38,289 bases of DNA from Acidobacteriota bacterium (GTDB lineage: Bacteria > Acidobacteriota > Terriglobia > Terriglobales > Acidobacteriaceae). This document shows positions 1-38,289 of the stretch, piece after piece (position 1 is the stretch's first letter; every line of letters begins with the position of its first letter). A program made the position numbers and the translations under genes. The DNA lies in the NCBI GenBank assembly GCA_003225055.1, contig QIAU01000208.1:1-38289 (forward strand), given 5' to 3'. The notes below the pieces were generated by a model. It saw nothing but the letters and a program-made list of their open reading frames with translations, did not search any database and was not told where the DNA came from.

Positions 1-70
1 CGGCGGAACCAATCGCCGACGTAAGGCTGCCGCAGAGGATGTTCGGCAGGTGCAACTGTTCGGAGAATAA
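1..70 (+). CDS. C-terminal end of an upstream gene (partial)
   Basis: An open frame runs from position 2 to a TAA at 68-70 and encodes 22 residues ending in VQLFGE. It is Arg/Ala-rich and uses GC-rich codons like the neighbouring genes. It is cut by the window edge, so neither start nor family can be judged. A 6-bp hairpin with a CTCG loop follows at 114-129, before the lpxD promoter, and would suit a transcription end, although no T-tract follows it. The frame could be chance. Confidence 0.35.
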   Translation, partial: GGTNRRRKAAAEDVRQVQLFGE

Positions 71-113
71 CGCGGGGCGAGCAGTCACTACCTAGGCCCG
101 AGACGCCCTCGTT

Positions 114-129
114 TGGGCTCTCGAGCCCA
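114..129 (+). terminator. Hairpin between the upstream gene and lpxD
   Basis: TGGGCT and AGCCCA form a perfect 6-bp stem around a CTCG loop. There is no T-run after it, so an intrinsic terminator is only one possibility. Confidence 0.25.
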
Positions 130-157
130 GCTCGACTCACGGCCGGCTCACCTCCTT

Positions 158-163
158 TACAAT
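158..163 (+). promoter_or_regulatory. -10-like box TACAAT of lpxD
   Basis: TACAAT lies 15 nt before the lpxD ATG at 179, which would give a leader of only about 8-10 nt. No good -35 is visible at the standard distance (closest is TCGACT at 132-137, too far). The same TACAAT/TATAAT hugging of the start codon recurs at 11552 and 15599. Confidence 0.4.
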
Positions 164-178
164 CGCAGGTCAAAATCT

Positions 179-1180
179 ATGAAACTGGCAGAACTCGCAT
201 CGGCAATTGACGCGCGACTCGAAAACGGCTCGCCGGATACGGAAATTACCGGCGTCTGCGGCATCGAAGAAGCCGCCACGGGACACGTCACGTTTCTGGC
301 CAACCCAAAGTATGCCGCCCGAGCTAAGGCAACTCGAGCTTCGGCGGTGATCGTGTCGGAAGACTTCCCGGTCGCGCCGACGGCCATGCTGCGCTCGAAG
401 AATCCGTACCTGGCATTCGCGCACGCTCTCGCACTCTTCTATCAGCCGCCGAAATACGGCCCCGGCGTGCATCCTACGGCGATTATTCATCCCTCGGCGA
501 AGATCGGCCCTGGGGCGCATATTGGGCCGTACGTGGTGGTTGATGAAAATGTTGAGATTGGCAGGAACGCGGTGCTACTGGCACACGTGGTGATTTATCG
601 CGGAACCAAGATTGGAAACAATTTCTTCGCTCACGCCCACGCCGTGGTCAGGGAGTACTGCCGGCTGGGAGATTCGGTAATTCTCCAGAACGGGGCGGTG
701 ATTGGTGCCGACGGCTTCGGCTTCGCCAAGGACGACGGCGGCCGATGGCAGAAAATTGTGCAGTCCGGGCCAGCCATCCTGGAGGAGGAAGTCGAAGTGC
801 AAGCGAACGCTTGCGTGGATCGCGCCAGCGTTGGTGAAACTCATGTGGCCCGTGGGGCCAAGATCGACAATCTAGCTCAGGTCGGACATGGGTCGAGCGT
901 CGGCGAAAACACGTTGCTTTGCGCCCAGGTGGGCTTAGCGGGGTCCACGGAAGTCGGCAACAACGTGATTCTGGCCGGCCAGGTTGGCGTGGCAGGACAC
1001 TGCAAGATCGGCGATGGCGTCATTGCGACCGCCCAGAGTGGCATTCCCAATGACGTGCCGGACAAGGCCGTGGTCAGCGGCTATCCGGCGATTGATAACA
1101 AACTCTGGCTACGGTGCGTGGCAGTATTCAATCGCTTGCCGGAAATGGCCAAATCCTTGCGAACGAAACCGGCAGAATAG
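179..1180 (+). CDS. lpxD: UDP-3-O-(3-hydroxyacyl)glucosamine N-acyltransferase LpxD
   Basis: LpxD transfers a 3-hydroxyacyl chain from acyl-ACP to the 2-amino group of UDP-3-O-acylglucosamine, the third step of lipid A synthesis, in the cytoplasm. The 333-residue protein has the N-terminal uridine-binding domain (about 1-100), then a long run of hexapeptide repeats (about 100-310) that build the left-handed beta-helix. The family block IGADGFGFA is present. His237 in AQVGHG matches the catalytic His239 of the E. coli enzyme. I chose ATG 179 because the protein then starts MKLAELASAI, as the family does; an in-frame upstream start at 113 would add 22 residues unlike the family. No lpxA, lpxB or fabZ is next to it, so lipid A genes are dispersed. 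It converges on the plsC-end operon. Confidence 0.95.
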   Translation: MKLAELASAIDARLENGSPDTEITGVCGIEEAATGHVTFLANPKYAARAKATRASAVIVSEDFPVAPTAMLRSKNPYLAFAHALALFYQPPKYGPGVHPTAIIHPSAKIGPGAHIGPYVVVDENVEIGRNAVLLAHVVIYRGTKIGNNFFAHAHAVVREYCRLGDSVILQNGAVIGADGFGFAKDDGGRWQKIVQSGPAILEEEVEVQANACVDRASVGETHVARGAKIDNLAQVGHGSSVGENTLLCAQVGLAGSTEVGNNVILAGQVGVAGHCKIGDGVIATAQSGIPNDVPDKAVVSGYPAIDNKLWLRCVAVFNRLPEMAKSLRTKPAE

Positions 1181-1212
1181 ACTAGGCGCTGGTTTAAGGC
1201 CGTACCCTGAGG

Positions 1213-1304
1213 CAGGCGCCCGCCTGGCGAAAGATCTCGCGCACAAGGGCTACAGACCTTGTACGGGACGCCAGATCCTTCATCGGCTTGAGCCGGTTCA
1301 GGAT
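1213..1304. terminator. Two stem-loops between convergent lpxD and plsC
   Basis: CAGGCG-CC-CGCCTG (1213-1226) and CGGC-TTGA-GCCG (1284-1295, with ATCCT/AGGAT arms at 1275-1279 and 1300-1304) are both perfect inverted repeats in the 139-bp gap between two convergent genes. Neither has a T-tract, so termination in either direction is plausible but unproven. Confidence 0.3.
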
Positions 1305-1319
1305 GACCAGATGTTCTGC

Positions 1320-2063
1320 CTAAATGCTCTGCCCGCCGTTCGCCCGCACTTCGAGTTCCGCCCGGTAATCGACCGGCAAGCCGCGGTTAATAACTTCCCA
1401 CACCTTGGCCATCAGGCATTCCCGCGAGACAAAATCTTTCGGCTCGATTGGTTCATGAAAGATCACCGTAACCCAACCGGGCTTGATCGAGAACCTTCGC
1501 TTAGGCATGACGTTGTGGGTACCCGCGATGGTCACGGGAACTACCGGGATGCCGGCTTCCATCGCCAAATAGAACGGCCCCTTTTTGAAAGGCAGCGGCT
1601 TGCCGTCGAAGGAGCGCTTCCCTTCCACGTAGATTGTCATGTTGATCCCCTGCCGCAGCACCCTAGAGGCCTCCCGAACTGCCGCAATACCTGCCTCACG
1701 ATTCCCGCGATCCACGGCGACCAGCGATCCCAGCCGCATGGTTTTTCCCAGAATGGGATATTGGAAAAGTTCTTTCTTCACCATCACCGAGGTGCGGCCG
1801 GGAATTAATGGGATCAGAATGGGAGGATCGAGATTTGATACGTGGTTGGACATGAAGATGTAGTTACGCGTGGGATCGAGGCCATCTAGCCCGACGGTTT
1901 CTACCCGCACTCCCGCCAGCCGGATACCCGTCCAGGCGCCCCACATCGCCATGCGGTATAAGAAATCCACACGCCCAGTCAGGAATGTCCAGGGGAAACC
2001 TACGAGAGCGGCCACCGGCAGCACAGCCGTCCAGAACGCGAGCATCAGGATGGTTCGGATCAC
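1320..2063 (-). CDS. plsC: 1-acyl-sn-glycerol-3-phosphate acyltransferase (PlsC family)
   Basis: This membrane-bound enzyme of the PlsC/LPLAT family (247 aa) would acylate lysophosphatidic acid to phosphatidic acid on the cytoplasmic face of the inner membrane. An N-terminal hydrophobic segment covers about residues 5-30. The catalytic HX4D box is His74-Asp79 (NHVSNLD). The second family block, usually FPEGTRS, reads YVEGKRS at 145-151, so the Pro and Thr are replaced while Glu147, Gly148 and Arg150 stay. A third block, GIPVVPVTI, follows. The start is a GTG that overlaps the stop of the upstream M61 gene by 4 bp (GTGA), indicating translational coupling. It is the last gene of the ldcA-mpl-M61-plsC run. 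Which acyl acceptor it uses cannot be told from sequence. Confidence 0.85.
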   Translation of the reverse strand: MIRTILMLAFWTAVLPVAALVGFPWTFLTGRVDFLYRMAMWGAWTGIRLAGVRVETVGLDGLDPTRNYIFMSNHVSNLDPPILIPLIPGRTSVMVKKELFQYPILGKTMRLGSLVAVDRGNREAGIAAVREASRVLRQGINMTIYVEGKRSFDGKPLPFKKGPFYLAMEAGIPVVPVTIAGTHNVMPKRRFSIKPGWVTVIFHEPIEPKDFVSRECLMAKVWEVINRGLPVDYRAELEVRANGGQSI

Positions 2064-3889
2064 GGTTGCGCGTCTCCCGGGTTTTGATCTTCACCCGCCA
2101 GCCAGGCGGCACGGCGGGCACGCTGCTGGAGGGTGACATTGTCGGCGTCCTGCAATTCAAATTCAACTTCCTCGCGACTTCCCAGCGTCCAGGAAAGCTC
2201 CCTCTGCCCGCTGCTGCCGCGAACCCTGAGGTGAACCTTGTCGCCCGGACGCAGACTGGCAAATTGCTCTTCCGGCTCGGATGTCGCGGGCCGGCCATTG
2301 AGCTCCAGAATCGTATCCCCCTCCGACAGCCCTGCCGCTTCCGCTTCTCCCCCGGAGACTACGGCGCCCACCGCCGGCGGGGCGCCAAAACCGCGTAGCG
2401 GAGTGAACCCGGGATCGGCAACCACCATCGTATCGCGGACTAAACGCAGTCCAACCGTCTTAAAAAAATCGTCGTAGGGAATCGCTTCCGTTGCGGCCAC
2501 ATACTTTTGAAAGAACCATCCGAGATCGGTGTGCGCTATGGCTTCGGCAGCCTGGCGGATCCCGTCGGAATCGGGAAAGCAGCGGCCCTGCTTGGCGTAG
2601 TGCTCGTTCATCCAATGAAATACATCGCGCAGCGATTCTGCTCCATGACTTGCCTCTCGCACTTCCAGATCCAGTATCACACCCAGGAGTTCGCCCTTGT
2701 TGTAATAGGAAATGCTGCGTTGGGGAACGCGATAATAACTGTATTTTTCCAGCCATGCGTCAAGGCTCGACTCCTCGGCCGACTGCGTGTTGTGGGCAGG
2801 CCGCCGCTCGAAGGCGGTGATCTGGTCGGCAAGGTCCCGAAGATATCGCGGTTCATCCAGCAGCCCAGCGCGCAACAAGATGTACGGCGCAACCGTGCTG
2901 GTTACTCCCTCGCTGAACCACAGCGATGGCGTGTAGTTTTCCCGCGTGTAGTCGATCGGCTCGAGTGACTGGGGACGAATACGCTTAACGTTCCACAAAT
3001 GAAAAAACTCATGCGCCGTCACGTCGGACAAGTATTCCGGATGAGCCGCAAGAACACCTCGGTTGAGCTCAATCGCGGTGGAGTTGGAGTGCTCCATACC
3101 ACCCCGGCCCGGTCCGCCTGGGAAGTGGTAGATGAAAACGTAGTGATCAAACGGGCGGTCGTCCATCCAACTCGTTGCCGCCACGACTATCTTCTTCACC
3201 ATGGTAACGACTCGGTCCATGTCGTAGTCGGATGAGGCCGCGTCCACTACAACCCGGTAGGGCGCGCCGCCGGCTTGAAACGAAGTGTCTTTAAAAGTAC
3301 CGATCTCAACCGGTCCATCAACCAGTTGATCGTAATTCGCCGCTCGAAACTCGCTGGCGGCCGTCGCTCGGAGAGCGGTAGCGATGCGCCAGCTGGGAGG
3401 TAGATCTACGAAGCGAACTCCCATCTCCAGATTGCGGCCTTCGACGGGATACATCAGGATTTCTGCGAGATTGAAAAAACCGTGCGCAGAGCTCAGTTGC
3501 GCTCCGTAGGGGCCGGCCTGGTCCGCGACGATCTCGTATTCGACCCGTGCACCCTGTTCCGCTCCCCTGATGCGCCAGGTGGTTTTGTCGAGGGTGCGAA
3601 CGGAAAGCGCCTTTCCTTCACCGTCCTGTGCCTTCACCCAGTTCACATACTGGGCAAAGTCCCGGATTTGGTAAAGCGCGTTCCACACCGGCAGTTGAAG
3701 GTCACGTTCGGCCGGTCCAGGAGCAAGATCGATGTCAACCTTCACCAGGTGGTCGGCGGGATGCGCAAGCGACACCGTGTAGCGGATCGGAGCCGGTTTG
3801 GCCGCTTGCAACTTCTGCGCGCATGTGCAACCACCCAGAACCACGACGACGAGAAAAAGCGTCAGCTTTACCCGGTCAGTTCGGATCAC
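2060..3889 (-). CDS. M61-family aminopeptidase with PDZ domain, lipoprotein
   Basis: This 609-residue protein is a member of peptidase family M61 (glycyl aminopeptidase type). The zinc site AHEFFHLWNVKRIRP (HEXXH near residue 290) is followed by the downstream Glu in FSEGVTS, and an exopeptidase-like GGMEH block lies just before it. A C-terminal PDZ domain (about 500-585) contains the GDTILELNGR signature. The N-terminus is hydrophobic and ends in LGGC, a good lipobox, so it is probably a lipoprotein facing the periplasm. The start is GTG, overlapping the mpl stop by 4 bp; its own stop overlaps plsC likewise. Family members release N-terminal Gly/Ala from peptides, which would fit a neighbour of murein-recycling genes, but that link is inference. 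Confidence 0.88.
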   Translation of the reverse strand: MIRTDRVKLTLFLVVVVLGGCTCAQKLQAAKPAPIRYTVSLAHPADHLVKVDIDLAPGPAERDLQLPVWNALYQIRDFAQYVNWVKAQDGEGKALSVRTLDKTTWRIRGAEQGARVEYEIVADQAGPYGAQLSSAHGFFNLAEILMYPVEGRNLEMGVRFVDLPPSWRIATALRATAASEFRAANYDQLVDGPVEIGTFKDTSFQAGGAPYRVVVDAASSDYDMDRVVTMVKKIVVAATSWMDDRPFDHYVFIYHFPGGPGRGGMEHSNSTAIELNRGVLAAHPEYLSDVTAHEFFHLWNVKRIRPQSLEPIDYTRENYTPSLWFSEGVTSTVAPYILLRAGLLDEPRYLRDLADQITAFERRPAHNTQSAEESSLDAWLEKYSYYRVPQRSISYYNKGELLGVILDLEVREASHGAESLRDVFHWMNEHYAKQGRCFPDSDGIRQAAEAIAHTDLGWFFQKYVAATEAIPYDDFFKTVGLRLVRDTMVVADPGFTPLRGFGAPPAVGAVVSGGEAEAAGLSEGDTILELNGRPATSEPEEQFASLRPGDKVHLRVRGSSGQRELSWTLGSREEVEFELQDADNVTLQQRARRAAWLAGEDQNPGDAQP

Positions 3890-5352
3890 GCTTTGGTTGG
3901 CGCCTCCAAAGTTTTTTTGGCAGAGCTCGGGGCTGAGGCATTGGCGGCTATGAGCTTCAATCGCTGGGGCAGCTTCTCATAAATACCGCCAAAGCCGCCA
4001 TTCGAAAGGATGGCTACCACGTCACCGGAGCGCATTTCCGGAGCCGCGCCGGCGATAATCGAATCCACGTCGGCGATGACGCGCGCGCGCCGCCCGTACT
4101 TGCCTATCTGGTCCGATACCGCGTCAAGGTTGAGCCGCTCAGCTTGCGGAATGGCGTCCGCCTTAAAGACGCTTGCGATGACCACTTCGTCGGCCAGGGC
4201 CAGACTTTTTGCCAGGTCATCCTGAAACACGTTGCGCCGAAGGGTGTTGGAGCGGGGCTCAAGAATCGCCCACAGGCGCGCTCCAGGATAACGGGAGCGC
4301 AAGGCCGCCAATGTGCCGGCAATCGCGGTGGGGTGATGAGCGAAATCGTCGATGATCGTGATGCCGTTGACCTGCGCCTTCACTTCCAAACGGCGCTTGA
4401 CGCTCTTAAAGATCTTGAGCGCCGCCGCAATTTCTTCTTTAGATATCCCATAATCAAAGGCCAACGCCGCCGCAGCGGTGGCATTCCATACGTTGTATTC
4501 CCCACCCAGCGAAAACTCGAAATCGGCCCAGTGCTGTTCATCATGCAGCACCGACCATGTGGTTCGAGTCTGCTCCAACTTCAGATTGGTGACTCGCCAG
4601 GTTGCGTGGTTGCTCGATCCGTAGCGCTCGACGGGACAGAATGCCCGGCTGACACATCGTTGAACACTCTCGCCCATGTCATGGGCAATCAGGCGCCCCC
4701 GGCGCGGCAGCAGGTTAACCAGCCGTTGGAAAGCAGTTTCCACCGCGTCCAAGTCCTGGTAGATATCGGCATGGTCAAATTCCACCGAGGTCAGAACTGC
4801 TGAATCGGGAAAGTAGTGCAGGAATTTTGGGCCCTTGTCGAAGAACGCGGTATCGTACTCGTCGCCTTCCAGAATAAAGTACCGCCCCTGGCCGATCGCG
4901 AAGCTGCTGCCAAAATTTTCGGCGATCCCCCCGATCAGAAACGACGGCTGCCGTCCTGAAGTGTGGAAAATCCATGAAAGCATCGACGTGGTTGTGGTTT
5001 TCCCGTGAGTCCCGGCAACGACCAGCACCTCTTTGCCGCGCAGAAACTCGTCGTGCAGGATCTGGGGCAGAGAGCAGAACGGAAGGCGCTCATCCAACAC
5101 GTATTCCAGTTCAACATTGCCACGAGAAATTGCATTGCCCACCACGACCAAGTCAGGCTTCGGCTGCAGGTTTGCCAGTGAAAACGGCTGGTAGACGGGG
5201 ATCTGAAGCGAGTCCAAGAAATTCGACATTGGCGGATACGCCGCCAGGTCCGAGCCGGTCACCTTGAACCGACGTTGTTTGAGCATGCCGGCCAGCGAAG
5301 CCATCGCCGTGCCGCAGATACCGATTAAATGAACGTGCTTCTTTTGCGTCAT
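3886..5352 (-). CDS. mpl: UDP-N-acetylmuramate:L-alanyl-gamma-D-glutamyl-meso-DAP ligase Mpl
   Basis: Mpl joins the recycled tripeptide L-Ala-gamma-D-Glu-meso-DAP to UDP-MurNAc in the cytoplasm, bypassing MurC-MurE. The 488-residue protein has the Mur-ligase order: N-terminal Rossmann-like UDP-binding domain starting HLIGICGTAMASLAG, the central ATPase domain with P-loop GTHGKTTTT (114-122), and the C-terminal domain with DDFAHHPTAI. The GICGTAM N-terminus and long length fit Mpl better than MurC. The ATG overlaps the ldcA stop (ATGA) and the stop overlaps the M61 GTG, so the genes are translated as a coupled set. The LD-carboxypeptidase directly upstream acts in the same recycling pathway and supports the call. 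Confidence 0.9.
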   Translation of the reverse strand: MTQKKHVHLIGICGTAMASLAGMLKQRRFKVTGSDLAAYPPMSNFLDSLQIPVYQPFSLANLQPKPDLVVVGNAISRGNVELEYVLDERLPFCSLPQILHDEFLRGKEVLVVAGTHGKTTTTSMLSWIFHTSGRQPSFLIGGIAENFGSSFAIGQGRYFILEGDEYDTAFFDKGPKFLHYFPDSAVLTSVEFDHADIYQDLDAVETAFQRLVNLLPRRGRLIAHDMGESVQRCVSRAFCPVERYGSSNHATWRVTNLKLEQTRTTWSVLHDEQHWADFEFSLGGEYNVWNATAAAALAFDYGISKEEIAAALKIFKSVKRRLEVKAQVNGITIIDDFAHHPTAIAGTLAALRSRYPGARLWAILEPRSNTLRRNVFQDDLAKSLALADEVVIASVFKADAIPQAERLNLDAVSDQIGKYGRRARVIADVDSIIAGAAPEMRSGDVVAILSNGGFGGIYEKLPQRLKLIAANASAPSSAKKTLEAPTKA

Positions 5353-6323
5353 GATCTGGATCGAGCCGTAGCTGTCGCGGGGGTGGTAGCCGCCTCGAGA
5401 ATCTTTAAGCTCACTTCGGTGCCCTTCACGCGCAAGGCGGCTGGTGCGCCAATGGGCAAGGTGATGTTGCTATGCGTGACGTGTCCGGAGCGCAAGCCGA
5501 ACGCCACCGGTACGCCAAGGCGGCCAATCACCCGCAGCACGACTTCTTCCAGCGTGTAGCCTTGGTTGCGGGCTTGTACGCAATCCAGCATTTCGCCGAA
5601 GATGATTCCTTTTACACCCTCCAGCTTCCCGGCGAGTTGCAACTGCATGAGCATGCGGTCGACTTGGTACGGCTTGGTGGCGATGTCTTCCATGAAAAGG
5701 ATTGTGCCCTGGGTACGAATTTCATGCGGCGTACCCAGGCTCGCCACCAGCATAGACAAACACCCACCATACAGAATTCCTTCTGCTGTGCCTTCGATGA
5801 GCGGCTTCACATCGCCCACATCGAGTTCCCACTCAGAAATTCCTCCGACCGCTGCCTTCCAGGACGAGAGGTCAACTCCGTCGGGACGGGTGAAATCCTT
5901 GGTTATCATCGGTCCATGGAAGGCGACCATGCCGGCAGAATCGGCCAGCCAGGTGAGCAGGGTTGTGATGTCACTGTAGCCCACGAAAATTTTCGGATAG
6001 GGCACGATCTTCTGCGGCTGCAGCTTGCTGAGCAGGTAATTGGAACCGTAGCCGCCGCGGGCACAAATGATGGCCCGCACGTCGTCCCGCATGAACATCT
6101 CTTCCAACTCACCAGCGCGGCGCTCGATGGATCCCGCGAAGTACACATCCTGTTCCAGGATCGACTCGAAATAGAAAGGGTTATAGCCGAGTTCGCGCAC
6201 CGCCGCACAGCCTTTTTCGAGCAGATCTTGTTGAATGTTGCTGGCGGGCGCGATGATGCCGACCCTGTCGCCGGGTTGGAGCGCAGGCGGCTTGGCGCGC
6301 GAAGTCTGGAGTCCCCTCTGCAT
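5349..6323 (-). CDS. ldcA: LD-carboxypeptidase (peptidase S66, murein tetrapeptide)
   Basis: A family S66 serine peptidase of 324 residues that would remove the terminal D-Ala from murein tetrapeptides in the cytoplasm. The nucleophile is Ser94 in RGGYGS; the catalytic Glu lies in MEDI upstream of PYQVDRML, and the catalytic His in RSGHVTHSN near residue 285. The fold begins with GDRVGIIAPAS, as in the family. No signal peptide is seen, which fits the cytoplasmic recycling enzyme. It is the first gene of the coupled run with mpl (ATGA overlap), which would use the tripeptide it makes. The 116-bp gap before it (6324-6439) holds no gene and I see no clear promoter there. Confidence 0.9.
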   Translation of the reverse strand: MQRGLQTSRAKPPALQPGDRVGIIAPASNIQQDLLEKGCAAVRELGYNPFYFESILEQDVYFAGSIERRAGELEEMFMRDDVRAIICARGGYGSNYLLSKLQPQKIVPYPKIFVGYSDITTLLTWLADSAGMVAFHGPMITKDFTRPDGVDLSSWKAAVGGISEWELDVGDVKPLIEGTAEGILYGGCLSMLVASLGTPHEIRTQGTILFMEDIATKPYQVDRMLMQLQLAGKLEGVKGIIFGEMLDCVQARNQGYTLEEVVLRVIGRLGVPVAFGLRSGHVTHSNITLPIGAPAALRVKGTEVSLKILEAATTPATATARSRS

Positions 6324-6439
6324 GGATTTTCCATCTTAACAGCGAAGACCGGCTCCCGGTCGTGAGGCCAGCCGACCACAAGGCCAGCAACTTACGGCAT
6401 AGCTGACGCCCGCGGTGCGGTCGAACCGTGTAAGGCTCT

Positions 6440-7228
6440 TCACAGGAAAAACTCGCCGCGGCAGATGAGGCGCGCTGGACCGCGGAGATACACCTCATTT
6501 TCCCAGCGCACGGTCTGAATCCCACCCGGCGTGTGTACGCGGACCGGGGACTCGGCTCGCTGGGTTGCAATCGAAGCTACGGCCGAGGCGCAGGCACCGG
6601 TACCCGAGGAACGCGTCTCACCCACTCCCCGCTCAAAGAAACGCACGTCGATATTCTGCCTGTCTTTCATAATTACGAGTTCAACATTAATCCCATACTT
6701 GAAATCATGATGGCGCCCGATTTCTGCTGCCTCCGCCTGCCACCCGGGAACAAACTCGCTCACATAGACCACATAATGCGGATTGCCCATCGACACCGGA
6801 ATCCCGCGCACTTCACGAAAGGCAAGCTGGATCGAGAACTCATCGCCAACCTGGGGTTCTCCCATGGCAGTCTCAAAGTCGAATTTCATCGCGCTGCGAC
6901 TGGTCAAAGTCGAGGTTTTGACCCCTGCGCCGGTCCGGACCGTCACCTTCTCCTTGGCGTGCTCGGCGCAGAGGTGGGCGGCGACGCAACGCGTGCCATT
7001 GCCCGAGATCTCCGCTTCGGTGCCATCCGCATTGAAGAGGCGGGCACGAACATCGGCATCGGGAGCAGGAAAGAGCCACTCCACTCCATCGGCGCCGACG
7101 CCGTCGTGACGGTCACAGATGCGGCGGCTGAACGCCTCCAGATCGGCGGGGGCATGCATCCCGTCAATGATCAGAAAATCATTGCCGCAGGCGCTAGCCT
7201 TCACAAAAGGCACGATCGTCGGGGTCAT
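6440..7228 (-). CDS. dapF: Diaminopimelate epimerase family protein with both catalytic Cys replaced by Ser
   Basis: The 262-residue protein follows DapF along its whole length: GNDF near residue 15, DGVGADG (42-48), LFNADG (64-69), SMGNPH (146-151), ERGVGET (199-205) and a late TPGG. DapF converts LL-DAP to meso-DAP for lysine and peptidoglycan. In the E. coli and Haemophilus enzymes the two acid/base residues are cysteines in QCGNGARC and ACGSGA. Here these are Ser75 (ISGNGTRC) and Ser208 (SSGTGA), both TCG codons. Substrate-contact residues around them are kept, so the site is not decayed. It may be a Ser-type epimerase of this lineage, a slow enzyme, or an enzyme with another substrate. 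It overlaps the mgtC-family stop by 4 bp. Confidence 0.85.
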   Translation of the reverse strand: MTPTIVPFVKASACGNDFLIIDGMHAPADLEAFSRRICDRHDGVGADGVEWLFPAPDADVRARLFNADGTEAEISGNGTRCVAAHLCAEHAKEKVTVRTGAGVKTSTLTSRSAMKFDFETAMGEPQVGDEFSIQLAFREVRGIPVSMGNPHYVVYVSEFVPGWQAEAAEIGRHHDFKYGINVELVIMKDRQNIDVRFFERGVGETRSSGTGACASAVASIATQRAESPVRVHTPGGIQTVRWENEVYLRGPARLICRGEFFL

Positions 7229-7890
7229 TCGTGCTCAGTGGCGCCTAAGGTGGCCACACCGGAAAATACGGTGGATTCTTCCAGCAGGAGCTTGAGCTCA
7301 TCCTGCTCGTCCCCGGAACAATCGACACTGAAGATCACCCGATAGTGGCCAGGCGCGCCAGCCACATGCACGTTCTGCATTCTCTGTTGCTCCGCTTCGA
7401 GAATGCGGTTCAACTCCGCAATGGTTGTCTCCAGGCTCTCGCCGGTTACTTCGTAATTGAGCGACACCGATTTGAGAGAAAACCGTCGTTCCACATTGCC
7501 TAGTAGTGCCAACGCAACCAGGATCAAGCCAGTGGCAAAGACGGCCGTCAGGTACAGGCCGCCGCCTGCAGCCATGCCCACGGAAGCCACCACGAACAGC
7601 GTAGCCGCCGTGGTCAGCCCGGTAACCGAGCCGCGCGAATGCAGGATGGAACCCGCGCCGATAAAGCCGATGCCGGGAATAATCTGGGCCGCGATTCGCG
7701 TGTGGTCGCCCGGATGTTCCATCGCGAGTTGGTCCGAGAGGATGGTGAACATGGCCGCGCCAAAACAAATGAACATATTCGTACGCAGGCCAGCCGGTTT
7801 GTGATGGAGTTCCCGCTCCAGACCGATGATTCCACCCAGAAGCGCGGCTATTACCAGGCGCGTGATCGTCGAGGAGAGCACCGTCGACAT
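7225..7890 (-). CDS. MgtC/SapB family inner-membrane protein
   Basis: This is an MgtC-family membrane protein of 221 residues. The family signature LLGGIIGLERE occurs near the N-terminus, followed by GLRTNMFICFGAA and GIGFIGAGSIL, with about five hydrophobic helices in the first 145 residues and a soluble C-terminal domain (about 150-221) of ACT-like size. MgtC proteins act in growth at low magnesium and in control of membrane ATPases; the substrate or partner here is unknown. I prefer the ATG at 7890 because GGAGGAG lies just before it and the protein then starts close to the first helix; an upstream in-frame ATG at 7959 would add 23 residues and has no visible ribosome site. Its stop overlaps the dapF-like start. 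Confidence 0.85.
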   Translation of the reverse strand: MSTVLSSTITRLVIAALLGGIIGLERELHHKPAGLRTNMFICFGAAMFTILSDQLAMEHPGDHTRIAAQIIPGIGFIGAGSILHSRGSVTGLTTAATLFVVASVGMAAGGGLYLTAVFATGLILVALALLGNVERRFSLKSVSLNYEVTGESLETTIAELNRILEAEQQRMQNVHVAGAPGHYRVIFSVDCSGDEQDELKLLLEESTVFSGVATLGATEHE

Positions 7891-8019
7891 CTCTCCTCCC
7901 AGCCGCTCGATGATGTGTCGAATCGGTTCCATCACGCTCGTTGCCGCGGATTTTATCATTGTGACAACCAGCTGCTCTGACTTTCAGGCAACAGCGCGTT
8001 AACCCGGGAGATTACCCGA

Positions 8020-9669
8020 TCAGGGGTGACGGGTGCGGTAGATGGTGGCCGGCGGCTGGCCTGGGACTTCAATCTGCGCCATCGCTTCGAGGGTTTGTTG
8101 CTGAGCCGCGCGCCATACCGGATCTCCCCTCATTCCGACCACATAATCGGCGTAACGCGAGGGGTCGGCCAGGGCCCGCTCCCACAATCCATCGGGATCG
8201 GAAGGCCGTTTCCAGGTGCGGTGATTGCCTTCGTTGATCACACGCCGCAAGGGGATTCCCGCATCTTGCAAGGCGCCGACGTGGTCGCCAAGATACATGA
8301 GAATGCTGGAACCGGGAGGCAACTGGCGTAATCTGTCGGCCAGCTCGGATTCCAGCGCCAGACGGGTACGCGAGTTGACCCAGGCTTCGCGAAAGCAGAC
8401 CGGCTGTGCGCGCCACACCCAAACGTAACTGCCAACAACCATGGCGAGTCCTGCCACGGTGAGCGCGATTTTGCTCGCAATCGGCCGCGCCAGCGTGGCC
8501 AGGAAATAAATCGCCAGCGCGACAAATATCGCAGCGGCAGGCAGCAGTTGGACGCCGTAACGGACGTTGTAATAAGAAAAGGGCCACCAGCCCGGGACAA
8601 ATAGAGGAACGCCGCCGTAAGCGATGGAAAGCGCGTAGAAAGGAAAGGGCATCCAGAGCAGCAAAAGGCAAGCCAGCCGGATATCCAGAAGCAAAGTGAG
8701 CAGCGTCCCCACAGCCGCCAGCACGACCCAGAGGATTTCGAGTTGTCCTTCCGCCAGGTTGAACTCGGCCGACTTCATGAAGTATTCGGCGGCGGCGCGC
8801 AGATGATCTGAGCCGGGATGGGGCGGGAACCCAGGGGTAGCCGTTTTTTGCTCGATGGCGCGCGCTGAGTAGGGGCCGTTCGCAAATTCCAGCGGGTTAC
8901 GGTAGATGATCCCGTTATAAGCCAGCCACAGCACGGGGGCTGCCGCCGTGATCAGCACGCAATTCCGGAGATCGCGCCGCAGTCGTTCCCTGCCTCCTCG
9001 GAAACTGCTGCGGCCTTCCCGCAGGGTCGCGAAGAGGGCCACGCTAAGGATGGCCGCCCCCAGAAACCACCCGTCATAACGGGTCAACTCGGCGGCTGCT
9101 AAACAGAATCCACATTTCACCAGCGAGCGGGATGCGGAGGCTTCGATTTGAAAATCCGCCGTTCGGACCGACTGCACCCACTCATAACAGAAAACAATCG
9201 CCCAGATAAACAGGCAGAGGTACAGCGACTCGGTCATGGCCGTGGTCTCGAGATAAATCAGATTGGGGTTAGCACCGTAGATCAGGGCGGCCAGCCACGC
9301 CGCCAGTCGACCACCGAGCGTCGGCTCGGCTTGAAAACTCAATGCCCCGCGAAGCAGGCGAAAGATTCCCACGGTTCCGATCACATAGGCCGCCAGGGAA
9401 GGAACTGACCCACCCACTCCGCTGCGCCAGAGAGAGACAAAGAGCAGAAATGGAATCATGAGCAGGTGAGGGAGAGGCAGCCATGCCGTTCCCAACTGCA
9501 GCAAGCCGGGAGTGCGCGAATCGAACACCCGGCGTGCGATGTTGATGTGTGCTACGGCATCGCCGTAAAGCAGAATGCATCGGTGATCGAAATAAAAAAG
9601 GAATGCGGCGATTGAAACGCAAACGGCAAGAAGGGCGAGCACCCAAGTTTCCTGGTCGCAATGTCGCAT
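8020..9669 (-). CDS. Polytopic membrane protein, GT-C (GT39/ArnT-like) glycosyltransferase-like
   Basis: The 549-residue protein has about ten hydrophobic segments, starting at residues 9-27, and a soluble C-terminal part (about 440-549). After the first helix comes YGDAVAHINIARRVFDS, where Asp37 sits in the first external loop as the acidic catalytic residue does in polyprenyl-phosphate-dependent GT-C enzymes. Such enzymes move a sugar from a lipid carrier to a protein or glycolipid on the periplasmic side. The exact family and acceptor cannot be named. It starts 4 bp after the kinase stop, with GAGG close to the ATG, so it is probably the third gene of the mtnP-pfkB transcript, though no functional link to nucleoside salvage is apparent. 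Confidence 0.6.
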   Translation of the reverse strand: MRHCDQETWVLALLAVCVSIAAFLFYFDHRCILLYGDAVAHINIARRVFDSRTPGLLQLGTAWLPLPHLLMIPFLLFVSLWRSGVGGSVPSLAAYVIGTVGIFRLLRGALSFQAEPTLGGRLAAWLAALIYGANPNLIYLETTAMTESLYLCLFIWAIVFCYEWVQSVRTADFQIEASASRSLVKCGFCLAAAELTRYDGWFLGAAILSVALFATLREGRSSFRGGRERLRRDLRNCVLITAAAPVLWLAYNGIIYRNPLEFANGPYSARAIEQKTATPGFPPHPGSDHLRAAAEYFMKSAEFNLAEGQLEILWVVLAAVGTLLTLLLDIRLACLLLLWMPFPFYALSIAYGGVPLFVPGWWPFSYYNVRYGVQLLPAAAIFVALAIYFLATLARPIASKIALTVAGLAMVVGSYVWVWRAQPVCFREAWVNSRTRLALESELADRLRQLPPGSSILMYLGDHVGALQDAGIPLRRVINEGNHRTWKRPSDPDGLWERALADPSRYADYVVGMRGDPVWRAAQQQTLEAMAQIEVPGQPPATIYRTRHP

Positions 9670-9673
9670 AGCC

Positions 9674-10597
9674 TCACTCGAGGTGCGTCAATTCACGAAA
9701 TATCTGGAAACGCGCGTCAATTTCCTGGCGCGTCAGCCATTGCAGGCGCTCCGTGCCGAAGCGCTCGACCGCGAAAGATCCCATCACGCCGCCGTAAAAC
9801 AAGGCTCGCTTCAACACCTCGCGGTTGAGTTGTCCCTGGGAGGCGATGTACCCCATGAACCCGCCGGCAAACGAGTCGCCTGCACCGGTCGGGTCTATGA
9901 CTTCCTCGATGGGAAGCGCGGGAGCGCGGAACGGGTGCGTGCCAATGCCGAACGCTCCTTCGCGAAAGAAAATCGTCGCGCCATATTCGCCATGCTTAAC
10001 CACCAGCGCCTCGGGTCCCATGGCCAAAACCTTACGCGCGGCCCGCGGCAGACTTTTCTCGTTGGTCAGCATCTTGGCTTCAGCGTCGTTGATGAGCAGC
10101 ACGTTCATCAACTTCAGCGTTTCCGCCAGTTCTTTCGGCGTACGCTGGATCCAGAAATTCATCGTATCCCCGCCGGTGAAGGGCACGCCATCCAGCTTGA
10201 AGCGCACCGCGGCTTGCAGCGCGGGATGGATATTGCCCAGGAACAGGAACCGTGAATCAAGGTAAGGTTCCGGGATTTGCGGCTGGAACTTCTCAAAGAC
10301 GTTCAGCTCCGTGTACTCGGTCTTGGCTTCGTTCAGGTTATCGAGGTACTGCCCGCCCCAGCGAAAAGTCTTGCCCTTCGCGTGTTGAATACCGCGCGTG
10401 TCCACGCCGCGGTTCTTGAGAACCTTCTCATGCTGGTCAGCGAAGTCCTCGCCTACAACCGCGACGATCCGCACCTGGGTGAAGTAGCTGGCCGCCAGAG
10501 CGAAATAGGTGGCCGAACCTCCCAGCAAATCCTGGGCGCGGCCCGACGGCGTGGCTACGGTGTCAAACGCAATAGAACCTACGGCCAGTATGCTCAT
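9674..10597 (-). CDS. PfkB-family sugar/nucleoside kinase
   Basis: A ribokinase/PfkB-fold kinase of 307 residues. The N-terminal GGSATYFALAASYF and VGEDFA regions and the C-terminal DPTGAGDSFAGGFMGY (anion hole and catalytic Asp) are clear. The gene abuts mtnP: its ATG begins on the base after the mtnP stop. Partners in methylthioadenosine salvage and in adenosine or ribose handling are therefore candidates for its substrate, but the substrate cannot be read from the sequence. Ribokinase, adenosine kinase and fructokinase relatives all share these motifs. A methylthioribose-related role is inference from the neighbour only. Confidence 0.85.
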   Translation of the reverse strand: MSILAVGSIAFDTVATPSGRAQDLLGGSATYFALAASYFTQVRIVAVVGEDFADQHEKVLKNRGVDTRGIQHAKGKTFRWGGQYLDNLNEAKTEYTELNVFEKFQPQIPEPYLDSRFLFLGNIHPALQAAVRFKLDGVPFTGGDTMNFWIQRTPKELAETLKLMNVLLINDAEAKMLTNEKSLPRAARKVLAMGPEALVVKHGEYGATIFFREGAFGIGTHPFRAPALPIEEVIDPTGAGDSFAGGFMGYIASQGQLNREVLKRALFYGGVMGSFAVERFGTERLQWLTRQEIDARFQIFRELTHLE

Positions 10598-11473
10598 CTA
10601 TTTCGTTTTCGCTTCCAGGTACTTGTCGAGAATCAGGCTGAGTTTCTGGCGTGTGGCTCGAGGAATCTTGTCCCGCTCCGTGATAATGGCGTGGGCCAGG
10701 GATGAACTGCACTTGCAGGATTGCTTCTTGGGCATGGCGGCAACCGTCTGGCGGACGACCGCGCATGCGTTTTCGGCATTCTTGACGAGCACGGCGACAA
10801 TTTGGTCCACCGTAACCGAGTCGTGCTGGGGATGCCAGCAGTCGTAATCCGTGACCATGGCGATGGTCACGTAGCACATTTCGGCTTCGCGGGCCAGCTT
10901 GGCTTCCTGCAGGTTGGTCATCCCGATGACATCCATCCCCCAGCTGCGATAAATGTTTGATTCCGCCTTCGTCGAAAACTGCGGGCCTTCCATGCAGAGG
11001 TACGTCCCGCCCCGCTTGACCGAGACAGCCGCCTGCTGGCAAGCCCGCTCAACGGTTCTGGCCAGTTCGGGACAAATGGGATCGGCAAAGGAAACGTGGG
11101 CCACGACGCCGTCGCCGAAAAAAGTGTCCACACGATGGCGGGTGCGGTCGAAGAATTGGTCGGGCACTAGGAAATCACGCGGCTTGTGTTCTTCTTTCAA
11201 GGAACCTACGGCGGACAACGACAAGATTCGCTCCGCGCCGAGCTGCTTGAAGCCATAAACGTTGGCACGGAAATTTAGCTCGGTGGGCATGATGCGGTGA
11301 CCGCGCCCATGCCGCGCGAGAAATGCGACCTGGCGGCCTTCCAGGGTGCCAAGAACGTAGGCATCGGAAGGCTCGCCGAAGGGTGTCCTCTGCCGCACCT
11401 CGCGCACCTCGGTCAGTCCCGGCATGGAGTACAGCCCGCTGCCTCCGATGATTCCGATTTCTGCCTGCGCCAA
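10598..11473 (-). CDS. mtnP: S-methyl-5'-thioadenosine phosphorylase (MtnP)
   Basis: This purine-nucleoside-phosphorylase-family enzyme (291 aa) would split 5'-methylthioadenosine with phosphate to adenine and 5-methylthioribose-1-phosphate. Phosphate-site motif IGIIGGSGLY is at the N-terminus, FLARHGRGH and PTELNFRANV follow, and CMEGPQFSTKAES with GMTNLQEAKLARE forms the base and ribose site. TDYDCWH is the usual MTAP block. The start is TTG preceded by a perfect AGGAGG at a 4-5 nt spacing, so the unusual start codon is well supported. It leads an operon with the PfkB-type kinase and the GT-C-like gene, and is divergent from the aspartyl-protease-like gene. Confidence 0.93.
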   Translation of the reverse strand: MAQAEIGIIGGSGLYSMPGLTEVREVRQRTPFGEPSDAYVLGTLEGRQVAFLARHGRGHRIMPTELNFRANVYGFKQLGAERILSLSAVGSLKEEHKPRDFLVPDQFFDRTRHRVDTFFGDGVVAHVSFADPICPELARTVERACQQAAVSVKRGGTYLCMEGPQFSTKAESNIYRSWGMDVIGMTNLQEAKLAREAEMCYVTIAMVTDYDCWHPQHDSVTVDQIVAVLVKNAENACAVVRQTVAAMPKKQSCKCSSSLAHAIITERDKIPRATRQKLSLILDKYLEAKTK

Positions 11474-11551
11474 ACGTCCTCCTGCAAGTTTCAGCTCGCG
11501 ACGGCGAACTGGGGATTATACAAAAGCTCCTGCCCGTGGCCGCGAAACCGC

Positions 11552-11557
11552 TACAAT
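11552..11557 (+). promoter_or_regulatory. -10-like box TACAAT directly before the start at 11565
   Basis: TACAAT ends 7 nt before the ATG, so a transcript started at the usual distance would begin at or next to the start codon. No Shine-Dalgarno sequence fits between them. A leaderless mRNA is therefore likely if this is the promoter. The 91-bp gap to the divergent mtnP start holds no gene. Confidence 0.4.
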
Positions 11558-11564
11558 TCCTCTC

Positions 11565-12806
11565 ATGAAGTCGGCCACTCGACTGATTGCCCTTTCGCTC
11601 CTGGCCGGTTCGGCATGGGCGCAAACCGCAACCCGTTTGGCAACTGTGCCCATCACGCTGGATCACAATCGCATCATTGTCGATGTCTACTTTCCCGGGC
11701 CCGAGGGCAGCAAGACACGCGTGCGCGGCTGGGTGGATAACGGAAATGCCGATTTATGGTTAACGGACGGTCTGGCCAAGAAACTAGGTTTGCAGCCTGT
11801 CGACAACACCAGAGAGCCTTCTCGAGACAAACCCCACAAGGTCGAGGCGCCGCGTGAATTGCTGATCGGGCCGATGACGATTCCCTTGTCCGATCTTAAG
11901 GAGGCGACGGCAGCCCCCGGGAATCGGATAGGCGGAGGCATGAGCGCAGAAATCAATCTTCCTTCTACCCTGCTGCGCAACTACGACGTGGTGGTTGATT
12001 ACCCCAATCGTGAGCTCACGATCGGTGCTCCTGGAACGGTTCACCTTCAGGGCATGGCGGTAAAACCACTCATCAATGCGCAGAATGGGCTCATCCAGAT
12101 CCCCGGAAAAATTGAGGGCGAGACGCACAATCTTGCGCTGGATCTTGGAGCAACGGTCAGTTTCATTTCCAGCGATCTGCTGTCGCAGTGGCAAAAAGCT
12201 CATCCGCAATGGCCGCACATGACGGGTGCTGTCGGTCCCGCAAATATGTGGGGAATCAAAGACGAGGCCAGCTGGGAAGTACTGCGCGTGGCACAAATTC
12301 AGTACGGCGGGTTGACGCTGAAAGATGTCGTGGTGGCTCCATTTCCCCGCAAAGAGCTGGATTGGTTTGAGAAACGCGCCGGCGTTCCTACGATCGGCCT
12401 CATCGGGGCTGACGCCCTGCTGAACTATCGCGTCGCTCTCGACTACGCGCACTCCGCGGTATATTTCGACGAACTCAGTAAAGTGCCGGCGATCAACATG
12501 GACGTGGTTGGCCTCGTGCTGCACCCGGAGCAAGACGGAAGATACACGGTCCTGGGCGTGGCGGACTACGAAGGCAGACCGTCGGTGCCGGACGTCAAGG
12601 GTGGAGACGTTCTGGTCAGCGTGGACGGAGGACGCGCCAAAGGCGCTACCATGGGCCAGGTCTGGTCCCTGCTGGAAGGAAGCCCGGGTACAGTTCGCAC
12701 CTTGGTGCTCGAGCGCGACGGGAAGCAATTCACAGTAAGAGCTCCGGTCGACCGCTTTCTCGCGCCGGAACCGAAAAAAGGCAAGGTAAAGGCTCCTACC
12801 CGTTAA
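11565..12806 (+). CDS. Exported aspartyl-protease-like protein with C-terminal PDZ domain
   Basis: A 413-residue protein with a signal peptide (cleavage expected after AWA, residue 19). Two half-domains resemble retropepsin-like aspartyl proteases: one around Asp58 (WVDNGNADLWL) and one around Asp193 (LALDLGATVSFIS). In active family members the motif is D-T/S-G; here it is DNG and DLG, so proteolysis is uncertain. A PDZ domain follows (about 325-405: KGGDVLVSVDGG, then LLEGSPGT). ATG 11565 was chosen because it begins the signal peptide; an in-frame start at 11424 would lie inside mtnP. The gene stands alone between mtnP and the converging HELTH gene. It may be a periplasmic protease, or a peptide-binding relative that lost activity. 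Confidence 0.75.
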   Translation: MKSATRLIALSLLAGSAWAQTATRLATVPITLDHNRIIVDVYFPGPEGSKTRVRGWVDNGNADLWLTDGLAKKLGLQPVDNTREPSRDKPHKVEAPRELLIGPMTIPLSDLKEATAAPGNRIGGGMSAEINLPSTLLRNYDVVVDYPNRELTIGAPGTVHLQGMAVKPLINAQNGLIQIPGKIEGETHNLALDLGATVSFISSDLLSQWQKAHPQWPHMTGAVGPANMWGIKDEASWEVLRVAQIQYGGLTLKDVVVAPFPRKELDWFEKRAGVPTIGLIGADALLNYRVALDYAHSAVYFDELSKVPAINMDVVGLVLHPEQDGRYTVLGVADYEGRPSVPDVKGGDVLVSVDGGRAKGATMGQVWSLLEGSPGTVRTLVLERDGKQFTVRAPVDRFLAPEPKKGKVKAPTR

Positions 12807-12829
12807 CGGTAAGCATCCTTAGATCTCGG

Positions 12830-14368
12830 TTAGTTCGGGGCAGCAGCTCCCACCGCCTTGAGGGGCGACATCACCGCCTCTCGCAGCTTGCCGCTGGTAA
12901 CATCGTCGAAGCTCTCGGTTAAAAAGACCATGTCGCCCTGGACGTCGATGACGACATCGCCATCTTCCGTCAACCATTCGCGGTTACCCTTCAAGCTGGC
13001 GATCTTCTCTGTCGTCTCGGGCGCTTTTTCTCCTTCCAGAGCGACCGGCCGCACCGAGTGGTAGCGCTTAGTCAGGTACGTGGCATAGATGGCGGCGAAC
13101 TCGGCAGCACTCTGAGGCGATGCCCAGCGCGATACATAGAGCAATGCCAACGCTGCGGCCTCATCGCCCTTGGGTTTGGCCGCGTAGTAGTAGCCGCCGC
13201 GCCACTTCGGATAGAGCGCCTTCGAAGGATCCACGCCGGCATATTGATCGACGAGAAGTGCCACGTCGAACTCCCCCATCGAGCCCACATCGAACTTGTT
13301 GTAGTCCTTGGCAAGATGAGCGAAGTCGGGCAGGGGCATCGGCTCGATCTGCTCGCCGGAAAGGTACGTCTTCGGCTCCATGATCTGGCGCGTGCTGTGA
13401 GGAGGATTCTTGAAGACACCCGCAAAAGCTTTGTCTTTCCCATCCTTGGTCAGGACTTCGGTCACGAAATCCAAACCGTAACGGTAGGGAAAGGTCAGAA
13501 CCTCCTTGAGAAATATCGGCGCATTGGAGAATTCGACCGAGTCGGCAGTCCCCACCAGCAGGCCCTGCTTTAGCGCTTCGACCACCTGCGGCGAACTGAG
13601 TAATGATTGCCCGGTAGGCGCGAGCATGTAATCGATCAGGACGGCCATAGCCTGGCCTTCGATTACCGCCTGGCGCGCCGTCAAGGCTTCGTCATTGTCG
13701 ATTTCCTCGGGCGTCGGATTTTTCTTTTTGAGCGCCAGGTCGTTCCGGCCGGCCTTCATCCATTTTTCCAGACCAAACGACTGGTCCTGCAACGCATGGG
13801 TGAGCTCGTGCGCGAGCACCGGCCGCTGTTGTTCGGCTCCCAGCCAATCCAGCAGATTCACCGTCTTGGTCTTGGCATCATAGTAACCGGCAACCTGTTC
13901 GCGCAGGAGTGACACCAGAAACTTGGCAAGATCAAAGTCGCGCGGCAGCAGACCGAATTTCTTCAGTACCTGCTCGGAGCGCTTCAGGCGCTGCGCGTCT
14001 TCATCTTCCGACATGTGCTTTTCCAGATAGGCCTGAACTTCGTCTCGGCTGGTCAACCGCCGCTTGACTTGCTTGTGAATAGGCAACGCGGAATCCTGGC
14101 TGGCGAATTTGAGAATTTCATCGACGGAGCGAAAAAGTTCCTCCGCCTCCCGTGACGAGATCTTGGTTTCCGTTTCCGCGGGTGGAGGCTGGGCCTCCCC
14201 GCCGGGCTTTTCTCCCGCCGTCTGCTGACCGGACGGGAGGTGAGCGGGCTGGGCTGCCTCGTGCCCTACTTCCTGCGCCCCCAGCCAAGAGGAGATCAAC
14301 AGGAACAGAAGCAAGACGATTGAGATAAGAGGGCCAGAGCCCTTATGGAATTTCTCGCGATCCTTCAT
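12830..14368 (-). CDS. Exported HEXXH metallopeptidase-like protein, family not recognised
   Basis: I do not recognise a named family. The 512-residue protein has a signal sequence or membrane anchor (about 12-31), a Pro/Glu/Gln-rich linker (about 35-70), then a globular part with HELTH at 187-191 inside PVLAHELTHALQDQSFGLE. About 46 residues later comes AVIEGQAMAVL, where Glu237 could be the third zinc ligand, as in gluzincins. YYDAKTKTVNL before the site is typical of such enzymes. It is probably an exported zinc peptidase. The C-terminal 100 residues resemble a repeat-free alpha/beta domain without clear motif. It converges with the aspartyl-protease-like gene (23-bp gap). The 110 bp before its start (14369-14478) holds nothing I can name. 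Confidence 0.65.
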   Translation of the reverse strand: MKDREKFHKGSGPLISIVLLLFLLISSWLGAQEVGHEAAQPAHLPSGQQTAGEKPGGEAQPPPAETETKISSREAEELFRSVDEILKFASQDSALPIHKQVKRRLTSRDEVQAYLEKHMSEDEDAQRLKRSEQVLKKFGLLPRDFDLAKFLVSLLREQVAGYYDAKTKTVNLLDWLGAEQQRPVLAHELTHALQDQSFGLEKWMKAGRNDLALKKKNPTPEEIDNDEALTARQAVIEGQAMAVLIDYMLAPTGQSLLSSPQVVEALKQGLLVGTADSVEFSNAPIFLKEVLTFPYRYGLDFVTEVLTKDGKDKAFAGVFKNPPHSTRQIMEPKTYLSGEQIEPMPLPDFAHLAKDYNKFDVGSMGEFDVALLVDQYAGVDPSKALYPKWRGGYYYAAKPKGDEAAALALLYVSRWASPQSAAEFAAIYATYLTKRYHSVRPVALEGEKAPETTEKIASLKGNREWLTEDGDVVIDVQGDMVFLTESFDDVTSGKLREAVMSPLKAVGAAAPN

Positions 14369-14478
14369 AAGTAAGTTTCTCAGGTGATTATGACAGAGCG
14401 ATCCGGGAGTGGCGGGAGAGGATCAAAAGTCCATCCTGATTTCGGTGATCTTTTCACGACCCGGTGAACCCGTCGAAA

Positions 14479-15579
14479 TCAGTGACCAACTGTTTTTGCG
14501 ATCCACTCCCCGCACTCGTTCGTACCCAGGTTGCCTCCAACATCCGGCGTAATTTTCTTCTGGTGGACCGCTTTCAGCACGGCGTTTTCGATCTTCTCCG
14601 CCTCCGCGGCAAGGCCCAGGTGGGTGAGCATCAGGGCAGAGGTCAAGATCGCGCCAATCGGATTCGCCAGGTTCTTGCCGGCCATGGTCGGCGCCGAGCC
14701 GTGCACCGGCTCAAACATCGACGTCTTGCCGGGATGAATATTTCCGCTGGCGGCCATGCCTAGGCCGCCCTCGAGGCCCGCGGCAAGATCGGTGATGATG
14801 TCGCCAAACATGTTATTGGTCACGATGACGTCGAAGTCCAGCGGGTCGCGGACCATCTGCACGCAGAGCGCGTCCACGTACATGTGCGAGGTTTCAATCT
14901 CCGGGTACTCGCGGCTGACCGCCTTGAATACCCGCTGCCAGAGCCCGCCCGCGTGCGTCATCGCATTGGACTTGTCGCACATGAGGACGCGCTTGCGCGG
15001 TTTGCCGTCCTGCTTCTTATTGTTCTTCGCATACTCGAAGGCATAACGGATCACACGCTCCACGCCCGTGCGCGTGTTAATGTCTTCCTGGATCGCCACC
15101 TCATCGGGGGTTCCCTGCTTAAACACTCCGCCCAGATCGCCGTAAACTCCCTCCGTGTTTTCGCGGATCACGACGAAGTCGATGTCGCCCGGTTGCATAG
15201 CTTTCAAAGGACACAGAGAAGAATCCAGCAGGCGAACCGGGCGCACATTGGCATATAAGTCCATTTTGAAGCGCATGCCGAGGAGGATCTGTTTGGCATG
15301 AATGTTCGACGGCACGCGCGGATCTCCGAAGGCGCCTACCAGGATGGCGTCGAAATCTCGCCCCAGCATGGCGAAACCATCCTCCGGGACGGTCGTGCCA
15401 TCCTTCAGGTATTGTTCCGCACCCCAGCCAAAATGCGTGAGTTCCAGCGGTGCTCCTGTGGCCTCGATCACGCCCACAGCCTGGGGAATCACCTCGCGCC
15501 CAATACCGTCCCCGGGGATCACCGCAATGCGTCTTTTCCTGCTCACGGCAAGGTAAGGTAACACACGCGCCCGTTTCAT
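14479..15579 (-). CDS. Isocitrate/isopropylmalate dehydrogenase family (3-isopropylmalate dehydrogenase-like)
   Basis: A decarboxylating beta-hydroxyacid dehydrogenase of 366 residues. RIAVIPGDGIGREV starts the fold, VIRENTEGVYGDLGG carries the substrate loop, and DVIVTNNMFGDIITDLAAGL with HGSAPTMAGKNLANPIG forms the metal and NAD site. The family includes LeuB, NAD-isocitrate, homoisocitrate and tartrate dehydrogenases. No leuA, leuC or leuD is adjacent, so the name LeuB is not secure. The ENTEGVY loop is more like isocitrate/homoisocitrate enzymes than classical LeuB. The ATG is preceded by GGGAG at 6 nt. It is divergent from ygfZ with 36 bp between the starts. Confidence 0.8.
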   Translation of the reverse strand: MKRARVLPYLAVSRKRRIAVIPGDGIGREVIPQAVGVIEATGAPLELTHFGWGAEQYLKDGTTVPEDGFAMLGRDFDAILVGAFGDPRVPSNIHAKQILLGMRFKMDLYANVRPVRLLDSSLCPLKAMQPGDIDFVVIRENTEGVYGDLGGVFKQGTPDEVAIQEDINTRTGVERVIRYAFEYAKNNKKQDGKPRKRVLMCDKSNAMTHAGGLWQRVFKAVSREYPEIETSHMYVDALCVQMVRDPLDFDVIVTNNMFGDIITDLAAGLEGGLGMAASGNIHPGKTSMFEPVHGSAPTMAGKNLANPIGAILTSALMLTHLGLAAEAEKIENAVLKAVHQKKITPDVGGNLGTNECGEWIAKTVGH

Positions 15580-15598
15580 GAGCCGCTCCCACCTTCGC

Positions 15599-15604
15599 TA
15601 TAAT
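15599..15604 (+). promoter_or_regulatory. -10 box TATAAT of the ygfZ operon
   Basis: A perfect TATAAT sits 11 nt before the ygfZ ATG, overlapping the AAGGA ribosome site region at 15606-15610. The leader would be only a few nucleotides long. No strong -35 is seen because the region also holds the divergent start at 15579. Confidence 0.5.
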
Positions 15605-15615
15605 CAAGGATTGAT

Positions 15616-16683
15616 ATGAGCAGTGCCGACGTGATGGAGAAGCTGGGAACGCCAGGCGCGCGCCTTACCGATTACCGGGGCGGCCAGACCGTAGCTCGCT
15701 ATTCTGATCCGCGTAAGGAATTCTCTGCCCTCGAGAACTCATGCGGGCTGTACGGCCTGGGCTGGCGTACCAGCATCAGGCTCGCGGGAAGAGACCGCGT
15801 GCGCTGGCTCAACGGCATGGTCACGAACAACGTTCGTGATCTCACTGTCAGCCGAGGCGTTTACGCGTTTGTGCTGAATCCACAGGGCCACATTCTGGGC
15901 GACCTTTATGCCTATAACCGTGGCGACTCTTTCCTGATCGCTACCGACCGGGCGCAGGCTGAAAAAATTTTGGGGCTCTTTAGGCGTTACATCATCATGG
16001 ATCAGGTCGAGGTAACCAACATCAGCGAGAAGCTGACCGCGCTTGGAGTCGCCGGCCCGGCATCCCGTGACACGCTTGGGCGCGTCGGCCTCGACCTTCC
16101 CGAGCTTGAGCCCCTGCAATTGGCGGAGGTCAGTTGGCAGCAGCTCGGGTTGACCGTGCTGCGGGCCGACAATCCGATTTCCGAGTCCTACGAAATCTTC
16201 CTGTCGAGCGAATCAGTGAACCTGCTCGGGGAGACTCTGGTCAAGGCGGGAGCTATACCGGTCGGATCCGAGGCCTTGGAACTATTCCGCATCGCCGCAG
16301 GAATTCCGTGCTATGGCGTGGACATCCGCGAGCGCGATCTGCCGCAGGAAACCGAACAAGCTCGGGCTTTGAACTTCACGAAAGGCTGTTACATCGGCCA
16401 GGAAATCGTGGAACGTATCCGTTCCCGCGGAAACGTACATCGCAAGTTTACCGGCTTCGTGCTGCAGGGCTCCTTACCGGCTCCCGCAACCAAAGTGCAG
16501 GCGGACGGCAAAGACATTGGTGAGATCACGAGCGTCGCTTGCCTGCCGATGCCGGGCGGCGATTTGCCAGTCGCTCTCGGCTATGTCCGCCGTGAAGTCG
16601 GAACCAGCGGCCAGCAAGTCCAGATTGGCGACCTCAAAGCGACGGTAAGAGATCTTCCGTTCGCGGAAGTCTTGAAGAAGTAG
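15616..16683 (+). CDS. ygfZ: Folate-binding YgfZ/GcvT-domain protein (Fe-S cluster assembly)
   Basis: The 355-residue protein is a GcvT-like tetrahydrofolate-binding protein of the YgfZ/IBA57 group, needed for assembly or repair of some Fe-S enzymes. The diagnostic motif KGCYIGQE is present, with its conserved Cys258. LNGMVTNNVRDL near residue 70 and the C-terminal barrel (about 275-350) agree with the family. The start ATG has AAGGA upstream and TATAAT close by. It heads a run with the DUF1844 gene (8-bp gap) and an MBL hydrolase; ribF comes later on the same strand. It is not glycine-cleavage GcvT, since gcvH and gcvP are absent and the KGCYIGQE motif is YgfZ-specific. Confidence 0.9.
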   Translation: MSSADVMEKLGTPGARLTDYRGGQTVARYSDPRKEFSALENSCGLYGLGWRTSIRLAGRDRVRWLNGMVTNNVRDLTVSRGVYAFVLNPQGHILGDLYAYNRGDSFLIATDRAQAEKILGLFRRYIIMDQVEVTNISEKLTALGVAGPASRDTLGRVGLDLPELEPLQLAEVSWQQLGLTVLRADNPISESYEIFLSSESVNLLGETLVKAGAIPVGSEALELFRIAAGIPCYGVDIRERDLPQETEQARALNFTKGCYIGQEIVERIRSRGNVHRKFTGFVLQGSLPAPATKVQADGKDIGEITSVACLPMPGGDLPVALGYVRREVGTSGQQVQIGDLKATVRDLPFAEVLKK

Positions 16684-16691
16684 GAAAAACT

Positions 16692-17270
16692 ATGGCTGAT
16701 AAGAACAATACTGGATTCACCGTCACCGACCGGCGGTTGTTCACGCCGGAAGGCGAACTACGCAAGGACGTCGCGGAAGAACAAGCCCTTCCCGCGCAGA
16801 ACCCCGAGCAAAAAGCGGTGGCGCCGGCACGGGCAACAGGAACAAAAGCTGCTCCCGGGAAAGATATGCCGCCCGCCCCTACCGCCCGGGAACAGCAACA
16901 ACAAGCCGATGCCTATCTGAAATCCGCCAGGGATCTGGATTCCCGTGTAGAACTCAGCGGGCACTCTGCCAAAGACCTGGAGATGACGTTCGAGCGCTTC
17001 CTGGCTTCGCTGTACATGACGGCGATGTTGCAGCTCGGGCTCATGCACGAAGAAGGCGGCCAGCCTCGCATCGACCTGATCGGCGCCCGCCAGACCATCG
17101 ACACGCTCGGCTTGATGGCACAAAAGACCAAGGGTAACCTGACTTCCGCGGAGGAGGGTTTCCTCCAGAACTGCCTGTACGAACTGCGCATGGCCTATGT
17201 GGAAGTAACGAACTCGCTGGCGCATCCGCCGGAACCGCCTGACGCGAAGGCCGCTCCCCACCCTCGATGA
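16692..17270 (+). CDS. DUF1844 domain protein
   Basis: A 192-residue protein whose second half (about 95-180) matches DUF1844: FLASLYMTAMLQLGL, then IDLIGARQTIDTLG and an EEGFLQNCLYELRMAYVEV end. The first 90 residues are polar, Ala/Pro/Gln-rich and probably disordered. The function is not known. It lies between ygfZ and the MBL hydrolase, whose ATG overlaps its TGA by 4 bp, so the three are probably one transcript. It has no signal peptide. Confidence 0.85.
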   Translation: MADKNNTGFTVTDRRLFTPEGELRKDVAEEQALPAQNPEQKAVAPARATGTKAAPGKDMPPAPTAREQQQQADAYLKSARDLDSRVELSGHSAKDLEMTFERFLASLYMTAMLQLGLMHEEGGQPRIDLIGARQTIDTLGLMAQKTKGNLTSAEEGFLQNCLYELRMAYVEVTNSLAHPPEPPDAKAAPHPR

Positions 17271-18037
17271 AAGCCAGACTCACGGTGCTGGGCAGCGGCA
17301 CCTCCATGGGCGTGCCTACCATTGGCTGCGACTGTGCCGTGTGCCATTCGACCGACCCGCGCGATAAACGCACGCGGCCGTCCATCATGATCGAGTACGG
17401 CGGCCGGGTCGTGTTGATCGACACTACTCCTGACTTCCGCGAACAGGCCATTCGCGAGCGCATCAATAAAGTCGACGCTGTCATCTACACCCACACCCAT
17501 GCCGATCACATTCTTGGCATTGACGACCTGCGGCCCTTGAGCTTTCATCGCGAGGGCAAGATTCCCTTGTATGCCCGGCCCAAATCGGCTGAGTTTCTGC
17601 GTAGCATGTTCCGCTATATCTTCGAAGCCGACTACAAGTTCGGCGGCATCGCTCAGGTGGAGCTAAAGCCGATCAACGGCGTGATTGAGTTGTTCGGGGC
17701 ACGCTTTGAGCCCGTCGCAGTGATCCACGGGGACACCGAGATCTACGGATACCGCTTCGGCTCAGCCGCCTATCTTACCGACCATAGCGATATCCCGGAG
17801 CGATCCTTTACCCAACTCAACAATTTGGACATTCTGTTTCTCGATGCACTTCGCCACAAGCCGCATCCGACGCACTCCACGGTGGAGAATTCCTTGCGCA
17901 TCGTGGAGCGAACCAAACCCCAGCGGGCTTTCTTCACGCACATCTGTCATGACTTGGGACATGAAGCAACCAACAGGGCTCTGCCGCCCAACGTGCGTTT
18001 GTCATACGACGGCCTGAAATTAGAGTTTGAGATCTAG
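17267..18037 (+). CDS. MBL-fold metal-dependent hydrolase, PhnP-like
   Basis: A metallo-beta-lactamase-fold hydrolase of 256 residues. The N-terminal VLGSGTSMGVPTIGCDCAVC carries Cys21, Cys23 and Cys26, the structural zinc motif of PhnP-like phosphodiesterases. The catalytic metal motif HTHADH is at 76-81 and a late FTHICHDLGH gives further ligands. PhnP cleaves cyclic ribose phosphates in phosphonate breakdown, but no phn genes are here, so the substrate is open; small cyclic phosphodiesters are the family expectation. The ATG overlaps the DUF1844 stop (ATGA). Confidence 0.85.
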   Translation: MKARLTVLGSGTSMGVPTIGCDCAVCHSTDPRDKRTRPSIMIEYGGRVVLIDTTPDFREQAIRERINKVDAVIYTHTHADHILGIDDLRPLSFHREGKIPLYARPKSAEFLRSMFRYIFEADYKFGGIAQVELKPINGVIELFGARFEPVAVIHGDTEIYGYRFGSAAYLTDHSDIPERSFTQLNNLDILFLDALRHKPHPTHSTVENSLRIVERTKPQRAFFTHICHDLGHEATNRALPPNVRLSYDGLKLEFEI

Positions 18038-18070
18038 CCGGGTGCTGAAAAACGCCGGATTCGCATCAGG

Positions 18071-18150
18071 GCACGTCTTCAGACGTGCGGGAAGTACTCT
18101 TAGCGCCGAGGACGCCAGCAACATCTTGTTCTTCTCGGCGCTCTCGGCGG
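18071..18150. repeat. Intergenic palindromic unit between the MBL gene and ribF
   Basis: GCACGTC-TTCA-GACGTGC (18071-18088) is a perfect 7-bp hairpin with a tetraloop. After it, AGCGCCGAG (18102-18110) and CTCGGCGCT (18134-18142) form a 9-bp perfect inverted repeat with a 23-nt loop, then CTCGGCGG and GTGAAAAA. No T-tract follows. The look is of a dispersed intergenic (REP-like) unit; a role as terminator or ribF leader structure is possible. No second copy of this exact unit lies in the window. Confidence 0.45.
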
Positions 18151-18162
18151 TGAAAAAGTAAC

Positions 18163-19107
18163 ATGCGGGTCTTCCACACACTCGAAGAAGTACCGGAAGA
18201 CTACGGCGCGACCATTCTCAGCGTCGGCAACTTTGACGGCGTACACCGCGCCCACACGCATGTTCTTAAAGACGTAGTCTCACGTGCCCGCAAGAACGGG
18301 GCCAAGGCGGTGGCGGTCACCTTCGAGCCCCATCCCATGCGCATTTTGCGTCCGGACGGCAATCTAAAGCTACTCACTCCGACACCGGAAAAGCTTCGCC
18401 TATTAAAACAAACCGGCCTCGATGCCGTGCTGCTGTTGCCCTTCACGCGTGACCTATCCCTGATGACCGCGCATCAGTTTGCACACAAGGTTCTCAAGCA
18501 TCACCTGCATGCCCAGGAGGTACACGAGGGATACAACTTTCGCTTCGGACATAAGGCCTCAGGAGACGTGTCGCAGCTTTCCGAATTCGGTCGCGAGCTG
18601 GGCTTCCAGGTGAAGGAATATCCGGAAATGAAGCTGCGCGGAGAAAGCGTCTCCAGCAGCCACATCCGCAAACTTCTTTCCGACGGACGGGTGAGCCGGG
18701 CGCGCCATCTGCTGGGCCGGCCCTTCAGTATCCTTTCCACACCGGGCCGCGGCCGCGGCTATGGCTCCCGGTACACGGTTCCCACCATTAATCTCAGCCG
18801 GTACGAGGAACTGGTGCCTAGGGACGGCGTCTACATAACCAGCACTCGTGTCGGGCAGGAATGCTTCGATTCTGTGACCAACATCGGCAGTCGCCCAACC
18901 TTTGGCGCAGAATCTTTCGCCATCGAAACCCACCTGCTCGACTTTCATCCCATCGAACTTACAGCCGAAACCGAGGTCGAGATCTATTTCCTGGATCGGC
19001 TGCGCAACGAGATCAAGTTTCCTTCCGTCGACGCCTTGCGCGAGCAGATCGTACGAGATGTGAATAAGTCTCGACGGTACTTCCACCTGCTCAAGCTGCA
19101 GAAATAA
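18163..19107 (+). CDS. ribF: Bifunctional riboflavin kinase / FAD synthetase RibF
   Basis: RibF phosphorylates riboflavin to FMN and adenylates FMN to FAD in the cytoplasm. The 314-residue protein has the N-terminal nucleotidyltransferase domain (about 1-160) with SVGNFDGVHRAH and SSSHIRKLL, then the C-terminal kinase domain (about 185-310) with GRGRGYGSRYTVPTINL and FAIETHLLDF. The length is that of the family. No FMN riboswitch is visible in the 125-bp leader, which instead holds the palindromic unit. It ends facing the MFS transporter gene. Confidence 0.93.
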   Translation: MRVFHTLEEVPEDYGATILSVGNFDGVHRAHTHVLKDVVSRARKNGAKAVAVTFEPHPMRILRPDGNLKLLTPTPEKLRLLKQTGLDAVLLLPFTRDLSLMTAHQFAHKVLKHHLHAQEVHEGYNFRFGHKASGDVSQLSEFGRELGFQVKEYPEMKLRGESVSSSHIRKLLSDGRVSRARHLLGRPFSILSTPGRGRGYGSRYTVPTINLSRYEELVPRDGVYITSTRVGQECFDSVTNIGSRPTFGAESFAIETHLLDFHPIELTAETEVEIYFLDRLRNEIKFPSVDALREQIVRDVNKSRRYFHLLKLQK

Positions 19108-19190
19108 TTTCCCATGGCCCGTTGCCAATTGCCCAGTTTAAGGCCCAGAGCGCAGCCCATTCCTCTGGCTTAAGTGGGCAATGGGAAATC
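19108..19190. terminator. Imperfect long inverted repeat between ribF and the MFS gene
   Basis: TTTCCCAT at 19109-19116 pairs with ATGGGAAA near 19183-19190, and TTGCCCAGTTTAAG pairs imperfectly with CTTAAGTGGGCAA. The convergent position suits a two-way terminator. The left arm includes TTGCCAATTGCC (19122-19133), which recurs at 22265 and, inverted, at 22645. Confidence 0.35.
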
Positions 19191-19204
19191 GGCGATCGCC
19201 AATC

Positions 19205-20497
19205 CTACTCGTAGACCTGTAATTGCTTCCCTCTCGTCTCGGGCAACAGCGCGACGGCCAGAATCATGATCAGATATGCACTGACGGCAAACAAAGCGAT
19301 GGCCCGTCCCAGCGGGATGCGGGCCCCCAAATAGCCCACCAGCGTGGGAAAGAGCGCGCCGATGCCACGGCCGAAATTGTAAGAGAAGCCTTGACCCGAA
19401 CCGCGCAGGCGCGTGGGAAACAATTCCGTCAGAAACGCCCCCATGGGGCTGAACGAACCGGAAGCGAAAAATCCCAGCGGGAATCCCAGCGCCAGCATGC
19501 CTTGGTTGCTGATGGGAAGGTAGGTATAAGCCGCAACCGCTAGGAACGAACACATAGCGTAGAGAATCAGGGTACGCCTTCGGCCCAACCGGTCCGTGAG
19601 GTAGGCACCGACCATATATCCAGCAAAGGAGCCCGCGATTACCACGATCAGGTATGCGCCCGTGTTGAACACTGATAATCCGCGAACCGTCTTGAGATAG
19701 GTTGGCAGCCAGGTGGTAATGGCGTAATAGCCGCCTTGCGCACCGATTGCCATGAACGACGTAAGCACCGTGATGCGCAGCAACGACGGGCCAAAGATCT
19801 CCAGAAAGTGGCTCCGGCTCCCCTGCTCGACGACCTCGCGGGTTTTCCTGTACACCTCGGGTTCGGGAACAAAGCTGCGGATATAAAACACCAGCATGGC
19901 CGGCAGGATGCCGATCCAGAACATGGCCCGCCAGGCGATGGTCGGCGGCAAAGCCGAGAACAGAAATGTGTAGAAAATCGCCGCCAGGCCCCAACCGATC
20001 GCCCAGCCTCCCTGCACCGTTCCTACCGCCCTGCCCCGTTGTTGCGCGCGAATGGTTTCTCCCATCAGGACCGATCCCACCGCCCACTCGCCCCCAAAAC
20101 CGAAACCTTGCAATCCTCGTGTGAGCATCAGTTGCCAAAAAGAATTGGTGAATCCGCTGAGAAAGGTAAAGAACGCGAACCAGGCAATGGTGATCTGGAG
20201 GATGCGCACACGCCCAAAACGATCGGAGAGCAATCCTGCCAGCCAACCGCCCACCGCGGAGATCAGCAGGGTGGCCGACGCCAGCCATCCTGCCTGGCCC
20301 TTGCTGATCTGCCAGGCCGCCATCAGGCTAGGAATGACGAAGCTGTAGACCATCACGTCCATGCCATCCAGGGCCCAGCCACCAAAGGTAGCGATCAAAG
20401 TGCTCCGTTCGGTGGGAGTGAGCTCGGCCAGCCATGAGCCTTCGGCTTCGGCTGTAGTCGGATTTTGTTCCCCCCGGTGAGAAGGAAATGTGGGCAC
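19205..20497 (-). CDS. MFS transporter (AAHS/sugar-acid symporter-like)
   Basis: A major facilitator protein of about 430 residues with twelve predicted helices. The loop-2/3 motif GLLSDRFGRVRIL and its repeat GAYLTDRLGRRRTLI mark the two halves, and GGWALDGMDVMVYSFVIPS in helix 1 is like the aromatic-acid/sialate H+ symporter group. The substrate cannot be set from sequence. The first in-frame codon is a TTG at 20545 without a ribosome site; I prefer the GTG at 20497, which has AGGCGA upstream. It follows the DMT gene on the same strand after a gap of about 115 bp and may be co-transcribed with it. Confidence 0.8.
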   Translation of the reverse strand: MPTFPSHRGEQNPTTAEAEGSWLAELTPTERSTLIATFGGWALDGMDVMVYSFVIPSLMAAWQISKGQAGWLASATLLISAVGGWLAGLLSDRFGRVRILQITIAWFAFFTFLSGFTNSFWQLMLTRGLQGFGFGGEWAVGSVLMGETIRAQQRGRAVGTVQGGWAIGWGLAAIFYTFLFSALPPTIAWRAMFWIGILPAMLVFYIRSFVPEPEVYRKTREVVEQGSRSHFLEIFGPSLLRITVLTSFMAIGAQGGYYAITTWLPTYLKTVRGLSVFNTGAYLIVVIAGSFAGYMVGAYLTDRLGRRRTLILYAMCSFLAVAAYTYLPISNQGMLALGFPLGFFASGSFSPMGAFLTELFPTRLRGSGQGFSYNFGRGIGALFPTLVGYLGARIPLGRAIALFAVSAYLIMILAVALLPETRGKQLQVYE

Positions 20498-20613
20498 GAC
20501 GCTTCGCCTGTAGACGAGTGCACGATTATTGCAGGAAGCTTGCAAAAATCAAGGCGCTGGGCAACGGGGGAGTGGCGATGCCGTTTCTTGGCAACCGCTG
20601 CCACCTTGAAACC

Positions 20614-21570
20614 TTACTCCATTGGTTCGACCAGGGCGGCCTCTTCGCGGCTTGCCCCATCTGGCATCTCGACCAGAATAATTGCCGCCAGCACGATGAT
20701 AACCCCTAAGGCTTGCAACGGACGCACGCCTTCGCCCAGCACAACCGCCGCAATCACAATCGAAAACACCGGCTCCAGGCAGCTGCCCACGATCGCGCTG
20801 GTCGCATCCAGGTGCTGCAGGCCCGCGAAATACAGCGAGAAGGGCAGCAAAACCGAGGTCATGGCGAACACCACCAGGAACAGCCACTGACCAGCTTCGT
20901 ATTGCGCCGCCACAATCTTCCAGGGAGGGTTGACAACAATCCAGAACGCTGTGGCACTGGCCAGCGTATAAAGCAAAATCTTCCAGCGATCGTGGCGCGC
21001 CAGGATGTCGTGTCCGCCCAGGTTGTAGAACGCAAACGAAAAGGAGGCTAAAACCGCAGCCATCAATCCCAGCGCATTGCTGCGGAATCCGCCACCCCCA
21101 ACCCCGATAGCCAAGGCGCTGCCCAACACGGCAAGGGCAACGGCGGTCACGCGCTGCACCGTCGCCTTCTGCTGCCCACGCGCTACCAAGTAGAGCAAGA
21201 CCCAGGCTGGTGCGGTGTACTGCAAAATGATGGCTGTGGCTACGTTGGTCTTCTGGATGGCGAGATAGTAGAAATAATTGGAGGCGGCGACACCGAGAAT
21301 TCCGAGCAGAATCGTGTGCAGTAAATCCCTGCGCGGCAGTTGAAGTCCCTTTCGGCCGCGAAGCAACAGCAGTATTACCAGCAGCACGAAAAAGGAAAAG
21401 GTAGTTCGGCTTTGAGCCAGGATCATGGGGTCGATCGGCCGCAGCGCCTGTCCTCCGGGTATCAACCGCCCGGTAAAAACCGCTCTCCCCAGGGTGGCAG
21501 AAATTCCCCAGAAAAAAGTTGCTGTGCCGATGTAGAGAAATCCGCGGACGGGATGCGCTTTAGGTGGCAA
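20614..21570 (-). CDS. DMT-superfamily (EamA) transporter
   Basis: A drug/metabolite transporter of 318 residues with ten hydrophobic segments in two EamA halves (about 10-150 and 160-305). The first helix contains GTATFFWGISATLGR and the last helix of each half is rich in Gly/Ala. Substrates of this family are often amino acids or metabolites and cannot be named here. The likely start is TTG at 21570; it overlaps the last 11 bases of the glutaredoxin-like gene, so translation is probably coupled to reading through that gene's in-frame TGA. No other start codon is near the first helix. Confidence 0.85.
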   Translation of the reverse strand: MPPKAHPVRGFLYIGTATFFWGISATLGRAVFTGRLIPGGQALRPIDPMILAQSRTTFSFFVLLVILLLLRGRKGLQLPRRDLLHTILLGILGVAASNYFYYLAIQKTNVATAIILQYTAPAWVLLYLVARGQQKATVQRVTAVALAVLGSALAIGVGGGGFRSNALGLMAAVLASFSFAFYNLGGHDILARHDRWKILLYTLASATAFWIVVNPPWKIVAAQYEAGQWLFLVVFAMTSVLLPFSLYFAGLQHLDATSAIVGSCLEPVFSIVIAAVVLGEGVRPLQALGVIIVLAAIILVEMPDGASREEAALVEPME

Positions 21571-21796
21571 GCAGTTGGTCCAGCCGGTCCGGATCGAAGC
21601 CGATGATCACCTCTTCCCCAATCACAGTCGTTGGGGTCGAGCGGCTGCCATATTTATAAACCAGATCACGCACGGCAGAGGGATGGAGCTTGATGTCCCG
21701 CTCTTCGTAGTCGATACCCCTTCCCGAGAGGTAGGCCTGAAGCCATTCGCAGGGCGGTCAACCGGGTTGCGTGAAGATGACGACCTTTTTGCTCAT
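21560..21796 (-). CDS. Glutaredoxin-like selenoprotein candidate with UGA at the first active-site Cys (UPPC)
   Basis: The frame from ATG 21796 to TAA 21560 encodes 78 residues with one in-frame TGA (21758-21760) at position 13. The residues around it read TQPG-U-PPCEWLQAYLSGRG, exactly where glutaredoxins have CPPC. The rest is family-like and undamaged: KYGSRSTPTTVIG with the cis-proline STPT near 53-56, and EEVIIGFDPDRLDQLL at the end. Length equals that of short glutaredoxin/NrdH proteins. A stem-loop lies 24 nt after the TGA. Selenocysteine is the simplest reading, giving a reactive selenol reductase; a TGC-to-TGA nonsense mutation or sequencing error is the alternative. The ATG has GAGG directly before it, and an in-frame TAA upstream fixes this start. 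The gene lies 37 bp after osmC and overlaps the DMT gene. Confidence 0.8.
21715..21733 (-). promoter_or_regulatory. Candidate bacterial SECIS stem-loop
   Basis: On the minus strand UACCUCU (21733-21727) pairs with AGGGGUA (21721-21715) in seven consecutive pairs, one of them U-G, around the loop CGGGA (21726-21722). The loop starts 32 nt after the UGA and has G as its second base, which fits the loose bacterial SECIS rules as I recall them (short stem, small loop with an early G, about 15-40 nt from UGA). A 3-bp hairpin GGC-UUCAG-GCC lies just before it. SECIS elements bind SelB to direct selenocysteine insertion. Confidence 0.6.
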
Positions 21797-21833
21797 CCTC
21801 GTGTCAGACGCATATTAGCGCATATGGGGAGCA

Positions 21834-22238
21834 CTATTTTTCACCGTATTCGATCTCGAAGGTGATTTTAGCAGTCTTGCCCAGCATGGCAGCTACCGAA
21901 CAGTACTTTTCCTCGGAGAGCCGGACCGCATCTTCCATGGCCTTGCGCGAAACCTTTCCGCCCACCCGGTAAGTAAGCCTGATCTCGGTGTAGACCGTGG
22001 GCGGACTGGCCGCTCGTTCCGCCTGCGCCTGTACTTCCAGGCTGGTGAACGGTTCCCGCTTCTTGCGCAGGATGTTGACGACATCGGCAGCCGTGCAGCC
22101 GCACAGGCCAATCAGAACCAGTTCCATGGGGCTGTTGGCCGTCTTCTCCTTGGCAGCGTCTATTACCACGGCATGGCCGCTGGAGGCTATAGCAAGGAAG
22201 CGCTCACTGTCGGTCCAAGCTGCTCGGGCTTTGGTCAT
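21834..22238 (-). CDS. OsmC/YhfA-family peroxiredoxin-like protein
   Basis: An OsmC-fold protein of 134 residues. Members reduce organic and fatty-acid hydroperoxides with two cysteines. Here GLCGCTAADVV carries Cys46 and Cys48, of which Cys48 aligns with the peroxidatic Cys of the GCT motif, and EKYCSVAAML carries the resolving Cys113. NSPMELVLIGL precedes the first, as in the family. I chose ATG 22238 because AAGGGGA stands just before it; the longer in-frame version adds 24 residues that cross an inverted repeat. The next gene downstream is the selenocysteine-type glutaredoxin candidate, a possible reductant for it. That pairing is inference from position. Confidence 0.88.
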   Translation of the reverse strand: MTKARAAWTDSERFLAIASSGHAVVIDAAKEKTANSPMELVLIGLCGCTAADVVNILRKKREPFTSLEVQAQAERAASPPTVYTEIRLTYRVGGKVSRKAMEDAVRLSEEKYCSVAAMLGKTAKITFEIEYGEK

Positions 22239-22677
22239 TTCCCCTTGCCTTTCTGGATTGCTGGTTGCCAATTGCCGATTGTTTTTCTTGGCCGTGCGGC
22301 GCGAAGCCACGAAAACTGCTGTGAGCTCGTCGGCTTCCGAAATCAGGGCCTACCAATCTCTCTGACCCGACCAGACTCTCATCGGTCAACAATTTGAGCC
22401 CGGACAGTCTCATCAGCTTCCGCCTCGACGATGCCAGCTTGAAAACAAATTCCGCTCGCGGGCGCACCCGACCAGCAGCCCGCTCGTTGGCGGCTAGCGA
22501 TGTACCTGAGCCCAGCAACTGGTTTTGGATCCCGCGCGTCAGGGCAACGGGGCCCAGACCGAAACCATTTTAGTATCCGCAGCGCAAACATTGTGGTTGG
22601 GTTCTTCAGATCCTCGGCGCTCACTCCCCTGCTGTCCTCCAATCGGCAATTGGCAATTGGGCTGTGACCGGCGAACC
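22239..22677. other. 439-bp gene-free stretch
   Basis: This lies between the osmC start and the CDF transporter end. I find no convincing gene on either strand: the open frames (22204-22518 and 22379-22642, minus) have no family resemblance and no ribosome site. It is bracketed by the 17-bp inverted repeat described separately. No tRNA T-loop motif is seen. It should hold the osmC promoter, but I cannot place it. A degraded gene or small mobile unit is possible. Confidence 0.5.
22265..22656. repeat. 17-bp perfect inverted repeat bracketing the gene-free stretch
   Basis: TTGCCAATTGCCGATTG at 22265-22281 is the exact reverse complement of CAATCGGCAATTGGCAA at 22640-22656, with 358 bp between. 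The core TTGCCAATTGCC recurs at 19122-19133. The unit may be a dispersed intergenic repeat or the ends of a small non-autonomous element. I see no flanking target duplication. Confidence 0.55.
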
Positions 22678-24108
22678 TCAGCGCCGGTTATCCGTCTGCG
22701 GCTCGGGGTGTATCAGCACGCGGAAGAGCTCCGGCGCGTCCTGCTTGAAGCGAATTTCCAGAGCGGTCTGGATGTCGTGCACCCGCGACAGCGGCAGGTC
22801 ATCGGACATCGTGCAATGGCAGGAAACGTACAGCCGGTCGCGCACTCGCTTGAATTTCACGTCATGCATGTCCACGATTTCCGGGAACTCGGCGACGACG
22901 GCCTTCAGGCGCCGTTCCAGGCGGCGATCTCGTACCACTTCATCTCCGCTTTCAATCGTCGCCGGTTCGCTTTCGATGTGAGTCAGGATGGAGGAGATTT
23001 CCGGTACATCCCGCCGAATCTCCGCTTCCAGGAGCGTTACCCGGTCGTGAGCCTCCAGCAAAGTAAGCCGCTCATCCAGCTCCAGATGTTGTTCGACGTG
23101 AAGACGCCCACTCAGATCCTGCACGCTGACATCGTGCACATTGAAATTGTGCCGCGTCGCCACGGCCCGAATGCGGTCGAAGATGTTCTCGCCGTGCAAA
23201 GCCCTCGGGATCGAGTGCACGACGACGTCGGCGTCGGGCAGAACGCTGTGGACCGCAATTGTGACCGAGTCCACCATCTGTTCGGAGCGCTGGAAAGTGA
23301 CATTGCGCGCCAGACCAATCGACAAGTCGGCAAAATACCGGTTTCCCGCTCTCCGGATGCGGACGCGATCTACTTCCAGCACTCCGTCCACTTCGGAAAC
23401 CGCAGCGATGATCTTGGAACGCACTCCGGAGGGAGCGGCATCCAGTAAAGCGTCGACAGTCTTCCGCGCCAGACGCCAGCTGACATAGACGATCACCCCC
23501 GCCACAACCAGCGCCGCGACCGGGTCGGCGTCCCCTAACCAACCCACTCCGTAGGTTCGGCCCAAGATCACCAGGACCAGACCAAGCACCACGACCGCGC
23601 TGGACCAGATATCGGTCGAAAAATGGAGCGCGTCCGCTTCCAGAGCCTGGCTGTCATACTTCGCCGCAATCCGCCCCAAGGCGCGCGAGCGCCAGTAGTC
23701 GACAATCATGGAAAGACACATCACGCCAAAGGCGGCCAGGCTGGGCTCGATCTTCACATGGCGATAGAAGAGACGCAGCCCCGCTTCGTAAACGATCGCC
23801 ACGCACGTCAGCAGCAACAGACCGGTTTCAAGGAAGGCAGAGAAGTTCTCGATTTTGCCATGGCCATACTGGTGGTCAGCATCGGCGGGTTTGTCGGAAA
23901 CGCGGATCGAGAAGAAGGTAACCAGCGCCGCGACCAAATCCAACCCGGAATGCGCGGCTTCTGACAAGATTCCCAGGCTGCCCGTGCTGCTGCCCACCAC
24001 GATCTTCAGCGACGTGATGGCGATTGCCGCCAGCACAGAATTGCCGGCCACTCCGCGCTTCTCGGCGCGCATCGATTCCGGGCTGAGCCCGGCGGGTGTT
24101 CCCGACAT
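22678..24108 (-). CDS. Cation diffusion facilitator transporter with three C-terminal dimerisation-like domains
   Basis: A CDF-family metal/proton antiporter of 476 residues. Six helices occupy about 20-215. The transport site is H53-x3-D57 (AAHSGLD) in helix 2 and H162-x3-D166 (LHFSTD) in helix 5, the HD-HD pattern usually linked with zinc. HQYGHGKIE follows helix 2. After the membrane part come three consecutive segments that each look like the cytoplasmic ferredoxin-like dimerisation domain: about 227-300, 308-380 and 395-470; most family members have one. ATG 24108 is chosen; an upstream start at 24204 would run into the divergent promoter. It may be a metal-sensing exporter with extra regulatory domains. 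Confidence 0.85.
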   Translation of the reverse strand: MSGTPAGLSPESMRAEKRGVAGNSVLAAIAITSLKIVVGSSTGSLGILSEAAHSGLDLVAALVTFFSIRVSDKPADADHQYGHGKIENFSAFLETGLLLLTCVAIVYEAGLRLFYRHVKIEPSLAAFGVMCLSMIVDYWRSRALGRIAAKYDSQALEADALHFSTDIWSSAVVVLGLVLVILGRTYGVGWLGDADPVAALVVAGVIVYVSWRLARKTVDALLDAAPSGVRSKIIAAVSEVDGVLEVDRVRIRRAGNRYFADLSIGLARNVTFQRSEQMVDSVTIAVHSVLPDADVVVHSIPRALHGENIFDRIRAVATRHNFNVHDVSVQDLSGRLHVEQHLELDERLTLLEAHDRVTLLEAEIRRDVPEISSILTHIESEPATIESGDEVVRDRRLERRLKAVVAEFPEIVDMHDVKFKRVRDRLYVSCHCTMSDDLPLSRVHDIQTALEIRFKQDAPELFRVLIHPEPQTDNRR

Positions 24109-24194
24109 AGCGGCATTATCGCTGGTCGACAGTTGCCCCGCCAAGCCCACGTCGCACCCACGTACCCTGCGCTGATGGAAGCTCTGTGCTACGA

Positions 24195-24203
24195 TGCTAT
24201 ACA
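24195..24203 (+). promoter_or_regulatory. Extended -10 TGCTATACA for the foldase gene
   Basis: TG-C-TATACA is an extended -10 box 31 nt before the ATG at 24235, giving a leader of about 25 nt that includes the GAGGAGA ribosome site near 24217-24223. No clear -35 is present, as expected for extended -10 promoters. The region also serves the divergent CDF gene. Confidence 0.45.
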
Positions 24204-24234
24204 TCCCGAAATACCCGAGGAGATCAGTTTATTT

Positions 24235-25374
24235 ATGCGTTGGCGCTGTCTGCCCGTTCTACTCGTCGCCTCGCTTGCGCTAGGACAGGCAGTCCCTGCT
24301 TCCTCGCCGAAGACCTCCCGCAAGGCGCCTGCCGCTTCAACAGCCGCTAAGACGGAGAAGGCTGCCGCCCCAGACAGTTCCGGCACAGCGCCTGATACTG
24401 CGGTCATCACAATCACCGGCATGTGCGACGCCCCCGCCACCAAGACTGCTGCCGCGAAGGCAAAAGGTGAATGCAAGACCGTGGTAACGCGAGCCCAGTT
24501 TGAAGACATCGCCAGCGCTCTGCAGCCCAACATGAATGCCACCACGAAGAAGCGGCTGGCCGACATTTATCCCAAGATGCTGGTGATGGCGCACGAAGCC
24601 CGCAAACGCGGCCTGGAAAACGACACCAAGTTCAAGCAGGTCCTCGAATTCGCTCGCATGCAGATTCTCGCCCAGCAACTGAGCCAGTCCGTGAAGGACG
24701 ATGCCGACAAGGTCCCTGAGGCAGAGATCCAAAAGTACTACAAGGACAATGCATCCGCTTTCGAGGAAGCAGACCTCCAGCGTCTATATATTCCCAAGGA
24801 CAAGCAGCGCGAGCCCGCCGCCGACAACCAGGAAGATCCAGCCAAACAGGCCGAAACCCAGAAAACCGACGAAGCAGCTATGAAGAAAGAGGCTGACTCG
24901 CTCGAGACCCGAGCGGCTGGTGGCGAGGACTTTGACAAGTTGCAAAAGGAAGCTTTTGACATGGCTGGGGTGAAGGGCGCGCCTCCCGCCAGTAAGATTG
25001 GCAAGTTGACGCGCAACGAGCTGCCGGTTAATCATCGGGCTGTGCTGGACCTGAATCGCGGCCAGGTTTCTCAGGTCCTGGCGGAACCTAACGGCTACTA
25101 CATTTACAAGGTGGTGTCGAAGGATAATAAGCCCTTGGAGCAAGCCCACGATCAGATTCGCGTAACTTTGGCGCAGCAAAGAATGCAGGACGCCATGGAA
25201 GGCATCCAGCAATCAGCCAAGACGACTCTGAACGAAGCCTATTTCGGCCCCGCTGTTGCCCCGGCTGCGGGTCCCGGAGCTGGGGCTCCCCCGCCTCCGC
25301 AGATGAACCCGTCCGCGAAACCCGAAGCCAGCAAAGAACCAGGCAAGACCGAAGCGCCGGCTCCCAAGAATTGA
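24235..25374 (+). CDS. SurA/PpiC-type peptidyl-prolyl isomerase, exported
   Basis: A 379-residue periplasmic foldase candidate. A signal peptide covers about 1-20 (MRWRCLPVLLVASLALGQA). A low-complexity Ala/Pro/Lys stretch follows, then a helical SurA-N-like part (about 85-180; MLVMAHEARKRGLENDTKF), and a parvulin-like domain (about 185-320) with GGEDFDKLQKEAF and RGQVSQVLAEPNGYYIYKV. The C-terminus is again Pro/Ala/Lys-rich. Parvulins isomerise X-Pro bonds and help outer-membrane protein folding. ATG 24235 is the start of the signal peptide and has GAGGAGA upstream. The next gene begins 7 bp after its stop. Confidence 0.82.
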   Translation: MRWRCLPVLLVASLALGQAVPASSPKTSRKAPAASTAAKTEKAAAPDSSGTAPDTAVITITGMCDAPATKTAAAKAKGECKTVVTRAQFEDIASALQPNMNATTKKRLADIYPKMLVMAHEARKRGLENDTKFKQVLEFARMQILAQQLSQSVKDDADKVPEAEIQKYYKDNASAFEEADLQRLYIPKDKQREPAADNQEDPAKQAETQKTDEAAMKKEADSLETRAAGGEDFDKLQKEAFDMAGVKGAPPASKIGKLTRNELPVNHRAVLDLNRGQVSQVLAEPNGYYIYKVVSKDNKPLEQAHDQIRVTLAQQRMQDAMEGIQQSAKTTLNEAYFGPAVAPAAGPGAGAPPPPQMNPSAKPEASKEPGKTEAPAPKN

Positions 25375-25381
25375 ACCAGGA

Positions 25382-26470
25382 ATGGACAGCGGAAAACCAG
25401 TGGTCTTAGTCACCGGCGTGTCCGGCAACTTGGGGACTCGCCTGTTGTCGCAGATAGGCGATTTCTCTGTCCTCGGCATTGACATTAACCCGCCTAAAAC
25501 CCAACGCTCCATTCGTTTTGTCCGCATGGACCTGGGGAAGGAAGAGTCCTGCCTGCAGTTGATTCCCCTGCTGAAGGAGGTCCACCCGGTCGCTGTCGTG
25601 CACCTGGCCTTTGTTCTGGACCAGGTGCGTGCCGGAGTTCTCGACCTGCAACGCATGTGGCAGATCAATGTGGCGGGAACGGCCCGCGTGATGGAAGCCA
25701 TTGCCGAAGCCAACCGCGACCAGGGCGGGGTTGAGAAATTCATTTTTCCCAGCAGCGTGTCCGCCTATGGTCCGAGCCAGCCCGGACCTCTATCGGAGGA
25801 CTCTCCGCTCGGCGCTCACACCTATCCTTACGGCGTGCACAAACGAGAGTGCGACGATGTCGTCCGGCAGCGCGCGCCGTCGCTGCGCGGTGCTAGCGTT
25901 TACATTCTGCGTCCTCACATCTTCGGAGGGCCCACAGTCGAGAATTACCTGGTCGGGCTCTTCCGCGGCACTCCCAATGGCCGCAGTCGCATGGCTGCCT
26001 GGATGCGCGCTCGTGGTAAGCGGCTCCCCTGTGTTTTGCCGATGGGGAAGCAGTACCTCGAAAACCGTGTTCAGTACGTGCATGTTGACGACGTGGCCCG
26101 GCTGATCGCTTTTATTTTGCGGCGGGAGCCCGAGGCCAAGCGCCTGACCATCCTCAACGTTGCCGGGCGGGGCGAACCGCTGACCATCGGGGAATGCGCG
26201 GAAATTTCCGGCCTCAAGCTGGTTCGGGTCCCGGGCCGGTGGATCTCGAAGCTAGGCCTGCAACTGGCGTGGAACCTGGGCCTATCTGCCATTCCGCCCG
26301 AGATCGCGCCCTACGTTACAGGCGAATGCATCATGAACACGGAACGGCTGCGGACGTTTCTGGGCCACGACTACGAAGACGTGATCCGCTACACGATCCA
26401 GGACGCGTTTGTGGAGAGCCTCGCCGGCATCGTCCCCAGCGCAGCCGTGGAACAATCCGTGGGCAAATGA
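25382..26470 (+). CDS. NAD-dependent epimerase/dehydratase (extended SDR)
   Basis: A 362-residue extended short-chain dehydrogenase. The NAD-binding turn GVSGNLG is at 12-18, and the active-site Tyr and Lys are in YGVHK around residue 150, preceded by SSVSAYG. HVDDVARLIAFIL and the C-terminal sugar-binding half fit nucleotide-sugar epimerases or steroid-dehydrogenase-like relatives. The substrate is unknown. The ATG lies 7 bp after the foldase stop, with CCAGGA just before it, so the two are probably co-transcribed. It ends facing menG, with a 4-bp gap. Confidence 0.82.
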   Translation: MDSGKPVVLVTGVSGNLGTRLLSQIGDFSVLGIDINPPKTQRSIRFVRMDLGKEESCLQLIPLLKEVHPVAVVHLAFVLDQVRAGVLDLQRMWQINVAGTARVMEAIAEANRDQGGVEKFIFPSSVSAYGPSQPGPLSEDSPLGAHTYPYGVHKRECDDVVRQRAPSLRGASVYILRPHIFGGPTVENYLVGLFRGTPNGRSRMAAWMRARGKRLPCVLPMGKQYLENRVQYVHVDDVARLIAFILRREPEAKRLTILNVAGRGEPLTIGECAEISGLKLVRVPGRWISKLGLQLAWNLGLSAIPPEIAPYVTGECIMNTERLRTFLGHDYEDVIRYTIQDAFVESLAGIVPSAAVEQSVGK

Positions 26471-26474
26471 AATT

Positions 26475-27242
26475 CTATTTTTTCCCGCGGTACAACCCAG
26501 CAATCCCGAAGGTGTACGGAGTCCAACTGGCTCCACGGAAACCCGCGGCACGCATGCGCTCGAGCATTTGAGTTGGATCGGGAAATCGTTCAACCGACGC
26601 GGGAAGATAGGAATATGGCCCTTTTACTCCGGAAATCAGCGTTCCAACCTTGGGCAGTACGTGGCGAAAGTAGAAGCGGTAGAGGGTTCCGAACCGCCCC
26701 CCAGGCTCGCCGAAATCCAGGATTCCGCACTCGCCCCCGGCCTTTAGGACTCTCAAGATTTCGTCGAGACCCGCGTCGTAGTCAGCCAAGTTGCGAAGCC
26801 CAAATGCCGACGTGACCAGATCGAATTGCCCGTCCGGAAAGGGCAATCGCAGAGCATCGGCTTCGATCCAGCACAGGGTTGTACCTCTGGATTTTTTTGC
26901 CGCCCGCCGCAGCATGGCATGAGAAAAGTCAGCCCCCAAGATGGATGCTGAGGCATTCGCCTGCCGCCGCAAAGCAAATGCCAGGTCTCCGGTACCGCAG
27001 CATAGATCGAGTACGCGAGAATCCGCTCGCTTCAGGAGCGAAGCAAATGTACGCGCTGCCCGCCGCCACCAGAGGCGGTCCACGTTGAACGACAAGAGAT
27101 GATTTAGGAGATCATAGCGGGGCGCGATAGAAGTAAACATTTCCCGAACCGCCCGTGCAGCCGCGTCCGGGCTGTCGGCGCCCTTCGGAGAAGCACCCCC
27201 GATGGCGTTTTTGCGGGATTGGTTCACCACGTAATGCGCCAT
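26475..27242 (-). CDS. menG: UbiE/MenG methyltransferase (demethylmenaquinone methyltransferase)
   Basis: A class I SAM-dependent methyltransferase of 255 residues. The UbiE signature APRYDLLNHLLSFNVDRLWW leads, in its shorter parts, to motif I VLDLCCGTGDLA, then DALRLPFPDGQFDLVTSAFGLRN, and the C-terminal YSYLPASVERFPD, all diagnostic of the UbiE/MenG group. It would make menaquinone (or ubiquinone) by C-methylation of the demethyl precursor. The start is ATG 27242 with AGGG upstream; the codon before it is an in-frame GTG. It follows aroB by 11 bp on the same strand; chorismate from the aroB pathway feeds menaquinone synthesis. Confidence 0.9.
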   Translation of the reverse strand: MAHYVVNQSRKNAIGGASPKGADSPDAAARAVREMFTSIAPRYDLLNHLLSFNVDRLWWRRAARTFASLLKRADSRVLDLCCGTGDLAFALRRQANASASILGADFSHAMLRRAAKKSRGTTLCWIEADALRLPFPDGQFDLVTSAFGLRNLADYDAGLDEILRVLKAGGECGILDFGEPGGRFGTLYRFYFRHVLPKVGTLISGVKGPYSYLPASVERFPDPTQMLERMRAAGFRGASWTPYTFGIAGLYRGKK

Positions 27243-27253
27243 CACTGCCCTGG

Positions 27254-28366
27254 TCAGGTTGGTTCTTCCAGGCCCCGCGACATTTTTCGGAGCTCGGCCA
27301 CAGCCTCAGTTACTAGTTCTGAAGGCACGTTGTTCACCACTTCCACCTTGCCGATTTTTGTGGGCAGTATGAAATGCACCACTCCGTCCTTTGTTTTCTT
27401 ATCAGCCTGGAGCAGTCGCACGATGTTTTGTGCCTCGGCCGTTACGCCAGGAAGCCGTCCCCAACCGAGCACGCCACGGGTAATCCGCTGCGCGGTTGCC
27501 TCATCCGTTATTCCGCTGACGGCGGCAATCCTGGATGCGGCAATCATCCCCCAGGCGATTGCCTCTCCGTGCAGAAAATGCCTATATTTTGTCTCCGCCT
27601 CCAAGGCATGACCGATGGTGTGTCCGAAGTTCAAAACCCGGCGCAAACCGCTCTCACGCTCGTCGGCGGAGACAATCTCTGCTTTTAATTTCACACTCTC
27701 AGCGATTAACCACTCCAACTGAACCGGATCGCGTTCTAGGATCCTGTTGCGCTGTTTTTCCATTCCCTCAAACAGTTCCGGCTTGCCGATGATTCCGCAT
27801 TTCAGAGCCTCATAGAGTCCGGAGCGGAATTCGCGTTCCGGCAGCGTCGTCAGTATCCGGGGATCGATCAGCACGACGCGGGGCTGATGAAACGTCCCAA
27901 GCAGATTCTTGCCGGCCTTCAGGTTCACGCCAGTTTTTCCGCCGATCGAAGCGTCCACTTGGGCCACGACCGTGGTCGGCACTTGCACTACATCCACTCC
28001 GCGCATGTAAACAGAAGCGAGAAAACCGGTCACGTCCCCCACCACGCCGCCCCCGAAAGCTAACATTACCGCCTTGCGGTCAGCACCGAGCCGGACCAGT
28101 TTCTCTGCGAGATCTTCGACCGTGGCCACAGTCTTGTGACGTTCCCCGTCGCGCATTTCGACTATCTTCGCTTCCCAGCTTGCGGCGGCGAGAGATGCCA
28201 TCAGCTTCTTGCCCCACTTTTTGCGGACAGGAGGAACGGTAACCACAAAGCATCGTTTGCGATCGGGGAAAACCTCGCGCAGACACCCGCCCGCGCACTC
28301 CGCCAACCCGCTTTCAATCACCGCTTCGTAAGGGCGTAGTCGGACCGAAATGGGGACCCGGACCAT
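27254..28366 (-). CDS. aroB: 3-dehydroquinate synthase AroB
   Basis: AroB turns DAHP into 3-dehydroquinate, the second shikimate step, with NAD and zinc. The 370-residue form has GGGVVGDVTGFLAS, VPTTVVAQVDASIGGKTGVN and NFGHTIGHALEAE (zinc-ligand His), in family order. ATG 28366 is preceded by GGAA and gives normal length; in-frame starts at 28381 and 28426 would add 5 or 20 residues, the last almost touching the divergent nadB start. It appears to be co-transcribed with menG. Confidence 0.92.
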   Translation of the reverse strand: MVRVPISVRLRPYEAVIESGLAECAGGCLREVFPDRKRCFVVTVPPVRKKWGKKLMASLAAASWEAKIVEMRDGERHKTVATVEDLAEKLVRLGADRKAVMLAFGGGVVGDVTGFLASVYMRGVDVVQVPTTVVAQVDASIGGKTGVNLKAGKNLLGTFHQPRVVLIDPRILTTLPEREFRSGLYEALKCGIIGKPELFEGMEKQRNRILERDPVQLEWLIAESVKLKAEIVSADERESGLRRVLNFGHTIGHALEAETKYRHFLHGEAIAWGMIAASRIAAVSGITDEATAQRITRGVLGWGRLPGVTAEAQNIVRLLQADKKTKDGVVHFILPTKIGKVEVVNNVPSELVTEAVAELRKMSRGLEEPT

Positions 28367-28435
28367 AGGGGCTTCCATCATAGCGTATCGACCGCAGCGC
28401 ACCGCCCAAGCTTTGCGTGATACCATTTTTCGTCA

Positions 28436-30001
28436 ATGAAGTCTGCGCCACGCGAATCCGATTTCCTGGTGATCGGCGCCGGGGTTGCTGGCCTCCGCGC
28501 AGCTATCGAACTGGCACGGGCGGGACGCGTGCTGGTGCTGGCCAAGAAAGCGCTCACCGAATCGGCGACACAATACGCTCAGGGAGGAATTGCCGCCGCT
28601 CTCAGCGACGAGGACGAAGTCACGCTGCACCTTCAGGACACGCTCAACGCCGGCGACGGCCTGTGTAATGCCGAAGCCGCGAGAGTGCTGGTACAAGAAG
28701 GCCCTGAGCGAATCGAAGAACTCATTCATTGGGGCACTGAGTTCGACCGTAACGGCACGAAGCTGGCCTTCACGCGCGAGGGAGCGCACACGAGGAACCG
28801 GATCCTGCACGCTCATGGTGACTCCACGGGCCGCGAGATCCTGCGTGCGCTCTCTGCCAAGGCCAAGACTCTCGACAATATTTCGGTCTGCGAGTTTGAA
28901 TTCTCGACCGATCTCGACGTCGAAAATGGCCGGGTGTGCGCGGTTCACCTGATCAGCGACAAGGGCGAGCACCAGCAGGTAGGCACGTCAGCCGTGCTGC
29001 TGGCCACCGGGGGCCTGGGTCAGCTCTATCGCAACACCACCAATCCCGCCGTCGCTACCGGCGACGGAGTGGCGATGGCCTTTCGCGCCGGCGCCGAGAT
29101 CAGCGACATGGAGTTCATTCAATTCCATCCCACGGCGCTGTATCTGAAGGGCGCTCCCCGCTTTCTCCTCTCCGAAGCCCTGCGGGGTGAGGGCGCTTAC
29201 TTGCGCAATCTCGAGATGGGTCGCTTCATGCCTAAGTACCATCCCATGGGAGAACTTGCACCGCGCGATGTGGTAGCGCGTGCCATTGTCCACGAGATGG
29301 AAGTCAGCCGCGCCACGGAACCGGTTGTGTATCTCGATCTGACGCACCTCGATGCTGACCACCTGCGAAGACGCTTTCCACGTATCTACTCCACTTGCCT
29401 GAAGTACAACGTAGACATCACCACCGATCTGATCCCGATCCGTCCGGCAGCACACTATGCCATGGGCGGTGTGCGCACGGATCTGGAAGGACGCACCAGT
29501 GTTCCGGGCTTGTTCGCGGCGGGAGAAGTCGCCGCCACCGGCGTTCACGGCGCCAACCGCCTGGCGAGCAATTCCCTCCTGGAGGGGCTGGTCTTTGGAG
29601 CTCGCGCCGGGAAAGCGATGTGTTCCGAGCTGCGCGCGGTCACCAAATCCCGTCATCGTGGCCTGGCTGCATCCAACGGCCCCATCGAACCGGGTGTGGA
29701 AGATCTGATCTCACAAGTACACGATCTGATGTGGCGTGACGTAGGTATCGTGCGCGATGGAAGCGGCCTGCGCCGGGCGGTTCAGCAGTTGGAATCTCTG
29801 GCTTCCCGGATTGCGCATCCTCACAGCCGGCGCGCCCACGAGGCTCAAAATATTCATCAGGCCGGCCTTCTCGTCGCCCGCTCAGCCTTGGCCCGCGAAG
29901 AAAGCCGCGGCGCGCACTATCGCATCGACTACCCCTCTCACAATGACACCAAGTTCCTCAAGCATTCCATCATCCACGGCAATTCCATTCGTTTCGCATG
30001 A
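28436..30001 (+). CDS. nadB: L-aspartate oxidase NadB
   Basis: NadB oxidises L-aspartate to iminoaspartate, the first step of de novo NAD synthesis. The 521-residue flavoprotein starts with the FAD-binding FLVIGAGVAGLRAAIELA, has SATQYAQGGIAAAL, the active-site region DMEFIQFHPTAL and the Arg-containing GELAPRDVVARAI, then HYAMGGVRTDLEGRTSVPGLFAAGE and ANRLASNSLLEGLVFG. These are typical of NadB rather than succinate dehydrogenase flavoprotein. No nadA or nadC lies beside it. The ATG has no visible ribosome site, and only 69 bp separate it from the divergent aroB start. Its stop faces the terC-family stop 27 bp away. Confidence 0.92.
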   Translation: MKSAPRESDFLVIGAGVAGLRAAIELARAGRVLVLAKKALTESATQYAQGGIAAALSDEDEVTLHLQDTLNAGDGLCNAEAARVLVQEGPERIEELIHWGTEFDRNGTKLAFTREGAHTRNRILHAHGDSTGREILRALSAKAKTLDNISVCEFEFSTDLDVENGRVCAVHLISDKGEHQQVGTSAVLLATGGLGQLYRNTTNPAVATGDGVAMAFRAGAEISDMEFIQFHPTALYLKGAPRFLLSEALRGEGAYLRNLEMGRFMPKYHPMGELAPRDVVARAIVHEMEVSRATEPVVYLDLTHLDADHLRRRFPRIYSTCLKYNVDITTDLIPIRPAAHYAMGGVRTDLEGRTSVPGLFAAGEVAATGVHGANRLASNSLLEGLVFGARAGKAMCSELRAVTKSRHRGLAASNGPIEPGVEDLISQVHDLMWRDVGIVRDGSGLRRAVQQLESLASRIAHPHSRRAHEAQNIHQAGLLVARSALAREESRGAHYRIDYPSHNDTKFLKHSIIHGNSIRFA

Positions 30002-30028
30002 GGGACGCCAACCGGAGCCGTATGGGTA

Positions 30029-30955
30029 TCAGGGTTGGGGTGTTGCCGCCTGGCGCTGCGGGAACAATACCGAAGCCAGCACCGATACCGTTAGCACCGC
30101 GCCTACCATGGCCAGCGCAATCTCGGTGGGTATCGAGTAGTAATGCGAGAGCAGCATCTTGGCTCCGATAAAGATCAACACCACCGACAAACCGTAGTGG
30201 AGGTAGTGGAAAATCTCGATCATCCCCGCCAGCGCGAAATACATCGCTCGCAAACCCAAAATGGCGAAGACATTCGACGTGTAAACAATAAATGCGTTCA
30301 GCGTGATGGCCAGCACTGCGGGAATCGAGTCAACTGCGAATAGCACATCGGTGGTTTCTACCACCAGCAGGACAATGAACAAGGGCGTGGCAAATAGCCC
30401 CGGTTGGCGTACGAAAAACTTTCCGCCTACGTAGTCTTTTGTCACCGGAACCCAGCGGCGAAAGAGGCGCAGCACCGGATTCTTTTCCGGGTGCACCTCT
30501 GCGGCTTGGGAGCGGATCAGCTTCAGGCCGCTGTACACCAGCAGGGCGCCGAAGCCGTAGATGATCCCATGAAAGCGTCGGATGAGGCCGACCCCGGCCA
30601 GTATAAAAATGCCCCTCATGATCAGCGCGCCGACGATACCCCAGAAAAGCACCTTGTGTTGGCTGGCTCCCGCCACACGAAAATAGCGGAAAATCATCAG
30701 GAAGACGAAAAGGTTGTCCACGCTCAGCGAGAGTTCAATCACGTAGCCGGTGACGAACTCCAGCGACGCTCTCCTCCCGTGCCACAAATAAACGATGACG
30801 GCAAAGCCTGCAGCCAGCGCAATCCACGTCAGGCTCCAGCCCAGGGCTTCGCGGAATTTGACGGCATGCGCGCGCCGGTGAAAGACCCCCAGGTCGAGCC
30901 CCAGCATCAGCAGCACAAACAGATTGAACAAAATCCAGAAGATGAGCTGGTTCAA
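30029..30955 (-). CDS. TerC-family inner-membrane protein (Alx-like)
   Basis: A 308-residue TerC/Alx protein with about nine hydrophobic helices. The diagnostic ELSLSVDNLFVF and VETTDVLFAVDSIPAVLAIT each carry conserved acidic residues in the membrane, which in relatives bind manganese or other metals. TerC proteins are linked to tellurite resistance and, more recently, Mn2+ export to exoenzymes. No yybP-ykoY riboswitch is seen in the 64-bp gap upstream. It lies downstream of the M28 peptidase gene on the same strand. Confidence 0.88.
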   Translation of the reverse strand: MNQLIFWILFNLFVLLMLGLDLGVFHRRAHAVKFREALGWSLTWIALAAGFAVIVYLWHGRRASLEFVTGYVIELSLSVDNLFVFLMIFRYFRVAGASQHKVLFWGIVGALIMRGIFILAGVGLIRRFHGIIYGFGALLVYSGLKLIRSQAAEVHPEKNPVLRLFRRWVPVTKDYVGGKFFVRQPGLFATPLFIVLLVVETTDVLFAVDSIPAVLAITLNAFIVYTSNVFAILGLRAMYFALAGMIEIFHYLHYGLSVVLIFIGAKMLLSHYYSIPTEIALAMVGAVLTVSVLASVLFPQRQAATPQP

Positions 30956-31019
30956 GAGACCTCAGGATCGGGGCCGCCGATTTTTGTTTGCCATTCTCAG
31001 ATCTCGACAACGGAAGATT

Positions 31020-32498
31020 CTACTCGGTCCGCCCCCGCTTCCGGCTTTCCCAATCCTGCCAGATACCAAATATCTTCAGCGGTTCGTCCAGGTGAGTCTC
31101 GCGCAGGGTTTGTTCCACCTGGGCACGATTCAGGCGTGGACCGATGGGCTCGGGAGTATTGGCGAGCGCCAGCGTCAGTTCCGCGGCTTCGGCCACGTGC
31201 TTTTTGAGTTGCTGGATGTCCACTTTGTCGAAGGTATCGGAGCTAGCGTGATAATTGATCAGGTAATTGGCTTCTTCCTGGTTGGCGACGAACGTGGGCA
31301 CGCCTTCCAGCATGAAATCGAAATTATCGGTTCCCCATTCGGCATCTGTGGTCAGCGTGGAAGCCTCCCACGATTTCAGAGGGGCAACGAGTTGGGTGGC
31401 TGGGTCTGCCAGGTCCTTGCGTCCGCCGAGTGAAAAGCCCGTGACTCTGCCGATGCCGGAATCGAAGATGACCACACCCGCCGCCCGGTCCAGTTCCGGG
31501 CGATGAGCGGTTACATACGCCCGGGAACCGATCATTCCCTGCTCTTCACCCGCAAACAGCACGAAGCGGATGGTTCGCCGCGGACGAACACCGCTTGCCT
31601 TGATCGCGCGCAAGGCGTCGATCACCAAGGCGGCGTTGCAGCCGTTGTCGAGAGCACCGGTGCCTAATTCCCAGGAATCGAGATGCGCGCCAAGCAACAC
31701 GAATTCCTCCGGCTTCTCGCTGCCCCGAATCTCGGCCACCACATTGGCGGCCCTGATTGGGCCACCGATCCGGTTGGGAATGGATAGATCGGCGTACAGC
31801 TTCTGACCCGACAGGAGCAGGCGTGCCATGCGGCTGGCATCTTCGCGGGCAACGAGCACCATGGGTAGCCGGTCGATCTCCCCCGAGACAGCATTGGTGT
31901 GCCGGTACAAGAGATCGTTCGGCCGCGTGGACTGGAATGCAACGGCCAGTGCTTTCCCCGTCACCGCGAGATCCAGGATGGGCGGCGCCTTGAGATACTC
32001 GGCAAACAGATCGTCCCATTTATTCATTTCCTCCGAATGCACGAGGACGACGGCGCCAGTAATCGTTCCGGCGCGGGCAAAATTTTCTGCCGAACCCTCT
32101 CCGACATCGACGACGGGAACACGATGTTGCCGAGCCAGAGCGGGAGCCCAGGCCAGCGAAATCGCGCGCACCGAAAACGCTTCGGGAGCTATGATGCTCA
32201 TCCGCGTTGCACCTTCGCTCCACGAGGCCGGCAGCTTGAAATGCTCGATGTGGACGTTGTCGGCGCCAGCTGCCTTGAATGCGGCCACTCCCCAATCAAT
32301 TGCCTTCTGCATGGCGGGAGTACCCGGCACGCGGCCGCCGATCTCATCGGTCAAGCGGCGCAGATTCGTTTCCAAAGAAGAAGGCTTCAAAGCTTCGGCC
32401 ATCACTTCGTCCAGTTCGGATTTCTGGCCTTGCTGAGCCCTGGCGGCAGAAACGATCAGGAAGGCGATAAGCAGCCGCAAAGCAATCCCATTTCGCAT
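31020..32498 (-). CDS. Exported M28 peptidase, carboxypeptidase Q-like
   Basis: A 492-residue exported zinc peptidase. The signal peptide (about 1-21) starts MRNGIALRLLIAFLI. An N-terminal inserted PA-like region (about 110-240) is followed by the M28 domain: HLDSW ligand His in LLGAHLDSWELGTG, ALDNGCN ligand Asp, FAGEEQG catalytic Glu pair, GTDNFDF, and the last His in NYHASSDTFDKVD. The arrangement is that of plasma glutamate carboxypeptidase (CPQ). ATG 32498 was chosen as start of the signal peptide; the longer frame to 32618 is GC-rich and runs through a tandem repeat. Confidence 0.88.
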   Translation of the reverse strand: MRNGIALRLLIAFLIVSAARAQQGQKSELDEVMAEALKPSSLETNLRRLTDEIGGRVPGTPAMQKAIDWGVAAFKAAGADNVHIEHFKLPASWSEGATRMSIIAPEAFSVRAISLAWAPALARQHRVPVVDVGEGSAENFARAGTITGAVVLVHSEEMNKWDDLFAEYLKAPPILDLAVTGKALAVAFQSTRPNDLLYRHTNAVSGEIDRLPMVLVAREDASRMARLLLSGQKLYADLSIPNRIGGPIRAANVVAEIRGSEKPEEFVLLGAHLDSWELGTGALDNGCNAALVIDALRAIKASGVRPRRTIRFVLFAGEEQGMIGSRAYVTAHRPELDRAAGVVIFDSGIGRVTGFSLGGRKDLADPATQLVAPLKSWEASTLTTDAEWGTDNFDFMLEGVPTFVANQEEANYLINYHASSDTFDKVDIQQLKKHVAEAAELTLALANTPEPIGPRLNRAQVEQTLRETHLDEPLKIFGIWQDWESRKRGRTE

Positions 32499-32545
32499 GG
32501 CCGCCGCATTAGAAACGATCCGAACGAAAAAAACAAAGGATTGAC

Positions 32546-32566
32546 GGGCTAGAAGGGCTAGAAGGG
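32546..32566. repeat. Short tandem repeat GGGCTAGAA x2
   Basis: GGGCTAGAA occurs twice in a row (32546-32563) and is followed by a third start GGG. It lies in the 116-bp gap between two M28 peptidase genes. No terminator is obvious nearby. Confidence 0.4.
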
Positions 32567-32614
32567 TCGGGGGCCCGCAGGGGGGTCGCTCCGGTCCGCA
32601 AGCTCGCTGCGCGG

Positions 32615-33682
32615 TCACTGCGGAACGGAGGGTGCTGACGCTTCGGGAGCCGGCCCCTGCTGCTGATCCAAAAGCCGCAGAGTCTCGAGCATCACGTTGC
32701 CAACAATCTCCAGGCTCTTGGGGCTGAGCTTGTCCATCGTGTCCTGCGGCGTATGGTGGAAGGAATTGCCGTATCCGTAATCCAAGTCGATAAAGTCGGC
32801 GCAGGGTACGCCGCGGCGTACGAACGGGAGGTGGTCATCCTCGATGGCCGTTGTTCGGGCAAAGAAATGCGATTGATAGCCATAGCGGCTGGCCGCCTGG
32901 TACACCAGATCCTCGAGCCACGCGGTTGAGTTCTGGTCGCGGTCGATGTTCAGATCGGAATAGCCAATCATGTCGGCCAAGAGGAAGCCTCGGATTTTGC
33001 CTAGCGTGCCGTCCTTCTCCCATTTCTCCGCCAGGTGACGCGTCCCGTAGAGACTGTCGGTATCTGACCACTGTTTCACCGCCTCCTCCGCGTCGGTCCA
33101 CACCAGCCACACGCTGTAACCGTCTCGCTTCTTGCCGCGCAAGTGATTGGCGAATTCCAGCAGGATTGCTGTCGAAGAGCCTCCATCATTGGCACCGACA
33201 AAGGCAGTGTCGCGCAAAAAATAGGGAGTATCGTAGTGCCCGGCAAGGACGACAATGCCATCCTTTGTTCCGGGAAACTTGGCGATGATATTCCGCGCGG
33301 GCAGCTTGCCTTCGGGAGTATCGGCGGTGAAGGAATCATCGCTGAGGTCGGCGCCCTTAAGCTGCGCGTAGACGTAGTTCTCAAGTTTCTTGTGATTGGC
33401 GCTGCCGATAGGGCGAGCACCAAACGCGGTCACCTCTTTGGTGTATTGAAAGGCGCGGGCAGGGTTGATGGTGGGCAGCGGAGCGGAATCCCGAGCAGGC
33501 GCGACCGGCCGGGCGGCCTGCGCGCTCGCACTTGACCCAGAACTCATCACTGCGCCTTGCCCCTCATTGGCGGCTTTCTCGCGGGTGCGTGCACAACCCA
33601 TCAAGGCAAACCCCGCGACAAGGCAAATTATGGCAACCCGGTACACAACAAGTTCAAAACATCTTTCAGATCTTACGATCAT
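32615..33682 (-). CDS. M28 peptidase lipoprotein, glutaminyl-cyclase-like
   Basis: A 355-residue protein with a lipoprotein signal ending in FALMGC. The zinc site resembles glutaminyl-peptide cyclotransferases: AGHYDTPY, GANDGGSS, TDAEEA, and the final FHHTPQDTMDKL, with EDDHLPFVRRGVPCADFIDL between them. Such proteins either cyclise N-terminal Gln or act as aminopeptidases; a decision needs structure-based comparison. A Ser/Ala/Pro-rich linker follows the lipid anchor. ATG 33682 overlaps the tatC stop by 4 bp (ATGA), so it belongs to the tatA-tatC transcript. The longer frame to 33868 has no family support. Confidence 0.85.
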   Translation of the reverse strand: MIVRSERCFELVVYRVAIICLVAGFALMGCARTREKAANEGQGAVMSSGSSASAQAARPVAPARDSAPLPTINPARAFQYTKEVTAFGARPIGSANHKKLENYVYAQLKGADLSDDSFTADTPEGKLPARNIIAKFPGTKDGIVVLAGHYDTPYFLRDTAFVGANDGGSSTAILLEFANHLRGKKRDGYSVWLVWTDAEEAVKQWSDTDSLYGTRHLAEKWEKDGTLGKIRGFLLADMIGYSDLNIDRDQNSTAWLEDLVYQAASRYGYQSHFFARTTAIEDDHLPFVRRGVPCADFIDLDYGYGNSFHHTPQDTMDKLSPKSLEIVGNVMLETLRLLDQQQGPAPEASAPSVPQ

Positions 33683-34482
33683 TCGCCTCGTTTTTCGCGT
33701 CGGGCGCGGCGCTGCTTCGGATGTACCAGCCATGCAATACCGATGCTCATCGCATACAGCGCCACCATGGGCGCCGCGAAGATGCACATGTTTAAGATGT
33801 CGGTGGTCGGAGTGACGATAGCCGCGATGATGAAAATGACCAGAATCGAGTAGCGGAAGTTCCGCCACATGAAACCCGCAGTCACAATGCCCATCAGGGA
33901 GAGGAAGAAGACCAGAATCGGCAATTCGAAGATGATGCCCATGCCGATGATGATGGTGAGGAACAGATCGGTGTACTCCCCGATCGTGATCATCGGCTGG
34001 AACTGTTTCCCGTAACCAATCAGAAAATCCAGCGCCGCCGGGTAAACGATCTTGTAGCCGAAGAAGCCGCCTGCAATAAACAGCCCCACGGTTGAAAACA
34101 TGAAGGGCAGCACATAGCGTTTCTCATTCCGGTACAGCCCCGGCGAGATGAACATCCACACTTGGTACAGGACAAAGGGCGAGGCAACGAACACGCCGGC
34201 CAGAAACGCAACTTTCAAGTAGAGATTGAAGGGTTCGGTGGGGTTCAGGTAGACGAGCTTCTCGGTTAAATTGTGGTCGTGCAGCGCCTTCATGATGGGA
34301 CGCTGCATGATCGTGTAGATACGCTCGGCGTACCCCCAGCAGGCAAAGAAAGCCACCGCCACTGCAATCAGCGAGTAAATAATTCGGCGGCGCAACTCCT
34401 CGAGGTGCTCGAGGAAGCTCATCGCCGGCATGGACTCATCGGCCGGTCCGGAGGGAGGAATCTCAGCCACCGCTTCAGGCAT
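33679..34482 (-). CDS. tatC: Sec-independent translocase subunit TatC
   Basis: TatC is the membrane receptor for twin-arginine signal peptides. The 267-residue protein has six hydrophobic helices, the N-terminal cytoplasmic motif FLEHLEELRRR, the periplasmic Pro-rich loop before ISPGLYRNEKR, and FELPI in helix 4 region with the conserved Glu. The C-terminus is basic. It overlaps tatA by 8 bp upstream and the M28 lipoprotein gene by 4 bp downstream. Confidence 0.94.
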   Translation of the reverse strand: MPEAVAEIPPSGPADESMPAMSFLEHLEELRRRIIYSLIAVAVAFFACWGYAERIYTIMQRPIMKALHDHNLTEKLVYLNPTEPFNLYLKVAFLAGVFVASPFVLYQVWMFISPGLYRNEKRYVLPFMFSTVGLFIAGGFFGYKIVYPAALDFLIGYGKQFQPMITIGEYTDLFLTIIIGMGIIFELPILVFFLSLMGIVTAGFMWRNFRYSILVIFIIAAIVTPTTDILNMCIFAAPMVALYAMSIGIAWLVHPKQRRARREKRGE

Positions 34483-34777
34483 TGGACGCCTTGCCGGCGG
34501 ATTCGGCTTCCGGCAGGGGAGCGGCCTCGTCGGCGTTTCCGCTGCCTATGGCGCCTTGGGGGGGCTCGATGGGCGGCAGGATCTGGGGCTTGCCGTGGAC
34601 CTCGTTTTCCAGATTGTTGATCTCCGATTCGATCTGCGCCTTGAACTCATTGCTGGCCCGGCGGAATTCGTTTAGGGCCTTGCCGATCTGCCGCCCGATT
34701 TCGGGCAACTTCTTCGGCCCAAAGATGATAAGGGCCAGGAAGAAGATGAAGATCATCTCCGGGAAACCGAGATTCAT
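34475..34777 (-). CDS. tatA: Twin-arginine translocase subunit TatA/TatB-type
   Basis: A 100-residue protein with one N-terminal helix starting MNLGFPEMIFIFFLALIIF, the hinge FGPKKLPEIGRQIGKAL and an amphipathic helix to about residue 60; the tail is acidic and Pro-rich. These are the TatA/B features. A single copy here with tatC may serve as TatA or combined TatA/B. ATG 34777 was chosen because it starts exactly at the membrane helix; the frame upstream to 34876 has no support. Ribosome site is weak. Confidence 0.9.
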   Translation of the reverse strand: MNLGFPEMIFIFFLALIIFGPKKLPEIGRQIGKALNEFRRASNEFKAQIESEINNLENEVHGKPQILPPIEPPQGAIGSGNADEAAPLPEAESAGKASNA

Positions 34778-34951
34778 AGTGTCATCATACTGCCATCTTT
34801 GTACCGGCAGCAATCGCGCTCGCAGGCGCCGGTCTGCGCAGCGGTTTTTAGGAACCTTCAGGCTCCCGCCCGGCATCTTATAGACGGCCGCAAGCTGTTA
34901 CGAGAAGGTTACTTGCGGTCCAAAATCGCTGAATAGGCGGGACCGAACGCA

Positions 34952-34960
34952 TGGTATACT
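34952..34960 (+). promoter_or_regulatory. Extended -10 TGGTATACT before the S41 peptidase
   Basis: TG-G-TATACT is an extended -10 box 61 nt before the ATG at 35022. No -35 of note is present. The 244 bp between the tatA and S41 starts is divergent and holds no gene. Confidence 0.5.
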
Positions 34961-35021
34961 GCGCTCAGCGTAAGCGGTGACCGGGGTGGCCTTCCATGCC
35001 CCAACCGAAGGAAACAAAACG

Positions 35022-36626
35022 ATGGTTCGTAGTGCTCGTCGCTCTCTCTTCCTTGTCGTACTGATTCTTGTCATTTGCGGCTTTTTGGGGATGCTCTTTG
35101 CGCAGCGGAATGCTCCCACTCCACTGCCCAACAGCGACTCCGACGTTCGGGACAGCCTGAAGACGTTCACACAAGTCTACGACGTCGTCGAACAGAACTA
35201 CGCCGAGCCGGTTAATGCTGACAAAGCCATCTATAACGGCGCGATCCCGGGCATGCTCCATGCCCTCGATCCCCACTCGAATTTCTTCGATCCCAAGTCG
35301 TACTCGCTCCTTCGCGAGGAGCAGCGCGGTAAGTACTACGGCGTGGGCATGACGGTAGGTCCCCGCAACAATAAAGTCATTGTCATCGCTCCTTTCGTGG
35401 GCACACCCGCTTATCGAGCCGGCATCCGCCCCGGCGACATCATTGCCGCGGTGGATGGTAAGTCCACCGACAACATGAGCACTTCCGATGTCGCCGATCT
35501 GCTCAAAGGCCCCAAGGGAACAACCGTCCGCATCACGATTTTGCGCGAAGGTTCCGACAAGCCGCTAGAGTTCAATGTCGTACGCGATGAGATCCCCCGC
35601 AACAGCGTTGATCTGGCGTTTCTGATCCGGCCGGGCATTGGCTACCTCCACGTCACCGGTTTTCAGGAAACGACCGAGGGGGAAGTTGCCAAAGCATTGG
35701 AGGGCTTCGGCGACATGAAGGGTCTCATTCTCGACCTGCGCCAGAATCCCGGCGGATTGCTGAATGAAGGTGTCGGCGTCGCGGACAAATTTCTCAAGAA
35801 GGGCCAGCTGATCGTTTCCCATCACGGCCGCGCGTCGCAGGAAAAGCGCTACAGCGCTACCCACGGCAACGGCGGGCGCGAGTACCCGCTGGTGGTTTTG
35901 GTCAACCGCGGTACCGCGTCGGCCGCCGAAATTGTAGCGGGCGCCATTCAAGATCACGACCGCGGACTGATCGTGGGCGAAACCACTTTCGGCAAGGGTC
36001 TGGTGCAGACGGTTTATCCCCTCTCAGAAAATACGGGCCTCGCGTTAACCACCGCCAAGTACTACACCCCCAGTGGACGGCTCATCCAGCGCGACTACAC
36101 TGGCGTCTCGCTTTACGACTACTACTACAATCGTGATACAGAAGAGAATGGCATTAACCGCGAAGTCAAACTGACCGACAGCGGCCGCACCGTGTACGGC
36201 GGCGGCGGAATTACTCCCGACGTCAAAATCCCGGCGCAGAAGACCAACCGCTTCCAGGATGAACTCCTGCAGCACTACGCGTTCTTCAACTTCGCCAAGC
36301 GCTACGCGGCCGGCCATCAGGTGAGTAAGAATTTTGAAGTCGACGACAACGTGATCCACGACTTCCGCAAATTCCTGGATCAGGAGAAGATTGCTTACAC
36401 GGAAGCGGACCTGCTTCAGAACAGTGACTGGCTGCATTCCACCATCAAGAGCGAGATCTTCATCGACGCTTTCGGCCAGGATGAAGGGCTCAGGGTGCGA
36501 GCCGAGACCGATCCGCAAGTGGTCAAAGCTCTCGAGCTGCTCCCGCAAGCCAAGCAGCTGGCGGAGAACGCCAAACGGATAGTCGCCGAACGCGGCAACG
36601 CGCAGAACCTCAGCCGCGTCCGCTAA
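35022..36626 (+). CDS. S41-family C-terminal processing peptidase (CtpA-like)
   Basis: A 534-residue membrane-anchored peptidase. The N-terminal helix (about 8-27) is followed by a helical cap, a PDZ domain (about 90-180, with GIRPGDIIAAVDGK) and the S41 protease domain. The catalytic Ser300 in GTASAAEIVAG and Lys325 in TTFGKGLVQT are 25 residues apart, as in CtpA/Prc. These enzymes cut tails of exported proteins and murein hydrolases. ATG 35022 has AAGGAA upstream at about 9 nt; an in-frame GTG at 34977 gives 15 extra polar residues. A long C-terminal extension (about 400-534) has no recognised domain. Confidence 0.9.
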   Translation: MVRSARRSLFLVVLILVICGFLGMLFAQRNAPTPLPNSDSDVRDSLKTFTQVYDVVEQNYAEPVNADKAIYNGAIPGMLHALDPHSNFFDPKSYSLLREEQRGKYYGVGMTVGPRNNKVIVIAPFVGTPAYRAGIRPGDIIAAVDGKSTDNMSTSDVADLLKGPKGTTVRITILREGSDKPLEFNVVRDEIPRNSVDLAFLIRPGIGYLHVTGFQETTEGEVAKALEGFGDMKGLILDLRQNPGGLLNEGVGVADKFLKKGQLIVSHHGRASQEKRYSATHGNGGREYPLVVLVNRGTASAAEIVAGAIQDHDRGLIVGETTFGKGLVQTVYPLSENTGLALTTAKYYTPSGRLIQRDYTGVSLYDYYYNRDTEENGINREVKLTDSGRTVYGGGGITPDVKIPAQKTNRFQDELLQHYAFFNFAKRYAAGHQVSKNFEVDDNVIHDFRKFLDQEKIAYTEADLLQNSDWLHSTIKSEIFIDAFGQDEGLRVRAETDPQVVKALELLPQAKQLAENAKRIVAERGNAQNLSRVR

Positions 36627-36947
36627 GTATCCCTGGTCGGCACGAAGCTCGATAAGGCTCCGGAAAATCGGGCTTTTATTCTTTGTGGGCCAGTATCTTG
36701 GCCGCTTCGGGACGCACCAGGCTCGCTTTGCGGGCGGCATGTGAGCCTGTTCATTGACTTACCCCTTACGCTATGTGAGAATCCGGCATCAGCACAGGTT
36801 TTGCGTGTGCCCTGAGGTTTTAACGCTGCACCACAGTTGTCGCAATTTTTCCAGCCTTTTGCCGAAACGAGAGATTACTGCCCTGCTCCTGAATCGGTGG
36901 ACGAGGAGCGGCAAGACCCGACCCAACCGGCAAGGCTGCAGACGAGC
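36627..36947. other. 321-bp gap before the Tad locus
   Basis: I find no gene. The Flp pilin that often precedes prepilin peptidase genes is not here; a 66-codon plus-strand frame (36754-36954) is not pilin-like. It holds the promoter at 36754-36782. A CGAT-rich hairpin-like region follows the S41 stop but lacks a T-tract. Confidence 0.5.
36754..36782 (+). promoter_or_regulatory. Sigma-70-like promoter of the Tad locus
   Basis: TTGACT (36754-36759) and GAGAAT (36777-36782) are separated by exactly 17 bp. The leader to the ATG at 36948 would be about 160 nt, long enough for control elements, none of which I recognise. Confidence 0.45.
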
Positions 36948-37484
36948 ATGTTGAAGGAAGGCGGGCTGATCCTGGCGGGAGTTTTGGCGCTGGCCGCCGG
37001 TTCGACGGATTGGCGATGGCGCCGCATCCCCAACTGGCTGACTGTCCCCGGCTTCGTGGCAGGAATAGCCGCCAACTCCATCGCCTATGGTTGGCCGGGA
37101 CTGAAGCTTTCGCTGGGCGGAGCGGCTCTGGGACTACTACTGCTGTTCCCGTTTGTTTTCATTAGGGCCCTGGGGGCAGGCGATTGGAAACTGGTGGGCG
37201 CGATCGGTGGCTGTCTGGGCAGCCATGAGATCTTAACCGTGCTCGCAGGTGCGGTGCTGGTTGCCGGGGTTATGGCCATGGCGCTGGTGATTTACAAGAA
37301 GCGTTTTCGGGAAACGGTGCGCAATATCGGAAGGTTGCTGCTGGCCTTCCTTTCGTTACATCCGGGAACGCCTTCCATCTCGCTCGACAATCCGGAGACC
37401 TTGAAGGTTCCTTTTGGTGTGGCCGTGGCCATTGCCGTGATCCTCGTGGTGAGCGGCCGTCTGGCTCTTAACATCACGCTTTAG
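36948..37484 (+). CDS. A24 prepilin peptidase, TadV/CpaA-like
   Basis: A small 178-residue inner-membrane aspartic peptidase. The two catalytic Asp motifs are in STDWRWRRIPN (N-terminal) and ALGAGDWKLVG (GXGD). Five to six hydrophobic helices fill the rest. It lacks the N-terminal methyltransferase domain of PilD, which fits the TadV/CpaA group that matures Flp pilins and TadE-like pseudopilins. It is followed after 3 bp by a TadE-like gene. ATG 36948 precedes the first helix; the ribosome site is weak. Confidence 0.85.
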   Translation: MLKEGGLILAGVLALAAGSTDWRWRRIPNWLTVPGFVAGIAANSIAYGWPGLKLSLGGAALGLLLLFPFVFIRALGAGDWKLVGAIGGCLGSHEILTVLAGAVLVAGVMAMALVIYKKRFRETVRNIGRLLLAFLSLHPGTPSISLDNPETLKVPFGVAVAIAVILVVSGRLALNITL

Positions 37485-37487
37485 CCT

Positions 37488-38042
37488 ATGAAGAAGCTGC
37501 TCAAACTTGTCTGTGATTGCTCTGCATCCGAGCTGGCCGAATTTGCGGTGGTAGTACCGCTGCTGATGACCGTCATTCTCGGTATCTACTCCTTCGGGCG
37601 GGCGTACAACATCTATTCGACCGTAACCCGGGCAGCGCAAGACGGCGCGCGCATGGCGGTAACCCCAGTCTGCGCCTACTGCAGCTACACGTGTGGTGGG
37701 GTAAGCTCCCAGTTCCCGTGTGACGCGGATGTGGTCGACGCAGTCACGAGTGCCCTGGCGGCCTCGCACCTGGATCCGATGCGCACTTCGCAGTTGGTGC
37801 CGACGACTTCCGGTGTTGCCTGTCCTGCCCCCGCCCCGGCCAAAACCTGCGGGGCAGCATCGGGTGCCAACGGAACCACCATTTACATTTGCCGTAATGT
37901 TTTGATCAATCCCAGCACCACTCCGCAGAGTTGCGGCACGATTGTGAGCTTTCAGTATTCCTACCAGTTCCTTCCCATTCTCTTTGCGCCGCGCATTTCC
38001 ATCAATATCCCGGCCCAAAGCCAGATGCGGATGGAGTACTAG
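37488..38042 (+). CDS. TadE-like pilus assembly protein, cysteine-rich
   Basis: A 184-residue protein with the TadE start ASELAEFAVVVPLLMTVILGIYSFGRA, in its shorter parts, where the Glu before the helix marks the pseudopilin cleavage region. One membrane helix (about 18-38) is followed by a periplasmic domain with about eight cysteines, among them C-x2-C-x3-C (VCAYCSYTC) and several later ones; two more lie in the short cytoplasmic N-terminus. That is many for the family. Tad pseudopilins join the fibre of the Tad secretion machine. It sits between the prepilin peptidase gene and another TadE-like gene. Confidence 0.8.
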   Translation: MKKLLKLVCDCSASELAEFAVVVPLLMTVILGIYSFGRAYNIYSTVTRAAQDGARMAVTPVCAYCSYTCGGVSSQFPCDADVVDAVTSALAASHLDPMRTSQLVPTTSGVACPAPAPAKTCGAASGANGTTIYICRNVLINPSTTPQSCGTIVSFQYSYQFLPILFAPRISINIPAQSQMRMEY

Positions 38043-38043
38043 A

Positions 38044-38289
38044 ATGCCAAGTCTGCTCCAACTCATTAGGCACAGAAAAAGCAACCAGGTTCGTGTCCTG
38101 TGGCAGCGGGCTCGGGAAACCCAGGCTGCACAAATTGTCGAGTTGGCTGTGACCTTGCCGGTCCTGATGATTCTTGTCGTCGGGATCTACGATTTCGGAC
38201 AAGCCTTCAATCTCAAGCAAAAACTCGCTGGCGCCGTTCGTGAGGGTGCGCGCTTCGCCGCCAATCAGAGCACCGGTGACCTGAGCAAC
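38044..38289 (+). CDS. TadE-like protein, partial (runs off window)
   Basis: From ATG 38044 one frame stays open to the window end (82 codons). AAQIVELAVTLPVLM and LVVGIYDFGQAFNLKQ are the TadE start and the helix, and AGAVREGARFAA is the typical following block. It begins 1 bp after the previous stop. It has no cysteines so far, unlike its neighbour. Confidence 0.75.
   Translation, partial: MPSLLQLIRHRKSNQVRVLWQRARETQAAQIVELAVTLPVLMILVVGIYDFGQAFNLKQKLAGAVREGARFAANQSTGDLSN

Follow-up and report, generated by a model that had tools for sequence, protein, structure and literature searches.

The window analysed here, a 38,289-nucleotide stretch of a genome from an Acidobacteriota bacterium, carries on its minus strand a short gene for a glutaredoxin-like protein, very probably a selenoprotein, that is flanked by genes of the OsmC and EamA families (Table 1). 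The redoxin frame has 79 codons including the stop, with a single in-frame TGA at codon 13, and its read-through translation is MSKKVVIFTQPGUPPCEWLQAYLSGRGIDYEERDIKLHPSAVRDLVYKYGSRSTPTTVIGEEVIIGFDPDRLDQLLAT. A sequence-only reading of this DNA had located and described the gene correctly; the strand, which it did not give, is minus. The plus-strand frame over the same interval is also open, and nothing redoxin-like was found there on inspection. With its listed TTG start the EamA gene shares 11 nt with the 3' end of the redoxin gene; the OsmC gene may begin later than its listed GTG, as most orthologues become similar only from about residue 20-25. A promoter and terminator scan gave two promoter-like sites where shuffles averaged 0.7 (sd 0.9) and three terminator-like sites where they averaged 2.7; an Rfam search of the window gave no match.

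Table 1. Position of the putative selenoprotein redoxin gene, its recoding features and its neighbours in the window.
Feature	Position	Strand	Remarks
MFS transporter gene	19205-20545	-	further downstream; PF07690, 193 bits
EamA-family transporter gene	20614..21570	-	directly downstream of redoxin
Redoxin gene, putatively Sec-containing	21560..21796	-	78 aa; ATG at 21796, TGA at 21760-21758, TAA at 21562-21560; active site TQPGUPPC; Pro55 of STPT conserved
Putative SECIS-like hairpin, UACCUCUC-GGG-AAGGGGUA	21715..21733	-	7 of 8 pairs in window copy, loop-closing pair missing
In-frame TGA, proposed Sec13	21758..21760	-	active-site position
OsmC-family gene, YhfA-like	21834..22310	-	directly upstream of redoxin; PF02566
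Cation-efflux family gene	22678-24204	-	further upstream; PF01545, 147.6 bits

The TGA occupies a single, functionally defined site across many relatives. It is the first active-site position in all 39 distinct loci at which the site was read, the window included (38 of these lie in the 50 TGA-containing genomes of the order described below), and the active site is U-P-P-C in 38 of them and U-I-F-C in the distant L060. All 13 non-TGA rows that were read have Cys at the equivalent position. The statements of the sequence-only reading that TGA replaces the first active-site Cys, and that random decay is an unlikely origin for it, are thus borne out by this one codon across the 39 distinct loci. 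Positions 13 and 16 and Pro55 are invariant among 32 aligned rows (U scored as C). Judged from the 64 codons after the TGA, the frame is still protein-like, with 19 synonymous and 15 non-synonymous differences from L032 of the same genus, 15 and 21 from L034, and 29 and 20 from L033. That the TGA is a true stop, i.e. that the locus is a pseudogene or bears a recent point mutation or sequencing error, has in its favor that one TGA in an otherwise open frame resembles a recent nonsense mutation, but it is hardly credible, for 39 distinct loci share the TGA at this codon, the protein after it is conserved, and the first in-frame ATG, GTG or TTG that follows it in the window is the GTG at residue 42.

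Cys in all of the closest relatives had been named beforehand as evidence against selenocysteine; instead the top 12 matches, window included, have one TGA each. Among seven relatives from a search of genome contigs the nearest two (L021, L022) have TGA and the other five Cys. In a set of 100 related genomes 56 match the redoxin at E<=0.001, many of these matches having low similarity and no stop; 25 genomes have a TGA-containing match at E<=1e-11 (that of G081 at 1.7e-12) and seven have stop-free matches only, the TGA positions in the G015 and G081 matches lying outside the site-by-site reading. Across the order 94 of 397 genomes have a homologue at E<=1e-12. A TGA-containing match occurs in 50 of these, spread over 29 genera; another 43 have only stop-free matches, and one has only a partial match that contains TAG. 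Four genomes (G319, G260, G425, G015) have two TGA-containing matches each. At the level of the phylum 22 of 396 genomes match. Viral contigs yielded no relative, and the 32 matching records of a plasmid collection are all below 60% identity, the best (Acetoanaerobium, L090) having Cys at the TGA-equivalent site.

The machinery for selenocysteine is found in the source genome (7,411,304 bases in 301 contigs, listed completeness 98.73%). As the sequence-only reading had suggested looking for, SelA (best segment 412.7 bits, joined 528.4), SelB (355.6 bits), SelD (347.8 bits) and a tRNA-Sec (69.4 bits, anticodon TCA by ARAGORN) are all present. A second TGA case, the lack of which it had counted against selenocysteine, is provided by selD itself (L028, G000:C256:82082-83050), which contains an in-frame TGA in the context AAG-U-ASK; SelD is listed as a selenoprotein for other bacteria in the available text of PMC1794560. 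SelB lies above cut-off in all 25 TGA genomes vs one of seven Cys genomes (Fisher P 7.7e-6, uncorrected for kinship) and in 72 of the 100 genomes of the whole relative set. Of the 25 TGA genomes, 23 have a tRNA-Sec of at least 60 bits; the best in G008 (89% complete) reaches 46.9 bits, below cut-off, and the best in G002 (90% complete) has an E-value of 9.0e-8.

Bacterial selenoprotein genes feature a stem-loop just downstream of the UGA whose small apical loop contains a guanosine, according to the available text of PMC1088965, and comparison among the redoxin genes gives a covarying eight-pair hairpin whose loop is GG-initial in 39 of 40 Sec rows (L066 included). Columns 28-35 pair with columns 39-46 round three bases, the U of UGA being column 1, and the loop starts 32 nt past the UGA. 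Over 24 distinct Sec rows, the same rows from which the hairpin was proposed, 92.7% of cells are paired, six of the eight pairs have changes on both sides, and the covariation score is 0.283 vs a shuffled mean of 0.121. None of 500 shuffles was as high on four of five measures, 28 of 500 attained at least the observed value on the fifth (further pair types), and six slid versions of the hairpin all score lower. Stem variants include CCUCUC/GAGAGG, CCUUUC/GAAAGG, CCUCGC/GCGAGG and CCUCGA/UCGAGG. The same columns in 12 rows of Cys homologues are 43.8% paired, not above shuffles, and among 13 Cys rows five have a GG-initial loop and none has more than six pairs. In another 15 distinct Sec loci (16 rows, L066 being counted as L022) there are always at least seven of eight pairs and a GG-initial loop, a weak hold-out because most come from genera already sampled. 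The GG-initial loop is absent after the TGA of L060 (G078), the distant U-I-F-C form, which has either a different SECIS or is a non-Sec case.

Since the hairpin overlaps conserved peptide, codon choice was also tested. Arg at +13 is AGA or AGG in 26 of 30 rows, whereas only 9 of the 170 other Arg codons of these genes are, and Leu at +10 is CTC or CTT in all 40 rows (rows related, P values uncorrected). The case for the hairpin rests on comparison, since folding the 65 nt that follow the UGA in the window gives a stability matched or exceeded by 141 of 200 shuffles (z 0.61), no better than chance order; the hairpin is missing from the single-sequence minimum-energy fold in 3 of 22 Sec rows.

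Reading of the UGA as another amino acid, e.g. Trp by suppression, would suit a frame that is open under any code decoding TGA, but it is given next to no weight: the 13 non-TGA rows have Cys at the site, the genome carries tRNA-Sec, SelA, SelB and SelD, all 25 TGA genomes have SelB above cut-off, and the hairpin covaries. By every sequence test except single-sequence folding the redoxin gene appears to be a real, conserved and widespread selenoprotein gene, and it very probably encodes a selenoprotein redoxin that combines Sec insertion at UGA13 with redoxin chemistry. The selenoprotein interpretation offered by the sequence-only reading is supported by the Sec machinery, TGA in the nearest relatives and the covarying hairpin together.

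Sec and Cys forms occur as near relatives. A redoxin tree of 52 rows and 77 columns (U entered as X, midpoint root; 17 of 48 inner branches drawn open; long rows L026, L058, L060, L057 and L052) needs six changes of Sec/Cys label, five of them forced by starred branches, and can be read, with its midpoint root, as selenocysteine being old in the lineage with several replacements by Cys. The Cys redoxin L043 (G030) pairs in the tree with a Sec row (96/88) and retains six of the eight hairpin pairs with a GG loop; its genome has SelA and tRNA-Sec, with no SelB above cut-off, and L086 of the same genus (G357) is a TGA form, an apparent recent Sec-to-Cys exchange. In three further loci (L023-L025), which fall inside a mainly Sec group of 21 rows (96/96), C-L-N/S-C replaces U-P-P-C within the same OsmC/EamA cluster in genomes with SelB, and a four-residue insert lies ahead of the GFDPDRL block. 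L057 (G033) is likewise a Cys form in a genome with SelA and SelB. Selenocysteine is not obligatory, because such Cys forms occur in SelB-bearing genomes (L023-L025, L057). The Cys forms L053-L056 and L059 (G048, G018, G040, G036, G044) come from genomes with neither SelA nor SelB above cut-off. The Cys form as a mark of lost Sec machinery fits these five genomes and is contradicted by L023-L025 and G033. A separate Cys row, L068 (G409), has four of eight hairpin pairs and keeps EamA downstream, and L040 (G024) and L079 (G329) of the same genus are Sec forms. The near-relative Sec and Cys forms, L043 with its partial hairpin among them, make a good case for studying Sec-to-Cys exchange.

The protein is a member of the Pfam Glutaredoxin family, the profile search that the sequence-only reading had proposed giving 50.6 bits for PF00462 vs a gathering score of 22.9, together with a predicted thioredoxin fold and a CxxC-type site. 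An AlphaFold2 model built from eight rows with Sec entered as Cys has a pLDDT of 93.7; its top PDB match by fold is BC3987 (42-44% identity, rmsd 0.7-0.8 A), followed by dithiol cGrx1 of C. oremlandii (7C10; 34% identity, rmsd 0.9 A). The same two proteins lead by profile, BC3987 again at the top (E 4.8e-27), so that sequence and predicted fold both place the window protein nearest to the CPPC redoxin BC3987 and to cGrx1. Twelve NCBIfam models match it, each with a score short of the model's cut-off. It narrowly misses TIGR02196 (YruB; 81.7 vs 88.55), a cut-off that other redoxin members, with better E-values (best 7.3e-26), may pass; NrdH-redoxin is not reached (45.9 vs 85.75), and the neighbours are OsmC and EamA, not an nrdHIEF operon. 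The UXX-star families are likewise small glutaredoxin-like (seleno)proteins, and their four models are all missed: NF041212 (54.1 vs 66), NF041211 (45 vs 100), and the pair NF041114 and NF047338, whose two results are 30.9 vs 97 and 22.1 vs 72. Metal-ligand roles have been suggested for the UXX-star Sec in the available text of PMC13188914, and a redoxin of this kind would bind metal or metalloid instead of reducing disulfides. The matches to NF041212 and NF041211 speak for such a function; it is nevertheless very unlikely for the window protein, which scores below both curated cut-offs and keeps a second Cys that is invariant in 32 rows (UxxC), vs the UxxT of UXX-star family 1 as given in the same text. 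A disulfide-reducing selenoprotein redoxin is the preferred reading.

Among the 39 distinct Sec loci a same-strand OsmC lies upstream in 30 and a same-strand EamA downstream in 36, the remaining nine having no OsmC within the 1.5 kb flank (flanks were 1.5 kb each side at most loci). Both neighbours are kept in 4 of 13 Cys rows (L043, L023-L025), and since these Cys loci still have OsmC the link between OsmC and redoxin can outlast the Sec-to-Cys change. The OsmC neighbour scores 64.8 bits with PF02566 vs a cut-off of 27.5, and all 24 aligned rows (L021 and L039 being from one genome) share its Cys70, Cys72 and Cys137. With NF008009 (PRK10738, which we take to be E. coli YhfA) it reaches 111.7 bits, below the cut-off of 138, and for this reason is named only YhfA-like.

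A mechanism in three steps can be proposed. First, and strongly supported by sequence comparison, SelB with Sec-tRNA(Sec) would use the hairpin (21733-21715) to insert Sec at UGA13, producing a thioredoxin-fold protein with U-P-P-C at its active site. Second, by analogy with the family, the Sec13 selenolate would attack a disulfide or sulfenic acid of the target, the mixed selenosulfide would be resolved by Cys16, and the Sec13/Cys16 pair would be re-reduced by an enzyme of the thioredoxin reductase type. Such a reductant is favored over glutathione, which is doubtful in this role, because the glutathione synthetase model TIGR01380 matches none of 21 genomes and because Cp9, a related redoxin, uses a reductase of this type, passing electrons from an NADH-dependent thioredoxin reductase to peroxiredoxin (PMC3720550, available text). 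Third, the main target would be the neighbouring YhfA-like OsmC protein, its conserved Cys pair cycling as a thiol peroxidase or related thiol enzyme. Gene order suggests this target, to which we assign slightly less than an even chance. The available text of a 2022 review (PMC8945050) states that thioredoxin- and glutathione-based systems do not reduce the disulfides of Ohr/OsmC proteins and that lipoylated proteins are required, which argues against an OsmC target unless the YhfA-like type differs; the same text states that the biochemical properties and roles of the YhfA class remain to be investigated.

The selenoprotein redoxin might instead be a general electron donor, e.g. to peroxiredoxin, MsrA or ribonucleotide reductase, the cluster being merely co-regulated or co-inherited, and the probability of this is evenly balanced. 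The proposed reduction of MsrA by cGrx1 (PMC7642778, available text) and the activities of BC3987, which can reduce class Ib ribonucleotide reductase, and of Cp9 with peroxiredoxin (PMC3720550) are consistent with a general donor, against which stand the same-strand upstream OsmC genes of the 30 Sec loci and of the four Cys rows L043 and L023-L025. The most specific form of the OsmC proposal, put forward tentatively and in our estimate more apt to fail than to hold, is that YhfA-like OsmC, selenol redoxin and EamA constitute a dedicated pathway of one Acidobacteriota lineage in which recycling of a thiol peroxidase of the YhfA class falls to the Sec redoxin in place of a lipoylated protein. 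If true, the pathway would give the YhfA class its electron donor and physiological role, and the redoxin is a testable candidate partner for YhfA-like OsmC proteins. The redoxin also suggests that one Acidobacteriota family has a redox step that depends on selenium. The gene may often be missing from annotation, because the protein is below the NCBIfam cut-offs and the TGA would shorten it in ordinary gene calling.

Selenoprotein glutaredoxins with UxxC are already in published lists (PMC13188914, PMC9312934, PMC1088965; available text). The available text of a 2006 survey counts three families and four selenoproteins in Acidobacteria (PMC1794560), and that of a 2025 paper three known selenoprotein genes in one Acidobacteriota genome (PMC12013277), among which the redoxin gene could be included. 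The available text of the openly licensed literature yielded no published description of the U-P-P-C form or of the OsmC-redoxin pair. The known systems resemble the window redoxin in different respects. BC3987, with a C-P-P-C active site (PMC3720550), and Cp9 typify redoxins (TIGR02196 YruB-like) that have Cys where the window protein is proposed to have Sec. The thioredoxin-fold protein cGrx1 is itself described as a selenoprotein in its native form, with U(or C)PXC at the active site (PMC7642778); it differs in belonging to another phylum and in its proposed partner, MsrA, the usual neighbours of the window redoxin being OsmC and EamA, with no MsrA among the four window neighbours scanned. 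The Sargasso Sea selenoproteins of OsmC-like type (UxxT; YhfA group, COG1765) resemble instead the OsmC-family, YhfA-like neighbour; they carry Sec in the OsmC protein, whereas the window OsmC has Cys and it is the adjoining redoxin that has the TGA.
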